A stretch of DNA of 64,000 nt, from positions 1 through 64,000 of the forward strand of contig JALHMY010000008.1 in the NCBI GenBank assembly GCA_022843805.1, read 5' to 3'. Each line of letters starts with the position of its first letter. The stretch's first letter is position 1. This document shows, piece by piece, positions 1-64,000 of this stretch. The stretch comes from Fuerstiella sp. (GTDB lineage: Bacteria; Planctomycetota; Planctomycetia; Planctomycetales; Planctomycetaceae). Position numbers and translations under genes: made by a program. The notes below the pieces were generated by a model. The model worked only from the letters and a program-made list of their open reading frames with translations, was not told the origin of the DNA and did not search any database.

Positions 1-266
1 CCGCTCCGCACGTAAAAACCGCCTGCGACGAGTCCGGGGATTCACATCACGAAATTCTCACACCCTGACTGGTGACCTCAAACCCGCTGAAAACGGCGGC
101 GACAAACGTGCTGTTCCCAGAAATTTCCTGCGTCTGTCGATTTCCCGGGTTTCCCGTTCGACTATTGGATGAAATATGAGCTGCCGAGCGGTTTGGGGCT
201 CTGTGAACGAAGAAAATGACCACCAACCACCGTCTTATATCTCAACTCACAATAAGGGAAACACGT

Positions 267-1151
267 ATGAAGGTCATCGTCTTTGTCAAAGCGACTCCAG
301 GTTCCGAAGCGGGTGAAATGCCCAGCGAGCAGTTACTCGCCGACATGGGTCAGTACAACGAGCAGCTTGTCGCGGCGGGCATCATGAAGGCAGGGGAAGG
401 GCTGAAGCCAAGCCGTGAAGGGTTTCGTATTCGCTTCAGCGGGGCGAATCGTACGGTTATCGACGGACCATTTGCCGAAACGAAGGAACTCGTAGCAGGA
501 TTCTGGATCTGGGAGGTTCGCTCAATGCAGGAGGCGATCGAATGGGTGAAAAAGTGTCCGAATCCGATGAACGAGGATTCTGACATCGAGATTCGTCCGG
601 TCTTCAGCTTTGAGGACTTCGCAGCCATCGACTCGACCGGGGAACTGATTCAGAAGGAACGCGAGCTATACGACGAAATCGAAAACATGTCGGCGGACGA
701 AGCGGAAATCCGCCACATGATGCACGAATGGTCCCGCGCCCTGGAGGCGAAAGACCTTGACCAGCTCTTTAAGGACTACGCTCCCGATGCGGTTCTGTAC
801 GATGCGATCCCGCCCTACAAGACTGTCGGTGTGGAGAACATCCGCCAGGTATGGGCCAACTGCCTGCCTTATTTCCCGGAAACGTTCCAGTCCGAGCATC
901 GTGACGTCCGGATTCACGTCGCGGGCGACACCGCCTTTATGCATTGCGTCCATCATTTTATCCCCACTGCTGCCGATGATCCAATCGGCCAGAATTGGCT
1001 GCGAGTGACGGTTGGCTACCGGAAGATCGGCGGCAGGTGGAAGGTCATCCATGAGCACATCTCGACTCCATTCAATCCGATGAACAACCAGGCGTGGATG
1101 ATAAAAAACCCGGATGTCGTCGACGCGCCCGACTATGGGCAGGCGACCTGA
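267..1151 (+). CDS. YCII (DGPF) domain fused to SnoaL/NTF2-like domain protein
   Basis: The 294-residue product begins at ATG 267, chosen because AAGGGA lies about 8 bases upstream; an in-frame ATG at 216 has no such site. Residues about 1-105 are a YCII-type domain with the family signature DGPF at 66-69. Residues about 135-265 are a SnoaL/NTF2-like (ketosteroid-isomerase fold) domain starting at the EAEIRHMMHEW helix. Both folds bind small molecules, but neither gives a substrate here, so the reaction is unknown. The protein should be cytoplasmic, as no signal peptide or membrane segment is present. Genes of this type often sit with VOC genes and ECF sigma factors; here two broken VOC genes and an ECF gene follow. 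The fusion of the two usually separate folds is the odd point. Confidence 0.85.
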   Translation: MKVIVFVKATPGSEAGEMPSEQLLADMGQYNEQLVAAGIMKAGEGLKPSREGFRIRFSGANRTVIDGPFAETKELVAGFWIWEVRSMQEAIEWVKKCPNPMNEDSDIEIRPVFSFEDFAAIDSTGELIQKERELYDEIENMSADEAEIRHMMHEWSRALEAKDLDQLFKDYAPDAVLYDAIPPYKTVGVENIRQVWANCLPYFPETFQSEHRDVRIHVAGDTAFMHCVHHFIPTAADDPIGQNWLRVTVGYRKIGGRWKVIHEHISTPFNPMNNQAWMIKNPDVVDAPDYGQAT

Positions 1152-1206
1152 AGATGAGGCAGCGTATCGATACGATTGCTGGATCTCACATCCCCACAAC
1201 ACATGA

Positions 1207-1436
1207 AGGAAACAAACAGACCGCTACTGGAACGCAATCGTCAGCAACGGCGGCGAGGAAAGCCAGTGCGGCTGGTGTAATGACAAATGGGGATTCACTG
1301 GCAAATTACACCGGTGGCGCTCAGCAAAGCGACCACAAGTCCCGATCGAATCGCCGCAAAGCGCGCCTTCGATGCCATGATGACCATGAAGAAGATCGAC
1401 ATCGAGGCGATCGAAGCGGCGTTTCGTGGTCATTGA
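1207..1436 (+). pseudogene. C-terminal remnant of a PhnB-like VOC protein, frameshifted
   Basis: The reading frame from 1207 gives KQTDRYWNAIV and SQCGWCNDKWGF, typical of the second half of PhnB-like (3-demethylubiquinone-methyltransferase-like) VOC proteins. Near 1290 the similarity jumps to another frame, giving WQITPVALSK and then MTMKKIDIEAIEAAFRGH before a stop at 1434-1436. The N-terminal half of the family is absent; the remnant starts shortly after the YCII/SnoaL gene. I infer a 5' deletion plus one small indel. No function is expected. Confidence 0.7.
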
Positions 1437-1533
1437 GCGATCGGCGAGATTCCTTCCCTCAGAACCCCTAACAACACCTGCGTGCGCCGCGACGTTCGTG
1501 GTTGCGTTTCCGGCAGGGGGCGAGGAAGAAATC

Positions 1534-1884
1534 GTGACAGTCAAATGGATGGACAACCTCGGAATTGTGGTCGAGAACATTTCCGCCGCCATTGAGTTCT
1601 TCACGGAACTCGGCCTTGCACCTGAAGGCCGCATCTCGATCGAGAGTGATTGGGCCGGCCGAGTCACCGAAATGCCTGGTCAGCGTGTCGAGATCGCCAT
1701 GATGAGAACTCCCGACGACCACAGCCATCTCGAACTCTCATGATTCGATGCCCCCGCCATCGCATCCGATCACCGCACGGCCCCAGTAAACTCGCTGGGG
1801 TACCTGCGAGTTATGTTCAATGTCGAGGACTTTCAGCCCTGCCAAACCTGTTCTTATGCTGACGCCGTGGGTCATTCTGTGTGA
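1534..1884 (+). pseudogene. VOC (glyoxalase-fold) family gene with internal stop
   Basis: GTG 1534 follows GAGGAAGAA and opens a VOC-type protein (MDNLGIVVENISAAIEFF). The frame stops at TGA 1741-1743, exactly where the family has Arg in the motif LELSRF. Past the stop the same frame continues with family sequence (FDAPAIASDHR, then NSLGYLRVMFNVED) before similarity is lost around 1830 and a final TGA at 1882. This reads as a CGA to TGA nonsense change plus loss of the C-terminal metal-binding half. A fragment of about 70 residues could still be made, but a working enzyme is unlikely. Confidence 0.75.
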
Positions 1885-2107
1885 AGAATTCCTGAAGAAC
1901 GGAACGCAACCATTTCTGGTTTTGGACCGTCATTATGGAGAACGCGGAAACCATTGTCGTTCGATGCGGCAGATCGAAAATTTAAGCACCCGTGTAAGAA
2001 ATTCTCCCGAGATGGTATCTCCTGACGCACGCAGTCACAATTATATCGGAATCTGGAGCAGAAGTCTCATCTGTCCGCGACCATGTTAAACCTGAAAGGC
2101 CTGTGTT

Positions 2108-2704
2108 TTGTTGCCTGAAACTCGCCATAGCATGATCGCCCGGCTGGCGAATCCGGCGGATACAGCAACCTGGCTTGAATTTCTTCGAGTCTATGAAGCA
2201 GCCATTATGCGTTTTTGTCGTGCTCGTGGGTTACGGGACGGCGACGCGGAAGAAGTTTGCCAGGATGTGGCCATCGCACTGGCACGTCAGGCACATGAAT
2301 GGGAGTCGACGGGACGCGCTGGGAGTTTTCGATCGTGGTTATTCGAGACTGCGCGCCGACTGTGCCTCAAGCGAATTCGCGACGATCGGACGTTTCATTC
2401 GCTCGATGAAGTGCTGTCGGAGATTTCAGATTCCTGCGACAACGCGGAACAGATCGTGTTAAGCCGTGAGTCGGACGATCACCGTGACTGGCTCTTCTGC
2501 GCAGCGGCCGGCATCGTTCAGGCCGAAGTGGAAAGTCAAACATGGCAGGCGTTCTGGCGAACAACCGTGGACGGAGTCGCGCCGACAAATGTCGCAGCGG
2601 AACTCGGCGTTGGAGTCGGAACCGTCTACACGGCCAAATGCCGAGTCATATCCAGACTTCGCCGCTGTGTGGCTGAACTCGAAGAAAGCAATGGTGGAGA
2701 ATGA
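2108..2704 (+). CDS. ECF-type RNA polymerase sigma factor paired with kinase
   Basis: The 198-residue protein has the two helix regions of ECF sigma factors. Region 2 lies at about residues 22-90 (LEFLRVYEAAIMRFCRARG, DAEEVCQDV, FRSWLFETARRLCLKRI). Region 4 lies at about 140-190 and includes WQAFWRTTVDG, which is common in planctomycete ECF factors, and an HTH around VAAELGVGVGTVYTAK. The start is taken as TTG 2108, with GAAAGG just upstream; an ATG at 2132 would cut into the first helix. Its stop overlaps the start of the kinase gene by four bases (ATGA at 2701-2704), so translation is probably coupled. It should direct RNA polymerase to an unknown regulon, with the downstream kinase as likely regulator. 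Confidence 0.9.
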   Translation: MLPETRHSMIARLANPADTATWLEFLRVYEAAIMRFCRARGLRDGDAEEVCQDVAIALARQAHEWESTGRAGSFRSWLFETARRLCLKRIRDDRTFHSLDEVLSEISDSCDNAEQIVLSRESDDHRDWLFCAAAGIVQAEVESQTWQAFWRTTVDGVAPTNVAAELGVGVGTVYTAKCRVISRLRRCVAELEESNGGE

Positions 2705-5700
2705 ATATCCTAACCCAATCCTGTCCTGAGATTCAGGCCATCGCGAAGGCAATGATGTCCGGTGGTCTCTGCGAAGAACGGTCCGGACACAATGACGGCA
2801 ACGCTCTCTCCCGGCACCTTGATGACTGCGAAAACTGTCAGGCTGCTATTGAAGCGATGGCTACAAGCCAGTTCCATAGCGACCAGATTGCGGGCATCCT
2901 GAAAAGAAGCGGAACCGTTGCCAGTCCAGTATCGAATACGCGTGGTGCTCAATCCGGTTTATTGAGAAGCGATGAAGGTGCCGAAGGGACATATTCTCCC
3001 GATCATCGCCATGCACTGTTCCTGTCCTGCCTGTCTCCAACGGACAATCCGGATTCGCTTGGTCGCATCGGCACTTTGGAAATTCGCGGCGTCATTGGAC
3101 ATGGAGGCGCCGGCATCGTTTACAAGGCGATCGATCCGGCTCTGGGACGAACTGTTGCCGTGAAACTGCTCAATCCTGCCACAGCAAGCGATGAGGCACG
3201 GGCTCGCTTTTCTCGAGAAGCCCGTGCGATGGCCGCGATTACTCATGAGAACGTACTTCCCGTTCATGCAGTGTCGCAGCATCACGAACTGCCGTATCTG
3301 GTAACAGAATATGTCCCAGGCGGAACACTGGCACAGCGTCTTGCGGTTCGCGGGCGTCTGGAACTGATTGAGACGGTTCGAGTCGGCCTGCAGATCGCAC
3401 GCGGACTGGCGGCCGCGCATCGTCAGGGAGTTGTGCATCGCGATGTGAAACCAAGCAATATTCTGCTGGATCCCGGAATCGATCGCGTTCGCGTGGCGGA
3501 TTTCGGACTTGCTCGTGCTGTGAATGAACATACGAGTACCGAATCCGGAAAGCTGATGGGAACTCCGCAGTTCATGTCGCCGGAACAGGTTCAGGGCGGA
3601 GCGGTGAGTTTCAGCAGCGATCTCTTCAGCCTCGGCTGCGTCCTGTTTCAATGCTGCACGGGACATCCGCCGTTCGCGGGCGATTCGATCTATTCGATTA
3701 TGCAGAAGATCACTAACGAAGAAGCTCCCTCTGCCAGACAGGAATGCGCTGACGTCCCCGAATGGCTGGATTGTCTGATCCGCCGACTTCATTCTCGACG
3801 CCCGAATGATCGCTTCGAAAACGCAGACGCTGTCGCTGAGATTCTGGAAGCCGAATTGCTGTTTCTTCAGCAGGCGACTCTTGTTCCACAGCCGGAACGG
3901 AAGTGGCTGCCAATAAAGGCCGCACGCACTACTGGGATTCGCAAACTTTCAGGGAAAACTGTCATGACCGCGACGGGAATTGTGCTGACCATAGGGTTGA
4001 TCGCTACACAGTTCATCTACGACGGGGAAAACAATAGAGAACCACATATTGCCGATTCGAGTCCCACAGACCAGTCCGGAGTAGCGCACGTCGAATCGTC
4101 TCAGGACGAGCGTTCCCGGGTGGTGACGCTCAGACCCGAACTGCAGTCGTGGGCAGATCAGCTGGTCGCAGCCACAGATCACCGAGAGGTCGCGTTTGGA
4201 ATTGCTCCAAAACTGTCGAAGCTGCCAAACGATGACTCATTGGCAATCGCTCATGCAGCATGGCCACGAATGCTGGAATCGGGAACGCGAACGGGCCTGC
4301 TGAAGGAATTTCAGTTCAGCTCGCATCCGAAAGTGCTTCAGATATTGCATCTGGGAATGACAGACACCGATACCGAGGTTCGCAGATACGCGGCCAACTA
4401 TTTGCAGGAGTTCGCGCTGCGAGACTTTGATGGCGACGAAAAGGGATACAACGCGTGGTATGCAGTCTACGGCAAGCGGCCGTTAGCGGATGTTTATTCC
4501 GCGAATTATCAGCGTCTGACAGACGATCTGCGGTCCGTTGAACCGAACATCGCACTGCGGATACTGAAGCCGCTGAACATCGGCATTTCTGAGCATCGAC
4601 CGCAAAAACGAGACGCAGTGCGGAACTCCGGGCTGCCGGAACTGATCGTCGGCTGGTGCGAGCGTACCCTCCACGATGAAGCACAGCTGCGGGAGCTGGC
4701 GGAGTACCTGGCCAGAGTTCCCTTGTCCCCGGATCTGGCAAGCCAGCGAGTTCAGAAGTTCTTGTCGAATGAGCATTCGACAAGCCTGAGAATGGCGGCG
4801 GCCACGGCATTGCTGGAAACGCATCGGGAACCCGCACTCGACACTCTGTTTGACATTCTGAATCAAACGATGTCGATGGAAAAGAATCCTCTGGCGGACC
4901 TGAATCGTTCGTGGTGCTGTCATGTGATTGCAACCGTCGCTGAGGTTCGTTCAATCCCCAGATTGATTGCCATCATGGACAGTGACAATTCGCCGGAAGT
5001 CCGCAGAATCATCAACTCTGTTTTGTGTGGAGACACCAGGCTTGGCCAATTGACTGGCGTCAGTCGCTCGACATTCCTTGACGGTCCATGGTGGCGCAAA
5101 TGGTGGGAAGCCAACCGGGCACGACTGCCGGAGCCAGCGGCTACGCTGGTGATTGAGGAGTTACCAAAGACAAAATTTGGCCGGAGCTATCAACCGATAA
5201 CATTCGATCTTTCCACACATGACGGTCGAATGAAAATCTTTCGAGACGTTTGTGGAAAGCCTGAAAGTAACGTCAACTCTCAGCATCTCTGGTCCATATC
5301 GACAACAATCGCCGAAGCCGGAGATCCCCGTGCAATTCCCATCCTGATTGGTGCCATCGAAGCGGACAACTCGTACGACACCGTGTACGGTATCGGCTAC
5401 TTCGCACTCGGTTTCAGCAAACTTGGAAAGCTGACCGGCGTTGAGTACAGCAAGTTTCATGACGGAGCCTGGTGGCGTCGCTGGTGGGAGAGCAACAAAG
5501 ATCGCTTTCCGGAAGAAGTCCAGGCAATTCCCATTGAAAATTTTCCCAAAACAGCCCACGGAAAGAACTACACGCCGTTTCCATCAGATCTCGACACTCA
5601 CGAAGGCCGTGTAAAGTTTCTAATCGAGCAGCTTCGCAAGCCAGAGCCTGACCTCAGTTCGCTCGCAGAATTATTCACGGAGTACGAAGATCCTCGCGGG

Positions 5701-6648
5701 ATCCCGGTTCTGATCGGCGTGATCGTTGCGGATCAGTCCGGAAAGTCTGTCTACGACGTTGGCTATTTTGGGCTGGGCATGGGAAAGCTCAGCAGGATCA
5801 CAGGAGTTCGGTACGACAAGTCACACGATGCGGAGTGGTGGGTGGCGTGGTGGGCCACTCATCGCCGAGATTTGCCCGCGGAGGCAAACGTTGACATCCC
5901 GAAATTCGAGATGACCATGAAAGGCGAGGACGAAGAGGCTCCGGACGCTGACGTTCAGGACATTCCGTCGCATGACATTCGCATCGCCGACGATCCGAAC
6001 CAGCGTTACTTCCTGATCGGCGACACTTCCGTCTCGCCACCGAAATCCGGATTCAAACTACTGGTCGTTCTGCCAGGTGGTGATGGCAGCGCTGATTTCG
6101 AACCGTTCGTCCGCCGTATTCGTAAGTATGCACTCGATGATCAATGGATCTTAGCCCAGCCTGTGGCAGTTTTCTGGAATACGACAACGCCGAAAGACCA
6201 GCAGATCGTATGGCCAAAGAAATCCGACAATGTCGCGGACGCAAAATTCTCAACGGAAGAATTCGTCAGTCGAACGATCGCTGATGTGAAGTCAAAAGTA
6301 CCAATTGACCCAAAGAATGTGATCACACTGTCATGGTCATCATCGGGACATGCTGCCTACGCGATTGCCATGCAGCCTGATTCGCCTGTCACTGGAAGCT
6401 ACATCGCCATGTCCATTTTCCGCGCGAAAGAGTATGACACCGCGCATGTCAAAGGTCGGCGTCTTGTGATTGATCATTCACCTGACGATCAGGTCTGTCC
6501 CTACGACCATTCCGTGACGGCGGAGAAAACGCTGACTGCTGCCGGAGCCGACATCAAGCGACTGACCTGCGAAGGCGGCCATGGCTGGCGAGGTGATGCC
6601 TACGGTCGCATCAAAGAAGGCCTTCAATGGCTGACTCTTCCACGCTGA
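2701..6648 (+). CDS. Ser/Thr kinase with zinc-finger start, WW-rich repeats and C-terminal hydrolase domain
   Basis: A 1315-residue membrane protein. Residues 39-46 carry HX3CX2C, as in zinc-binding anti-sigma factors. A Hanks kinase domain follows (about 120-390) with Lys155, HRD Asp248 and DFG Asp267 all present, so it is probably active. A membrane helix lies at about 421-438. The likely outer region starts with HEAT-like helices and then holds three copies of a module of about 125 residues, each ending in a WW..WW..NR..LP motif (near 797, 924 and 1046). Residues about 1115-1315 resemble alpha/beta-hydrolase esterases: LVVLPGGDG, a nucleophile-like WSSSG at 1212-1216 (Trp in place of the usual first Gly) and EGGHGW near the end. 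The sigma gene overlaps its start, so it is probably the sensor/anti-sigma partner. A hydrolase fused to this kinase type is unusual. Confidence 0.88.
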   Translation: MNILTQSCPEIQAIAKAMMSGGLCEERSGHNDGNALSRHLDDCENCQAAIEAMATSQFHSDQIAGILKRSGTVASPVSNTRGAQSGLLRSDEGAEGTYSPDHRHALFLSCLSPTDNPDSLGRIGTLEIRGVIGHGGAGIVYKAIDPALGRTVAVKLLNPATASDEARARFSREARAMAAITHENVLPVHAVSQHHELPYLVTEYVPGGTLAQRLAVRGRLELIETVRVGLQIARGLAAAHRQGVVHRDVKPSNILLDPGIDRVRVADFGLARAVNEHTSTESGKLMGTPQFMSPEQVQGGAVSFSSDLFSLGCVLFQCCTGHPPFAGDSIYSIMQKITNEEAPSARQECADVPEWLDCLIRRLHSRRPNDRFENADAVAEILEAELLFLQQATLVPQPERKWLPIKAARTTGIRKLSGKTVMTATGIVLTIGLIATQFIYDGENNREPHIADSSPTDQSGVAHVESSQDERSRVVTLRPELQSWADQLVAATDHREVAFGIAPKLSKLPNDDSLAIAHAAWPRMLESGTRTGLLKEFQFSSHPKVLQILHLGMTDTDTEVRRYAANYLQEFALRDFDGDEKGYNAWYAVYGKRPLADVYSANYQRLTDDLRSVEPNIALRILKPLNIGISEHRPQKRDAVRNSGLPELIVGWCERTLHDEAQLRELAEYLARVPLSPDLASQRVQKFLSNEHSTSLRMAAATALLETHREPALDTLFDILNQTMSMEKNPLADLNRSWCCHVIATVAEVRSIPRLIAIMDSDNSPEVRRIINSVLCGDTRLGQLTGVSRSTFLDGPWWRKWWEANRARLPEPAATLVIEELPKTKFGRSYQPITFDLSTHDGRMKIFRDVCGKPESNVNSQHLWSISTTIAEAGDPRAIPILIGAIEADNSYDTVYGIGYFALGFSKLGKLTGVEYSKFHDGAWWRRWWESNKDRFPEEVQAIPIENFPKTAHGKNYTPFPSDLDTHEGRVKFLIEQLRKPEPDLSSLAELFTEYEDPRGIPVLIGVIVADQSGKSVYDVGYFGLGMGKLSRITGVRYDKSHDAEWWVAWWATHRRDLPAEANVDIPKFEMTMKGEDEEAPDADVQDIPSHDIRIADDPNQRYFLIGDTSVSPPKSGFKLLVVLPGGDGSADFEPFVRRIRKYALDDQWILAQPVAVFWNTTTPKDQQIVWPKKSDNVADAKFSTEEFVSRTIADVKSKVPIDPKNVITLSWSSSGHAAYAIAMQPDSPVTGSYIAMSIFRAKEYDTAHVKGRRLVIDHSPDDQVCPYDHSVTAEKTLTAAGADIKRLTCEGGHGWRGDAYGRIKEGLQWLTLPR

Positions 6649-6768
6649 AAAAAATGCACAGGTGGAATGGTCGATTTCGGGAAGTCCCTGGACTTCAACT
6701 GAAAAAATCCGGAAAAGATTTGTCACACTCGCGTCTCCCGATTGTCTACGGGGCAGGGAGGACAAATC

Positions 6769-7057
6769 ATGTTGAAGCTACAGGGAAGAATCGCCGTTGT
6801 AACCCGCGCATCAAAAGGTATCGGCGCAGGAATCGCCAGAGAGCTCGCAGCCCCCGGGGCGGCCATCCTTGTGAACGACGAGAACGATCGGACCGGTGCG
6901 GAATCTGTCGTCGATGCGATTGTCGCCGATGGCTGTTCAGGCGGATGTCGCGAAAGCCGCCGATGTCGTTCGGCTCTTTGAGCAGGCCCGGGAGACCTTC
7001 GGATCGCTCGATATTCTGGTCAACGTCGCTTTTCTCACCGCTGATGACTCCGGATGA
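6769..7057 (+). pseudogene. SDR (short-chain dehydrogenase) N-terminal fragment, frameshifted
   Basis: ATG 6769, after GGGAGGA, starts a Rossmann-fold [23 protein letters not shown]. The cofactor motif TGxxxGxG has Arg in place of its first Gly. Near 6930 the frame shifts; the other frame continues family sequence ([17 protein letters not shown], then [10 protein letters not shown], the usual LVNNA region) to TGA 7055-7057. The catalytic Ser-Tyr-Lys part is gone. It is a decayed gene cut off before the active site. Confidence 0.75.
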
Positions 7058-7133
7058 CTGACCGGCGAAGTCATCCTCGCATCAGGCGGTTTGTGCTAAC
7101 ATCAGTCATCTCAAACCTTAACAGGAGATGTTT

Positions 7134-7421
7134 ATGCCAGCTTATGTTGTGTTCATGCGCGAAAAGACAGTCAATCTGTCCGAACTGGAAGCTTATTGGG
7201 CACGAGTCAGCGCGACGATGGATGGACATCCACTCAAAGTGCTGGCCGCATACGGCAAACACGTCACACTGGAAGGGCCAGACGTTGAAGGTGTCGTGAT
7301 CGCCGAATTCCCCTCGCTGGAAGAAGCCCGCGCGTGGTACGACAGCCCAGCCTACCAGGAAGCAGCCCAGCATCGACATCGCGGTGCCATTTATCGTGGC
7401 TTGATCGTTGAAGGTGTCTGA
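7134..7421 (+). CDS. DUF1330 family protein
   Basis: A 95-residue cytoplasmic protein of the DUF1330 dimeric alpha/beta-barrel family. The core is typical: YVVFMREKTVN at the start, VLAAYGKHVTLEG in the middle, and the EFPSLEEARAWYDSPAYQEA helix, with the length normal for the family. ATG 7134 is preferred over the in-frame ATG 7128, because AGGAG at 7123-7127 would be too close to the latter. The biochemical role of the family is not established. A strong hairpin follows immediately, so the gene is probably a single transcription unit. Confidence 0.88.
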   Translation: MPAYVVFMREKTVNLSELEAYWARVSATMDGHPLKVLAAYGKHVTLEGPDVEGVVIAEFPSLEEARAWYDSPAYQEAAQHRHRGAIYRGLIVEGV

Positions 7422-7426
7422 GATTG

Positions 7427-7464
7427 AACATCTCCAGACTGCGGCTCACTGGTCTGGAGATGTT
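7427..7464. terminator. Hairpin between convergent genes, likely bidirectional terminator
   Basis: AACATCTCCAGAC at 7427-7439 pairs perfectly with GTCTGGAGATGTT at 7452-7464 (13-bp stem, 12-base loop). It sits between the ends of the DUF1330 gene (+) and the DoxX gene (-). The T-tracts are short, so its strength is uncertain, but position and perfect pairing favour a shared terminator. Confidence 0.7.
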
Positions 7465-7479
7465 TCGCGGAAAGCCGTC

Positions 7480-7917
7480 TCAGTTGTGTCGGTTTGTTGC
7501 CGGATGGGCAGCCTTCTTCGCATCGAGGCTCATCGGTCCGGCCCCATTGGCAATCAGGAAGACCATCGTTCCCATCAGTGACAGATTCTTCATAAACTGA
7601 ATCATCTGTTGCTCCTGTTCCTGACCTTCAAATGTCCAGAAATCGTGGAAGAAGTATGTGGCGAGAATCAGGAAGACAAGTAGCAGCGACGCTCCAATCC
7701 TCGCTTTGAAGCCGACGATGACTGAGAGGCTTCCAAGCAGCAGGAAGACGATCGCTCCGGCCAGCATAAATTGTGGCATTGGCACACCTTCAGCCCCCAT
7801 GTAGCCAGCGACGTCGTTAAATTTCGGAATCTTGTTTCCGACGGCGCTCATGAAGAAGATCAATGTGATGAGAATTCGGGCACCGACCGTGGCGATGCCT
7901 TTGAGCGGAGTTGTCAT
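7480..7917 (-). CDS. DoxX family membrane protein
   Basis: A 145-residue inner-membrane protein with four hydrophobic helices, as usual for DoxX. The first carries ARILITLIFFMSAVGNKI, followed by the family-like FNDVAGYMGAEGVPMPQ loop and LLLGSLSVIVGF. The start is ATG 7917 (MTTPLKG), with AGAAAGGG upstream; the open frame continues 56 codons further but without family similarity. DoxX-type proteins are linked to quinone or redox processes, but a precise activity cannot be assigned. It ends near the shared hairpin and converges on DUF1330. Confidence 0.85.
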   Translation of the reverse strand: MTTPLKGIATVGARILITLIFFMSAVGNKIPKFNDVAGYMGAEGVPMPQFMLAGAIVFLLLGSLSVIVGFKARIGASLLLVFLILATYFFHDFWTFEGQEQEQQMIQFMKNLSLMGTMVFLIANGAGPMSLDAKKAAHPATNRHN

Positions 7918-8424
7918 GCGAAATACCCTTTCTGAAAAGTACCTGGTGAGTGAAAATACCTGGTGAGCTCGTGAAATCTTCTGAGTAGCCCGGCTAAACA
8001 GCAGTGCTTCTGCCAGGGCGACGCCGTTGACGTTCAGGCTTGTCGCTCGGCTGCTGGCAACGGTCCCGTTCGTTAGTTTTTCCAATAATGAGCAACTTCA
8101 GAACCCAGATACATGATGTGTGAATAGTTTACTAGTAACATAAATGGGTAAAAAAGTCGGCAGCCGAATCCGGCCACCGGAGCCAATTCGCTCCGGAGCT
8201 TTCAGGCAAATGCCCCCTTTCTTCTGCGGCTCTTTCTGATTTTCGCCAGCCATTTTTCAACTCCCTGACTGACTCCGATTAAAATACTTTATATGTAATG
8301 TATTTACGTGTCAAGAAGATGTCTGAAAAAAATTTCGGGCGCGCCGGTATTTCAACGAGTTGCAGGAGAAGCCGGATAATGCTCCGTCATCGAATCATGC
8401 GTGCAGTTGCTGATCGAACTTCCG
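7918..8424. other. Intergenic region without a supported gene
   Basis: About 500 bases between the start of doxX and the end of the sigma-54 regulator. A perfect 10-bp palindrome TTACTAGTAA lies at 8129-8138, and an AT-rich stretch around 8280-8315 could hold a promoter. No coding frame with convincing protein character was found. Confidence 0.5.
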
Positions 8425-10044
8425 TCATGCGTCCCTGATGCCAAAAGACTTAATGCGTGAGTTGAGAGTGGTGGGTTTGAGGCCGAGCAGTCGGGCGGCG
8501 CCGCTGGGGCCGTAGACCTTGCCGCCGCAGGCTTTGAGGGCCGCCTGAATGTTGCTGGCTTCGAGGTCGCGGATTTCCTGATCCGTCAGGACGCGATCTG
8601 CAGTCTTCGACTCAACGCTGACAGATTTCTTTGGGGGCGCGGTGTCTGAGAAATGAAATTGGAGGCGTCCATCGGATGCAACAATACACGCTCGTTCCAG
8701 TGTATGCTGCAGTTCTCGAATGTTCCCGGGCCAGCGATAACGTTGCAGCTCCAGAATATTTGCCGTCGTCAGTCTGAGTCGAGGACGCCCTAACTGGCGG
8801 GCAAATCGGCTGACAAAGTGTTCCGCCAGCAGGGGAATGTCTTCCGGGCGCTTTCGCAGCGGCGGCAGTTCCATGGGAAACACGCTGAGTCGATAGAATA
8901 AGTCCTGCCGAAATCGCCCGGCCTCCGCCTCGTCCCGCAGATTGCGATTGCTGGCTGCGATAATTCGCACGTCAACTTTTCGAGTACGCTCCTCGCCAAC
9001 TCGCTCAATCTCACCTTCCTGAAGAACCCTCAACAGCTTGGCCTGCAGGTCCGGAGGAATTTCGCCGATTTCGTCGAGAAACAGAGTGCCACCATCCGCC
9101 AGCTCAAACCGGCCGACTCGATCACGCAACGCACCAGTGAACGATCCTTTCGCATGGCCAAAGAACTCACTCTCGTACAATTCTCGCGGAATCGCCGCGC
9201 AGTTGACCTTGATCAATGGCTTATGAGACCGCTGGCTGTGACGGTGAATTTCTCTGGCAACGACTTCCTTTCCCGTGCCACTTTCTCCAAGGATCAGAAC
9301 CGATGAGTTGGTCGGAGCCACCAGCTCGATCTGACGAGTCACCACCTGCAGTGCTGCGGATTTTCCAATCAGGTCACCGAACGCCACTGTTTGCTGAACT
9401 TCTTCTCGCAGGTACTCGTTCTCATCCTCAAGTCGCTTCTTCAGTACATCAATCTGCTCCAGTGCCCGAGCATTCGCGATCGCTGCGGCAAGATGATTGG
9501 CGATCATCCGAAGCCACTCAAAGCAGGAGCCTCCGGGCTCGTTCCTCGCAAATAGTCCAAGTACTCCGAGTACTTCGCCTCGATGCGTTAATGGATGGCC
9601 CACGAACGATTTGACCTGCTCTGTCCTGATCCAGTCCGGGTTGGCAATCCACGAGTGGTCATGTTCGACGTTTGCGACTTCCAGAGACTGGCCGTTGGCA
9701 GCAATCCGCCCAACCTTGCGAACTCCAATGGGAAAACGACGAAACGCCCCGTCGAGCCCTTGCCAGTTTTCACCGGTGTCGACCAGAGACCGCCCGGAAC
9801 TGGCGACCAGGTGCAGGCATCTTTCCTGGCTGGGACACTCCGCCACAAAACGACAACGCAGGCAGTCACCGGGCAGCGGCTGCTGCGCGAGCCAAATCCG
9901 AACGAGAGCCACTGCAGGCGCCGAAGCCATTCGATGAACGGCAAGCGGAAGCAGTTCTGTCAGTTGGTGGAGCGACGCGAGTTCCAGAAGCAGCCGTTTC
10001 GGATCCTCGACGACACCCCGGTTATTTTCAGTAGTTGCCATCAT
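8425..10044 (-). CDS. Sigma-54-dependent transcriptional activator (GAF, AAA+, Fis HTH) with four-cysteine cluster
   Basis: A 539-residue bacterial enhancer-binding protein. Residues about 30-190 form a GAF-type sensor containing CX2CX5CX5C (Cys61, 64, 70, 76), which looks like a metal or Fe-S site. The AAA+ domain spans about 222-455, with Walker A GESGTGKE at 253-260, the sigma-54 contact loop GSFTGA at 300-305 (a natural variant of GAFTGA) and Walker B LFLDEIGE at 321-328. A Fis-type HTH ends the protein ([17 protein letters not shown]). It resembles FhlA/NorR-like activators. Adjacent ATGs at 10044 and 10041 are both possible starts. It is divergent from the CMD gene, whose upstream region holds a palindrome and a -24/-12-like site, so that gene is the likely target. 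Confidence 0.9.
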
Positions 10045-10114
10045 CGGATTGTCACGAAAATTCGTGGATTTTCAACGAAAAATCGCCAGGCAACGAAATA
10101 TCGCCGTTTCTCGA

Positions 10115-10124
10115 TGTGATCACA
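10115..10124. promoter_or_regulatory. Palindrome TGTGATCACA between divergent genes
   Basis: A perfect 10-bp palindrome about 70 bases upstream of the sigma-54 regulator start. It could be an operator for that gene or part of the enhancer for the divergent CMD gene. Its half-sites resemble CRP-type TGTGA, but there is no 6-base spacer, so a CRP assignment is not supported. Confidence 0.3.
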
Positions 10125-10142
10125 AAACACCTAAGTCATTTG

Positions 10143-10159
10143 GCATAAGCCTCTTATGC
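10143..10159. promoter_or_regulatory. Inverted repeat, candidate enhancer site for the sigma-54 activator
   Basis: GCATAAGcctCTTATGC has perfect 7-base arms around a 3-base spacer. It lies about 15 bases upstream of a -24/-12-like sequence and about 100 bases from the regulator start. Dyads of this kind are typical Fis-HTH binding sites. The close spacing to the promoter is shorter than most enhancers. Confidence 0.45.
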
Positions 10160-10173
10160 GATTTCTTCATTCG

Positions 10174-10189
10174 TGGCATGAGAAGTGTA
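10174..10189 (+). promoter_or_regulatory. Sigma-54-like -24/-12 element upstream of the CMD gene
   Basis: TGGCATGagaagTGTA keeps the invariant GG and has the -12 element at the correct 12-base offset, with GT in place of the canonical GC. It lies 85 bases before ATG 10275. The imperfect -12 element makes this tentative, but a sigma-54 activator gene next door supports it. Confidence 0.4.
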
Positions 10190-10274
10190 ATGATTCGGAT
10201 CATCGGGGCATTCAGCGTAGAGTCAGTCGCTCTGCAAATACCCCATGGATTATCAAACACTTTGGAGAAGTACG

Positions 10275-10862
10275 ATGCAGCGTCTCAAATCGATCAACCC
10301 GCAAGTCGCCAAGGGCCACACGAAGGAACTGTTCGAGATGGTACAGGGAGCATTCGGAATGATCCCGAACACTGTGAGGGTGATGGCAAATTCTCCTGCG
10401 GTGCTGGAGAGTTTTCTGGCGTTCAGCACGGCCATGGGAAAGGTTCAGATTGGCGGGAAGCTCCATAATCAGTTGAAACTGACGACGAGCGAAACAAATG
10501 CATGCAGTTATTGTACGTCGATTCTGAGTGCCGTCGCGCCTTCGGCGGGACTCACGGCCGACGATATCCTCGCCGGGCGTACCGGCGATTCGGATGATCG
10601 CCGGACGAAAGCCGCGCTTACATTTGCAAATGACGTTCTTGCAAGCCGTGGAAAAGTGAGCAATCAGCAACTGGCTGCTGTCCGAGCGGCTGGTTTTGAT
10701 GATGCTGAGATCGTTGAGATGGTGAGCAGCGTCGTCCTGGGGTGCTTTACAAACTTCCTCAATAACGTCGCGGACACGGAACTGGACATTCCCGCAGCCG
10801 CACCACTTGAGATTGCCGGTGCGACGTCAGCGTGCAGTTCCGGAGCACGTTCGGCTCACTAA
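10275..10862 (+). CDS. Carboxymuconolactone decarboxylase / AhpD-like family protein
   Basis: A 195-residue all-helical protein of the CMD/AhpD family. The redox-type CXXC is present (NACSYCTS), but the His that usually follows three residues after the second Cys is Leu (CSYCTSIL), so classic AhpD peroxidase chemistry is doubtful. Other family features are GMIPNTVRVMANSPAVLESF and the closing FTNFLNNVADTELD. ATG 10275 follows GGAGAAG; a further in-frame ATG at 10245 lacks a ribosome site. The protein is probably cytoplasmic and involved in peroxide or thiol stress. It is likely controlled by the divergent sigma-54 activator. Confidence 0.88.
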   Translation: MQRLKSINPQVAKGHTKELFEMVQGAFGMIPNTVRVMANSPAVLESFLAFSTAMGKVQIGGKLHNQLKLTTSETNACSYCTSILSAVAPSAGLTADDILAGRTGDSDDRRTKAALTFANDVLASRGKVSNQQLAAVRAAGFDDAEIVEMVSSVVLGCFTNFLNNVADTELDIPAAAPLEIAGATSACSSGARSAH

Positions 10863-10927
10863 AAGACTGTCCGTAAGTCGTTTCCCGAATTCGCGGAACG
10901 GCGCGAGAAGGATGTTGATTCCTGAAT

Positions 10928-10979
10928 GTCGCCTTTCGCTCGGAGAAAGTTGCGCGGCTTTCGCGGAGCGAAAGCCGAC
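10928..10979. repeat. REP-like hairpin element
   Basis: GTCGCCTTTCGCTC at 10928-10941 is inverted at 10966-10979 (GAGCGAAAGCCGAC), with 13 of 14 bases pairing around a 24-base loop. Its translation in either strand gives CRLSL-type peptides, a familiar spurious ORF pattern in planctomycete genomes. It lies between the CMD and DUF1348 genes and may act as a repeat or transcript-end structure. Confidence 0.6.
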
Positions 10980-11146
10980 ACTCATCAGACAATGTCGACT
11001 GAGTCATCTGTTCGCAATCCGTCCTGCTATGCGAAACCGGACGGCTCGGGCTCCTCCCGAAATTATTGTGATCGAGCGATACAGGCTGCCTGCCGGACTC
11101 AGGCAGCCTTTGTTCTTCTGTTCCGGCAAGATCGAAAGCGATTCCT

Positions 11147-11608
11147 GTGACCATCATTCGACCACCATTCAATTCCGAAACTGCGGTTACCAAAGTTCGT
11201 ATGGCAGAAGATGCCTGGAACAGCCGTGACCCGGAAACTGTTGCTCTTGCATACTCGCTGGATTCCGAGTGGCGAAATCGCGACGTGTTTCTGCGAGGTC
11301 GAACTCAAATTCGCGACTTCCTGACTGCCAAATGGAAACGCGAGCTTGATTACCGGCTGACCAAGTCGTTGTGGAGTTATACCGACAATCGAATCGCCGT
11401 TCGATTTCAATACGAATACCACGATCCGGAGGGCCAGTGGTTCCGGGCCTATGGCAATGAACTCTGGGAGTTCGATGCCGACGGATTAATGCAGCGTCGT
11501 GAAGCGAGTGTCAACGATGTTCGAATTGAAAATGAGCATCGCAAATTTCACTGGCCTGCTCCGGGGCCTCGACCATTGGACGACGCCGGGATCTCAGCTG
11601 TTCAATGA
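11147..11608 (+). CDS. DUF1348 (NTF2-like) family protein
   Basis: A 153-residue protein that matches the DUF1348 branch of the NTF2/SnoaL fold: [17 protein letters not shown], the [18 protein letters not shown] segment and [13 protein letters not shown]-like strands (here [16 protein letters not shown]). GTG 11147 is the most upstream start that includes the full first helix; the ribosome site is weak. The substrate is unknown. Next to CMD and PNPOx-like genes on the same strand, it may belong to a stress or detoxification group, but the gaps are too large to assert an operon. Confidence 0.85.
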
Positions 11609-11697
11609 ATGTTACATGCAGAATTGCCGAGGCAACGCGGGTTTGAAAATACAACTGGCATCACACCCACAAAACACATCAAAGGAAGAATTCTGTC

Positions 11698-12297
11698 ATG
11701 CGTCAGTTTTCAAGCGACATTGCCTTCACGCCGGCGGTAAAAGCGATTCAGACCGAAAAAGGGTCTCGAACAAGTTATGCTCGAATGGAGGCGGGCGGCA
11801 GTTGGGAGACAACTGTCACTCCGGAACTTGAAGCGTTTCTGGCTGATCTGGATATGTTCTATCTGGGCACTGCGAATGCCGAAGGTCAGCCGTACATCCA
11901 ATACCGGGGTGGCTCGCCGGGTTTCCTGAAAGCGGTGGGCACCAAAACGATTGGATTCGCCGATTTTGGTGGAAATCGCCAATACATCACCTCAGGCAAT
12001 CTGAGGGAGAATCCAAAGGCATTCATCTTTCTGATGGACTATGCCCGGAGTCAAAGAATCAAGCTTTGGGGAAACGCCAGGGTCGTTGAAGGCGATTCTG
12101 AGCTGCTCGACCGGTTGCGAGATCCCTCCTATCCCGGGAAGGCTGAGCGAGCAATTCTGTTTGACATCGAAGCATGGGACGTGAATTGCCCGCAGCACAT
12201 CCACAAACGATTTTCACAGAAGCAGGTCGGTCCGGTCATTGAGCAACTTCAATCGAGGATCAGGGAACTGGAAGCACGGCTGCAAGCCCTCCAGTAA
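11698..12297 (+). CDS. Pyridoxamine 5'-phosphate oxidase-like flavin-binding protein
   Basis: A 199-residue protein with a PNPOx-like split barrel at about residues 40-150 (FLADLDMFYLGTANAEGQPY, then IGFADFGGNRQY and the RIKLWGNARVVEG strand). Residues after 170 form a charged helix (IEQLQSRIRELEARLQALQ), probably a coiled coil. ATG 11698 has AAAGGAAG about 7 bases upstream. Members of this group bind FMN or F420 and reduce small molecules; here the substrate is unknown. It is larger than a minimal split-barrel protein because of the N-terminal 40 residues and the coiled coil. Confidence 0.87.
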   Translation: MRQFSSDIAFTPAVKAIQTEKGSRTSYARMEAGGSWETTVTPELEAFLADLDMFYLGTANAEGQPYIQYRGGSPGFLKAVGTKTIGFADFGGNRQYITSGNLRENPKAFIFLMDYARSQRIKLWGNARVVEGDSELLDRLRDPSYPGKAERAILFDIEAWDVNCPQHIHKRFSQKQVGPVIEQLQSRIRELEARLQALQ

Positions 12298-12699
12298 ACA
12301 CCACGGCATTGCGTCAGACTCACCCATCATCCGAGTTCGGTCGACAATCCCGCTGGGCTCTCTTTGCCTCCGAAGGAGATTATAATCCGAGCAGACGCGG
12401 GGAAAGACCAGTACTGCGCAATGCTGCCAGGATGTTCAGACAGAATCCGCCGCGGTGACAGTGTCTGTGGAATCCGGGGATGTGGTCCCCCCAGCGAAAG
12501 CACTTATGGCATGCCAGAGTCTTCAGGAAATGGGCGAACCAGGGATTTTTTCGGAATTGTATGTGCATCAATCGACTGTCCTCGACTTCTGAATGAAGCC
12601 TATACTTCGGTGCGTGTTTCATTCGTGTGTCATCAGGACACGCATCGGACGGAATGCGCCGTTCCGCCAGGATTGCTCGACCAGAGAAATGAGCTTCAA
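12298..12699. other. Intergenic stretch without a supported gene
   Basis: About 400 bases between the PNPOx-like gene and the TVP38 start. Open frames exist on both strands, and the TVP38 frame stays open back to 12364, but the extra sequence has no domain character and no good ribosome site. No strong hairpin was seen. Confidence 0.4.
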
Positions 12700-13464
12700 A
12701 TGACCAAAGTACCAGCCGCAGAGGCTGCCTTGACTGTTCCTGATGCGTCATCGGGGAGAACAGGCAGATCTAAACTTATCCTGCTGATGCTGATTGTCTT
12801 TGCGGCGGGCACGGTTGCGTGGTTGCTGCGTGAAGAACTGTCACTGGAAAAACTGGCAGCCCGCGAAGCTGCGTTTCGAACATTTCAGGTTGACAACCCC
12901 GTGCTGGTTTACGTCGCTGCATTCGCGGCATATGTCGTTGTCGCGGGGCTGTCGCTGCCGGGTGCGACAGCTTTGACATTACTCATTGCCTGGCTGCTTG
13001 GCTTTTGGCGAGGCATGCTGGTTGTGAGCTTCGGCTCAACGGCCGGAGCAACTGTTGCGTTTCTATTAAGTCGATACTTTCTTCGAGATGCTGTTGCGAA
13101 AAATTTTGGCGATCGACTGGTCGCCTTTAATGACGCACTGCAGCGAGAGGGAGCGTTCTACCTGTTTACGCTGCGACTGATTCCTGCAGTTCCTTTCTTC
13201 GTCATCAATGCTGTTATGGGGTTGACTCCACTGGCAGTTCGGAAATTCTGGTGGGTCAGTCAGATTGGAATGCTTCCGGGAACGGCCGTCTACGTCTATG
13301 CGGGAGCCAGCGTACCAAAGCTTCAAACGCTTGCAGACAAAGGTATCGGGGCCGTCTTCACGCCCTCGCAACTTACACAAATACTCATCGCCTTCGCACT
13401 GCTCGGCCTGTTCCCCCTGATTGTGCGGTTTCTGATGAAACGATTGGCGACTAAAATGAGTTAG
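12700..13464 (+). CDS. TVP38/TMEM64 family (VTT domain) membrane protein
   Basis: A 254-residue inner-membrane protein with about six hydrophobic segments. The VTT signature is clear: GLSLPGATALTLLIAWLLG, the FWRGMLVVSFGSTAGAT segment, FLLSRYF and TLRLIPAVPFFVINAVMGLT. The start ATG 12700 (MTKVPAAEAA) was chosen because the N-terminal helix starts soon after; the upstream open frame looks non-coding. The family is related to DedA proteins and lipid scramblases, and a role in membrane lipid or ion homeostasis is an inference. No operon partner is evident; the tandem repeat array begins 70 bases later. Confidence 0.88.
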   Translation: MTKVPAAEAALTVPDASSGRTGRSKLILLMLIVFAAGTVAWLLREELSLEKLAAREAAFRTFQVDNPVLVYVAAFAAYVVVAGLSLPGATALTLLIAWLLGFWRGMLVVSFGSTAGATVAFLLSRYFLRDAVAKNFGDRLVAFNDALQREGAFYLFTLRLIPAVPFFVINAVMGLTPLAVRKFWWVSQIGMLPGTAVYVYAGASVPKLQTLADKGIGAVFTPSQLTQILIAFALLGLFPLIVRFLMKRLATKMS

Positions 13465-13533
13465 CGAAAGGGCCGAGCGGGAGGTTGACTTAAGAGTGTC
13501 GCCCTTCTTCACTGTTTCCCGCAGAACCTTTTT

Positions 13534-15516
13534 AACCACAGAGAGCACAGAGAACACAGATGAATCGCACGGATGTCTCATGCACGACGCGGGCACTCCG
13601 TAATGGGCGCTGAGCCGTTTGTTACCCACTTCCGGAAGTCTCATTTGGCAGAAAAATTTCAGGGCAGAAAAATGAATCGCAGACGAATGCGGGAGGTTCG
13701 GCGATGTCATCTGCCAGACAGATCTTCTGCTCCGCCCAAATTTTTCTGCCCAAAAAATCTTTCTGCCAACGGCCCTCAGACTGCTCGGACTACCAAACAT
13801 GAACTCGCCGATCCCGCGAAACTCGCTGTGGCCGTTCAACTGCGAATCACGCGCTCGCAGGCCTACCGACTGAGCGACGGTGGGATTCATCCGCGAGATC
13901 CGCGGTTCATTCAACCTGATTTTTAACCACAGAGAGCACAGAGAACACAGATGAATCGCACGGATGTCTCATGCACGACGCGGGCACTCCGTAATGGGCG
14001 CTGAGCCGTTTGTTACCCGATTCCGGAAGTCAGATTTGGCAGAAAAATTTCAGGGCAGAAAAATGAATCGCAGACGAATGCGGGAGGTTCGGCGATATCA
14101 TCTGCCAGACAGATCTTCCGCTCCGCCCAAATTTTTCTGCCCAAAAAATCTTTCTGCCAACGGCCCTCAGACTGCTCGGACTACCAAACATGAACTCGCC
14201 GATCCCGCGAAACTCGCTGTGACCGTTCAACTGCGAATCACGTGCTCGCAGGCAAACTGACTGAGCGACGGTGGGATTCATCCGCGAGATCCGTGGTTCA
14301 TTCAACCTGATTTTTAACCACAGAGAGCACAGAGAGCACAGATGAATCGCACGGATGTCTGATGCGAGACGCGGTCACACCGTAATGGGCGATGAGCCAT
14401 TTGTTACCCAATTCCGGAAGTCGGATTTGGCAGAAAAATTTCAGGGCAGAAAAATGAATCGCAGAGGAATGCGGGATTTTCGGCGATGTCATCTGCCAAA
14501 CAGATCTTCCGTACGGCCAAAAATTTTTCTGCCCCAAAAATCTTTCTGCCAACGGCCCTCAACCAACTCGGACAGCCGAACATGGACTCGCCATTCCCGC
14601 GAAACTCGCTGTGACCGTTCAACTGCGAATCACGCGCTCGCAGGCCTACCCACTGAGCGACGGTGTGATTCATCCGCGATATCCGCGCAATCCGCGGTTC
14701 ATTCAACCTGATTTTTAACCACAGAGAGCACAGAGAACACAGATGAATCGCACGGATGTCTGATGCGTGACGCGGGCACACCGCAATGGGCGCTGAGCCG
14801 TTTGTTACCCGATTCCGGAAGTCAGATTTGGCAGAAAAATTTCAGGGCAGAAAAATGAATCGCAGACGAATGCGGGAGGTTCGGCGATATCATCTGCCAG
14901 ACAGATCTTCCGCTCCGCCCAAATTTTTCTGCCCAAAAAATCTTTCTGCCAACTGCCATCAGACTGCTCGGACTACCAAACATGAACTCGCCGATCCCGC
15001 GAAACTCGCTGTGACCGTTCAACTGCGAATCACGTGCTCGCAGCCAAACTAACAGAGCGACGGTGGGATTCATCCGCGATATCCGCGCAATCCGCGGTTC
15101 ATTCAACCTGATTTTTAACCACAGATATCGCAGAGAACACAGATGAATCGCACGGATGTCTGATGCGTGACGCGGCAGCACCGCAATGGGCGCTGAGCCG
15201 TTTGTTACCCAATTCCGGAAGTCAGATTTGGCAGAAAAATTTCAGGGCAGAAAAATGAATCGCAGACGAATGCGGGATATTCGGCCATGTCATCTGCCAG
15301 ACAGATCTTCCGCTCCGCCCAAATCTTTCTGCCCAAAAAATCTTTCTGCCAACGGCCCTCAGACTGCTCGGACTGCCAAACATGAACTCGCCGATCCCGC
15401 GAAACTCGCTGTGACCGTTCAACTGCGAATCACGCGCTCGCAGGCCTACCGACTGAGCGACAGTGGGATTCATCCGCGATATCCGCGCAATCCGTGGTTC
15501 ATTCAACCTGATTTTT
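13534..15516. repeat. Five tandem copies of a 391-401 bp non-coding unit
   Basis: Units begin at 13534, 13925, 14316, 14717 and 15117 (each at AACCACAG) and end at 15516, with lengths 391, 391, 401, 400 and 400. The 10-base difference lies in the segment before the unit end, where the longer units carry an extra GCGCAATCCG-like stretch. Each unit contains a pair of inverted motifs (GGCAGAAAAATTTC and its near-complement AAATTTTTCTGCC) flanking about 60 bases, plus the CACAGAGAGCACAGAG motif seen as a dispersed repeat in environmental genomes. Each copy leaves open frames on both strands with near-identical peptides, but these follow the repeat and have no protein character. Confidence 0.95.
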
Positions 15517-15731
15517 AACGGGTCTGCGCGAATTGAATTGTGCGGATCGGAATCGTTGTTTAGACCGCTCATGAACACTCATGAACGCTAATAATGGCTC
15601 ATGGTTTCTGAGGTCCGGCCATGGAGTTCCCTCGCTGTTTCATTCGCTTCGCCCTCGGTCGAGCACTTCATTCCGCGCAGAACCACAAAAGCTTCCCCCT
15701 CCGTCCACGTCTCGCCGCCCGTGGGCATGTC

Positions 15732-18700
15732 CTACGGCTGCTGGTCTTTATGCGGAAAATTCCCTGAGGTGTTTCGCGGATTCAGTACTTCAGACAAATG
15801 GTCAATGTCTGCCCCTGTGTCTTTTCCGCCCGGACCTGCCTGGAAGCCTGGACTGCTCGGAAGAAGCTGCCACTGCGAAGGGTCCCATGCCTGTGGATGG
15901 CCTTCGAAGGATGCGGTGACGGCCGTGGCTCTCTGCTGCACGTCGGCGAGGCAGGAAACATACAACTTCGCTTCACCTTCACCCGGTGTAACAAACCAAT
16001 GCGGGTTCCCAATGCGGAACAAATTCTTCCTGCCCGAAAGGCTGACGAATCCATCTTCTCGAATCGCCCCCCGGGTTTCGAAAAGGGTTCGATCCGCCAC
16101 AACTTCAATATGAAAAGACTGGCCCGGAATAGTGGAAATCAGATCCGTGCGACCATGCCTGAGTTCCGGTGACCAGACAGCACAACGATCGAACTGAACG
16201 ACCTGCGCGGCACCGGCTTCATTCGGAACTGTCGATTCATCGGAATGAACACCGAAACGAATCCTCGGCACGACACAATTTTCAAATCGAATGGGCTGGC
16301 CTGGATGGCGATTCAGCTCGACGGCCCCCTCGATCCAGCAATTCCGGAAGATGACTGCCACTCCATTCTTACCGGACTCGTGGTAAACAGAGACTGAGCC
16401 GATTCCGTTTCCGACATTCTGTTCGCTGGCAGGAAAGACACAGTTGGTGATCCGAACGATTTGCTCACGGGGAACTTCAGGAAAGTCATCCGTTCCGTAC
16501 ACACCTTCTCCACGTGCAAATCGCAGACCTTCCAGATTCAGGCGACTGCCTTGAATCGTCTCCACTTCAGGTGAGTATCCCGCTCCGGCACGGATCGTCA
16601 ACTGACGTTGATTGTCGGCATTGTAAACCCGACCGACATTCCGATCGGTACGGATTTCAACAATATCCTTGTCGACACTGGCGTCGATGGCTGCCTGGAG
16701 TGTTGGAAATCCGTCGTGGTCCATCCCGTTTCGAATGATTACGCAGGAGCCTCCACCGATCGCTTCCGGACGCAAGTCGCTTTCTGAAATCGCTCGCCCG
16801 GATGCGACCAACGCTCGAACATACGCATCTCCCGCTCCGAGCAGTTCCCAGTTCGGACCAGTTTCCTGTCGTAACTCCGGCGGAATGGACGATTCAATCT
16901 GTTGCTGCAACGTTTCGATCGCTGTCGCATCTTCCACCCATCTCGCGGCAGCAAGCTGCCAGTGTGGCCATGCAGCAATCTGGCTGCCGCTTTCACGTTC
17001 ATCACGTTTTAGCCAGCGTGCCCAGGCATCCAGCGGATGTTCGATCACGTCATTGCCATCGACGTCTTTTGTCGTTTTACCCGGCAGCGGAAACGGACAG
17101 AACAGGTTTCCTTCGCCTTGCCAGTCGATTGAATCCGGATTCTTTGGTTCAAGCTCGGGATGGATCACCAGATGACCATGCGCCGGACCACCATCCAAAG
17201 CGAACAGATTATTGCGAGCGGTCACATGGAACTTTCTGCCAGGCTGTGGCCCGGAGTTTCCGAACAGGAACAATCGACTTCCTCCAACTCCTCCTGCCGC
17301 TACCAGAATCGTATTGTTTGTCAGCGTCAAATGGACATCGTCCGCCCATTGCTCGGCATAACCGAAGTCGAATACACCATAATAATTTGAAACGATGACG
17401 TTATTATCAAAGACGGCCGTTGTCCCACCACCGCCCAAAGCGAAGATGCCCACGAGCAGCAGGGAATCACTGACCTGAAGTTTCGTTCGAGGGCTCAGAA
17501 TCAGACTGCTCACCTGGATGCGGCATTTGGAAATCACCCAGTTCGAATCGTCTGTCGACGAGTTCAAGTAGCCGACGCCTCCTTCACGAGCTTCCCGGAA
17601 GATCAGATCGAGTCCGTGCAGTTGCAGACCGGCGTTGTGAGATGCTCCACCGTTGAACACCAGCTCCGGTCGTGAACCTTCGGCGGCTCGAACCGTCACG
17701 TTCAGGTGGTTGAAAGGGACGCTCGGCATCAGGTACGGACCATGTCCGCTGATTTCCACCGTGTCACCCGTCTTCAATTCCGCCAGAGCACCCGGCATGG
17801 TTCTGAACTCCCGCCTGACGCCTCCAGCCCCCAGCAACGCGAAAGGTTTCTCAGGATTCGCTTTTGCGGCAACATTGTCTGCGGCAACATTGTCTTCGGC
17901 TGCATCGTCTGGTGGTAAGGATGGAACAGACTTCGTATCAGAAGGCGCCGCCGCAGCCTCCGACATTTTCGAACCAGCGTCACTCACGTCCGGACGAAGA
18001 TTCGAGTTTGCAGCAGCTAATGCGTCTGCCTTTCGAAGCTCGACAACGACGACCGCCTTACCCATGCGACTGACTGTCAGTTTCGATTCTTTGAGTTCGA
18101 ACTTATCGTCGCCACCCGTTAACTGGAGCTGATACTCACCGTTGACCACTTTCGCTGACCAATGGTTGTCTGCCTGAAGAATCTCAATACTGTCACCACC
18201 ATTGGAAACCGCAACTTTCAAGTCTGCTGGCAAAGTGCCGTCCGGCGAAGTGACTTCGATCCGTCCATAGCGAGTCGTCAGGACCAGAATGGCCGACAGC
18301 AGAACGAAGGCTGAAAATCCGCCCAGCATCGCCAGAGTTCTGCGAAGTCCACGGCTTCCTCCATGGTGGCTGGCCGCAGGCAGCGGCCTGGCTTTCGTGG
18401 ACGCACCGAATTGTTCGGTGTCTGTCGCTGTTGCTGCAGCAGGGCGCATCAGGGTCAGCAGGTTGGCTCCTGTTGTGAACTCTTCCAATGCTCGCAGAAG
18501 TTCCACCGGAGTTTGAAAGCGTCGGGCTGGATCTTTCTCCAGCATGCGGTGAACAACCGCAGCCAGTTTCGCCGGAATGTCCGGCCGTTTTGCGGAAACT
18601 GGCGGAACTTCCAGAGTCGCCATCGCCATCAGTCGCTGCATCGGAGGCTTCGCGGCATGTTCAGCAAATGGCGTATCGCCCGTCAGCAGTTTGTAAAACG

Positions 18701-19655
18701 TTGCCCCCAGCGAATAGATGTCTGTGCGAATATCGACCTGATGCGAATCCGTTCCCTGCTCCGGTGCCATGTAGTCCAGCGTGCCCATGATCTGACCGGC
18801 CGATGTGAGTTCTGCAGTCGGCTTGTCGTGTTCGACGGTTGCCTGTTCGAACACGCGTGCAAGTCCAAGGTCCAGCACTTTGACAATGGCCTGCGGCTTC
18901 CCATTAGCCCCCACGACTTCCGCCAGCATCAGATTGGACGGCTTGATGTCTCGATGCACAAACCCTTTTTCGTGAGCATACTGCAGAGCACTGGCGACCT
19001 GACAAACGACGAGACATGCATCGGGGATACTCAGTCGGCCGTGTTTTCGCAGGACCGTTGCCAGGTCTTCGCCTTCGATAAATTCCATTGCCAGATAATG
19101 CTGCCCATCGTGATCGCCGGCATCAAACGCCTGCACGATATTGGGATGATTGAGTTGTCCCAGTACAGACATTTCACGATTGAATCGGGCAATGGCACTC
19201 TGGTCACCAATCATGCCGGACGGCAGAACCTTTAACGCCACGGTGCGCTGCATTCTCTGGTGGACCGCCTTGTAGACAGCACCCATGCCTCCCTGCCCCA
19301 CCTTCTCGACGATTCGGAAGTCACGCAAAGTCCTGAACTCAGACGGAGAATCAGGTGCAGCAGTCGGCATTGCGCCGATGCATGGATTGGCCTCTGGTGC
19401 ATCGGCAGTAAATTCATTCACGAGCGACTGAACAGCTCGCCTGCAGGCGCTTTCGTCAGAATAGGGCATGCTGATCATCGTTGCAGCAGCTCCAGGCAAC
19501 ACAGACTTGATCGTATGTTCCAGCTTCGCAACCGTCTCCTCACAGTGAGGGCAGTCGTCCAAATGATCCAGTACACTCGCCGCCACTTCATCAGAGAGTT
19601 CACAACGAACGAATGATGCGAGTTGATCGCTGTGTGGACAGGCTGGCTTGACCAT
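15732..19655 (-). CDS. Ser/Thr kinase with zinc-finger start and C-terminal beta-helix-like region
   Basis: A 1307-residue membrane kinase. Residues 31-38 hold HX3CX2C, the anti-sigma-type zinc motif. The kinase domain spans about 112-395, with GQGGMG at the nucleotide loop, Lys142, HRD Asp236 and DLG (not DFG) at Asp262; the DLG form is a tolerated variant. The membrane helix is at about 441-461. The C-terminal 700 residues are rich in strand-turn repeats (for example RNCWIEGAVELNRH, LTNNTILVAAGG) and include the paired LQAAIDASVDKDIVEI-type start seen in right-handed beta-helix proteins, so an outer-face beta-helix is likely. The ECF sigma gene lies 239 bases upstream on the same strand and is the likely partner. 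No hydrolase domain is present, unlike the kinase at 2.7 kb. Confidence 0.88.
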   Translation of the reverse strand: MVKPACPHSDQLASFVRCELSDEVAASVLDHLDDCPHCEETVAKLEHTIKSVLPGAAATMISMPYSDESACRRAVQSLVNEFTADAPEANPCIGAMPTAAPDSPSEFRTLRDFRIVEKVGQGGMGAVYKAVHQRMQRTVALKVLPSGMIGDQSAIARFNREMSVLGQLNHPNIVQAFDAGDHDGQHYLAMEFIEGEDLATVLRKHGRLSIPDACLVVCQVASALQYAHEKGFVHRDIKPSNLMLAEVVGANGKPQAIVKVLDLGLARVFEQATVEHDKPTAELTSAGQIMGTLDYMAPEQGTDSHQVDIRTDIYSLGATFYKLLTGDTPFAEHAAKPPMQRLMAMATLEVPPVSAKRPDIPAKLAAVVHRMLEKDPARRFQTPVELLRALEEFTTGANLLTLMRPAAATATDTEQFGASTKARPLPAASHHGGSRGLRRTLAMLGGFSAFVLLSAILVLTTRYGRIEVTSPDGTLPADLKVAVSNGGDSIEILQADNHWSAKVVNGEYQLQLTGGDDKFELKESKLTVSRMGKAVVVVELRKADALAAANSNLRPDVSDAGSKMSEAAAAPSDTKSVPSLPPDDAAEDNVAADNVAAKANPEKPFALLGAGGVRREFRTMPGALAELKTGDTVEISGHGPYLMPSVPFNHLNVTVRAAEGSRPELVFNGGASHNAGLQLHGLDLIFREAREGGVGYLNSSTDDSNWVISKCRIQVSSLILSPRTKLQVSDSLLLVGIFALGGGGTTAVFDNNVIVSNYYGVFDFGYAEQWADDVHLTLTNNTILVAAGGVGGSRLFLFGNSGPQPGRKFHVTARNNLFALDGGPAHGHLVIHPELEPKNPDSIDWQGEGNLFCPFPLPGKTTKDVDGNDVIEHPLDAWARWLKRDERESGSQIAAWPHWQLAAARWVEDATAIETLQQQIESSIPPELRQETGPNWELLGAGDAYVRALVASGRAISESDLRPEAIGGGSCVIIRNGMDHDGFPTLQAAIDASVDKDIVEIRTDRNVGRVYNADNQRQLTIRAGAGYSPEVETIQGSRLNLEGLRFARGEGVYGTDDFPEVPREQIVRITNCVFPASEQNVGNGIGSVSVYHESGKNGVAVIFRNCWIEGAVELNRHPGQPIRFENCVVPRIRFGVHSDESTVPNEAGAAQVVQFDRCAVWSPELRHGRTDLISTIPGQSFHIEVVADRTLFETRGAIREDGFVSLSGRKNLFRIGNPHWFVTPGEGEAKLYVSCLADVQQRATAVTASFEGHPQAWDPSQWQLLPSSPGFQAGPGGKDTGADIDHLSEVLNPRNTSGNFPHKDQQP

Positions 19656-19894
19656 CTGACGGGATTCCTGGATCGACGGCTGACGTCACGGGAGACTTAC
19701 GTTTTCAAAAGATGTTGAACCAATTGTCTGAAGAGTTTCAGGCAGCCCGGAATTCACGTTATTTGAAGTGCCGGGAGACGCAGACAATTCTTTCAACAAC
19801 TGTTAAACGCCCGAGCGCCACGCAGAAAACGCCGGTAAATAAAAAATCGCCATAAGTAATTTCCCCTCAATCATTTACGGTCGACAATCGCTGG

Positions 19895-20539
19895 TCATTC
19901 GTGCGACAGGTCGAGAATTTCTCCGAACTCGTCCCTTATTCGCTTCATGACTCGAAATTTAGCCTGACGAACGCGTTTGGCTCCTTTGGTATAGCTCGCT
20001 GGATCTTCGGAATCAATCCAGCCGAGGTCCTTCGCGATTTCGGAGGCACCATGGCCTTCGACAACCATTCGCCAGAACGCGGTCCAGGTCGAAGTTTCAA
20101 ATTCGTCGCGGATCATACTCAGAGCATGAAGAATCAGAGGATCTCCATCGACGGATGACTGTGACGACAGCGGCATCAGTATATCAGGTACCTCAGAAAT
20201 TCGTATCTGAAAATCGGTCCCGCCTTCGGACGGAGGTTGTCGTTGCTGACGACGATGGTGATCGATGATTCGATGACGAGTCACCTGGGAAATCCAGCCA
20301 CGAAATGATCCGGTACGCTGGTACGAAATAATTCCGGAAACAATGGAACGCAGAACATTCTGACTCACATCTTCTGCATCCGAATCCTGCATGCCGCTGG
20401 CACGACACAAGCCATAAACATATGGCGTATAAAGCCTGGCAAACCGATCCCATGCGACATGATCTTTTGCCTGAATGCGAAGGATCAGACTGGTGGAGGT
20501 GATCGTCGGTGAATCCGACTGATTCGGGTGAGGTGTCAT
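19895..20539 (-). CDS. ECF-type RNA polymerase sigma factor upstream of kinase
   Basis: A 214-residue sigma factor. Region 2 is at about residues 20-90 (WDRFARLYTPYVYGLCRASG, DAEDVSQNVLRSI, FRGWISQVTRHRIIDHHRR), and region 4 is at about 145-205 with TWTAFWRMVVEGH, the planctomycete-type segment, and GASEIAKDLGW before the recognition helix. The ATG at 20539 leaves full region 2. It reads in the same direction as the 1307-residue kinase, with a 239-base gap, so the two are probably co-regulated, perhaps with a separate promoter for the kinase. Confidence 0.9.
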   Translation of the reverse strand: MTPHPNQSDSPTITSTSLILRIQAKDHVAWDRFARLYTPYVYGLCRASGMQDSDAEDVSQNVLRSIVSGIISYQRTGSFRGWISQVTRHRIIDHHRRQQRQPPSEGGTDFQIRISEVPDILMPLSSQSSVDGDPLILHALSMIRDEFETSTWTAFWRMVVEGHGASEIAKDLGWIDSEDPASYTKGAKRVRQAKFRVMKRIRDEFGEILDLSHE

Positions 20540-21183
20540 ATGCTAAGGAGTCCGGATTCACACTTCGTACTTCCAGAAGATTGAACTCAGGGAGTCTAAA
20601 GAAAAGTATGCCGGAATGGGATCCAGAGACGCTTCTCCTGTACCGGTCAGCGAAAATTCCCGTTTGCCCAGACGGAACCATTGCGGGTCACCGATGGTGC
20701 AGCGTCTCGCGGAACCCGTTTCGGTTTGCATACTGCTTCAGCGGATTCGCCCCGACGTGATCAGCAGCGAGCACAGGGGGCGTCCAGCCCGCAAGCCGCA
20801 CCGTCGGATTACGAGCGAATTTGATGAATCATTCTCTCGCAGCCGGTCGAATACTACGTTTGCGTCTGGCTGGTGGTCGTTGCAACACTCTATCGGCACC
20901 AAGAGGCCGTTGCCGACAACATCTGCCGCTCTCTGCCCATGCAACCTCTGGCGGCGGACCTGAAAAAAATTCACGACATTGTTGAACCGAACAGTGTGCG
21001 AAATTGCCAACACATGGTGGAATTCATGATTCTGCTGATTCAGTGGTTGTCCGAATAATGAACGGCTGAAACGAGTGAATCGAATTGGTTCATGGAAACT
21101 TCGGCGCAACGAAACCTGGACTGCGAATTACGATCCGGCTGCATGAGCGCCATCCTGAAAATGCTGCATCGGAAGGACTGACA
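20540..21183. other. Intergenic stretch without a supported gene
   Basis: About 640 bases between the divergent sigma and ADP-ribosylglycohydrolase genes. Several short frames exist on both strands, but none has a recognisable domain or consistent protein character. A segment near 20780-20800 (GTCCAGCCCGCAAGCCG) resembles intergenic repeat sequence rather than coding sequence. Confidence 0.4.
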
Positions 21184-21672
21184 ATGGATCTGAATGAAAC
21201 GCGCAGCAAAGGATCGATCGTGGGGCTTGCCGTCGGTGACGCGATTGGATATCCCGCGGAGTTTCGGCGTCGCGCGCAGATTCTTGTGGAGATCGGGGCT
21301 GAGGGTATTCAGGATTTCATTGCCCTCAAGGACCCGCGATTCTCGCGGCCATTCTTTACCTGTCCGAACCATCCACCGGACCACGTTCTCACAAAAAATG
21401 TTCTGGGTGAAGGGTGGATCGGGGAAGAGGCCGTGGCCAGCGCGATGTATTGCTTCTGGCGTTCGCCCGATGACTACTCGTCAGCCGTTCTGACGGCCAT
21501 TAATACCGACGGCGATTCCGATTCAATTGGTGCGATCACAGGATCTGTTCTGGGAGCAAGATTGGGGATCAACGCAATTCCTCTGAGCTGGCGAGAGCGT
21601 GTGGAGGATTCCGAATATCTGCACGCTCTCGGGAAACGGTTGTGGCAGAAACGCAGGAGCAGATTTCACTGA
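21184..21672 (+). pseudogene. ADP-ribosylglycohydrolase-family gene with internal deletion
   Basis: ATG 21184, after GGAAGGA, opens a DraG-type protein: SKGSIVGLAVGDAIGYPAEF is the family N-terminal motif, and INTDGDSDSIGAITGSVLGA is the C-terminal metal-binding motif. The two are only about 100 residues apart; the family normally has roughly 150 more residues between them, including the DDT metal-binding segment, which is missing here. The join lies near residue 55-70 (PFFTCPNHPPDHVLTKNVLGEGW). At 162 residues the product is about half the usual length. The frame is intact, so a protein could be made, but it lacks half of the dinuclear metal site and is probably inactive. Confidence 0.75.
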
Positions 21673-22109
21673 CCACGAAATATCATGAACTCGTAAACGT
21701 CTTCACCAATTCCTGATTCAGCTTCTGATTGGATATTCGCCAGTCCATTTTTAGGCGTTTCGATGCACGGCCCTAATGACACTCTTTGGCGGCGCAGACC
21801 ACGGACAAGACGAACAGGCCTCCCGAAGAGTTCATGCGAACGACAACAGCGGAGGGCCGGAGAAACGGCTGGTCTCCTGGCGGCGGTCAATGGGGTCTGC
21901 AACTACAGTACAAAAAAAAAGCAAACAAAACGGATCCCCATCGCCACGGGGACTGTTCGTTTAACCGTTTAAGCGGTAGCTGAAGTCGAGGCTCCCTGCG
22001 AATTGGGTGGGTTATATACCGCCTTTACCTGCGCATTAAGCAACGTAATTAATTAATGAATAAAACGACAGCCCCCGAGACTCACGGATCTGTTACCAAT
22101 TTTTCTGTC
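21673..22109. other. Intergenic stretch without a supported gene
   Basis: About 440 bases between convergent genes. It holds an A-rich run near 21911 and overlapping short frames that all lack domain character. A GC-rich hairpin-like segment lies near 21940-21955 (CCCCATCGCCACGGGG). No gene is claimed. Confidence 0.4.
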
Positions 22110-23270
22110 TTAACCGTGCTTTCTCTGCCACCATGCTCGATACAAAGAAATTACTCGACACTGTGAGTCTTGATCCATCTGCGAGAAATAGCCATTAACA
22201 AGATCATTGCCCAGACCCTTCTGGTTGAGCGACAGCAGGATCTCGAAGGCGGCATCCTGATTTCGAAGGACGTGCCGAGTGGGAGAGAAGTCGCGCCAAT
22301 ATCCGACAGCTGGCATCGGCCGGCGATCAGAAAGCATATCCAGCAAAGCTGGAATCGCTGATTCTCCGAGTTGCTGCAGCCTGCGGGCAGCATTTGGCGC
22401 TCTCTCCTCCGTTCCCCAAAGGATCACACAGGTCCCTGGCTGCATTCCCTGATATACTACTGTGTTTCGCAAGTGGTATGTCCAGTACGCGACCTTTTCG
22501 TCGGACGTCAGCAAATCAAGTGATCGTGGTTCTGTCCAATGGGCGTCTTCATGAGCCATTCGTTCAAGCTCATCTGCCAGGTCAATGCACTGTGAAGTGT
22601 AAATGGTCAATGGATACTCGGTGGCACAATTACGAAAAACGGCTTCGGCAAGCTTGCGGTTTCCTTCGTCCTGCAAATGCGAGATCGCTTGTTTGAACAG
22701 TCTCCATGCACGACGAGTCGGCAGGTTGTCGATCTGCTCGTCAGTCAAAAATCTGCTACTGCGAATTTCAAATTCGTGCCGTGGGTGAGTTGTCATCAGG
22801 CGACTCTGGCACCAGATCCTGTATGCGTCTTCTGAGAAAGCGCTAAACCACGCTGTCATTTCACTCGCATCGAGCGATTCCTCGCCTGGCGAAATGTACC
22901 GTTGATCTTCAGACCGCAGACGTTTCAATGCAGAAAGCGAAGTCTTGTCTCCGTGTGCCAGCAAATCGACGATCTTTTTGGCCGACTGATAATCGCCGTG
23001 GGCAGCCAGTGCGTACAGGAGTGGAAGCGATGTGTCTCCGCATTCCATCTGCCGGGTCTTCAGCAATCCTGGAATTCGATCGTCTGAAAAATCTCCCAGC
23101 GCGATGCACGCAGCGCTGAATTTCACCCCATGGACATGGAGTTCCCGATCTGTCAGCCAGGATATAGATGTATCAAGGTCCAGCATTTCGGATTGCGGCG
23201 ATTGCCCGTTCGCTGACTGGAAGAATAGGGCAAACAAAGACACGAAGATTCTGTTTATGGCTGATCGCAT
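22110..23270 (-). CDS. Secreted protein of unknown function
   Basis: A 386-residue protein starting at ATG 23270. Its first 24 residues (MRSAINRIFVSLFALFFQ and an Ala-Asn-Gly cleavage region) look like a signal peptide, so it is probably exported. The open frame extends 27 codons upstream to a TTG, but that part has no support. The mature part is helical, with HEAT-like pairs (FSAACIALGDFSDDRIPGLL, LPLLYALAAHGDYQSAKKIV, ESAIPALLDMLSD), suggesting a repeat scaffold. No enzymatic motif was recognised. It is isolated, with non-coding sequence on both sides. Confidence 0.7.
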   Translation of the reverse strand: MRSAINRIFVSLFALFFQSANGQSPQSEMLDLDTSISWLTDRELHVHGVKFSAACIALGDFSDDRIPGLLKTRQMECGDTSLPLLYALAAHGDYQSAKKIVDLLAHGDKTSLSALKRLRSEDQRYISPGEESLDASEMTAWFSAFSEDAYRIWCQSRLMTTHPRHEFEIRSSRFLTDEQIDNLPTRRAWRLFKQAISHLQDEGNRKLAEAVFRNCATEYPLTIYTSQCIDLADELERMAHEDAHWTEPRSLDLLTSDEKVAYWTYHLRNTVVYQGMQPGTCVILWGTEERAPNAARRLQQLGESAIPALLDMLSDRRPMPAVGYWRDFSPTRHVLRNQDAAFEILLSLNQKGLGNDLVNGYFSQMDQDSQCRVISLYRAWWQRKHG

Positions 23271-24027
23271 ACTGCATCCATTGTCGTTGTGAGTATGTCG
23301 AGTCGCGGATTTTCGACTCGTCTCCTTTGAGGCTTCGTTGCTCAATGGCAAACGTCAATGCTTCTCCGGATCGGCCATTCGCGACTTGAAAACTCTTCCT
23401 TCACGATCGCAAAAGCGAACAAAACGCAGGAACGCTGAGTAAGCGATCGCGTGGCCAGATCATTCCCCAGTTCACCGATCGCCTCAGGGCTCCCGGCTGA
23501 GGAAATCCAGCCAATAATGCAGGTGAAACGGCAGTGATGAACAGAGCCACCGCTGGAAGTGCATGGGACAGCATCGTCATTACGCTTGCTCCAGGTAATC
23601 GGCTGTGTGGCGCTAACTGAGGCCCTGCGACCCTGTGACATCAGGTGTGATCATAGTCGAGCGTGATCATAGTCGAGTGTCAGCTTTCCGCACAACGTGA
23701 ACTCACATTCGGACGCGAGTTTCGATGCCGAGCTGGTGCAAAGCACGGATCGCGGACTGGAAACAGTCCTCGAACTCCGCCCTGGAGAGTGTTAACTGCC
23801 TCAGAAATATGGTCGTATTTTCAAAAGAACAAACCAGGGCTTGAGATCCTTCCCCCCGGCCGGTATTTTCAGTCTTCGCGAGAAGTCCGTGGTGGCGTAT
23901 GGCATGTGAGTTGCGAGACAAGCATCGATCTTCCCTCCCGTTGGAGCTGGCGATTTTTGTGCTGGCGAATCACCCGCACTTCTGCGAGTTGTTTATTTCG
24001 CTTTGCCCTGAAGCTGGAGTGCCATCA
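23271..24027. other. Intergenic region with a short tandem duplication
   Basis: About 750 bases with no supported gene between divergent genes. A 16-base sequence GTGATCATAGTCGAG(C/T) is repeated twice in tandem at 23647-23678. Each copy includes the self-complementary core TGATCA, so it could be an operator, though it may be a chance duplication. Frames in this stretch lack protein character. Confidence 0.45.
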
Positions 24028-24507
24028 ATGAAAAGCCTCACTTCGTTTATCGCCATTGCTCTGATCTGGGGCCTGACTGTTCCGGCAGATGGCAGCGACG
24101 ACCCACCGGTGACTCCCGATCCAACCGCGATTTCAATCGCGAAACTTGATCGGACGCTTGATCGCAGGGAAGTAACGATTCAGTTTTCTGTGTCCGAATT
24201 AGGCGGAGTTTCACAGCTGGCGATCGCAGGAAAACCCCGGACCTTCGTGATTGAAGCCATGTCCGAACATGAAGGGAAGGATTTGACAGTCTGGATTGAA
24301 GGAGAACTTGCCAGCGTGTTGGATCGGCTGCAGTTGTCTTATTTTGGCTCCAATCCAATGACGAAGGGAACAATCATCGTTGCCACAGGAAAGCTGACCT
24401 TTTCTCCGGGTGAGGGAGACAGCAAAGGGCATGAGTGGTACAGCCTTCAGGTTGAAAAGTGGCAGAACTTCCGCATTGTGCGAAAAGATTGCAAGCCAGA
24501 GAAATAA
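24028..24507 (+). CDS. Secreted protein of unknown function, first of a three-gene group
   Basis: A 159-residue protein. The first 22 residues (MKSLTSFIAIALIWGLTVPADG) form a signal peptide. The mature part is beta-rich (REVTIQFSVSEL, FVIEAMSEHEGKDLTVWIEG, GTIIVATGKLTFSPG), compatible with a small OB- or Ig-like fold, but no family is recognised. ATG 24028 follows GGAGTG. The next gene begins 54 bases later and the third overlaps the second, so the three were probably an operon. No catalytic motif was seen. Confidence 0.7.
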   Translation: MKSLTSFIAIALIWGLTVPADGSDDPPVTPDPTAISIAKLDRTLDRREVTIQFSVSELGGVSQLAIAGKPRTFVIEAMSEHEGKDLTVWIEGELASVLDRLQLSYFGSNPMTKGTIIVATGKLTFSPGEGDSKGHEWYSLQVEKWQNFRIVRKDCKPEK

Positions 24508-24561
24508 CAATCATGCGGACGTAAATGGCGATCATGGTTGCGAAGCCAGGGTCTCGATTCA

Positions 24562-24909
24562 ATGTCAGTGACGGGTTCCGTACTGCCGTTTGTCGCAATG
24601 ATTGTGTTGTCTTTTCTGAGCGGTTGGTTTGCTGCAATCATCCCGGGATGGTTTGTTTTCGGTCCGATGCTGTACTCTCAGGGCATTGAAAACGGCGGTC
24701 CGTTTGTTCCAGGCGACACGGTCCGTATTATTGCCGGAAAACATCGGGGCTGAGTGGCTCGCGTTTGCGGCACCGGCCAGCATGAAACAGTTCGCGTGGA
24801 ACTCGGAGAAGCGGAAAAGCAGCAATTCACGGACTTCTTCTCGACACATGAGCTTATTCGCGAAGATCCGGACAAACAATCTGAGAAACCTGAATGGAGA
24901 GTGAAATGA
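24562..24909 (+). pseudogene. Small membrane-anchored KOW-motif protein gene interrupted by TGA
   Basis: From ATG 24562 the frame encodes a hydrophobic segment (VLPFVAMIVLSFLSGWFAA) and then a KOW-like start (GDTVRIIAGKHRG). TGA at 24751-24753 interrupts it. Beyond the stop the same frame continues the KOW strand (VARVCGTGQHETVRVELGE) and a charged tail to TGA 24907-24909, which overlaps the start of the next gene by four bases. The overlap shows that the longer frame was the original gene. The stop fits a CGA to TGA change. Translation may now end at about 63 residues, before the KOW fold is complete. Readthrough is possible but unsupported. Confidence 0.6.
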
Positions 24910-25487
24910 GCTGGCCAACTCTGATACTCAACGCCGCAGCTCTTACGTTTCTGGCTGTATCAGCTCCGTCGGCAGTTGCGGGCGGGTACTGGCGTTTTTA
25001 CATCTCCGTCGACGGTAAGCCTGCCTTCACCGGCGGAAGTGGAGTCACTGGTGAATTCTCGCCGCTTGATCATCTGGAAACGAGTGTCCGGGGTGGCGTA
25101 CAGCGTGGTGTTGATTCCTTTCTGGGCGAAGATGCGGCGGGCGACATCACGCTGACTGGCGACGTGGTTTTCCGAGATCAGCAACACCCTCCTTTTCATA
25201 TGACGCAGCTGCGGCTTGTTTACGAGAAAGATATGGCGGATCGGTTGAGCGGCACGACCGTGGCTGGCGGGTATTACGACTGGAGACTGCATCCGGAAGA
25301 CGCTGCTTTGATTGTTGCGCATTACCGAAACAGTGAGAAGACTGTCACGACCAATAGAAGATCAAAGGTCGTTGGGCTGATTTTAGTGCCAGCTGCAATT
25401 GCGATCTTCGTGATTTTCTCGGGAAAATGGCGCCGTCTGAAGGATCAAAGGGAATCGCTGAGCCTGCCGACTGAATCAGCAGGATGA
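24906..25487 (+). CDS. Predicted exported or membrane protein of unknown function
   Basis: A 193-residue protein with an N-terminal signal peptide (residues about 1-25, LILNAAALTFLAVSAPSAVA) and a C-terminal membrane helix near 155-175 (VVGLILVPAAIAIFVIF) followed by a basic tail. The region between is probably outside the membrane and is beta-rich (YWRFYISVDGKPAF, GDITLTGDVVFRD). ATG 24906 is chosen because GGAGAG precedes it and the start overlaps the end of the KOW frame; an in-frame ATG at 24894 is less well placed. No domain is recognised. It is the third gene of the group starting at 24028. Confidence 0.68.
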   Translation: MSWPTLILNAAALTFLAVSAPSAVAGGYWRFYISVDGKPAFTGGSGVTGEFSPLDHLETSVRGGVQRGVDSFLGEDAAGDITLTGDVVFRDQQHPPFHMTQLRLVYEKDMADRLSGTTVAGGYYDWRLHPEDAALIVAHYRNSEKTVTTNRRSKVVGLILVPAAIAIFVIFSGKWRRLKDQRESLSLPTESAG

Positions 25488-25572
25488 ACGCGACCTCGGC
25501 CTCAAAACGGCTCCTGTTCAAATCTCCCATTGGGATTTGTGCCGAGTAAGCAGTTGAACTGGACATTATCCA

Positions 25573-25595
25573 GCTCCGGTCGATGGGACCGGAGC
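25573..25595 (+). terminator. Hairpin downstream of the three-gene group
   Basis: GCTCCGGTC at 25573-25581 pairs perfectly with GACCGGAGC at 25587-25595 around a 5-base loop. It lies 86 bases after the last gene of the group. The following T-tract is short (GGTTT), so termination may be weak or factor-dependent. Confidence 0.45.
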
Positions 25596-25649
25596 GGTTT
25601 GCGACATTGCCTTACCCGGTGACGGTTGGTCTCTCCGACGCAGACTGGA

Positions 25650-25970
25650 ATATCTCGACGAACCGTCGTGTGAATTGAAGTACGGAGCCTGTGCAGAGAG
25701 ACTTTCGCCTCGCTCCTTTGCCCATCGATCCTGAACCGCGTTGCGATATTCCCATGTCGATTGCTGCAGTTGTTGAGAGTGCTGATGATATGCATTCCTG
25801 CTGGCGGCATCCTGAGCGTTGATCTGAGCCTGCGTTGCCATCGCGTGCTGGTAGCCCTGCTGAGTGAATCCGCCGGTTTCCGCATATCGCTGATAGTATG
25901 CAGGAAACGCAAGTGTTCCGCCCTGCTGCAGATAGACCTGATACTGACGCTGAATCTCAGGGTTGTTCAT
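25650..25970 (-). pseudogene. Truncated copy of the YAETGGFT secreted protein family (copy A)
   Basis: The minus strand from ATG 25970 matches the intact gene at 35725-36333: MNNPEIQRQYQVYLQQGG aligns with its MHDPYVQQQYRVYRQQGG, then RYAETGGFT is identical, and STWEYRNAVQDRWAKERGE aligns with TYDWRNNVQDRWARQRGE. The signal peptide is missing, and beyond HDGSS (near 25652) the sequence no longer resembles the family. It therefore lacks both ends and is probably not functional. A short protein could still be translated from the open frame 25566-26111. Confidence 0.75.
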
Positions 25971-26308
25971 GGTCTGACCACCAGATTCCTGATGCCAACC
26001 CGACTCCTGGTCCCGGCGTTGCCTCCAATTGCAGCTGGCCGGTGGGAGTGACAGCTCTCGGGGATCGAGATTGGGCCTCTGTAAGTACATTGCGAGAAGT
26101 GTGGATAGCAAGCGGATATCAATGGTTCAGTCCGGCAAAACAGAACGCCGACTGGCTGCCGGAGAAACAGTTGTTAAACATACCAACGGATTTGATGCAA
26201 TCGTGGCCCACATGTGGCTGATGCCAAATGGATCGTTGAGTCGTCAACAGCGTTTCATACGGTCACCTTTGTGCCAATGTCCGGGACAGTCAACTGCGCC
26301 GGTTATAT
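25971..26308. other. Intergenic stretch without a supported gene
   Basis: About 340 bases upstream of copy A and downstream of the minus-strand membrane protein. The copy A frame stays open to 26111, but the extra residues do not resemble the family N-terminus. Nothing else was recognised. Confidence 0.4.
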
Positions 26309-26800
26309 TCAAACCCGCCACCACGCACGGCTGCTCCACACGAAAATCGACATATTCAGACTGATGGTCAGACACCAGCTGACGGGCCATCCCATGGAGA
26401 TTCCAGCGATGCGGCACTGCCGGAACAGATCCCACGCCATCGCAACGACGCTTGCGATGACGTTGATTGCGGAATACAAGGGTGAGATTCCAGCGATGGT
26501 CAGGTTTGCAATGGCTGCAGGCAGGAGTGCAAAGGAACCAATGGCACAGGCTCGTCCCAACGCAGCCCAATAGCGGTTGCGGAGAATGGACGGCATGGTG
26601 AGCAGCGATGATGACAGCTGCACGATCCAGGTAAAGCTGGGCACAAGCATTCCCAGAGCGATGACCTCCAGAAATCCGGCATTGGCGGCAGGAAAATCCA
26701 GTGAGCCGGAGAAGACCGCAGTCACCGCGCCCCCCAGCAGAAACATCAATATAGTCGACCCCATCGCAGGTTCATTGCATGATGGCAAAGCGGCAGGCAT
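26309..26800 (-). CDS. Multi-pass membrane protein of unknown function
   Basis: A 163-residue protein with four hydrophobic segments: TILMFLLGGAVTAVFSG, FLEVIALGMLVPSFTWIVQL, ACAIGSFALLPAAIANLTIAG and a C-terminal WPVSWCLTISLNMSIFVW. ATG 26800 was chosen because GGAGA lies six bases upstream; an upstream ATG at 26854 would add 18 unsupported residues. No family was recognised and no partner is obvious. The next gene upstream on the same strand starts at 27702, with a 140-base gap. Confidence 0.65.
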   Translation of the reverse strand: MPAALPSCNEPAMGSTILMFLLGGAVTAVFSGSLDFPAANAGFLEVIALGMLVPSFTWIVQLSSSLLTMPSILRNRYWAALGRACAIGSFALLPAAIANLTIAGISPLYSAINVIASVVAMAWDLFRQCRIAGISMGWPVSWCLTISLNMSIFVWSSRAWWRV

Positions 26801-26940
26801 TGCAGATCTCCAATTCAAGGCAATTTCGGAGTTGTTTCGGAAACAAAGAATCAATCAGTCAGACGCAAGTGAGCCCAGCCTTCGTCGAATCCGATGATTC
26901 GCATCCCTTCTTCACTTTCCGCTGGCAGTCTGTCTACAGG

Positions 26941-27702
26941 TCAAGCCGTCAGTTCTTTCACGCGCTGGTTCTCCAGCATGTCAATCACGCAACGCGAATG
27001 ACCATTGCGGAAGGAGTTGAACCATTGGAATGTGCAAAGTGGGAGTACGATGATGGGCCAGATGAGATTGGACAATGGCAGGTTGACAATAGCGGATTTG
27101 TAGACACTGCGTCGAGTACATCGCGGACAGGTCAATGATTCTTTTCTGAACACGAAGTTGTACACATAGGCAAAGACAATCACGAAGAAGAGGGAACCCT
27201 TGAGGCTGGACGTCGCCTTGCCACACTTTTGGCAGCACAGCTCGGGCGGCGCTGCGAGGATGGCGTCTCGAATAGAGGCCAGGCCGTTTATTCTGTGGAT
27301 ATGATTCAGGCATTCGGCAGCGATGAGCTCAGGACTTTCATTCAATTTGTAACAGTGAAACACCTCGGGGTTATCATTAGTGCTGAAAATCGTGAGATGT
27401 TCACCGCATTGCCGAATGTGTGTCACCTCGGACCATTGAATCAATCTCGGCTCATCGGACTCGAGGTTGAAATGAAAACCAAGTTCATCAATGCAAAAGA
27501 GTGCAGGCTTGCTTCGAGCACGCAGACCTGAGCCAAACACCAGGACAGAAACGACGCCTTCAATGGCTGCGATGATAAACGGAGTTGTTTCGGGTGATCT
27601 TTGAATCGCAATGTGGAGTGAAAACAACGTGAACAGCATTCCAGCCACACCAAGAACGATGCGAATTGCGCCAAGGAACTGAAACTTCCTGCGAACGATC
27701 AT
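26941..27702 (-). CDS. Membrane protein with PH-like region and zinc-ribbon cysteines
   Basis: A 253-residue protein. Two helices near residues 10-60 (GAIRIVLGVAGMLFTLFSLH, IIAAIEGVVSVLVFG) precede a soluble PH-like beta region (ALFCIDELGFHFNLE, RLIQWSEVTHIRQ). After residue 155 come CCQKCGK and, about 30 residues later, CPRC, forming two CXXC pairs split by a membrane helix; a zinc ribbon is possible. A last helix lies near 220-240. ATG 27702 follows GGGGAAG. The function is unknown. Confidence 0.65.
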   Translation of the reverse strand: MIVRRKFQFLGAIRIVLGVAGMLFTLFSLHIAIQRSPETTPFIIAAIEGVVSVLVFGSGLRARSKPALFCIDELGFHFNLESDEPRLIQWSEVTHIRQCGEHLTIFSTNDNPEVFHCYKLNESPELIAAECLNHIHRINGLASIRDAILAAPPELCCQKCGKATSSLKGSLFFVIVFAYVYNFVFRKESLTCPRCTRRSVYKSAIVNLPLSNLIWPIIVLPLCTFQWFNSFRNGHSRCVIDMLENQRVKELTA

Positions 27703-28011
27703 GATGACTTCCCCTGAATGAAATGGCCATGAGTTGAAAATGGGCAGACAACATCGCCAATACAGGGTGGATCTCATTCCGTGACACTAAGGTCGAAAGT
27801 TTCCTGATTCGTTTTAATGGAAGATTTTGAAAACTGGTGTGGAGTCGAGAAAAACCAGCCTTTTTGATGCAGTGACACTTCTGACACAAAGAAATTGGAA
27901 AATCTTCCGGGTTGCATGTCACAAGATCTCCTGTGCTTTGTATGGGCAGTATTCCGGGACGAAAACGATCGTCCTGAACCGCAAACAAGGCCGCTTTTCA
28001 GGAGACTTCCA
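27703..28011. other. Intergenic region between divergent genes
   Basis: About 310 bases that should hold promoters for both neighbours. The frame of the transglutaminase-like gene is open back to 27895, but the extra 39 residues do not look like a signal peptide. No strong operator-like dyad was found. Confidence 0.4.
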
Positions 28012-30075
28012 ATGATTCGCTTCACACACTTCGGTCGCAGAATCCGTTCGATCGCCCGCAACGTCAGTTGCTTTGTACTGATGATGGCCAGTGGGTTCTT
28101 TTCTTCTGCCGGCATATCTGCCTCTGAGCCGGTGATCACTGGACGCACAACCGTCAGAATTTCCGACGTCGGCGTGAGTGACGTCAACATCTCACTGAAG
28201 ACGCAAATCAACTACTACACCGCTCTGAAGCAGATGGGCGGCAATTTCAATCTGCTGGCGCGTCAAATCGGCATGGATGATCGAAACTGGACGAACCTGA
28301 ATGAGCTGTCTGGAAAATTCATCGACAACAACAACGAGGTCAAAATGACCTTCCAGACCCCCGGGGCGGCACGCAACGTCAAGGGCAATCAATGGGTTGT
28401 CCGAATGTTTTCCGCCAAAGGTTGTCAGTTAGTTTCGGCCGCCGGTTCCCATGTCACTTTAATGTCTGCCGAAAGCACGGACATTGGATTGGGCACGATG
28501 GTCATTGATATCGAACTTCCTGAGAGAGCCACGAACGCAAATTACGACAGCCAGAAGTCTGAAATCACCTATGACTTCACTCCTGAAGTGACGAACGGCA
28601 CGAAGCCGGAACTGCAGTTTGACGTGGATCACAAGTCGACGCTGATGAGCAGCATTGCCAAGAACTACAGTAACCCGACTTTCAACTATCTCTGGGCTGC
28701 ACGGGCCACGGCCGTCAATACAGGAGATCAGGTTCTCAGCAACTATCGCGTGCGATTCCGCGTCGCCGAAATGGGCAGCTGGGGCTCGTGGCAGCGTGTG
28801 GCGAAGTTGTATCCCGGACAGACGGTCGTAGATCCGTTCTTTCCAATCTTCGATCTCGAAAAGATGATGGCTTTGAATGGGGCACGTCCGGCTGTGATTG
28901 AAGTCGAATACGAATATCTGCAGCCAGACGGCACGAAAGTTGAGGAATCTGACTCGTTCCCGGTTCAAATCCTGAGCCGTAACGAAGTGATTTTCTCAAG
29001 CCTGAAGCCGGAAGAGATCACTGGCTTTGTCGATCAGTTTGATTATGCACCGGCATTGTTCACATCCATGACGACTCCGGCCGACCCCATCGTTCAACAG
29101 CTCGCCGGGCGGATTAACGGAATGGCGGCAGAGAGCTACGGTCAGTCAATCGCAGCAAGTTCTTCGGACGACGAGTGCGTCGCATTCATGTCAGCCCTGC
29201 ATCACTTCCTGCAGATGAATCATGTGGCCTATCAGTCTCCTCCGGGAATGCTGACTCAGGGAAATCAGGGCCAGCACATCAAGTACACTCGAGACGTTCT
29301 GCGAAATCGAGCTGGCACATGCGTTGATCTGGCTGTGACCTGGTCAAGTGTTTGCGAAGCTGTCGGTCTGGAACCTGCGATCGTCCTTGTCCCTGGCCAT
29401 GCATTCCCGGCAGTGAAGCTGCCAAAGTCTCAACAGTGGCTGGCAATTGAATCCACGATGCTGAATGCAACGTTCAAAGATGCTGTCACAAAAGGAAATG
29501 AAGAACTCGCGGAGGCTCTCAAAGGACAACACTACCTTGTCGACATCACAGAAGTTCGAAAGCTGGGGGTTCTTGGACTGGACCTGCCAAACGCTTCTGA
29601 AGACTACCTGACCAATCTGGGATACTCATTCGTCGCCCAGCAATTCGAACAGCCACAGAACGAAACACCTGCCGGCAACGCGACTGAACCCATCAATCAG
29701 GAGAATAATCAGACGCCGACCGAACCTGCGGAACAGACTGAAGAAGGTGACGCCAATGCAACAACAGAACCAACGATCTCAAACGTGACTGGGAAGTGGG
29801 GTGGCTACACAACGATCGAGAACAACAACACGTGGATCGGGTTGTCGGTCGATTCAAACGGCCGTTTCGAGTTCCTTGTTCAGACTTTCTTTGCAGATAA
29901 ATCGTCAAGTCGGTCGACTTTTCAGGGAGGCTGGGGAGTAAGCGATGGTCATGTTGTGTTTGAATCAGACAACGGAAAAACTCTCTCGTTTCCCTGCGAA
30001 GTTACTACGAATCAATTGAAATTGATCAATGACGATGGATCGTCACCGCTGTTGCTGGACCGAATCCAGGGGTAG
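28012..30075 (+). CDS. Secreted transglutaminase-like domain protein
   Basis: A 687-residue exported protein. A basic N-terminus and hydrophobic stretch (residues about 18-38, FVLMMASGFFSSAGISAS) form a signal peptide. Residues about 420-500 resemble the transglutaminase-like core: the Cys in NRAGTCVDLAVTW, the His in LVPGHAFPAV about 35 residues later and an acidic residue in WLAIEST give a plausible Cys-His-Asp/Glu triad. The first 380 residues are beta-rich and may bind ligand. A Thr/Glu/Asn-rich linker (about 560-600) leads to a C-terminal beta domain (WGGYTTIENNNTWIG). ATG 28012 follows GGAGA. It probably acts in the periplasm or on the surface, as a protease or cross-linking enzyme; the substrate is unknown. 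A terminator follows. Confidence 0.82.
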   Translation: MIRFTHFGRRIRSIARNVSCFVLMMASGFFSSAGISASEPVITGRTTVRISDVGVSDVNISLKTQINYYTALKQMGGNFNLLARQIGMDDRNWTNLNELSGKFIDNNNEVKMTFQTPGAARNVKGNQWVVRMFSAKGCQLVSAAGSHVTLMSAESTDIGLGTMVIDIELPERATNANYDSQKSEITYDFTPEVTNGTKPELQFDVDHKSTLMSSIAKNYSNPTFNYLWAARATAVNTGDQVLSNYRVRFRVAEMGSWGSWQRVAKLYPGQTVVDPFFPIFDLEKMMALNGARPAVIEVEYEYLQPDGTKVEESDSFPVQILSRNEVIFSSLKPEEITGFVDQFDYAPALFTSMTTPADPIVQQLAGRINGMAAESYGQSIAASSSDDECVAFMSALHHFLQMNHVAYQSPPGMLTQGNQGQHIKYTRDVLRNRAGTCVDLAVTWSSVCEAVGLEPAIVLVPGHAFPAVKLPKSQQWLAIESTMLNATFKDAVTKGNEELAEALKGQHYLVDITEVRKLGVLGLDLPNASEDYLTNLGYSFVAQQFEQPQNETPAGNATEPINQENNQTPTEPAEQTEEGDANATTEPTISNVTGKWGGYTTIENNNTWIGLSVDSNGRFEFLVQTFFADKSSSRSTFQGGWGVSDGHVVFESDNGKTLSFPCEVTTNQLKLINDDGSSPLLLDRIQG

Positions 30076-30142
30076 TCGGAAGGCAAATCAATCCAGAATC
30101 CAAAGTCGAAAGGAGTCTGACTTTGTCCAGCTTTATCAAGTC

Positions 30143-30176
30143 AAAAGCGGTGCCCGATTCAGGGACACCGCTTTTT
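30143..30176 (+). terminator. Rho-independent terminator after the transglutaminase-like gene
   Basis: AAAAGCGGTG at 30143-30152 pairs with CACCGCTTTT at 30166-30175, with additional pairing of CCC and GGG inside the loop region. A T-run follows directly (30172-30176). It lies 68 bases after the stop codon. Confidence 0.8.
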
Positions 30177-30356
30177 GCATTTTTGGGCTCGCCACGGCGA
30201 CTCGTGCTCGCTGCCGGGTGGTTGAGCAGGTTGTATCGCCCGAGTATTTCACCTCGGCTGCTTCTGCGAAAGCACGCACTGGCATCCTGTTGAGTTGACT
30301 GGTACCCTGACAAGCTGCGAGGAAACAGAGCGAGGTGCCCGAGGCGAGTCTTTCTG

Positions 30357-32684
30357 ATGTCGATGCCAACCATAGATGGATACGAAGTGACTGAGCTCAT
30401 CGGTCGCGGCGGCATGGGACGCGTCTACCAGGCGACTGACCGAAGACTCGGACGCACGGTCGCGGTCAAGATGCTGGTCGATGCCGACGATCCGGAGCTC
30501 CTTTCCCGATTTGAAGCCGAAGCAAAAGCTGTCGCCAGCCTCGCGCATCCCAATATCACCCGACTGTTTGAATTTGCTCGCACCGAATCCGGAATTCCGT
30601 ATTGCGTGATGGAGTATCTCGCTGGGGGTACGCTGGCCGATTCACTTGCGGGACGCCCCATTGTGCCTGAACGGGCCGCGAAGATCATTCACACGCTGTC
30701 ACTGGCGATTCACGCAGCTCATTCTGAAGGCATTCTGCATCGCGATCTGAAGCCGGCCAATATTCTCATTGCCGGATCTTCGCAATTGAGCCAGAGTCCA
30801 CTTGAGTCCGCATCGACACAACGTATCACAGCGGACAGTTCTCGCGAGACTCAAGTCGCGACAACGGCAAGGTCAACAACAGACGCGGGAGCGGCCAGCA
30901 GTATCCGTCCCGAAATGCTGCGGGTGTCTGACTTCGGGCTCGCTCGAAGAATCGCTGGTGACAGCCACGTGACACGCACGGGGCAAATCGTCGGAACGCC
31001 TGCTTATATGGCTCCCGAACAAGCATCCGGCATGGTCAACAAGCCCGGCCCAGGCGTTGATATCTATTCTCTTGGAGCGATTCTTTACGAACTGCTCACC
31101 GGGCGTCCACCGTTTGTTGGCGCGGACGGTGTTGAAACGATCATGCTTCTGCTGACGGAAGACCCGGTTCCGCCACGAACATTGCAGCCTACGGTCCCGA
31201 GGGATCTGGAGACGATCTGCCTGAAGTGTCTTGAGAAGAAAGCATCGCGTCGTTATCTCACTGCTCAGGAACTGGCCGACGACGTTGCCAGGTTTCTGGA
31301 AGACCGACCGATTCTGGCGAAGCCGATTTCGCGACTGGAACATCTCTTAAAATGGGGCCGTCGGAATCCGTGGAAGGCAACAGCAGGTGCCCTGTTTGCG
31401 ATCTCCGGCATGGCCGCGATGATTGGAATCGCGGCGATACAGGCCGCATACTCTGATGTCAAGAAGGTGAACAGCGAACTGAAGACCGCAAATACCGACC
31501 TGATTAGAGCGAATACGGAGATCAGGCAGACACGCGATATCGCTCAGGATGCATTGGTAGGAGTCGTTGATCGGCTTCGTGATCAGCTACCGGACATCCC
31601 TCGCGCGACTCCGATCATGATGGAAACGAGCCGCGATTCGCTCGCGCTACATCGCCGCATTTTCCAGCTGCAGCCGGATGACCTCGACATCACCAGATCG
31701 TATGTGTCGGCACTCTATGGTCATGTCCTGCTGGAATGGTTGCATGGAAGCCAGGCAGAAAGTGCCGAAACATTCGCCGAGCTGCAATCGGCCTTTGCCA
31801 TATTACTTCCGAAGTATCCCGAAGACCTCAACCTGCAAATCACTTATCTCAAAGTGTTGCTGAACAAAGGAACGTATGTTGCCGCCCGGGATCCCGCGGA
31901 ATTGAAGCTGGTCGATGAGCGTCTCAAACAGCTTCTCGATCAGCATCCGACCTCCGCTGAGGTTCTGAAACTTGCAAGCATCGCCGTAAAACAAAAAATG
32001 TCAGATGCAGCCAACGCGGGTGACTATGCTCGGTATGTCTCGATTGGGACAGAACGCATCGACTACGCACGCCGGTTCGCTGCGGCTGCAAAAGGTTCAC
32101 CGGGCGCACAGGAGGGTCGAGACATTGCCGTCGTTTGGCAGGCCCAGGCTGAACGCGATCTGGCGACAGGCCTGCTGATCAACGGCGATCCCACCCAGGC
32201 GGCGACGGTTCTCGAAACGGCCTTAAAAACCATCGAAGCAGTGCCGGAAGACAACGCGAGCAGAGCGTCAGCTTTTGAACGCGGTCAACTAAACTTCGCT
32301 ATGGCCCGAGTTAAGGAGACTCTTCAGGAAGCAGACGGAGCAATCGATTACTATTCGCGAGCGCTGTCGCTCTTTGTTCGACTCGTGCAGGACTATCCCG
32401 ATGATGTGTCCTATCGATCAATCATGGCCACGACCCTGATTCGTTCGGCCGCCCTGGCATTTGCGCAGGGCAAATCTCAGGTCGCGATTGAACAACTGGC
32501 AACGGCACAAACGCAGGTGTCCGAGATCCTTAAGCTGGATTCTGGTCATGCGGAAGCACTTTCAATGGCGGACGCATTGCCAAAGTTTCAGGAACAGATT
32601 CGATTGGCACTTGAGCAAACTACTGCCTCTCAACCAGAATCTGCTGGCAACAGCAACGAACCAAACTCAACAGATCCCATGTAG
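30357..32684 (+). CDS. Ser/Thr kinase with kinase-domain insert and TPR-like C-terminus
   Basis: A 775-residue membrane kinase without a zinc-finger start. The kinase domain begins at residue 9: GRGGMG at 16-21, Lys38, HRD Asp130 and DFG Asp192. Between the catalytic loop and DFG there is a Ser/Thr-rich insert of about 48 residues (140-187), unusual for the family and a possible phosphorylation site cluster. Ala/Gly-rich membrane helix at about 350-370. The C-terminal 400 residues are helical and TPR-like (for example TFAELQSAFAILLPKYPEDL, AIDYYSRALSLFVRLVQDYP). ATG 30357 follows GAGGCGAG. The sigma gene starts 19 bases after its stop, so the two form an operon in the order kinase-sigma, the reverse of the other two pairs. 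Confidence 0.9.
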   Translation: MSMPTIDGYEVTELIGRGGMGRVYQATDRRLGRTVAVKMLVDADDPELLSRFEAEAKAVASLAHPNITRLFEFARTESGIPYCVMEYLAGGTLADSLAGRPIVPERAAKIIHTLSLAIHAAHSEGILHRDLKPANILIAGSSQLSQSPLESASTQRITADSSRETQVATTARSTTDAGAASSIRPEMLRVSDFGLARRIAGDSHVTRTGQIVGTPAYMAPEQASGMVNKPGPGVDIYSLGAILYELLTGRPPFVGADGVETIMLLLTEDPVPPRTLQPTVPRDLETICLKCLEKKASRRYLTAQELADDVARFLEDRPILAKPISRLEHLLKWGRRNPWKATAGALFAISGMAAMIGIAAIQAAYSDVKKVNSELKTANTDLIRANTEIRQTRDIAQDALVGVVDRLRDQLPDIPRATPIMMETSRDSLALHRRIFQLQPDDLDITRSYVSALYGHVLLEWLHGSQAESAETFAELQSAFAILLPKYPEDLNLQITYLKVLLNKGTYVAARDPAELKLVDERLKQLLDQHPTSAEVLKLASIAVKQKMSDAANAGDYARYVSIGTERIDYARRFAAAAKGSPGAQEGRDIAVVWQAQAERDLATGLLINGDPTQAATVLETALKTIEAVPEDNASRASAFERGQLNFAMARVKETLQEADGAIDYYSRALSLFVRLVQDYPDDVSYRSIMATTLIRSAALAFAQGKSQVAIEQLATAQTQVSEILKLDSGHAEALSMADALPKFQEQIRLALEQTTASQPESAGNSNEPNSTDPM

Positions 32685-32703
32685 TTTCGGAAACCTGACA
32701 ACG

Positions 32704-33429
32704 ATGACGGAAGAGAAAATTGAGGCGATTCAGACTCGATGGAGTCTGATTCGTAACGCCCATCTGCAGGGGCAGCCGGAATCAGCCGGCGAAGCGAGAC
32801 GGCTTCTGGTCATGCGCTACGCGCCGGCCATTCGTCGATATCTGGGAGGCATCGTCCGTGACGACGAAGAGGCGAACGAGCTATCGCAGGATGTTATGTT
32901 GCGACTAATGCGGGGCGATTTTGCAGGGGCAGATCCTGGTCGTGGACGATTTCGCGACCTGCTGAAGACCGCCCTGCGAAACATGGTGCGAACGTCTTGG
33001 CAGAAGTCGGGACGACGCAAAACTGTCGATTCCGAACTGGATCTTATCGGACGAGAAGACTCTGCTCAGGATACCGAATGGACGGCGCAGTGGCGCAAGG
33101 CGGTGCTTGACAATACATGGAGTCGGTTGCTGGCCGAAGAAGGCGGCAAGCCCGGCCCGGCTTATCACGCCTTGAAGCTTCGAACAGAATTCCCCGATGC
33201 CAGCTCGGAAGAACTTGCTGAGCGGCTCAGCCGAAAAACGGGAACAGCGATTCGCCCTGACAACGGCCGCCAGATTCTGAAACGCGCTCGCAACCGCTTT
33301 GCTGGTCACCTGCTGGACGAAATTCGAGCGGGGCTGGAGTCGGAATCGGACGAACGCCTCCAGGAAGAACTGGCAGCTTTGGAACTGCTGGAACTGGTGC
33401 GAGACTTTTTGCCTGCCAGCGATGAATGA
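32704..33429 (+). CDS. ECF-type RNA polymerase sigma factor downstream of kinase
   Basis: A 241-residue sigma factor. Region 2 covers about residues 35-100 (LLVMRYAPAIRRYLGGIV, EANELSQDVMLRLMRGDF, FRDLLKTALRNMVRTSW). The region 4 part (about 135-205) has the planctomycete-type spacing, with ALKLRTEFPDASSEELAERL before the recognition helix and QILKRARNRFAGHLLDEI. A C-terminal acidic helix of about 35 residues is an extra. ATG 32704 is 19 bases after the kinase stop, so co-transcription is likely. It differs from the other two sigma factors in lacking the WTAFWR segment, suggesting a separate subgroup. Confidence 0.85.
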   Translation: MTEEKIEAIQTRWSLIRNAHLQGQPESAGEARRLLVMRYAPAIRRYLGGIVRDDEEANELSQDVMLRLMRGDFAGADPGRGRFRDLLKTALRNMVRTSWQKSGRRKTVDSELDLIGREDSAQDTEWTAQWRKAVLDNTWSRLLAEEGGKPGPAYHALKLRTEFPDASSEELAERLSRKTGTAIRPDNGRQILKRARNRFAGHLLDEIRAGLESESDERLQEELAALELLELVRDFLPASDE

Positions 33430-33580
33430 CGGCTCATTGTGTACAGAACATGGCGGTGTACAGAACATCGCGGAAGGCCCATGTTGTAACCGAGTCCATG
33501 TTTATACACCCCGTGCGTTGTGCAAAAGGGAAAGAGTTCCTGACGATGAAGGCATTCAGCCGCAGGTTTGAAACGCATGG

Positions 33581-33850
33581 CTATCGCTGATATTCCATCG
33601 ACTGCCACCAGCACTGATCGTTGTTCATCCAGTACTGGCCATGAGCATCCATCACAAAGTGGTTGCCGCTGGAGTTATCGTAAAACACCTGTCCGGGGGT
33701 AGCGCTGGTCGGTAACTGCCAGGTCGATCCATCGTGAGAATTGACGTACGGAGCCTTTGCCGAAAGGTTCTCACCGCGCTGTTTCGCCCATTGATCCTGC
33801 ACATTGTTGCGATAATCCCAGGTCGATTGCTGCAGTTGTGCTGAATGCTG
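33581..33850 (-). pseudogene. 5'-truncated copy of the YAETGGFT secreted protein family (copy B)
   Basis: The minus strand matches the C-terminal half of the intact gene at 35725-36333: QQSTWDYRNNVQDQWAKQRG, STWQLPTSATPGQVF and HGQYWMNNDQCWWQSMEYQR. Similarity stops at 33850, exactly where an IS66-type transposase remnant begins on the plus strand. The signal peptide and YAETGGFT half are missing. I infer that an IS66 element inserted into or deleted the 5' half. The remaining frame extends into the transposase sequence on the other strand and is meaningless there. Confidence 0.78.
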
Positions 33851-34066
33851 ACCAATAATCACAACGAACAACAAATTCGCCAGTGCGTGATCGATCGCAT
33901 GATCACTCAGGGAACTCGCAGTGAAGCCGGTCAACGTGATCACGAACGCATGTGGACTGCTCTGGCCACCTGCCGAAAACAACAACGCAACTTCTTCGAC
34001 TTTCTGAAGTCATCCATCGAAGCGAAGCGAAGCAATCAGCCAGCTACATCGCTCCTGCACGGCTGA
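33851..34066 (+). mobile_element. Remnant of an IS66-family transposase C-terminus
   Basis: The plus-strand frame 33851-34066 encodes NNHNEQQIRQCVIDRM, GTRSEAGQRDHERMWTALAT and KQQRNFFDFLKSSIEA, matching the last 70 residues of IS66-type DDE transposases (NN.AE..IR..V.. motif and the C-terminal WT..ATC..QGR region). The catalytic core is absent. It abuts the truncated copy B of the secreted family, so the element probably caused that truncation. No terminal inverted repeats were identified. Confidence 0.65.
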
Positions 34067-34084
34067 TACCATGAACAGTGACTC

Positions 34085-34183
34085 GGAATTGAACAGGAGG
34101 AAACAGAGGAAACGGAGATGAACAATCAATAAGCGCATTCTCAGTGACTCCTCTGTTTCCTCCGTGCCCTCCTGTTTGAATCC
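34085..34183. repeat. Imperfect inverted repeat (AACAGGAGG-type dispersed element)
   Basis: CGGAATTGAACAGGAGG with following AAACAGAGGAAACGGAG at 34084-34117 is matched by an inverted version at 34146-34184 (CCTCTGTTTCCTCCG and CCTCCTGTTTGAATCCG). The arms share most positions with some block rearrangement. The A/G-rich motif resembles the CACAGAGAGCACAGAG start of the tandem array units and is of a kind dispersed in such genomes. It lies just beyond the IS66 remnant. Confidence 0.6.
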
Positions 34184-34496
34184 GACGGCACGATCAACGG
34201 TGACGAGTTCACTGGTCAGACGCTGCGTTCCTTAAGGAGTCCAGCGGCGTTGAGTCGAGCACAGCAGGCCGCATTTTGACAAAAGCCGAAACGCGGTGGG
34301 GAGTCCTCCTCAGCAGCTGATATCGTGAACGGTTAAAAAAACTTTCAGGGTTTATGGTTTTCTCCGACTGCGGTGCAATCATTTGGTGGTCGATATCAAA
34401 GTCGGCGTCCGGCACGAGACCGTGAATCGGTTTATTTGAACGGGGGTCGTGATTTGCACGAATGATCTCATCCGCACTTCGAATTCCTATTGCGGA
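34184..34496. other. Intergenic stretch without a supported gene
   Basis: About 310 bases downstream of the minus-strand hydrolase. A short minus frame at 34209-34415 has no recognised domain. It may be part of the degraded mobile region that starts at 33851. Confidence 0.4.
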
Positions 34497-35402
34497 TCAC
34501 AGCGCTCTTGTGATCGAGTTTGAGAACGTTCGAGATTTTGCCGGAGACTCGGGAGTTCGTTCGCGAGATAGATGTGGATTGTTGATCAACTCTCCCGAGA
34601 TGGCCGCAATTGCATCAAACTTGTCGTCGTGAATTCGGGTGATCTGATGTTGCATCAGCAGCCATGAGGTGTTTCCGGATCGCACCTGATCCGCGAGCCA
34701 CGCGACTCCCGCGACGTGCTGATCGCGATGAGTTGCGTTGACGGGCGTTTCCAGAAAGAGCCCCGCATGGGCAATGGGGTCCTGAGCGTCGAACACGGAA
34801 AAGGTATGGAATGACCATGTCAGGTCAGCACAGGTTCGCAGGTCGGGCGTCTTGTATCCTCCAGCAGCATTGGGAGGATTGAACGCAAGCATTCTTCCGT
34901 GCCGTCCCAGACGCTCTGCAATTTTCGCATTGACGCAGTTACCAAAGCTCTCTCCGATGAAAGTAGTCGAAGATGCATCGACCCCCATCGAATGCAGGTG
35001 CTCCGCAGCTTCCAGTGCCACTCGATCGATGTTCTTCGCGACTTCCCATGGTGACGGAAGTCCCGGAAACGAGGTCTTTTTGCACGATGCGTCGGTCCAG
35101 TTGATGAGGATCACGTTGGATTCCGGTAATGCTTCGTCTATTTCATCTGCCAATTGATGAAAACGGTCGTCCAATTGCGTCCCACCCATTCCGTGTGTGA
35201 TCACGAACGTCGGAAGTAGTGGCTCAAATTGGTGCTGTTTACGAAGCAGTGTTTGAACACAGCGGCTGGGTTGAGAATTCACGGATTCCCACTGCCCCGC
35301 TGGCTGAGCGTCTGCAAACACTTCACATTGCTGCAACAAACAAAGAAAAGAAAGAATAACCTGAAGCGTAATAATGCGTACGAATTTGAAGTTGATCAAC
35401 AT
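34497..35402 (-). CDS. Secreted alpha/beta-hydrolase, lipase-like
   Basis: A 301-residue exported protein starting at ATG 35402; a signal peptide covers about residues 1-31 (IITLQVILSFLCLLQQCEVF). The mature part has an oxyanion-type VITHGMGG near residue 70, a nucleophile elbow GESFGN near 155 (GxSxG) and a late His-containing region. It resembles pancreatic-lipase-like or alpha/beta-hydrolase proteins of modest similarity, so esterase or lipase activity is plausible but the substrate is not known. The open frame extends 42 codons upstream without support. It shares its strand with the intact YAETGGFT gene; a terminator separates them. Confidence 0.75.
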   Translation of the reverse strand: MLINFKFVRIITLQVILSFLCLLQQCEVFADAQPAGQWESVNSQPSRCVQTLLRKQHQFEPLLPTFVITHGMGGTQLDDRFHQLADEIDEALPESNVILINWTDASCKKTSFPGLPSPWEVAKNIDRVALEAAEHLHSMGVDASSTTFIGESFGNCVNAKIAERLGRHGRMLAFNPPNAAGGYKTPDLRTCADLTWSFHTFSVFDAQDPIAHAGLFLETPVNATHRDQHVAGVAWLADQVRSGNTSWLLMQHQITRIHDDKFDAIAAISGELINNPHLSRERTPESPAKSRTFSNSITRAL

Positions 35403-35657
35403 GGAACTCGTCCTGTTTAGTATCCTGAGGAGAGTATCCCGAACTCTCATAGACAGTCTGTTGGGATTGATGAACCTCGATGATTGAGTCGACTCTTCCT
35501 GTACTGCGCAGCTGGAAACTCGTGACACGATTTGGAAGGTATTTCGAGCGACGTGTTCCTGATGTTTCGCGATGCGTAGTCCTGCGAATCGAAAGGCACA
35601 AAGTCGTTAAATGTGGAGCACAGCAACGGCAGCAATCTATGAACCGTAATGAAGGGC

Positions 35658-35692
35658 AAAAAAAAAGCCCGGCATCATTTGATGCCGGGCTT
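35658..35692 (-). terminator. Rho-independent terminator of the YAETGGFT gene
   Basis: AAGCCCGGCATC at 35665-35676 pairs perfectly with GATGCCGGGCTT at 35681-35692, a 12-bp stem with a 4-base loop. On the minus strand it is followed by a T-run (A-run 35658-35666 on the plus strand). It lies 33 bases after the end of the gene at 35725-36333. Confidence 0.9.
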
Positions 35693-35724
35693 GCAGGTTT
35701 TAAATGGCTTGTCATGAACCAGCT

Positions 35725-36333
35725 TTATTGCTGGTACTGCATTGCCTGCCATCCCTGACCGTTATTCATCCAGTACTGGCCCTGGCCATCCATCCAGAAG
35801 GCGGTCCCGGTGCTGCGATCCTGAAACATCTGACCTGGCGATGCGTTGTTGGGCAACTGCCATGACGATCCCGTTGAGCCATTGACGTAGGTCGATTGCG
35901 CCGTCAGGTTCTCCCCGCGCTGACGAGCCCATCTGTCCTGAACATTGTTTCGCCAGTCATAAGTTTCCTGTCGCAGGGCTCGAGATCCATCCACATACCG
36001 GTCGTAGTTGCGCATGTCCTGTCGATGAATCTGGTTAGAGGATTGCATGGCTCGTCGTGTTCCTTCGGGGGTAAATCCACCGGTTTCGGCGTAGCGAAAA
36101 CAGTAGTTCTGGAAGTCCAGCTGACCTCCCTGCTGCCGGTAGACTCGATACTGCTGCTGCACGTACGGATCGTGCATGTTTGTATACACAATGTTGTTCG
36201 TCATCGCCTGCATCTGAGCATTCTGTTGCTGGTTGAATGCGGCATTCATGGCATTGAAGTCCTGTGCGGACGTTGAATTCGAAATTGTTACCAGAACAAC
36301 AACTGCGACTGCAGAGAGAACTGTCTTGAACAT
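35725..36333 (-). CDS. Secreted YAETGGFT-family protein of unknown function, intact copy
   Basis: A 202-residue protein with a clear signal peptide (residues 1-23, FKTVLSAVAVVVLVTISNST). The mature part is Gln/Asn-rich and helical (NAAFNQQQNAQMQAMTNN), then YRVYRQQGG, CFRYAETGGFTPEG and a Tyr/Arg-rich helix. The C-terminus has a YWMNNGQGWQAM motif, preceded by the related FWMDGQGQ. No enzyme signature was found; it may bind ligand or polymer outside the cell. Two partial relatives lie at 25650-25970 and 33581-33850, so this is a small local family. ATG 36333 follows GGAAACG, and a perfect terminator follows the stop. Confidence 0.75.
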   Translation of the reverse strand: MFKTVLSAVAVVVLVTISNSTSAQDFNAMNAAFNQQQNAQMQAMTNNIVYTNMHDPYVQQQYRVYRQQGGQLDFQNYCFRYAETGGFTPEGTRRAMQSSNQIHRQDMRNYDRYVDGSRALRQETYDWRNNVQDRWARQRGENLTAQSTYVNGSTGSSWQLPNNASPGQMFQDRSTGTAFWMDGQGQYWMNNGQGWQAMQYQQ

Positions 36334-36498
36334 TGGTCGTTTCCTTGTGGATCTTTACAGGTTGGAGTCGGTGTCTGAGGGTTCAGCCTTTCACACTGGC
36401 TGTCCTCAAACCCCTGGATGCCACCCCATACACACCGAGACTGAAAATGTGACAACCAATTTTCAGAATTTTTTCCGTTCGACAAAACGTTGAAGAAT

Positions 36499-36777
36499 CG
36501 GCTTCAGCGACTCACTCGATTGCGCTGCGAAGTCGAACAGGCACGGCGGCAGTATAATGCCGTCGATCCTGATCACCGACCGGTGACACGCGAACTTGAA
36601 CGTCGCTGAGATGAATCCATGCGCGCGGATGAACGTCTGCAGGTCGAATACGCAAAGTTTGCAAAGGATTGCCCTCAGCAACTGTCGTCTGAAGAGAGTG
36701 AGCGGATTCTTGCGCTGTCGAACGATTTGCCGGCGCTGTGGCATGTAACGACAGCATCACTGCATTTTCTTTGGTGA
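36499..36777 (+). mobile_element. Remnant of a large serine recombinase
   Basis: The plus frame 36499-36777 reads RLTRLRCEVEQARRQYNAVD, then PDHRPVTRELERR, a TGA, and DESMRADERLQVEYAKF. This is the helical region of long serine recombinases (EAELARRRYxxVDPxNRLVAxxLExxWNExLRxL). The TGA stands where the family has Trp, so it is a TGG to TGA change. Further family sequence (ERILALSNDLPALWH) runs to the final stop. The catalytic resolvase domain is absent. The end overlaps the 3' end of the ceramidase gene by 21 bases. Confidence 0.65.
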
Positions 36778-38172
36778 CACCAATTGATTCAGCACCGACT
36801 CGACGGACGATTGGCACGGTCCGGTGAAGGACCAGGTCTGTTCATAACCTCCCTGGTCACGGAAAATCGAATCGGGACCGAAATACCAGACGCCGCACTC
36901 ACCGTAACCGGCGACACAGACGAACGAGTCGCTGGCGGCTTGTTGAGCGAACAGCTGAAACTCAACAAATGGCTCGCCCGGCAGATGCACGAGTTGCAGC
37001 GAGCCGAGCTTCATTCGCGAAACGATCACACGATGCCCGGTGTTCAGGCGATTTGACCAGGCCGAGAACATCGCGGCCTTCAGGCGGTCACTGAGGGGAC
37101 GTCCGGCTTGCAGTTGATCGCGCAGTGCAGCGGCTGCAAAGTGGCCATCTTCGCGGACGGTGAATTGCAGTTCTGCCTGATCCCACGCGATCTCGGCAGG
37201 CTTGAGCGACTGCACTTCAACGGTCGTGTCGAGTTTCGCGGTCTCATTCGATTCATCGCCGGTCGCAATTCTCGCAGAACGTCGCATTGCGTCGAACATT
37301 CGATCGGTCAGTTGCTCGCGAGCGGCGTGAGTCGCGTCGTTGTACTTCCCCATGCCGATATTGCCGCCGCAGCCGGTGAAATAAATCTGAAAGACGCCGG
37401 TCTCCTGCTCCAACCGCTGTCGAGCAAGTCCGGGGACATCCCATGAAATACGGGCGTCGCCGTAAAAGCTCATTGGGTGAGTCGCATAGTAATGCAGTTG
37501 AGCGATCGGTCGTTCGGCATCGAAGAACGTGACGGTTCGCAGCCACGGGTCGATCAGGCCTTCGGGAGCCTCCTGCAACTGTGGATCTCGCGTCGCACTG
37601 CCGCGCACAAGCAAGCTGCCATCCGGTTGCGGAACTCGACGATTCGACGCCAGTCGCTCCGCCTTCGCACGCGAACCAGAGATTCGTACCACTGGTCTGA
37701 GCGACGGCAAAGTCTCGCGAATCGCCGTCGCCACGCGATCGGCCATTTGATTCGTGAATGCGATGTGCCGGCGCACCGGTTCACTGTCGTCGCCGTGCAG
37801 AATTCGCATCGCATCGGCATCCAGCACGGGTGCCGAGTGCTGATGCAGCGACTGTAATGCCACTCGATCAGGCGTCGTCTCCGCCGCGTCGGCCATGCGT
37901 TTCCGGAACTCATCATCGCTCGAATTGCACAACCCCTGATAATCGATCGCTGCGATCACAAACGTCTGCCCATTCGCTCGCAGGACAATGCCGCGTACTT
38001 CCAGCGGATGCTCGACGCTGTCCACCTTTGGCATAAAACCGACACACGGCCCATCACCGATCGGCGGTGTCACATCCGCTCGAAAGGTCGCCAGCTGCAA
38101 TACCGGTTCCGCGCCCAATGCCGCTGTCGCCATCAGCCACGTCGCCATCACCAGAACGAGTCGTTGAGCCAT
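36757..38172 (-). CDS. Neutral/alkaline ceramidase-family secreted hydrolase
   Basis: A 471-residue exported protein with a signal peptide (residues 1-20, RLVLVMATWLMATAALG). It matches the N-terminal domain of neutral/alkaline non-lysosomal ceramidases: RADVTPPIGDG at the start, VALQSLHQHSAPV, and HYYATHPMSFYG, which supply the His residues used for zinc. FTGCGGNIG also fits the family. At 471 residues it lacks the C-terminal beta-sandwich of full ceramidases, as is common for planctomycete members. It probably cleaves an amide bond outside the cytoplasm; ceramide itself as substrate is not assured. No operon partners are seen. Confidence 0.85.
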   Translation of the reverse strand: MAQRLVLVMATWLMATAALGAEPVLQLATFRADVTPPIGDGPCVGFMPKVDSVEHPLEVRGIVLRANGQTFVIAAIDYQGLCNSSDDEFRKRMADAAETTPDRVALQSLHQHSAPVLDADAMRILHGDDSEPVRRHIAFTNQMADRVATAIRETLPSLRPVVRISGSRAKAERLASNRRVPQPDGSLLVRGSATRDPQLQEAPEGLIDPWLRTVTFFDAERPIAQLHYYATHPMSFYGDARISWDVPGLARQRLEQETGVFQIYFTGCGGNIGMGKYNDATHAAREQLTDRMFDAMRRSARIATGDESNETAKLDTTVEVQSLKPAEIAWDQAELQFTVREDGHFAAAALRDQLQAGRPLSDRLKAAMFSAWSNRLNTGHRVIVSRMKLGSLQLVHLPGEPFVEFQLFAQQAASDSFVCVAGYGECGVWYFGPDSIFRDQGGYEQTWSFTGPCQSSVESVLNQLVSPKKMQ

Positions 38173-38381
38173 GTGATCCTCTTATGGTCGCCTCATGACG
38201 GGAAGTTGTTTAAGAGCCCAAAAGTAACCCGAAGCGTCAGCAGACGGTTCGGAAAACTGGAGTGGAGTCGCTTTTCGCGATGGCTTCACGTTACTTTTGA
38301 AACGACTTCCGGAGTACAGTATTGTGTCTCGCACGGCATAGCCATTCCAGAGCCAGATGAACTGTGCGGAGAATAACACCC

Positions 38382-39257
38382 ATGGAATATCGAATCCTCG
38401 GCCAATCTGATCTTTCTGTCAGCTCCATTGGGATGGGGTGCGTTACTTTCGGACGTGAAGTGGATCCGCAATCATCACTGCTGATCATGGATCATGCGTT
38501 CGAACAGGGGATCACACTGTTCGACACGGCCGAAGCTTATGCTCAGGGGGCGTCTGAACGAGTCGTCGGAGAATGGATCAGGAGTCGAAATTCACGTGAC
38601 AAAATCGTGCTCGCAACAAAGATCAGCGGTCTGCTGACGGGACATCGCATTGTGGCGTCCGCTGAGGCGAGTTTGAAGCGCCTGCAAACGGATCGTATCG
38701 ATTTATTGCAGACTCACGTTTGGGATGAATCCACTCCGCTGGAAGAAACGCTCGGGGCTCTGACAGCGCTGGTACAGCAGGGCAAAGTGCGCCATATCGG
38801 CTGCAGCAACTATTCAGCCCCGCAACTCACGGCAGCTCTTGAGTTGAGCAACACTGCAGGGTTCAGCCGTTTGGTCTCCGTGCAACCACCATACAACCTT
38901 GTCCAGCGCGATATCGAGGCAGATTTATTGCCGTTGTGTGCTGCTGAGAATATCGGGGTGATCAGCTATAGTCCTCTCGCCGCAGGATTCCTGACGGGAA
39001 AATATCGCCACGGTGCGGCAATTCCATCCGGCACAAGATTCGACGTGATCCCTGGGCACAGGGAGATCTATTTCACAGAACACGGTTACCAGGTGCTGGA
39101 AAAGCTGGATGCAGAATCCAGGGCAACGGGTAAGTCGCACGTACAGCTGGCATTGTCATGGGTTCTCAATCAACCCGGCATCACCTCAGTCCTGATCGGA
39201 GCCAGAAATATGGGCCACATTGATCAGGCTATTGGAAGCAGCACAAAGAAGCCGTAA
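38382..39257 (+). CDS. Aldo/keto reductase
   Basis: A 291-residue cytoplasmic NADPH-dependent oxidoreductase of the aldo/keto reductase family. The catalytic tetrad is present: Asp48 and Tyr53 (FDTAEAYAQG), Lys80 (IVLATK) and His112 (LLQTHVW). The NADP-binding part is normal (VISYSPLAAGFLTGKY and TSVLIGARN). ATG 38382 follows GGAG at a slightly long distance. The C-terminus ends with GSSTKKP about 20-25 residues short of the usual end, so the last helix may be lost, but the active site is complete. The substrate is unknown. Confidence 0.9.
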   Translation: MEYRILGQSDLSVSSIGMGCVTFGREVDPQSSLLIMDHAFEQGITLFDTAEAYAQGASERVVGEWIRSRNSRDKIVLATKISGLLTGHRIVASAEASLKRLQTDRIDLLQTHVWDESTPLEETLGALTALVQQGKVRHIGCSNYSAPQLTAALELSNTAGFSRLVSVQPPYNLVQRDIEADLLPLCAAENIGVISYSPLAAGFLTGKYRHGAAIPSGTRFDVIPGHREIYFTEHGYQVLEKLDAESRATGKSHVQLALSWVLNQPGITSVLIGARNMGHIDQAIGSSTKKP

Positions 39258-39753
39258 GTTCACTTCGAGCAGGCAGAGGGGCTTTCCAATCGCTGACAAC
39301 AAATGAACACGTCCTGCTCAACATCCTGTCGGAAAAGAATAATGAGTCTGGAACAATCAGTATTCTGGTTGCTGCAGGGAACTGTTGTCGAGAAGAGAAT
39401 TCGGAAGTGTTCATTTACGATTCAATCAAGGCAACCGCCAGTTGCATCGGCTGTGACCAATGGAGCGGTCAGTGGAGTTCTCTTTCCAGGGTTAGTCGGA
39501 GTGACAGATCTGGGCCAGAGGTATATCGGAAGCTGGCTAAAGAACGTTGATTCTGAGTCAGCCACGACCTCAGAATTTCTGCCACCCACGTGATCGACCG
39601 AACCGAATGCTGTCGATTTTCCGATGATCCAGCACCACGCCCGCCGTGCTGATCACATCCCGAGTCGCTCCTGTGCGATCTTCCAGTGCCCAGAGGACTC
39701 CGATGAGAACGTCGAGCACACGAAAGTGCGATTCATCAAGGCCGCATCCTCGT
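39258..39753. other. Intergenic stretch without a supported gene
   Basis: About 500 bases between convergent genes. Short frames exist on both strands; the minus frame around 39600-39730 (SHFRVLDVLIGVLWALEDRT) has some protein character, but no start and no family was recognised. It could be a fragment of a lost gene. Confidence 0.4.
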
Positions 39754-42453
39754 TCATTTCAGGGAACGCACTTTCTTTTCAGTCTCCACGATCACCAGGG
39801 ACGCGAGAGCCACACCGAGGATGCGCGGCCAGACCGCGATGTCGAGGGGAGCGGTGTGCAGGAAGCGGTTCATGAACGGCGCGTAGGTAAAGACGAGCTG
39901 CAGCGCCGCGGTGAGGCCGATGCCGAGCCACAGAAGCGGATTGCTGAACCAGCCGATGCTGAAGATGCTGCGCCGGAGGCTGCGACAGTTGATGAGATAG
40001 GCGCTGGCCACGGCGACGACGGTGTTGACCACGGCGGTGCGTGTCTGAGAGATGCTGGCGCCGCATTTTTGTTCGTAAAAGAATACCCAGTAGCTCCCGG
40101 CGAGCATGATGAAAGAGACGAGCCCGGTGCGCATGCACATGGCGAAATCGAAAATCGGCAGTTTTTGATCGCGTGGCGGCCTTTTCATGATGTCGGCCTC
40201 CGGCGGCTCGAAAACGAGCATGAGGCCGAGCAGGATCGCTGTGGTCAGATTCACCCACAGCAGGTGCACGGGCAGCGTGGGCAGCGTGAGGCCGAAAACG
40301 ACGCTTGTGAGCAGGATGAGCGCAAAACCAACGCTCACCGGCAGTGTCCACACGAGGAACTTGATGAGGTTGTCATATACCCCGCGGCCTTCCTCGACAG
40401 CGGCGGCGATGGTGGCGAAGTTGTCATCGGTGAGGACCATGCTGGCCGCTCCCTTCGCCACGTCAGTGCCGGTGATGCCCATGGCGATGCCGATGTCGGC
40501 CTGCTTCAGCGCGGGGCCGTCGTTTACGCCATCGCCGGTCATGGCGAGGATGTGGCCGCGGCTTTGCAAGGCACGCACGAGGCGCAATTTTTGTTCGGGA
40601 GCCACTCGGGCAAAGACGGCGGTGCGGTCGGCGATGGCGGGAAGGTCCGCATCGCTGATCTGCGCCAGCTCGCGGCCGCTGATGGCAGGCACCGTGTCGG
40701 CATCGGCGATGCCGATTTGCCTGGCGATGGCTTGAGCGGTAACGGCGTGATCTCCGGTGATCATTTTCACGCGGATTCCCGCCGCCTGACATTTCGCCAC
40801 AGCGGCGATGGCCTCCTCACGCGGCGGATCGATCATGCCCTGTATGCCGAGGAAAGTGAAGCCGTCGCTGACATGATGATGCTCGAAATCACCGCTGACA
40901 TGCGAACCATCGCGTCGGCAAAAAGCGATCACTCGCATGCCCTGGCTCGCAAAAGACTGCGCCGTGGACCGAATCGCCTCCGTGTCGATGGCGACGACCT
41001 CGCCGCGTGCATCGAGCATGTGCGTGCAACGATCCAGTAACCGCTCCAAAGCGCCCGCTTTGTAGATGCGGCGGCCTTCGGCATGATCGTGAAGGGTGGC
41101 GCGGAACATGTGGTCGCTCTCAAACGGGATCATGTCCACTCGCGGCGAGCCAGCGTGGATGGCGGCATGACGCAGACCAGCTTTTTCCGCCGCGACGAGC
41201 AACGCACCTTCCGTGGGATCGCCTGCGATGCTCCAGACGCCTTCCTTTTCGATGATGGCGGAGTCGTTACAGAGCATCCCGGCGTGCAGGCACTCGTGCA
41301 GCGCGGGTTTTGTGGCGGCATCCCCCCTGGATTGCGAGGCATCAAACAGCTCGCCACGCGGTTCATAGCCGGTGCCGGTGAGCGTGAAGGTCTCTCCGCC
41401 CGCGTGAATGCGTTGTACGGTCATTTTGTTCTGCGTGAGCGTGCCCGTTTTGTCCGAGCAGATGACGGTGGTGCAGCCCAGCGTCTCGACGGCGGGCAGT
41501 TTGCGGATAATGGCGCGGCGCTTTGCCATGCGGTTCACGCCGATGGCGAGCACGATGGTAATGGCGGCGGGCAAACCTTCAGGAATGACGCCGACGGCCA
41601 GGGCGACACTCGCCATCAGCATCTCGATGACGCTGCCGCCGCGCACGAACACGCCGTAGGCAAATAAGGCCGCCGCAAGGCCCAGGATGATCCAAAGCAA
41701 CATGCCGCTGAAACGGGCGATCTTTCGCGTGAGCGGCGTCGTGAGGTCCACCGCCTCCGCGATGAGAAAAGCCACGCGCCCAGTCTCCGTGCGGTCGCCT
41801 GTAGCCCAAACCACGCCCGTGCCAGTGCCTGCTGTCACGAGTGAACCTGCGTAGGCCATATTCACACGATCCCCGAGCACGGTGTCCGCATGCAGCGGAT
41901 CCGGCCGCTTGCTGGCAGGCACGGATTCGCCGGTCAGTGATGATTCGTCGATCTGCAGGCTCTTTGTTTCGAGCAAACGAATGTCCGCTGGCACTCGATC
42001 CCCGCCCGCGAGCATCACGATATCACCAGGGACGAGTTCGACGCTGTTCACGCGGATTTTTTTGCCATCCCGCTTCACTACAGCTTCAGCGACGACCATC
42101 TTCACGAGGGCTTCGAGCGCATGTTCGGCCTTCGATTCCTGGATGAAGCCCACGATGGCATTCACCACGACGACGATGAAGATCACCGAGGCATCCACCC
42201 ACTCGCCAAGAAAGCCCGTGACTGCCGCCGCCGCAATGAGCACGAGCACGAGCGGCGCTGTGAACTGCCTGGCGAGTCGCACCCACCCCGGCGAGCCGCC
42301 CCTGGCCTGCACCCGATTCTCGCCATAGCGCCTCAGCCGTTCGGCGGCCTCCGAACTGGTAAGTCCGGTTTCAAACGAGCCTCCCGTGAGACGAAGAGCA
42401 TCACACGTGGCGAGATCGTGAGCAGTGTTTGCAGTCAGCGAGGAATCAGCCAT
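39754..42453 (-). CDS. P-type cation-transporting ATPase (P2-like)
   Basis: An 899-residue pump. It has the N-terminal cation ATPase region, TGES at 174-177 in the actuator domain, GVIPEGLP in helix 4 (288-294), the phosphorylation motif DKTGT with Asp334, and TGDGVNDGPALKQADIG in the P domain. C-terminal helices include LLWVNLTTAILLGLMLVFEP. It resembles the Ca/Na/K P2 pumps, but helix 6 lacks the usual Asp of calcium pumps, so the ion is uncertain. The base composition looks clearly more G+C-rich, with more GCG and GCC codons, than in neighbouring genes, suggesting transfer. A 464-residue open frame on the opposite strand is an artefact of this composition. No operon partner is present. Confidence 0.92.
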   Translation of the reverse strand: MADSSLTANTAHDLATCDALRLTGGSFETGLTSSEAAERLRRYGENRVQARGGSPGWVRLARQFTAPLVLVLIAAAAVTGFLGEWVDASVIFIVVVVNAIVGFIQESKAEHALEALVKMVVAEAVVKRDGKKIRVNSVELVPGDIVMLAGGDRVPADIRLLETKSLQIDESSLTGESVPASKRPDPLHADTVLGDRVNMAYAGSLVTAGTGTGVVWATGDRTETGRVAFLIAEAVDLTTPLTRKIARFSGMLLWIILGLAAALFAYGVFVRGGSVIEMLMASVALAVGVIPEGLPAAITIVLAIGVNRMAKRRAIIRKLPAVETLGCTTVICSDKTGTLTQNKMTVQRIHAGGETFTLTGTGYEPRGELFDASQSRGDAATKPALHECLHAGMLCNDSAIIEKEGVWSIAGDPTEGALLVAAEKAGLRHAAIHAGSPRVDMIPFESDHMFRATLHDHAEGRRIYKAGALERLLDRCTHMLDARGEVVAIDTEAIRSTAQSFASQGMRVIAFCRRDGSHVSGDFEHHHVSDGFTFLGIQGMIDPPREEAIAAVAKCQAAGIRVKMITGDHAVTAQAIARQIGIADADTVPAISGRELAQISDADLPAIADRTAVFARVAPEQKLRLVRALQSRGHILAMTGDGVNDGPALKQADIGIAMGITGTDVAKGAASMVLTDDNFATIAAAVEEGRGVYDNLIKFLVWTLPVSVGFALILLTSVVFGLTLPTLPVHLLWVNLTTAILLGLMLVFEPPEADIMKRPPRDQKLPIFDFAMCMRTGLVSFIMLAGSYWVFFYEQKCGASISQTRTAVVNTVVAVASAYLINCRSLRRSIFSIGWFSNPLLWLGIGLTAALQLVFTYAPFMNRFLHTAPLDIAVWPRILGVALASLVIVETEKKVRSLK

Positions 42454-43215
42454 GAAGAAACAATCCCGAGGTAACAGTCCAATTGATAACGCGACCTGCC
42501 GCTCAATGCTCCGTCCCGCCGCGCAACGGTGAATTGTTTTAAGGGCGATTGAGGCTGTCGTATGTCGTTCCGGCGATCTGCCCAGTCGCCTCGCAGGGCT
42601 TGGTGTTACAGAAACTCACGCAGAGTAAGGCCATGTGTCGCGTCCCTTCATTGAGTCAAATCTGCAAAACACAGAATATGCGCCCTGGCCACAATGACGT
42701 CATCAAGCCACGCGCGGTTGAGCTCCGGAGGATTCGAGATGCGGTTTTGGCCGAAGGCGCTTTCGGTGACGTATCTGCCAATCCGGCAGCAGCTCAGGGA
42801 GAACTCCCGCGGTGCCGAACAGTGAACAGCAATAGTCTATAAAGATCTCCGCTTCCTCCGCCAGGACGTCGAAGCCCACCCCCGTCCAATTGCCGGTTTT
42901 GGTGCCGAGACCGGAGTCGCTCAGTTTTTCGGCAAACAACTTTTCGGCACCAGACGTGGACGGCTGTACGCATCGAAAAGCTGCTGGCGGATCTTGATCA
43001 GCGATTGAAAGGGTCATGGCGGAACTCGATACCAACGACAGTCTCGACGAACTGATCGCCGATGTTCTCTTTCGAATTCAGAGATGTCGGTTCCTGCCAT
43101 GGGTCACCTCATCAAAATGCAATAGCGACCCTGCAGGGAGATAAACCACAAGCTGATGAAATTTACGTCAACACAGTTCTTTGTCCTCGTAGTTCCCTCC
43201 CTGCAAAGCAGAGCT
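42454..43215. other. Intergenic region without a supported gene
   Basis: About 760 bases between the P-type ATPase start and the end of terC, both on the minus strand. A minus frame at 42703-43035 and plus frames nearby have mixed character. A fragment near 42970-43080 (VRIEKLLADLDQRLKG) may be left from a lost gene. No family was recognised. Confidence 0.4.
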
Positions 43216-44151
43216 TCAGAGCCCTTCTGAAGGACAGGGCTCTGGAGCTGGCGATAGAAGTGATGCGACAATCGAAAGCAAAGCGATTGAAGCCACCACT
43301 GAAAGGCTGGCGAAGACAGGAATTGGGGCAATGTCGATGATCATCATCTTGACCCCAACAAAGCCAAGCACTCCTGCCAGACCGTACTTCAGAAAACGGA
43401 ACTTTTCCATGAGGCCGGATAGCGCAAAGTACAGAGATCGAAGTCCGAGAATCGCAAACGCATTTGAAGTGAAAACAATAAACGGATCCTTGGATATGGC
43501 GAGGATCGCGGGAATAGAATCGACCGCGAACACCAGGTCAGACCATTCCACAAAGATCAACACCAGCAACAGGGGAGTTGCCCAAAGCTTGCCATCTCGC
43601 CGAATAACGAACCGATCCTCATGAAACTCGTCTGTCACTCGGAACCACCGCTGGCAGGACCGAACCACCCAATGCTCAGCTAGCGGCTTTGAGAGGTCCG
43701 GCCCCTTGATCATGCGCCATGCCGCAATTAACAGGAACGCTCCAAACAAATGCACCAGCCAGTGAAATCGTTCGATCAGAGCTACCCCTGCGAAAATCAT
43801 GATCACCCGCATTGTTAGGGCTCCGAACACGCCCCAGAACAAAACCTTGTGTTCGCAATGTTTGGGCACCTTCATAGCAGCAAATATCAAAGCGAACACA
43901 AACACGTTGTCTACGCTAAGCGACTTTTCAATCACGTATCCGGTCAAAAACTCCATTGCCGGTTGCGAACCCGATCTCACCAGCAGCAGCCAGCTGAATC
44001 CAAGAGCCAGAGAGATCCAGACGAGACTCCAGGCAATCGCTTCACGGAAAGTGACAGCATGTGCCTTTCTGTGAAAGACACCAAGGTCCAGTGCCAGCAT
44101 GCCGACCAGGAAACAGCAAAATCCTATCCAGGCCCAAAGAGAAAGTTCCAT
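43216..44151 (-). CDS. TerC/Alx-family membrane protein (probable metal exporter)
   Basis: A 311-residue inner-membrane protein with about eight or nine helices. The TerC signatures are present: EKSLSVDNVFVFALIF and IFVEWSDLVFAVDSIPAI, each with conserved acidic residues in the membrane. Alx-type members export manganese, and the length fits that branch. The start is ATG 44151; no strong ribosome site is seen. An HPF-like gene begins upstream and ends 52 bases before it on the same strand, so the two are probably co-transcribed. A search of the upstream sequence did not show a manganese (yybP-ykoY) riboswitch. Confidence 0.88.
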   Translation of the reverse strand: MELSLWAWIGFCCFLVGMLALDLGVFHRKAHAVTFREAIAWSLVWISLALGFSWLLLVRSGSQPAMEFLTGYVIEKSLSVDNVFVFALIFAAMKVPKHCEHKVLFWGVFGALTMRVIMIFAGVALIERFHWLVHLFGAFLLIAAWRMIKGPDLSKPLAEHWVVRSCQRWFRVTDEFHEDRFVIRRDGKLWATPLLLVLIFVEWSDLVFAVDSIPAILAISKDPFIVFTSNAFAILGLRSLYFALSGLMEKFRFLKYGLAGVLGFVGVKMMIIDIAPIPVFASLSVVASIALLSIVASLLSPAPEPCPSEGL

Positions 44152-44203
44152 GATGAGAAGTCGCAGTTTCTACTGTAAGGAATGTGGACTGTTCCAGGGA
44201 AAG

Positions 44204-44683
44204 TCAGAGGCTGATCCAACACGAGACCGAGACGCGGCAATGTGCCAGGCGCCGGCTTTCAGGTTGCAGCCGGCTTGTGCTCCGACGCTGCGGATCTTCA
44301 GATGCCGTTACATGGGAACCGAACTCGACATTGACGTCCCCCTGACGTTGACGATTCAGTTGTCGTGAGAGTGATCGAGCGGCAGGTTCGGCGAGGTTTG
44401 CGATGGCCGCTTCCACGCGTGCATCCGTGTCACCGGCCAGAACTTCGCCCTGATCTTTCAGAATCAGCTTGATGCGACAAGAAATGTCGAAACCACCTTG
44501 CGAACCGTTCACGTCATTGAGAGTCACCTGAACAGGGCAGATCTGAGTGGGAAAGCGACAACGTGCGTACTGGACACGACGCTCGATGAACTCATTCTGA
44601 ACGTCGTTAAGGTCATGTTTCGAGCGAGAATCTGCAGGAGCAGCGAGACGAAGGGAGACAATGAAATCGTCGAAGTTGTTCAT
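44204..44683 (-). CDS. HPF/RaiA-like ribosome-associated protein
   Basis: A 159-residue protein whose first 110 residues resemble the hibernation-promoting-factor fold: a first helix with FIERRVQYARCRF, the strand VQVTLNDVNGSQGG (family VxLxDENGxxGG) and a second helix with DARVEAAIANLAEPAARSL. The Arg/Lys-rich 16S-contact surface fits in part. The C-terminal 45 residues are basic and without a fold. ATG 44683 follows AGGAAG. The assignment is by pattern only and moderately sure. Pairing with terC suggests joint expression under stress. Confidence 0.65.
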   Translation of the reverse strand: MNNFDDFIVSLRLAAPADSRSKHDLNDVQNEFIERRVQYARCRFPTQICPVQVTLNDVNGSQGGFDISCRIKLILKDQGEVLAGDTDARVEAAIANLAEPAARSLSRQLNRQRQGDVNVEFGSHVTASEDPQRRSTSRLQPESRRLAHCRVSVSCWISL

Positions 44684-45137
44684 GACTGCACTTCCTTTGC
44701 TGGCTTCCTGGCTGAGTCAACGCGGACTCAGCCATTCACTGACATCTTACTTCGACCAAATTTTACCCTGTTCATCATGTTTGACTAATTCATACGTAGG
44801 CGATGATGTATTGATTAAACTAAAGTATCGTCCGCCGCATGGACTGGCTCAATTATCTCCACTTGCTCTACTTCCGGAAAAAAGGTGGCAGATATTGGGC
44901 CTCTTTCTTTTGTGTTCCTCCGGGTCGAGTTGTGGTTTCGAGACCCAGGCGGGCGGTACTGCACCGGGTCCAGTTGTCATCAACAAACGGCATACAGCGT
45001 TTAACGCTGCCACGCAGTGAGGTTAGTTCTGCCTCAACCCGGCAAACTGCGTCGTCTTTCACTGGTCGAGAGCGTTGCTTCGACAGCGTCACTAAACTCT
45101 TATCGTAGAACGGTTTCCGCTTAGGCTAGTGCCATTC
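44684..45137. other. Intergenic stretch without a supported gene
   Basis: About 450 bases. An AT-rich portion near 44755-44825 is probably the promoter region of the HPF-terC pair. No protein-like frame or hairpin terminator was seen. Confidence 0.4.
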
Positions 45138-45270
45138 GTCCGACACACTCGCGCAGCTTCAACCTGATCAACGGCATCCTCAAATTTCATCCCGACGCGA
45201 GGTCGAAATGACGACACCAATCGAGTGGACTTCGCCGCACGAACTGCATGGGTCGATGTGACAGGAGCAG
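45138..45270. repeat. Dispersed repeat, copy 1
   Basis: This 133-base segment runs from GTCCGACAC to GGAGCAG and matches 54276-54409 in the same orientation. The best part includes GTGGACTTCGCCGCACGAAC versus GTGGACTTAGCCGCACGAAC and GGTCGATGTGAC in both. By eye about three quarters of bases agree. Neither copy has a coding frame in common, so it is a non-coding repeat or the end of an unidentified element. Confidence 0.6.
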
Positions 45271-45451
45271 ATTGTGAAAGTACACAATCTTGTATTGGTT
45301 TGTCTCCGCGACCTGGATACTTGGCTATGGACAGCAATTCGACATGTGCATTCCATTCCACAAAAACAAGACAATTAAAAGCGATCGGCTTCCCGACTCA
45401 TGCAGGCGTGGCCGCCAGGGCAATCGCACGTTAGGTTGTTGAAAAAGCGGC

Positions 45452-45690
45452 TCAAATCTTGTCGAGCATCGTCTCATCCCAGCCTGCGCGAAGGCGCTTG
45501 CCGCGAATGCTGTCTTTGACGGTCTTGTCTCGCTGCAAAATGTTGAGCGCCATGCGACGAATTGAGGAAGAGATTAGAGGAGCTGTTCCGCTGCGAATTC
45601 TGCTCGAGTCCTCTGCAAAAGTTACATCAAGAATGTAGTGCTGACTGTTTTCAATGCCCCAGTAACCTCGAATATGGCTGGCCAGATGTC
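45452..45690 (-). mobile_element. Remnant of an ISAs1-type transposase C-terminus
   Basis: The minus frame ending at 45452 encodes HIRGYWGIENSQHYILDVTF, then EDSSRIRSGTAP and KRLRAGWDETMLDKI, matching the C-terminal part of ISAs1 (H-repeat) DDE transposases (GHWGIEN..HW.LDV.F.ED and RL.AGWD). The N-terminal two thirds are missing. Similarity stops near 45690, where a uppP fragment starts on the other strand. The sequence TTGTTGAAAAAGC near 45437 may be the element end. Confidence 0.75.
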
Positions 45691-45698
45691 CTGTTCGT

Positions 45699-45977
45699 CG
45701 GAGTTGTGCAGTGCCTTGCATTCTGGCCTGGGTTCAGTCGCAGTCTCGCAACGATCCTCGGTTGCCGCTTTGCTGGAGTCCGCATGATGGCTGCCATGGA
45801 ATTCAGTTTTCTCCTCGGCCTGATCACGCTGACTGCAGCGACCGCCTGCGAGGGCCTGAAAAATGGGCAGAAATGATTTCTGACTATGGCGCAGCAATGC
45901 CGTTAGTAGCTCTGATCACGGCCTTTTTGGCGGCTGTCGTCAGCGTCCGATTCATGGTGAACGCGTTAGGAAAATAA
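45699..45977 (+). pseudogene. uppP: uppP (undecaprenyl-diphosphatase) 3' fragment, frameshifted
   Basis: The plus strand encodes the C-terminal third of UppP/BacA: VGVVQCLAFWPGFSRS (family PGTSRS), MEFSFLLGLITLTAATA and, in another frame, MISDYGAAMPLVALITAF and VVSVRFMVNALGK. The frame change falls at an A-run near 45860. The 5' two thirds, including the first catalytic motif, are missing and replaced by an ISAs1-type transposase remnant. UppP recycles the undecaprenyl carrier for wall synthesis, so an intact copy should exist elsewhere if this cell needs it. Confidence 0.8.
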
Positions 45978-46105
45978 GGACTGGCGCCATTTGGTTACTA
46001 TCGAATTATTCTGGCTGTCGAGTGCGTCGTCTGGCTGATTGACTGAATCCTGTCGAATAGACGAGAAGATCCCTTTATCCAATAATTACCCTGGGCCTTA
46101 GCTGC

Positions 46106-47299
46106 TCATCCGGTTGCGCATCCTGAAGCAGTTCCCGTACTGGAAGCGAACCACTCGTAACTCATCACCGCCACACAGGCGCTAAGAATCAGGACCATCA
46201 CACCCGTTGCGTATGCGGCACTCTGCTCTTCAACTGATGCCCGAAAAATCAGTGTCACGACAATACAGACGCCGATGATGACACAGACCAGCGGCCTCGT
46301 CGCTGCGACCCAATCCGGAGCCATCCCAAACTTTGGCAGGTAGCGAGGGATCAGATGCAACAACCCCGAGAGCGCGCTGGCACCAGCAAAACACAGAATG
46401 GCGATGGTGCTCGCGTCGTACATTGTCCCAAAAACTTCGCCGAAGAACGGCCACAGTTTGAGCCGCCTTCTCAGTGTGCCAGATACGCGAGCGCACGTTC
46501 ATATGCCGGAGTACCATGTCAGTGGAATGAGTGGCGCAGCGCCTGCTGCGTCTGCAGCCGTTGAAGCATCGTTCTCGTTCCCATGGGCAGTTTCCTGGTC
46601 AGAAGAATGACCACCAATGCCCACGTCGCCGGAACTCAGTTTGTCCCACCAGTCTGCCACATAATGTGGCTGCTGGACCAGCGTCACCAGCCCGCCTGAG
46701 AGGACAATCAGATTCATCGCCAGGTAGACAGCGACAATCACAACCGCGACACCGATCACTTCCCGAACGCCCTTCAGAAACAGTGCGCCCAGAACCATGA
46801 TCATGGCCAGCGTGATTCCGATCTGGCTGTGGAAGACCGATGGAACATGATGGAAGAGGGGGTTCTCCATCACATGTTTTGCCGCGTCTGCCGCGGACAG
46901 AGTGATGGTGATCACGAAGTCCGTGGCGGCGAAGCCCAATAATGTCAGTACCAGAAACTTGTCTGACCAGCCTCGCATCAGTTGCTGAAGCATGGCAATT
47001 GAACCCTGTCCGTGAGGGGATGATTTTGCAACGCGGCAATAGATCGGCACTGCTCCAAAGATCGTTACCAGCACCAGAAGAATTGTGGCGACCGGTGCCA
47101 GTCGCCCGGCGCTGGTGATGGCGATGGACGGCTGATAGGCCAGCGTGCTGAAATAATCGACTCCGGTCAGGCACATGACCCAGAGCCAGAACGACGGGTG
47201 AGCGGGCGTCACTGTATGGGAGTCAGAAGAGGACGGGCCATGAAGATCCTGGTGGTCGTCGAATGCCCCTGATGGCTGTGGGCCTGAGCGTGTTGGCAA
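46106..47299 (-). pseudogene. APC-superfamily permease gene with deletion and frameshifts
   Basis: The frame from 47299 encodes a membrane permease start: WLWVMCLTGVDYFSTLAYQP, then VATILLVLVTIFGAVPIYCR and LLGFAATDFVITITLSAADA. It ends at TGA near 46499 after PLIPLTWYSGI. The next frame gives AYERALAYLAH and a third gives LKLWPFFGEVFGTMYDAST, then the helices of 46106-46423 (ILCFAGASALSGLLHLIPRY). So at least two frame changes and an internal shortening separate parts of one gene. The family transports amino acids or cations; this copy is not functional. Confidence 0.75.
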
Positions 47300-47535
47300 C
47301 GTTGATGTCCAGCATTTCGTACATGGGGGTCCCCGGCGAAATGATCGGGATTGGAATACACATGGACCGTAATCATGCGGCGGCCCATTCCGGTCGATGC
47401 CGCTGAACTGGCGGGTGCCGGACCGATTGCGGCATGGCTCGCGTCAGAAACCACAAACTGCGATGCAGACAAGTCTCCTTTACCGTAGACTGTCGATCCC
47501 GCCACTTTCTTCGAACACTTCAGAGGCCTGACCCC

Positions 47536-49005
47536 ATGTCGGATGTTGTCGAATATGATCCGTATGCTCTTCCAAAGGATGCCATTCAGGAACCGCCCGT
47601 TTCGCTGTGGTCAGCATTGAAGATGATCGGCCCGGGAATCATTCTTGCAGGCACGATTGTCGGATCCGGAGAATTGTTGCTGACAACATCACTCGGCGCG
47701 AAACACGGCTTTGTATTTCTCTGGCTGATTCTGTTCAGTTGCGTCATCAAAGTCTTCATGCAGGTGGAACTGGGCCGCTATGCGATTTCGTCCGGCAAAC
47801 CAACACTGGGAGCGATCAACGAGCTGAGCGGCCCTCGACTTGGAGCACACTGGATTGCCTGGTGGTGGCTGATCATGATGCTATCGACGGTGTTTCAGCT
47901 GGGTGCTATGACGGGAACGGTTGGCCAGGCGCTGAATCTGGCGTTCCCGTCTGTAGCGGCCGGCCTGTCAGATCTTTTGCAAGGATTCGTTCCGTCACTC
48001 GCTGAAGCCACTCGTGAACGCCCGGAGTTTCCCTGGGCGATCTTGACATGCATGGCTGCGATTGCCCTGCTTTGGAGCGGTACGTATCGGCGCATCGAGA
48101 TTGTGACGACCTTTCTTGTCGTTGGAATCACTGTGCTGACTGTTACAGCGGCCTGTGCGCTGCCTGCGACGAGGTTTCCAATTCCATGGTCCGATGTGAT
48201 GAAAGGGCTTACGTTTGGTATGCCAGCGGAAGGCATTGCAGTCGCGTTTGGAGTCTTTGGAATCACGGGCGTCGGTGCAACGGAGTTGTTCTTCTATCCG
48301 TACTGGTGTCTCGAAAAAGGCTATGCTCGTTACACTGGACGGGCGCAACCCGGCCCGGACTGGACGCGGCGTGCAAAGGGCTGGATCCGTGTGATGTACC
48401 TTGATGCCTGGGTCAGTATGATCGTGTTTACGGTTTCAACTCTTGCCTTCTATTTCATGGGAGCCACAGTGCTTCACGCTCAGGGACTCCATCCTCAGGG
48501 CAAGGACATGATTCTGACACTGTCACGCATGTTCGTCGATACGTTTGGCAACTGGACCCAACTCGTATTTCTTGTCGGTGCCGCCGCCGTCCTGTTTAAA
48601 ACTCTGTATCTGTCCAGCGCCGGAAATGCGAGATTGATTGCCGACTTCCTCAGCCTCGCCGGATTTGTCTCGTATCGTGAACCTGTTCAGCGAGGGAAAG
48701 TGATTCACTGGGTTTCGCTGACGATCCCCGTTCTGGCTCTATTCCTGTTCCTGGCATTCAAGGAACCCAAATGGATGGTGGTTGTCGGCGGATTCGGACA
48801 GGCTCTGACTTTGCCAATTATTGCTGCGGTCACCATCTATTTCCGATACCGTAAACTTGATCGTCGCATCCCCCCGGCATTGTTTCTGGACGTTTGTATG
48901 TGGATTGCCTTTGTGGCCATAACTCTGGTGGCGATCTATGCGCTGCGAGATCAGTACGGAAAGTTCTTCCCGGCAGATCCCATTTCGGCAGGCATCAGCA
49001 AGTGA
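47536..49005 (+). CDS. Nramp-related divalent metal transporter
   Basis: A 489-residue inner-membrane protein with about eleven helices. It follows the Nramp fold: KMIGPGIILAGTIVGSGEL at helix 1, FGVFGITGVGATELFFYPYW at helix 6. The DPGN metal motif of canonical Nramp helix 1 is replaced by GTIVGSGE, and helix 6 lacks the MPH motif. It therefore belongs to the divergent Nramp-related group and may carry other ions such as Mg, or none of the usual Mn/Fe. ATG 47536 was chosen for the complete helix 1; the ribosome site (AGAGG) is distant. No operon partner is present. Confidence 0.87.
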   Translation: MSDVVEYDPYALPKDAIQEPPVSLWSALKMIGPGIILAGTIVGSGELLLTTSLGAKHGFVFLWLILFSCVIKVFMQVELGRYAISSGKPTLGAINELSGPRLGAHWIAWWWLIMMLSTVFQLGAMTGTVGQALNLAFPSVAAGLSDLLQGFVPSLAEATRERPEFPWAILTCMAAIALLWSGTYRRIEIVTTFLVVGITVLTVTAACALPATRFPIPWSDVMKGLTFGMPAEGIAVAFGVFGITGVGATELFFYPYWCLEKGYARYTGRAQPGPDWTRRAKGWIRVMYLDAWVSMIVFTVSTLAFYFMGATVLHAQGLHPQGKDMILTLSRMFVDTFGNWTQLVFLVGAAAVLFKTLYLSSAGNARLIADFLSLAGFVSYREPVQRGKVIHWVSLTIPVLALFLFLAFKEPKWMVVVGGFGQALTLPIIAAVTIYFRYRKLDRRIPPALFLDVCMWIAFVAITLVAIYALRDQYGKFFPADPISAGISK

Positions 49006-49441
49006 CCTGGTTCCGGGAAGCGGCGCGCTCGGTTCCAGATACTCTGAAGCATGTCGGTGCCGCGATGTCCCAACTGCTGTCCGGTTGTGGCGACATGCAT
49101 CATCGCGTGGTTGAGGTGATCAGACCTGGTATCATGCTTTTGCATCCGAATCGCCAAATACCACGGTGCGAAGCTGCTCCACTTGAAGTCCTTTTTGAGT
49201 GAATCCGGATTTCATGTTTGAACAGCTTCGCGGCAGCTGGGACCTTGAGAAGCAGCTGGAATCAGTTTTCAACGACACCCTGGATTATACAATTATGGAA
49301 TGTTTTGACAGATTGATGTGCTGACCGGATGGTCACTGATTTCTATGGCACGCACTTCATTTGGCGCTGGATCCGAAAACCTTGATGCTGAACGTTCATC
49401 GACATCGGGTTTCGATCTTTCAGACAAAGCTTACATGTACT
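49006..49441. other. Intergenic stretch without a supported gene
   Basis: About 440 bases between convergent genes. Short frames show no domain. No perfect terminator hairpin was found after either stop. Confidence 0.4.
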
Positions 49442-50230
49442 TTACGGGGCGGATGAGGAACCAGGTCGACGACCGCTCAGGTAATCACTCAAGGTGTTGG
49501 ACAAACTCACAAAATCCGAAGGAATCATCAGAACAATTGTGCTGTTGTTTTCCATCCCGACCTCAGCAATCATCTGGAATCGTCGCAATTCGAGAGCGGC
49601 TGGATTCTCTGACATCTTCGCCGCCGCCATCGCAAGCTTTTCGGACGCTTCCATCTCGGCCTCGGCCTTGATGATGCGCGCCCGCTTCTCTCGAATTGCT
49701 TCTGCCTGCATGGCCATTACCTCCTGCATTGCTTCCGGCAGTTCCACATCCTTCATTTCAAATCGCTCCACTTCGATGCCCCAGGGAGTCGTTGATTCAA
49801 CGATACTCTCACGCAGCAACCCGTTGATTTTGTCTCGTTCCTGCAAAACTTCGTCGAGGTCATGTTGGCCGATGATATTTCGCAAGCTGGTCAGTGCAAG
49901 CTGATAGACAGCGGCAGAAGCGTCAGTTACGGAGATGACTGACCTGGCTGAGTCCACCACGCGATACCAAAGAACGGCATTCAGTTTTACCGTGACGCTA
50001 TCACGCGTAATAGTCTCCTGCTGCTCGGCAGAAACCGTCCGCGTTCGGATATCGATCGTCACCGAACGCTCAACTGACAATGGGATGATCCAATAGAGGC
50101 CAGGACCTCGAACAGTTTGAAACCTTCCAAGTCGGAACACTACGCCCCGTTGATACTCCTGAGCGACGCGAAGCCCGGAAAGAAGGACAACAACGAGAAC
50201 CCCTGAGCAAATAAGAAATGTTTCCATCAT
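49442..50230 (-). CDS. SPFH-domain slipin/stomatin-like membrane protein
   Basis: A 262-residue protein of the slipin group. One N-terminal helix (residues about 5-22, FLICSGVLVVVLLSGL) anchors it. The SPFH domain follows: EYQRGVVFRLGRFQTVRGPG, VERSVTIDIRTRTV, then YQLALTSLRNIIGQHDLDEV and ESTTPWGIEVERFEMKDVEL. A charged helix (AIREKRARIIKAEAEMEAS) forms the usual oligomerisation region. The start is ATG 50230 or 50227. Slipins form membrane microdomains and often work with an NfeD protein, but no nfeD gene is next to it here. Confidence 0.92.
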   Translation of the reverse strand: MMETFLICSGVLVVVLLSGLRVAQEYQRGVVFRLGRFQTVRGPGLYWIIPLSVERSVTIDIRTRTVSAEQQETITRDSVTVKLNAVLWYRVVDSARSVISVTDASAAVYQLALTSLRNIIGQHDLDEVLQERDKINGLLRESIVESTTPWGIEVERFEMKDVELPEAMQEVMAMQAEAIREKRARIIKAEAEMEASEKLAMAAAKMSENPAALELRRFQMIAEVGMENNSTIVLMIPSDFVSLSNTLSDYLSGRRPGSSSAP

Positions 50231-50533
50231 AAATCAACCAACTTTCAACAAAACTACCGAGAATCTGCCGACGAGATTGCACTGTGATTAATGTCCGTGC
50301 CGTCGTGACACGCCTTGGAAGTTGTTTCCGACGTTGGAAGGCGACTGCTTTTCACTCAACGTTTTGCATGAATCAGAAGACTGATATTTTCGGGCAAATG
50401 TTCGGCGATTGTTGAATACCGTTGCCTTTCATTGCTCGCCACAGCTCCGATAATACAGGAAAGTGTCCAAATCCATTCGCGATTGTCCATCAGCGAAAAT
50501 CCAGGGTATCAAAGGAACGAGGGGTGGCCGATC
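50231..50533. other. Intergenic region between divergent genes
   Basis: About 300 bases. It should hold the promoters of the slipin and PH-domain genes. No perfect dyad or repeat was seen. Confidence 0.4.
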
Positions 50534-50995
50534 ATGAGTGTCGATTCGATTCGTTGGTACAAATCAAAAATCGATTGGTGGATTGCCCTTGTGCTTTGTA
50601 TTCCCCCGACTGTTTCACTGATTGTTGTTGTTGCTTTGTTCCTGGATGGAAAGCAATCCGAGATTCCGGTGGCCATCGGGGCAATTTTGCTTGTCTGCGG
50701 GATTTACGTGGGGTTGATTTTCCCAATGCGTTATGGTCTGGACAATCACCAACTGGTTGTCCGATTCGGAATTTGCCGACAACGCATTCCGTTAGACAAC
50801 ATTCTGGAAGTGCGTCCGACGCGGAATCCTCTGAGTTCCCCGGCTCTGTCCCTTGATCGCCTGCATGTGCAATTTGGCAAGGGTTTCTTTAAGGCAGTCA
50901 TGATCTCACCTGCTGACCGCGAACAGTTTTTGGCGGATCTGGAGAAGAACGGCGAACTGCACCGGACAGGAGAACGACTTGTCAGGCTACAGTGA
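50534..50995 (+). CDS. Bacterial PH-domain membrane protein
   Basis: A 153-residue protein. Two hydrophobic helices (WWIALVLCIPPTVSLIVVVA near 15-35, VAIGAILLVCGIYVGLIF near 45-65) precede a PH-like domain (MRYGLDNHQLVVRFGICRQR, IPLDNILEVRPTRNPLSSPA, FKAVMISPADREQFLADL). This fits the bPH family of small membrane proteins. ATG 50534 follows a GGGGTGG stretch. The role is unknown. It is divergent from the slipin gene, so the two may share control. Confidence 0.8.
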   Translation: MSVDSIRWYKSKIDWWIALVLCIPPTVSLIVVVALFLDGKQSEIPVAIGAILLVCGIYVGLIFPMRYGLDNHQLVVRFGICRQRIPLDNILEVRPTRNPLSSPALSLDRLHVQFGKGFFKAVMISPADREQFLADLEKNGELHRTGERLVRLQ

Positions 50996-51138
50996 TCCAT
51001 TGGCCGTTCGAAGGCATCGCTCGTCGAAGGCAATGGTCGAACAGGAGTCGAGGAAATGTTATCTGCAACGCATGCACCAGGTGTTCATAATCCAGCGTTT
51101 CCGGACGCACGAACTCCGGTTCAATGACCGATGAGGTC

Positions 51139-52152
51139 CTACCGAGACTCTTGTGCATGCCCCGATTCGGATGCCGAGTGTTGACTTATCGCCTTAGAAC
51201 TTCTGCTTGCTCGGCTACTCCTTCCCTGAGCCAAAAATACTTCAACAGGAAGTCCCAACAGTAGGTCCTGTCCGCCGTCGAGCTTGACGATGATTTCTCG
51301 AACACGAACATCGACTCTCTCACCCGGATGCAAATGTCGCTCCGACTTGGGCTGCATGTAACTGGCACAGGCAATGACCGTTCCCCGATAACGGCGCTCC
51401 ACTGATCCGGAGGCGATTGCAACTGCTGGCATCCCAACAGTCACATCCATCGCATCGATCTCTTCAACCCAAGCCCGTACTCGAATTTCGGTTCGATCGA
51501 CGACACGAAACGCCGCCGTCCTTTCGTGTGGGTCTGTGAGTTCGCCGGGATACATAGCACACTCGATGATCGTTCCGTCGATTGGCGATCTCAGCTGAGT
51601 TTTCTCGAGCTGAATCTTTTCTCGTTGCAGGGCAAGCTCAGCACTGGTCGCTTGTCCGATGGCGAAGACTTGTTCATTGGAGTTCACTTCAAGGGAGCCG
51701 GAGACTGTCCGTGTTGCATTCTTGAAATTGCTGGCGGAGTTGCTCAGGCCTAAGCGCCCGGTGCATGGCATGGCAAGCGCCTGAGATTGTAGTTCTGCCG
51801 CATGAAAATCGGATTCTGCTTTTCTGACAGCAAGCTCGTAAAGTTCCGGATCCAACTTCGCCAGTACGTCATTCTTTCGAACCTGTTGCCCTTCCTGAAC
51901 AAGGACTTCCTGAATGCAACCAGACACCTCGAACCTGACTTCTAACGGCTCAGTCATACCCTCCACGATTCCCGCGGCAAAAATCAGCTTTTGCTCAGCC
52001 GCACCTGGCGAAGTATGAATCGCAGCGTGCTCTGCGGGTGCCGTATCGGGAAGAGTAAAGCCCCACCGAGTGACGTAAAGTGTCGCGGCAACACTCAGGA
52101 GAGTGCAGCCCAGCAGCAGTCGACTGACAGGAGGTTGACGTGAACTTGTCAT
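51139..52152 (-). CDS. DevB-like HlyD-family adaptor of an ABC exporter
   Basis: A 337-residue membrane-fusion protein. One N-terminal helix (residues about 10-28) anchors it. The lipoyl-like halves are visible: RFEVSGCIQEVLVQEGQQV before and LRSPIDGTIIECAMYPGEL after a helical hairpin of about 80 residues. Arg/Ser-rich tail at the C-terminus. Its start overlaps the ATPase stop by one base (TAATG), so it is the last gene of the operon permease-ATPase-adaptor. The set matches DevC-DevA-DevB, which exports glycolipids in cyanobacteria; here the cargo is unknown. Confidence 0.85.
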   Translation of the reverse strand: MTSSRQPPVSRLLLGCTLLSVAATLYVTRWGFTLPDTAPAEHAAIHTSPGAAEQKLIFAAGIVEGMTEPLEVRFEVSGCIQEVLVQEGQQVRKNDVLAKLDPELYELAVRKAESDFHAAELQSQALAMPCTGRLGLSNSASNFKNATRTVSGSLEVNSNEQVFAIGQATSAELALQREKIQLEKTQLRSPIDGTIIECAMYPGELTDPHERTAAFRVVDRTEIRVRAWVEEIDAMDVTVGMPAVAIASGSVERRYRGTVIACASYMQPKSERHLHPGERVDVRVREIIVKLDGGQDLLLGLPVEVFLAQGRSSRASRSSKAISQHSASESGHAQESR

Positions 52153-52901
52153 TATGCAGCCTTCTTCGCGGGCTCGGGCGGATTCGTGTCCATCCTGACT
52201 GCGCTCAGGCTGTCCGTGTGCACAGAGGGTTTCATTTGCCCGTTATTCAGAGTCAGGACTCTGTCAGCAAAGGAGAAGATTCGAGAATCATGAGTAACGA
52301 CAACGACGGTCTTCCCCAGACTTCGGCAAAGATCCTTCAGCGTGGCGATCGCCTGCAGTCCGGAACTCTCATCCAGCGAAGCAGTCGGTTCATCAGCCAG
52401 AATCAATTCCGGATCTGCCGCCAAAGCACGTGCAACCGCAACGCGTTGTCGCTGTCCCATACTTAGCTGTGTGACATTCCGATCGGTCAATCCACCAAGC
52501 CCCAGCAAGTCCAGCAATTGTTTGCTACGCGAGACGGCGGCGGCCTTTTTCCATCGCAAAAGTTGCAGCGGAATGCAAACATTTTCGAGGGCCGTCAATG
52601 CGTCGAACAGATTCAATCTCTGAAAGACAAACCCAATCTTCTCACGTCGAAATTTGGCTTGTTCATCCGGATTGAGATGCTTCACATCGTGACCAAGAAT
52701 CCTGATTTCTCCAGAATCGGCCGACAGGACACATCCCAGAATCGATAGCAGAGTTGTCTTCCCGCTCCCCGAGGGCCCGACAAGAAACAAGCATTCACCT
52801 CGATGGACCGACATGCTGACATTGCGAAGTACAGGGACGGCATGTTCTCCGGTCCGGTAACTTTTGATGAGCCCTCGGGTTTCAATGACAGGGACTTCCA
52901 T
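52152..52901 (-). CDS. DevA-like ABC transporter ATPase
   Basis: A 249-residue ATPase: Walker A GPSGSGKTT near residue 36, signature LSMGQRQRVA near 140, and Walker B LILADEPTAS. It belongs to the MacB/LolD/DevA branch. ATG 52901 is preferred, giving a start 10 bases after the permease stop; a TTG at 52919 in the same frame would overlap the permease by eight bases. It should power the exporter with the FtsX-type permease upstream and the HlyD adaptor downstream. Confidence 0.92.
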   Translation of the reverse strand: MEVPVIETRGLIKSYRTGEHAVPVLRNVSMSVHRGECLFLVGPSGSGKTTLLSILGCVLSADSGEIRILGHDVKHLNPDEQAKFRREKIGFVFQRLNLFDALTALENVCIPLQLLRWKKAAAVSRSKQLLDLLGLGGLTDRNVTQLSMGQRQRVAVARALAADPELILADEPTASLDESSGLQAIATLKDLCRSLGKTVVVVTHDSRIFSFADRVLTLNNGQMKPSVHTDSLSAVRMDTNPPEPAKKAA

Positions 52902-52911
52902 GGCAGAGCGG

Positions 52912-54036
52912 CTATCCAATCAACACCGTCACAGGGTCGATTTTTCGTATTCGAAGGTAGGGAACGAAAGCAGCAACGATGCAGATAGCAAACATCACGA
53001 CAACCGATGCCGCAGCGAGCAGGGGACGAATATAGACGGGTGCCAGCGGCGAGTTCCAGAAATTTGCGATCAGGTAGACCACCAGCATGCCCAGAAATGT
53101 CCCCACCGTTGCAATCCAGATCGTCTGAGTCAGGATGACGCTACACACATCTGAGTCCCGAGCACCAATTGCCTTTAGCGTGGCGTAATCTTTCAGATGG
53201 TCAATAGCCATCGCATAAAGACTCTGACCGACCACCGTCAGGCCGACCAATAATCCCAGCAATGTCGCTGCACCAAAACTAATGCCGATGCCCGTCCGTT
53301 TCATCCAGTATCTCTGTGAAATCGAGGCAAACTCCTCCGGCAGATAGACACACGCATCCGGAATTCGTTGCTGGATCAATTGCTGAAGTGCAACGCGGTC
53401 CTTCCCGGGCCTGAGCTTTACGAGGATGAATGAGGTAAGTCCCGATGGCATACGGACCAGATTGCGTGCGGTGTTGTATGTCGTGAAAAGATAAGGCATC
53501 GTGATGAAGCCTGTGATGCCATTGGTTCGAGCAACAACTCTCGTTCGCTGGCCATTCACTTCCAACCATTCACCTATTTGTGGATGGCCCAGCTTTTCAC
53601 TATCAACTTCATCAAAGCTAACGCCATACGGCCGTCGGAGATCTGCTCGCGAACCTGCGACGAACCCCCAGGCACTTCCAAGCATGGAGTCCGGATCCGA
53701 ACCTATGACCCAGACGTCCTCCATGTGCCCGGAGTTCAATGACGCAGTGCCTTTACCAACAATGTAGGGAACGGCCTTCTGAACCGTGGGCAATCCTCGA
53801 ATCCTTTGTTGCCACGATTCAGGAATCTCGCGTGCAAGGTCGACGTTTTCAACCAGCTTATGCGTCACCCACAGATCCGCATCATTGTGGTCTACGAGGA
53901 GGCTGGCTTTTTTCATCAACCCCAAATAGAGACCGCCCTGAATGTTGACCAGCACCAGCGAAAAAATGACGCCAGCGACCCCCGTAAAGAGTTTGCTACG
54001 ATTCGACAGCAGCGTTTTGATTGCAAAAGAGATCAT
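52912..54036 (-). CDS. DevC-like FtsX-type ABC permease
   Basis: A 374-residue permease. It has one N-terminal helix (residues about 15-40), a large periplasmic domain (about 45-250) and three C-terminal helices (LLGLLVGLTVVGQSLYAMA, TQTIWIATVGTFLGMLVVYL, AAASVVVMFAICIVAAFVP). The pattern LVDHNDADLWVTHK in the outer domain is typical of the DevC branch. As first gene of the operon its promoter should lie in 54037-54300. It is probably part of a lipid or glycolipid exporter. Confidence 0.9.
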   Translation of the reverse strand: MISFAIKTLLSNRSKLFTGVAGVIFSLVLVNIQGGLYLGLMKKASLLVDHNDADLWVTHKLVENVDLAREIPESWQQRIRGLPTVQKAVPYIVGKGTASLNSGHMEDVWVIGSDPDSMLGSAWGFVAGSRADLRRPYGVSFDEVDSEKLGHPQIGEWLEVNGQRTRVVARTNGITGFITMPYLFTTYNTARNLVRMPSGLTSFILVKLRPGKDRVALQQLIQQRIPDACVYLPEEFASISQRYWMKRTGIGISFGAATLLGLLVGLTVVGQSLYAMAIDHLKDYATLKAIGARDSDVCSVILTQTIWIATVGTFLGMLVVYLIANFWNSPLAPVYIRPLLAAASVVVMFAICIVAAFVPYLRIRKIDPVTVLIG

Positions 54037-55285
54037 CTACAGGCGTCCTGCCCAACTGCGAGGAGTTTTCTCCGGCTCCATTTCCAGACGAATTCTAATC
54101 GACAGCCGAAAGTCGATAAAGACCGACCACTTCGTCGCGAAAACGCGGCGATTTTCGAAGTTTCCCTTCGGGTACCCAGGAGACTCGTGGATTCCGTCGT
54201 GAGCAGATTTCGCAGGTTGAGCCGCATCGTTGGTCACCACCGACGCAGCAAACAGCCGCTTGCTTCACTGCTCCGGTCCGACACGCTGATCTCGCGTTAA
54301 TCTGATCTGCTGCATCGTTCAAATCTCATCCGGATGCGATGTCAAAAGACGACACAAATCGGGTGGACTTAGCCGCACGAACGCCATGCGGTCGATGTGA
54401 CCGGAGCAGTTTGGGGTGGTGCAAAATGCCTTGCCGGGCGGCCTCACCGAAACAGGAGCGGGCATGAGGTCGAAGTTTACGATCTGTCGGATCGAAGCTT
54501 CGATCCGTGGTATGAATTTGACTCAGGACACGCCGACCTGAGTGAATTGGGCGGGAGCATTTTTACGTTCCGGTCGCGATCTCTCCTTTAGCTTTGCTGC
54601 AGGGAATGTGTCGTCGTTTTGACTGCGGAGCGTGACAGCCCTTCGAAGCGTTGCCGATCAGATTGTCTGGTTTGTCGGTTTGTCGAAACGATGCGTCAAA
54701 AATATCGGTCGCTACCCCGCCTCGGGCTTCACAGTGTGCTTTTTCACAGGGGCGAGGTGACGGCGTTTCCGGCCGTGCATTGCAGCGAGTGTTTCGTCGC
54801 TGATGCACAGAGGTTCGTGTTTGTTTCCTGGATCCGCTGTTGCCGTTAAAACCGTCGGCAGTCTCTCTACCTGTGGAGCTTTGACATGCAGGTGAGGTGT
54901 TCCAGGGGATTGGAACCGAGGAGCGGATGAAGACGTGATGGAACCGGCCAAAGACCGGTCAAACTATCACTTTCCCATACTCTCAAGGGTCACTTCTGTC
55001 TCCGCCACGACTACCTTGCATAGAAGCTCGTTGAGCTGATGGCTGGACAGAGACTCGTCCAGCACGTTAGCAACGTTACTTTGATCCTCAGCTTGTAGAG
55101 ATGCGATCGTTTTGACCCTGGTGAGCTTCCGTGTACCATGCTCTCTCGAAAACAACAGTTGACTGTCACTTCCGCGCCGGCGTTGCCGCAACAGACATAC
55201 CCCAATGGTCGTCGATGTTGCAGCGTCAAAGGCTGACTGCGAACCGCGATTGCGATCTGCAATACCGAATAAAGAGACCTGATTG
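54037..55285. other. 1.25-kb region without a supported gene, with dispersed repeat copy
   Basis: Between the divergent DevC and kinase-TIR genes. It contains the second copy of the dispersed repeat at 54276-54409. Frames at 54397-54591 and 54712-54951 have no recognised domain. The last 300 bases before 55286 should contain the promoter of the kinase-TIR/nSTAND unit, but no clear element was found. Confidence 0.5.
54276..54409. repeat. Dispersed repeat, copy 2
   Basis: A 134-base segment from GTCCGACAC to GGAGCAG, matching 45138-45270 in direct orientation (by eye about three quarters identical, with small indels). It is non-coding in both places. Confidence 0.6.
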
Positions 55286-57766
55286 ATGATCGGAACAACC
55301 GTCAGCCACTATCGCATCACCGCCAGGCTGGGTGCGGGCGGCATGGGGGAAGTGTTTCTGGCCGAAGACACTCGGCTGGGCCGCAAAGCGGCCATCAAGT
55401 TCCTGCCGACGGAGATGGCGAACGACCCGGAGCGGCGACAGAGGTTTCTGAAGGAAGCCCGAGCAGCTTCCGCCCTCAACCATCCGAACGTCTGCATCGT
55501 CTACGACGTCGGTGAAGCAGACAATGGCCTGCCGTTTATTGCCATGGAATATATCGCAGGGGGGTCCCTGGATCATATCCTGAAAAAACGAGGACGCCTG
55601 CCGATCCCGAAGGTTGTTGATCTGGGCGTCCAGGTCGCCGACGCCCTGGACGCCGCTCACAGCAGCAAGATCGTGCACCGGGATATTAAGCCAGCCAACA
55701 TCAGCCTGAATGAACGAGGCCAGGTCAAGGTCCTGGATTTCGGACTGGCCAAACGCCTGGCCATGGAATCCCCCGACGCTTTGGGCACCACAGCTGAGAT
55801 GAAGCAGACCCAGGACGGAGCCGTCATTGGTACGCCACGTTACATGAGTCCCGAGCAGGCCCTCGGAAAGCCGCTCGACCATCGCTCGGATCTGTTCAGC
55901 CTGGGTGTGGTGCTTTACGAACTCATGACTGACCAAGCGCCCTTCGGTGGCAAAAACTTTGCCGAGATCCTGAACAACATCGTGCATTCGCAGCCGACCG
56001 CGATTGCGAGACTCAACTACGATGCGCCGCCGGAACTGGAACGCATCACGCTCAAGTGCCTGCAGAAGTCCCCCGATCGCCGCTATCAGTCGGCTCGCGA
56101 GCTGATGGTCGATTTGAAGAACCTGGCCAGGGAACTCGAGCATGGCCCTGCTGTCGCCGGATCGGCGGTCTTCAGCCGCGGCGAAGCCACGCAGATTTTC
56201 AGGGCCCCTCGTGATGCGCCAGCGCCTGCGGCGGAGCCATTTTCGCTGGAGAAGGTCAAGTCCAGCGACGTACTGCTGAATTATGCGGCGATTGACGACT
56301 ACCCGCTGCAGGATGGCAAGCCCGGCTGGGTATCCCAGCTGCATCGCAATCTGGAAGTGCGGATGGAGCAGTTGTCGGGCGAGAAAGTTCAGATCGCACG
56401 GCTCCCGGAAGATGTCATCACGCCCTTGATGGAAGCCGAACTTCTGCAGCATGTGCCTCAGGCCAAGGCCATGATTTCCGTGGTCTCACCACCATTTGTG
56501 AATTCAGCAGTCTGCCAGCGAGGAGTGTGTGGCTTTTGGGACGGCGCGGAACGAACGGGAGGCCGCTTTATCAAGGACAAATCGCGGCTGCTCAAAGTGC
56601 TCAAGACCTCCGTTGCGGAGCAGCAGATGCCACGCCCGCTGGTCGACATCTTCTCGCCCCTGTCCGGATTTGAGTTCTTCGAACTCGACGCCGACACCGG
56701 CCGCGTCCGCGAGTTTGACGAAACATTCGGGCCGACTCTGAAACAGCGCTTCTTCGAACGGGTCTACGACCTGGCCTACGATGGCTGCCAGGTTCTGAGC
56801 CTGCTCAAACAGTTCCGTGCGAGTGACGTGCCCCAGGCGGTAAATCCTCATCAGCAGTGGGTCTATCTGGCCACAACGACATCCGATGTCTCGGACGAAC
56901 GCGACCGCATCAGGCGGGAACTGCTCGAGCGGGGCCATGTGGTGCTGCCCGATGCACCACTGCCGATGCTGGCGAAAGATGTCGAAGCCGTCATCCGTGA
57001 CTGTCTGGCCAAATGCACCATCGCCGTGCATCTGCTGGGCCAGCGCTACGGTGTCACTCCGGAAGACTCGTCCGAATCGATCCAGGCTCTGCAGGTGCGT
57101 CTGACGGCCGATCGAACTCTCGGGCCCAATCTGCAGCGCCTGATCTGGATGTCGGGAAGCAGTGAGATTGCCGACGAGCGCCAACGCACGTTCGTGCTCC
57201 GTGTGCAGGAAGATCCCGTGCTGCACCATCGTGCCGAGGTCATTGAAGGCAACCTGAACCTGCTCAAGAAGGATCTCATCCGCCGTCTGACACCGCCCGA
57301 AGAAAAACCGAAAGCTCCGACCGCCTCGCGCAGCAATACATCGCCGGGAGGAGCACCCAAGCTGTATTTGATCTGCGACCCGAAAGACGAAGCGGCCATT
57401 GAATCGCTGGAGGATTACCTGTTTGCTCAGGGACTGGAAGTCATGCTCCCTGCGTTCGATGGCGACGATGCCGACGCGGCGGCCCTGCACCAGGACAACC
57501 TGCTGACCTGTGACGCGGTACTGGTTTATTATGGTGCGGCTCCCAAAGCCTGGGTCGATATCAAGCTCCGCGAACTGCTCAAGGCCACCGGCTACGGACG
57601 CCCGGCACCGATCAGCATGCAGGCGGTCTACATCGCGCCGCCGGATGACCGCCGCAAAGAACGGTTTCAGTCGCACCAGGCCAGCGTAATCCGTCAGCCC
57701 GGAGACTTCGAACCGTCTGCGGAACTTGACACCTTCGTCAGTCAGATCCAGGCTGCCAGCATTTAA
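55286..57766 (+). CDS. Ser/Thr kinase fused to TIR-like, DUF4062 and TIR-like domains
   Basis: An 826-residue protein with no membrane helix. The kinase domain (about 8-275) has GAGGMG, Lys38, HRD Asp133 and DFG Asp151. At about 326-500 a TIR-like domain starts with SSDVLLNYAAIDDYPL; the usual catalytic Glu region is replaced by VCQRGVCGFW. At about 523-610 there is a DUF4062 domain (YLATTTSDVSDERDRIRREL, HLLGQRYGVTPED). At about 691-800 a second TIR-like domain has KLYLICDPKDEAAIESLEDY and SQIQAAS at its end. ATG 55286 is used; a TTG at 55283 is possible. Originally its stop lay about 20 bases before the nSTAND/WD40 gene, so they are one operon now split by an inserted cassette. It is likely a signalling or conflict-system protein. 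Confidence 0.85.
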   Translation: MIGTTVSHYRITARLGAGGMGEVFLAEDTRLGRKAAIKFLPTEMANDPERRQRFLKEARAASALNHPNVCIVYDVGEADNGLPFIAMEYIAGGSLDHILKKRGRLPIPKVVDLGVQVADALDAAHSSKIVHRDIKPANISLNERGQVKVLDFGLAKRLAMESPDALGTTAEMKQTQDGAVIGTPRYMSPEQALGKPLDHRSDLFSLGVVLYELMTDQAPFGGKNFAEILNNIVHSQPTAIARLNYDAPPELERITLKCLQKSPDRRYQSARELMVDLKNLARELEHGPAVAGSAVFSRGEATQIFRAPRDAPAPAAEPFSLEKVKSSDVLLNYAAIDDYPLQDGKPGWVSQLHRNLEVRMEQLSGEKVQIARLPEDVITPLMEAELLQHVPQAKAMISVVSPPFVNSAVCQRGVCGFWDGAERTGGRFIKDKSRLLKVLKTSVAEQQMPRPLVDIFSPLSGFEFFELDADTGRVREFDETFGPTLKQRFFERVYDLAYDGCQVLSLLKQFRASDVPQAVNPHQQWVYLATTTSDVSDERDRIRRELLERGHVVLPDAPLPMLAKDVEAVIRDCLAKCTIAVHLLGQRYGVTPEDSSESIQALQVRLTADRTLGPNLQRLIWMSGSSEIADERQRTFVLRVQEDPVLHHRAEVIEGNLNLLKKDLIRRLTPPEEKPKAPTASRSNTSPGGAPKLYLICDPKDEAAIESLEDYLFAQGLEVMLPAFDGDDADAAALHQDNLLTCDAVLVYYGAAPKAWVDIKLRELLKATGYGRPAPISMQAVYIAPPDDRRKERFQSHQASVIRQPGDFEPSAELDTFVSQIQAASI

Positions 57767-58066
57767 TCACGAAAACACGACAGACGAAAACGCGAAATAG
57801 CAAGGGCGAGAAAACATGGCGTATGAATTCGAGGTCTTGTCCGGGAAAATCCTGGAGGCTGCTGTGGCAGTGCATAAAGCTCTGGGGCCGGGCTTTCTCG
57901 AGAGCGTGTATCAAAAGGCCATGGAGGTCGCTTTGCGGCATCGGGAACTGCCCTTTCAGGAACAGAAGGAGATTCACATCAAACGCGAGAAAGAAAGTGA
58001 GTCAAGCATTGGGCATGCATTGGAAGTCTTTGATTTCGTGTTTTCGCCTTTCGTGCTTTCGTGATT
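57765..58066. mobile_element. 302-bp cassette with terminal inverted repeats carrying a GxxExxY fragment
   Basis: The ends are near-perfect inverted repeats: AATCACGAAAACACGAC at 57765 onward pairs with the complement of CTTTCGTGATT-ending sequence at 58032-58066, with about 30 of 34 bases agreeing. The cassette sits directly at the stop codon of the kinase-TIR gene and ends 19 bases before the nSTAND gene. It contains only a truncated GxxExxY frame. No target duplication was identified. Short elements of this type with the same motif are recalled from planctomycete and related genomes, but I cannot search for them. Confidence 0.75.
57816..58064 (+). pseudogene. GxxExxY-family protein, C-terminally truncated
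   Basis: ATG 57816, after AGGGCGAG, encodes 82 residues. The first 56 match the GxxExxY family: LSGKILEAAVAVHKALGPGF, then LESVYQKAMEVALRHRELPF and QEQKEIHIK. GPGFLESVY is the name-giving motif. The rest of the family (about 65 residues with the conserved DLLV..VELK nuclease-like core) is missing; the frame instead runs into the right inverted repeat and stops. The catalytic residues are lost, so it is probably inactive. Confidence 0.7.
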
Positions 58067-58085
58067 GTTGTATTGGATACTCAAG

Positions 58086-61000
58086 ATGAACCCATTTCCC
58101 GGTCTGCGGCCGTTCACGCAGGAAGAAGACTACCTGTTCTTTGGCCGCGAGGAACAGACGCTGGAATTGTTAAAGCGGCTGGGCAGCAATCGATTCGTCG
58201 CCGTCGTGGGCACATCGGGCAGCGGCAAGAGTTCTCTGGTCCGCTGCGGACTGCTCTCCGAACTGCTGGGTGGCCGGATGCTGGGCGCTGGCTCACTCTG
58301 GGAGATTGCGGTCACACATCCCGGCGGGAATCCGCTGGCACTGCTGACCGACTCGCTGCTGGAGGCCGTTCTCTACGATCGCGAGGAAGAGCATGCTCGC
58401 GAAAATCTCCTGGCCACGCTTAGTCGCAGTCACTTCGGTTTGGTCGAAGCGGTCAGGCAGGCCGACCTGGGCGAAGGCACAAATTTCCTGCTGATCGTCG
58501 ACCAGTTCGAGGAAATCTTCCGCTTTCAGGATGCCGGCCAGCGGCAGCAGGAAGTCGCCAACGAATTTGTCAGTTTGTTGCTTGAAGCCGTGGCGCAAAA
58601 GGAAGTGCCGATTTACGTCGTGCTGACCATGCGCTCGGACTTTATCGGCGAGTGTGGCCAGTTCGAAGGCCTGGCCGAGATGGTCAGTCGAGGCGAGTTC
58701 CTGATCCCGCGTCTGACGCGCGAGCAATACAAACGGGTCATCGAAGGTCCGATCAAAGTGGCCGGTGGCCAGATCGCGCCGAGACTGTTGCAGAGGCTGC
58801 TCAACGATCTCGGTCAACAAGCCGATCAGTTGCCCTGCCTGCAGCATGCCCTCATGCGCACGTGGGACGTGTGGGCGCAACGCAGGAAGGATGAAGTCGG
58901 AAGGATGAAGGATGAAACTGCGCCTTCATCCCTGGACATGGATGACTACCAGCGCGTGGGCAGGATGTCGCAGGCATTATCGCTGCACGCCGATGAGATT
59001 TACGAGTCTCTGGCGAGTGATCGTCAGCGGGAATTGTGCAAGGGACTGTTTCAGGCACTGACAGTTGAGGAATCGAACAACCGGGGGATCCGTCGTCCGC
59101 AGCGGCTGGGACGCCTGTGTCAGATTCTGGAGGTTTCCGCCGACGAACTGCGGCCGGTCATCGATGCGTACCGGCAGAGCGGCGTTACGTTTCTGATGCC
59201 GTCGCCCGAAGTCGAGCTGACTGAGCAGACGATCATCGACATTTCGCACGAAAGTTTGATGCGAGTCTGGACGCGACTGCGTCAGTGGGTCGAGGAGGAA
59301 ACGCAGGCCGCCGGCATTTACCATCGTCTGTCCGAAAGCGCCGACCTGCGGGAGCAGGGAAAGGCAGGCTTGTATCGCGACCCTGAGCTGGGCATCGCGC
59401 TGGCGTGGCAGGAAAGCAAACGCCCCAACGCCGCCTGGGCCGAACGCTACCGCCAGGGCTTTGCCCGGGCGATGGCATTTCTTGAGGCCAGCCAACAGGC
59501 GAGCGTCGCCGAAGAACAGTCGCGTGAGGCGACGCGAAAACGCGAGCTGGAACAGACAAAACTGCTCGCCGAGGCTCAGCAACTGCAACTGGACCAGCAG
59601 CAACGCACCGCTCGCCGCATGCGTCGAATCGTTGCAGGTTTCGCCATTGTGGCCGCGATTGCTGTCGGGGCATCGATTGTCGCGGGCCAATTCTGGCAGG
59701 CAGCCAATTTTGCCAGGTTGGATGCCGAACAGAACGCAGAACTCGCAAGAAAAACTGCGACGCTGGCAAGTACGAACGCAGACCTGGCGAAGCAGAACGA
59801 AGCGACGGCCCTGATGGAAGCAATTCGTGCAAACGAACAGACTCGCCTTGCCAAAGTCAACCTGGCCAGGGCCCAACAGGCAGGGCAGGAAGCATCGGAA
59901 CAAAGGGATCGTGCTGACAAACAAGCCCAGGTCGGAAATCTGCGGCTCTATTACGCCCAGATGCATCAGGCCGAGCAGGTGTGGCGGGAAAATCAGGGGT
60001 TAGCCTCAATGCGTGGCATCCTTACAGAATGGTTTCCTCGGACAGACTCGCCTGACCGCCGCGGCTGGGAATGGTTCTATCTCAATTCGCTTCCTTTCCA
60101 AAACCAGGACACATTGAGGGCGAGCGGCCAGGGCACAGACACTATTGTGGCATGGCATAAGGCCAGTAATCGACTCGCTGAAGGGACCGCTGACGGGTTG
60201 ATCCGAATCTGGGATGTCGGTCGCCAGCGAACCACATTGACTTTGATCGGTCCTGGACCAGCTGGCATCTGGTGGGGGAGCAGATGGTTGAACTGGAGCC
60301 CGGACGGCAGTAAATTGGCGGCGGGTTTCAACAACGGAGACGTTCATGTCTGGGAAACGAGTTCCGGAAGTGAAGTCGGTCTCTTTCGCGGGCACGAATC
60401 GGCGATCAGATCAGTTGCTTATAGTTCCGATGGTTCGCGGCTGGCTGCCTGGGGAGATGACGGCAGGATTCTCATCTGGGACGTGAACACAAGTGAGCTG
60501 AATTCGGAGATTGCCCAGCCAGGTACAGTGATGGTAGGGTCATGGAGTCCGGACGACAAGTTCCTCGCCTGTGGACACAGTGACGGATCAGTAAACATCC
60601 TGGACACTCTTTTCGGCGATCAATACGTAACACTGCGGGGGACCAGCATTGGTCCTGTCTACGATTTGGCCTGGAGTCCCGACAGCAGCCGGCTTGCCAC
60701 AACCAATGGGGCTGAAATGGCAGTAAGGATCTGGGACGTCGCCTCGGAAAAAATGGTTGTTGGCCCGCTCCGACACACCCACGGGGTCGTGTCGCTCGCA
60801 TGGGAATCAGACGGGCAGAAACTGGCGGCCGGCGATATGGCCTTTTCTATCAAGATCTGGAACACGAAAACTGGCGGCCTGGACCTCGCTCTGCGAGGAA
60901 ATACAGGCGTCTCTACCTCGCTTGCATGGGGGCCGGATGGCCGTTTGGCTGCCGGGAGCGGTGACGGAACGCTGAAAATCTATGAGACGACGAGCGTTCA

Positions 61001-64000
61001 GGAGTCCAGGATTTTACCCGGACAAGGGGTCGGGGTTCTGCCTGGGTTAGGAATCCGGGCAACGGCGGTGGCCTGGAGTCCCGACGGCAAGCGCCTCGTC
61101 TCCGGCAGCGATGACGGCAGGATCCGGATCTGGGACCCCGCCAGCCGAACCGTGGTTCTCTCAATTGACGCACATGATGTCGGCAAGCTAAGCCCGCAAT
61201 TCGGCCTAATCCGCACTTTGGCCTGGAGTTCGGATGGTACGCGGCTGGCATCGGGCGGACTAGACGGCAGAGTCAGGGTCTGGAAGGCCGGCGATGGGAG
61301 TGAAGTCCTGGCGTTGCCTGACGACCATGGCCCTGTCTGGTCGGTAGCCTGGAGTCCGGACGGAACCCAACTGGCTGCCAGCTGTCAGAACGGGACAATT
61401 CGGGTTGTCGAAGGGCTGATTCCGACTTCAAGGGAATATGCATTCAAGGCCCATGAACATACGTGGGTGGGTGCCCGTACGTTGGCCTGGAGTCCAAAGG
61501 GGGATTCCCTGGCCTCCGGTGGCGAGGACGGGTTGGTGAAAATTTGGGATCCAACTGGTGGGGTCGAGCGAGCGCGGATGCAAGTTCAGGAAACGGTCTC
61601 AAGTGTGGCGTGGAGCCCCGATGGCAAGTGGTTGGCATCAACAGATCTAAACGCTCTCGTCACTACCTGGGATGCTGCGGCAGCCAATAAGATTTCGACA
61701 TTGCGTAGTCATTCCAGCTGGGTGGAAGCTGTCGTTTGGAGTCCAGACGGTACGCGGCTGGCGTCCTGTGGACTCGATAACACTGTAAGAATTTCGGATC
61801 CGAACCTGGGTGAGGAGACCCTTGTACTCCGCGGTAACGCGGGATGGTTCCACGACATCTCCTGGCACCCTGACGGGTCGCAGATCGCCGCAGCGAGCAG
61901 CGACGGTCAGATCTGGATCTGGGACGCGACGCGTGGTTTCGAGCGGGACACCACGCCGCGGGCCTTGCCGTACATCGATCGTAAGGTCGCCTCCGGCACC
62001 GCATACGGCGAGGACCGCAGTTGGTTTGTGGAGTCCTACATCCGGGCCGGCAGGCTCAGGGAAGCCCTGGCCCTGCTGATGAAAAGTGAACAGGACAAAA
62101 CCGGAAACATGCTGCGCGCCAGGATCATCGCAGCGGCTGCGCTGCTACCAGGGCTACTTGCAGAGCTGGCCGAGTCGGCCTCCGATGATGGACAGTTCCA
62201 GGCCGAGGTGGCTCGTCATTTTGCCGACAATGGCGACATGAAGCAGGCCAGCGCGGCGCACAGCGCCGCCCGTAAGTTATTCGAGCAGCAACTGACAAAG
62301 GAACCGGAGAACTCATCCCTGGCAGGCGAGTTGGCCGACCTGCTGATTCAAATGAACTCAGGCGAATGGACGACGCTCAGTCCGGTGGACATGAAATCGG
62401 TAAAGGGGGCAACTTTGACGGTGCAGGGCGACGATTCAATCCTGGCGTCCGGAGCCAATATCGAAGGGGATGTTTACAGGATTTCTGCGGTTGGCCCTCT
62501 TGACCGCATCGCCGCGGTTCGGCTCGAAGTGCTGCCTGACGCCAGCTTACCGAGCAAGGGCTCCGGACGACACGATTCAGGTAATTTCCATCTCCGCGAG
62601 TTTCGCCTCTACCAGGCATCGGATGACGGAGAAAATGGACTCCGGCCCGTGCCGGTGGGAAGCGCCTGGACGAGTTACATCTGGAATGCGCCGGATACCG
62701 ATATCGCCGGAACAATCGACACAGGTCTGAACAAGGACTGGCATGTCTGGGGGCGTACCGGCGAAGCCCATCAGGCGGTCTTCCTTCTGCGAGAGCCGGT
62801 CCCCGCTCAAAATCGGCAATTCGTCATCGAGTTGCGTCAATCGCATAATCTGGGCCGCTTCCGCCTGTCGGTCAGCGCCGCCCCCACGATCTTCAAACGT
62901 GAGCAGGAACGCCTTGCGGCAATGAAAATCACCGATCCCTGGGCCAGGCTCGCTGCAGCGTACTTGCTGGCCAGCGATACGGATCGTGCAGCCGATCTGC
63001 TGGTGAAATCGATGGAGAAACAGGGGATCGCGGCATGGCTCGATAACAGCATGTTGATCAACGACGTCCTCGATTCACTCCAGTCCAGGCACCCTGATCT
63101 CTACGCGACTCTGTTGCCAGACGCGGCGAGCGCCGCCGTTGAACGAAGGCAGATGGATCTGGCGCGGACCCTGTACGATCGGCTCGTGAAGTTGCAGCCG
63201 GAGAACGCGTTGTGGAGTGAGCGTACGGGGCAACTCCAGCCGGATGTGCTCGCGGTCTGGAATTTCGACACTGGCGCCGGACTATGGGGAGCCAGCCGAA
63301 ATTGTGACCTCTCGGTGAAAGACGGCGTGCTTACCGCGTTAACAACCGGCGACGATCCCAGCTTCAAGTCACCAGCCAGCGGGCCGGCTGGCGGCAAAGC
63401 CATCGTCCTGCGATATCGCGCTGACGAAGCTTTCACCATGCAGATCTTCTGGGCCGATTCGTCGGGTGGTTTCGCAGAGGCCCGTCATCTGGACTACCCA
63501 ATCCCGGTGTCCTCGGGTGAATGGGCGGAGATCACACTGCCATTCTGGTGCCAGGGGACACTGAACACTCTGCGGCTGCACCCCAATACTGCGAGCGAGC
63601 ATCCGCTGGAAATCGATTCCATCGTGTTGCAGAATTTCGAGTCCACCGAAGCCTGGAGTTCGGACGCCTGGATGCGGATCATCCAGCAACAACCTGGCAT
63701 GACACAAACCGCCTTCGATTTCTTCAGGCAGACCGAACGCTGGAATGAGGCAGCCCCGTTTGGCTTGAAGCTGGTCGAGCAGAATCCGGAAGACACGCTC
63801 ATGTGGCTTCGAATTGCGGCGGTACTTGCGTTGACCGACGATCCGACTGCTTATTCCGATTTCTGCGGTCGCATGGTGCAGCACTTTGCGGAATCAAAAA
63901 AACCTGAAACCGCCGAGCGGGTCGTCAAGGCTTCTCTGTTGCGAGCCGACTCAATCGACCTCGCGAAACTTCCCGGGGACCTGCTCGCCAAATCGCTGAA
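58086..64000 (+). CDS. Giant nSTAND NTPase / WD40 protein, incomplete at window end
   Basis: One open frame from ATG 58086 to the last base (over 1970 residues, no stop in the window; frame checked at several points). It starts with the nSTAND module NPFPGLRPFTQEEDYLFFGR, Walker A GTSGSGKSS at residue 42 and Walker B LLIVDQFEE with Asp139. Winged-helix-like regions follow to about residue 440. Around 460-600 a coiled coil surrounds a membrane helix (about 515-535, RIVAGFAIVAAIAVGASIVA). From about 685 to 1285 there are 14 WD40 repeats (AWSPDG.RLASG pattern), enough for two seven-bladed propellers. Beyond are TPR-like helices and two beta domains (LEVLPDASLPSKGSGRH). It is the effector/sensor partner candidate of the kinase-TIR gene. 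Confidence 0.88.
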   Translation, partial: MNPFPGLRPFTQEEDYLFFGREEQTLELLKRLGSNRFVAVVGTSGSGKSSLVRCGLLSELLGGRMLGAGSLWEIAVTHPGGNPLALLTDSLLEAVLYDREEEHARENLLATLSRSHFGLVEAVRQADLGEGTNFLLIVDQFEEIFRFQDAGQRQQEVANEFVSLLLEAVAQKEVPIYVVLTMRSDFIGECGQFEGLAEMVSRGEFLIPRLTREQYKRVIEGPIKVAGGQIAPRLLQRLLNDLGQQADQLPCLQHALMRTWDVWAQRRKDEVGRMKDETAPSSLDMDDYQRVGRMSQALSLHADEIYESLASDRQRELCKGLFQALTVEESNNRGIRRPQRLGRLCQILEVSADELRPVIDAYRQSGVTFLMPSPEVELTEQTIIDISHESLMRVWTRLRQWVEEETQAAGIYHRLSESADLREQGKAGLYRDPELGIALAWQESKRPNAAWAERYRQGFARAMAFLEASQQASVAEEQSREATRKRELEQTKLLAEAQQLQLDQQQRTARRMRRIVAGFAIVAAIAVGASIVAGQFWQAANFARLDAEQNAELARKTATLASTNADLAKQNEATALMEAIRANEQTRLAKVNLARAQQAGQEASEQRDRADKQAQVGNLRLYYAQMHQAEQVWRENQGLASMRGILTEWFPRTDSPDRRGWEWFYLNSLPFQNQDTLRASGQGTDTIVAWHKASNRLAEGTADGLIRIWDVGRQRTTLTLIGPGPAGIWWGSRWLNWSPDGSKLAAGFNNGDVHVWETSSGSEVGLFRGHESAIRSVAYSSDGSRLAAWGDDGRILIWDVNTSELNSEIAQPGTVMVGSWSPDDKFLACGHSDGSVNILDTLFGDQYVTLRGTSIGPVYDLAWSPDSSRLATTNGAEMAVRIWDVASEKMVVGPLRHTHGVVSLAWESDGQKLAAGDMAFSIKIWNTKTGGLDLALRGNTGVSTSLAWGPDGRLAAGSGDGTLKIYETTSVQESRILPGQGVGVLPGLGIRATAVAWSPDGKRLVSGSDDGRIRIWDPASRTVVLSIDAHDVGKLSPQFGLIRTLAWSSDGTRLASGGLDGRVRVWKAGDGSEVLALPDDHGPVWSVAWSPDGTQLAASCQNGTIRVVEGLIPTSREYAFKAHEHTWVGARTLAWSPKGDSLASGGEDGLVKIWDPTGGVERARMQVQETVSSVAWSPDGKWLASTDLNALVTTWDAAAANKISTLRSHSSWVEAVVWSPDGTRLASCGLDNTVRISDPNLGEETLVLRGNAGWFHDISWHPDGSQIAAASSDGQIWIWDATRGFERDTTPRALPYIDRKVASGTAYGEDRSWFVESYIRAGRLREALALLMKSEQDKTGNMLRARIIAAAALLPGLLAELAESASDDGQFQAEVARHFADNGDMKQASAAHSAARKLFEQQLTKEPENSSLAGELADLLIQMNSGEWTTLSPVDMKSVKGATLTVQGDDSILASGANIEGDVYRISAVGPLDRIAAVRLEVLPDASLPSKGSGRHDSGNFHLREFRLYQASDDGENGLRPVPVGSAWTSYIWNAPDTDIAGTIDTGLNKDWHVWGRTGEAHQAVFLLREPVPAQNRQFVIELRQSHNLGRFRLSVSAAPTIFKREQERLAAMKITDPWARLAAAYLLASDTDRAADLLVKSMEKQGIAAWLDNSMLINDVLDSLQSRHPDLYATLLPDAASAAVERRQMDLARTLYDRLVKLQPENALWSERTGQLQPDVLAVWNFDTGAGLWGASRNCDLSVKDGVLTALTTGDDPSFKSPASGPAGGKAIVLRYRADEAFTMQIFWADSSGGFAEARHLDYPIPVSSGEWAEITLPFWCQGTLNTLRLHPNTASEHPLEIDSIVLQNFESTEAWSSDAWMRIIQQQPGMTQTAFDFFRQTERWNEAAPFGLKLVEQNPEDTLMWLRIAAVLALTDDPTAYSDFCGRMVQHFAESKKPETAERVVKASLLRADSIDLAKLPGDLLAKSL

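Follow-up and report, generated by a model that had tools for sequence, protein, structure and literature searches.

A cassette of 302 bases separates two host genes in the window, the 64,000-nucleotide stretch of DNA from Fuerstiella sp. (genome G000) that was analysed. The features of the locus are as follows.

55283–57766, forward strand: upstream host gene (kinase-TIR gene), encoding a Ser/Thr kinase with DUF4062 and a sub-threshold match to TIR_2; the left arm directly adjoins its stop codon.
57765–58066, forward strand: entire cassette, missing from the orthologous junction (locus L105) in the related genome G011.
57765–57798, forward strand: left inverted arm with four CACGAAA-type units (57768–57774 CACGAAA, 57776–57782 CACGACA, 57783–57789 GACGAAA and 57791–57797 CGCGAAA), a four-unit arm type common to loci L042, L110 and L111.
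57816–58064, forward strand: N-terminal half of a truncated GxxExxY (PDDEXK_3) gene, identified by profile matches; the part encoding the D..ExK..Q active site is missing.
58033–58066, reverse strand: right inverted arm, with the word of the left arm on the opposite strand.
58086–63998, forward strand: downstream host gene (STAND gene), encoding an nSTAND1 NTPase with WD40 repeats, which runs off the window.

The arms of the cassette are 34 nt long each, 88% complementary (30/34), and enclose an interior of 234 nt. Their local-alignment score of 48 is reached by none of 1000 dinucleotide shuffles, the best of which scores 30, and in a scan of the window in 630 steps equal scores are found only at steps within a repeat array near 14.2–14.6 kb. 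The 82-residue product of the cassette ORF matches the profile TIGR04256 with 53.9 bits (cut-off 35) over positions 3–54 of 116, and PF13366 with 54 bits (cut-off 22) over positions 3–55 of 117. The match stops at positions 54–55, and the complete active site (D73, E83 and K85 in the numbering of protein P0001) is missing. The stop codon TAA of the kinase-TIR gene (57764–57766) shares its last two bases with the start of the left arm; the gap between the right arm and the ATG of the STAND gene at 58086 measures 19 nt (58067–58085). An earlier note on this DNA had claimed 34-base inverted repeats with about 30 matches around a 302-bp piece, a truncated GxxExxY gene between them, and a position exactly at the kinase-TIR stop and 19 bases before the next gene; all of these agree with the measurements, and both profiles confirm that only the N-terminal half of the gene is present. 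A TTG at position 58065 is an alternative in-frame start for the STAND gene.

The junction without the cassette is found in G011, one of 59 related genomes (own genome included). On its contig C411, in locus L105, the C-terminal part of the kinase is 84% identical to that in the window, and the next gene is again the STAND gene. The kinase stop codon and the STAND start codon share bases in the sequence ATGA, without a cassette. The comparison with a relative, which the earlier note had proposed, thus yields an empty junction and upholds its inference that nothing originally lay between the flanking genes; the cassette is a sign that the kinase-TIR and STAND genes used to overlap and to be translated together. 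Around the junction, the tail of the kinase and the beginning of the STAND gene diverge between G011 and the window, so the exact insertion breakpoints cannot be read. The empty site implies one of two histories: the cassette entered a junction of overlapping genes in the window's lineage, or it was lost cleanly from the other. Given the arms, insertion in the lineage of the window is the simpler explanation and is favoured.

The doublet of the cassette word is absent from the rest of its own genome. A doublet of CACGAAA with a spacing of 1–4 nt occurs once in G000, within the right arm of the cassette, and the sequence TTTCGTGNTTTCGTG with one mismatch allowed is found there in 6 places, two of them in the cassette, compared with 3 for the reversed control, which does not amount to a dispersed family. 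No match to the cassette DNA was found in plasmids. The other GxxExxY genes of G000 sit among different words, of the types CACAGAG, CGCAAAG, AACAGAG and CACAGAT, and nothing intact in the genome seems to match the cassette. Since the word is absent elsewhere in G000 and the catalytic half of the gene is missing, the cassette copy is not only truncated but also stranded. The same doublets number 37 in G001, which belongs to the same genus, and 38 in G011. The search for the repeat suggested in the earlier note is therefore negative in the own genome outside the cassette and positive in relatives. Longer GxxExxY genes with ends of the same type, a search for which the note had also proposed, exist in L042, L110 and L111, all of which carry four-unit arms of the CACGAAA type, in keeping with a non-autonomous cassette. 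The cassette is best read as the dead remnant of a small mobile element that has lost part of its interior.

Inverted arms are a feature of GxxExxY genes in general. PF13366 is present in 33 of the 59 relatives and in 184 of 392 sampled genomes across Planctomycetota. The upstream flank of each gene was aligned to the reverse complement of its downstream flank, and the arms are by construction no more than 300 nt from the gene. An inverted-repeat (IR) score of at least 28 is obtained for 68 of 95 Planctomycetota loci (97 were fetched; L016 and L027 were left out because of short flanks), compared with 48 of 950 flank pairs mismatched between loci and 6 of 200 ordinary control windows; the corresponding numbers for a score of at least 40 are 49/95, 6/950 and 1/200. 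Arms surround 22 of 27 loci of nearer relatives of the cassette protein (L117 and L129 left out). The result extends to named genomes of many phyla, taken from record titles, including Acidobacteria, Chloroflexota, Cyanobacteria, Verrucomicrobia, Bacteroidota, Proteobacteria and Spirochaetota. Of 80 loci in this set, two were left out for short flanks; 63 of the remaining 78 score at least 28 and 41 score at least 40, compared with 10 and none, respectively, of 280 control windows shifted within these loci. Mismatched pairs are also raised in this set (121/780 at a score of at least 28) because many elements share the word CACRGAG; the design leads one to expect this, since the query group was of the CACRGAG type. 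In a further set, 72 of 83 loci have a score of at least 30. The single archaeal locus of the named-genome set, L158, has no arms (score 17), and none of the three tandem-domain GxxExxY proteins (L007, L008 and L032) has arms with a score of at least 28. No GxxExxY gene was confirmed in viral contigs. Eight plasmid records contain GxxExxY genes and were of no use for finding empty sites. One plasmid GxxExxY element, with textbook arms, lies in the junction of radA and an FAD gene.

The arms consist of a 7-nt unit repeated at steps of 8–11 nt, and a typical arm contains about three copies of the word approximately one helical turn apart. The word agrees between the two arms of an element and differs between elements, examples being CACGGAG, CACAGAT, CGCCAAG, CGCAAAG, CACGAAT and CACGAAA. 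It fits the pattern CRCNRAD in 112 of 148 elements according to an automatic picker, which in ties favours C, C and A at word positions 1, 3 and 6; CCAGGAA and GGGGGAA are exceptions. With arms of tandem 7-nt words around a gene, the cassette meets the definition of such an inverted-word element. The tandem arrangement of the words, their variation between elements and their correspondence with the protein, described below, lay outside the sight of the earlier note. Among 91 elements with clear arms, a co-directional ORF ends no more than 150 nt ahead of the left arm in 74 and within 15 nt in 44, and 38 elements are located between a stop codon (at most 30 nt away) and a start codon (at most 40 nt away). 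These counts are based on ORFs of 100 codons and have no distance control. The position of the cassette at a gene junction is typical of the family. No target-site duplication was detected in the 91 elements, the longest common substring of their outer 12-mers measuring 3.09 compared with 2.99 in mismatched pairs.

One orthologous site, the gap behind miaA in the genus g53, occurs in three states. The gene after miaA is presumably mqnD, judging by its sequence. Ten of 15 loci were inspected, seven of them in full. The gap is empty of arms in G105 and G431, contains one palindrome in G434 and a degenerate palindrome in G347, and contains a GxxExxY gene between two palindromes in G126, G441 and G427. 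The gene in G126 is opposite in orientation to both of its neighbours. In the alignment, the solo palindrome of G434 corresponds to the beginning of the first palindrome of G427 fused to the inside of the second. On this reading of the alignment, the solo copy may have arisen by a deletion between repeats, in the manner of a solo LTR. The palindromes of g53 end in GGTAG.

Palindromes without a gene are dispersed as well, mostly in genomes that have a GxxExxY gene with the word concerned. The words also lie far from any GxxExxY gene, in numbers vastly exceeding a reversed-pattern control; G000 contains 157 CACAGAT doublets, compared with none for the control. The solo copies that were fetched consist of two facing arms over some 30–130 nt, with interiors that often differ between copies. 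The differing interiors are unlike those of fresh MITEs. Two words, CGCCAAG (flanking genes in G024, G018 and G053) and CACGAAT (flanking genes in G035, G026 and G006), were picked from gene-flanking arms before they were counted in the 59 genomes. The doublets of CGCCAAG are most numerous in G024 (56) and G018 (45), followed by G033 with 17; however, G053, which had been predicted to be rich in the word, has only 2. G035 ranks first for CACGAAT with 336 doublets and G026 third with 64, but G006, also predicted to be rich, has only 4. The genomes richest in CACAGAT, G000 and G033, are the two with an exactly matching gene. Conversely, G004 has 123 CACGAAT doublets and no such gene among its matches, and G023 lacks any PF13366 match despite its 17 CACAGAT doublets. 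The exact-word linkage is significant for CACAGAT and CACGAAA, resting on two and three linked genomes, respectively; the table used for this calculation left out L265, a linked gene of G011. The linkage between word and gene across genomes is strong, though not exclusive. The earlier note would have been refuted by repeats that occur alone without a link to GxxExxY genes, together with the lack of an empty site in relatives. Gene-less repeats do exist but are linked to GxxExxY genes, and the empty site exists. The mobility that it had inferred is supported by presence and absence between relatives and by dispersal; no transposition has been observed.

The GxxExxY product is predicted to be a minimal PD-(D/E)XK nuclease similar to Cas4 and RecB. 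The AlphaFold2 model calculated from 56 aligned homologues (alignment A2, 56/80 used; L166, L178 and others left out) has a pLDDT of 96.2. Its best match among solved structures is the Cas4 protein SSO0001 (4ic1), with a Z score of 10.1 over 99 residues and an rmsd of 3.2; 4ic1 is the only chain with a Z score of at least 8, and its Foldseek E value is 7.8e-4. Cas4 profiles also match at the level of sequence (PADLOC, E 3.9e-5; PF01930, E 4e-4, just under its cut-off). Foldseek additionally lists tRNA-splicing endonucleases at ranks 13 and 16–18, which are weaker matches than Cas4. A search for solved relatives by sequence gave none with an E value of 1 or lower. Alignment A2 has conserved residues E33, Y36, D73, E83, K85 and Q97, which fit a PD-(D/E)XK nuclease. 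Cutting is inferred from the fold and motifs and has not been observed. The truncated protein of the cassette stops short of D73. P0001 has 132 residues with a single cysteine and, therefore, no four-cysteine Fe-S site.

The words of the arms follow the phylogeny of the proteins. In a tree of 129 proteins from about 205 loci, with 22 words assigned by eye, letters 2, 4, 5 and 7 of the word are each clustered (0/300 shuffles); letter 7 changes 11 times compared with a shuffle mean of 29.4, and letter 5 changes 21 times compared with 32.9. The alignment columns that best account for letter 5 are residue 13 and then residue 14, both in the first helix. Thr 13 is associated with G in 64 of 64 cases and Ala, Cys or Val 13 with A in 17 of 17, and Ser occurs with either. 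Asn 25 is accompanied by T at letter 7 in 14 of 14 cases. No clear protein column was identified for letters 2 and 4.

The two rules were fixed before 89 further loci were considered, of which 64 were used with automatic word calling (3 duplicates, 3 loci without the motif, 11 with IR scores below 30 and 8 without a CRCNRAD word were left out). In these new loci, Thr 13 predicts G at letter 5 in 34 of 35 cases and Ala, Cys or Val 13 predicts A in 5 of 5, while Asn 25 predicts T at letter 7 in 11 of 12 cases and Arg or Lys 25 a letter other than T in 45 of 46. The corresponding Fisher p values, 3.6e-8 and 1.2e-9, are not corrected for kinship. When one member per 60% cluster is retained, the counts are 17/17 compared with 3/10 for the other residues at position 13, and 8/9 compared with 2/18 at position 25. 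For letter 5, the two highest-scoring columns of the new set are once more residues 14 and 13. Many columns outscore residue 25 for letter 7, so this rule may be a mark of a clade; it predicts well, but cannot be told apart from a clade effect. Independent-pairs tests on supported branches contain no contrary pair among the tests listed and have median p values of 0.125–0.25; the supported pairs are too few, and the phylogeny-corrected tests therefore do not reach significance. The cassette protein has Ser 13 and, by position, Lys 25 together with the word CACGAAA, which is consistent with the rules and does not test them. Recognition by the GxxExxY protein of its own word is well supported by these comparisons; direct binding is inferred, and there are no binding data.

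The observations are probably explained by a REPtron-like system of mobile repeats that is served by a PD-(D/E)XK nuclease and of which the cassette is a dead copy. The intact element would be formed by a GxxExxY gene between two inverted arms. The nuclease would bind its own word through the N-terminal helix, most probably as a multimer extending over three units, and would cut or pair the mirrored arms. The element, and in trans the gene-less palindromes with the same word, could then spread to gene junctions by way of repair, with no detectable target-site duplication, and repair or recombination between arms would leave solo palindromes. Mobilisation by the GxxExxY protein is inferred from linkage and from presence and absence, no transposition having been seen; direct binding, cleavage and the route of insertion are likewise inferences. 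It is possible that GxxExxY proteins drive a class of mobile DNA of their own, as stand-alone Cas4-like nucleases that each recognise a private 7-nt word, present about three times per arm, by a partly legible code in the first helix (G at letter 5 for Thr 13, A for Ala, Cys or Val), and that place mirrored palindromes at gene junctions with no classical transposase; this broader proposal is tentative, and the evidence falls a little short of favouring it.

An unrelated transposase could instead move MITE-like ends among which GxxExxY is merely a frequent cargo. The absence of the gene from most dispersed copies would be expected of a passenger, as would the word-rich genomes G004 and G023 that lack a matching GxxExxY gene. 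However, it is GxxExxY that lies between the arms in loci of many phyla, and arms restricted by the test to 300 nt from the gene leave no room for a second gene of ordinary size. A passenger role also does not explain why the word follows the protein tree and why letter 5 could be predicted from residue 13 in the new loci, and the target-site duplication typical of DDE transposases was not found; we consider this explanation unlikely. Nothing was found in favour of a fortuitous inverted repeat enclosing a decayed gene, and this reading is refuted by the shuffling test, the empty site and the recurrence of the arm type in L042, L110 and L111.

The arms could also act in RNA, forming a stem in the transcript as in the intervening sequences of 23S rRNA, with GxxExxY acting on RNA and ordinary recombination spreading the element. 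Inverted arms are able to pair in RNA, the operon-junction sites lie close behind stop codons (44/91 within 15 nt, with the reservation about distance given above), and RNA-splicing endonucleases appear in the Foldseek list. By contrast, the best structural match is a family of DNA nucleases whose profiles also match the sequence, solo palindromes occur between genes in many places, and the gene of G126 opposes both of its neighbours, which makes action on RNA very unlikely. A role in the service of the host, in which the dispersed words serve as sites for some chromosomal function (regulation, repair or defence) and GxxExxY is a domesticated nuclease, would be in line with word copies numbering up to hundreds, as in G035, and REP repeats are known to be co-opted. 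Such a role is nevertheless at odds with the patchy presence between relatives of one genus, the occurrence of the family in less than half of the sampled genomes of the phylum, the different words side by side within one genome and truncated copies such as the one in the window; it appears slightly less plausible still than action on RNA. The REPtron-like system served by its own nuclease remains the preferred reading.

GxxExxY genes are annotated in large numbers without a function. If the preferred reading is correct, a single idea accounts for these genes as well as for a large stock of short repeats of environmental bacteria that have had no explanation, and each repeat could be assigned to its gene. 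A nuclease with a target word that is partly predictable from one or two residues lends itself to direct bench tests, and the lack of a known transposase in a mobile system would pose a fresh question of mechanism.

The literature searched on GxxExxY, PF13366/TIGR04256 and 15–16-mer word doublets contains no description of the element, with the possible exception of a comment in the NCBI family record; the mention of GxxExxY in PMC8934634, as far as the accessible part of that paper goes, is unrelated to the inverted-word element. The element is small, widespread and apparently undescribed in the literature searched. It resembles MITEs and insertion sequences in its short inverted ends, its gene-bearing and gene-less versions and its internally truncated copies, but has no transposase and, in the 91 elements, no target-site duplication. 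The nuclease shares the fold and motifs of Cas4 and RecB-like proteins, including the match to 4ic1, but P0001 lacks the Fe-S site of Cas4. Casposons carry a Cas1 integrase inside their inverted repeats; the arms of GxxExxY elements, no more than 300 nt from the gene, leave no room for one, and to that extent the elements are not casposons. The intervening sequences of 23S rRNA are described as containing an S23/four-helix-bundle ORF between complementary ends (PMC4990558), and they are similar in that a small ORF with such ends sits at an unexpected intervening site; however, the cassette lies between two protein genes and its protein belongs to an unrelated family.

Closest in working are REPtrons, or RAYT-REP-REPIN systems, and TIRtrons with TIRYT, in which inverted repeats on either side of a gene also occur scattered without it, insofar as the consulted parts of the sources describe them. 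REPtrons are presented there as a small gene between inverted repeats that are dispersed gene-less, singly or as palindromic pairs, with several repeat types and genes per genome and a patchy distribution between relatives (PMC3733652); REPIN and RAYT systems are the subject of two further papers (PMC3116915, PMC2817692). RAYT is an HUH/Y1 tyrosine transposase, whereas GxxExxY has the features of a PD-(D/E)XK nuclease, and GxxExxY elements are therefore not members of the REPtrons. REP sequences are hairpins with a GTAG foot, whereas GxxExxY arms are tandem 7-nt words for which GTAG is not a rule in 91 edge pairs examined by eye, even though the g53 palindromes end in it. The word of the cassette is not dispersed in its own genome, but the GxxExxY family as a whole meets the dispersal feature of REPtrons.

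The kinase and STAND genes are joined by an ATGA overlap in the relative G011, whose locus L105 lacks the cassette. Three features of the window are as follows.

57764-58086: junction with the cassette; stop codon TGA of the cassette ORF at 58062-58064.
About 58891-58937: in-frame, partly palindromic stretch of GGATGAA words inside the STAND gene.
13520-15520: tandem array of about five copies of a 391-401-nt unit.

Immediately after the TGA of the cassette ORF comes a TTG that lies in the reading frame of the STAND gene; the cassette might thus preserve the translational coupling of the two flanking genes, an inference from sequence alone. The GGATGAA-word stretch encodes KDEVGRMKDE... and is absent from the ortholog at L105. 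With one mismatch allowed, GGATGAAGGATGAA occurs at 13 places in the genome, five of them on contig C114, versus 0 for the control.

The tandem array is a second word-palindrome array in the window and contains no gene. Its units have word-like arms at both ends (TTTTTAACCACAGAGAGCACAGAGAACACAGATG ... ATCCGCGAGATCCGCGGTT), and each carries in its interior a further inverted pair, formed by GGCAGAAAAAT words.

GxxExxY elements of Bacteroidaceae were identified at two other loci.

L187, 1911-2400: GxxExxY element.
L201, 1910-2440: GxxExxY element.

Both appear to occupy one shared junction between two metabolic genes, which would point to either a hot spot or an old insertion. The tandem-domain GxxExxY proteins at L007, L008, and L032 lack inverted arms, and it is possible that they represent a branch that has left the mobile state.

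A simple model, in which the GxxExxY nuclease serves both inverted-word elements and dispersed gene-less palindromes with the matching word, leaves two related genomes unexplained: G004 has 123 dispersed CACGAAT doublets and G023 has 17 dispersed CACAGAT doublets, each without a GxxExxY gene bearing the respective word. In G035, of the same 59-genome set, CACGAATTTTCACGAAT pairs occur at many places with a constant offset of 99 nt, and may be likened to a recently amplified MITE.
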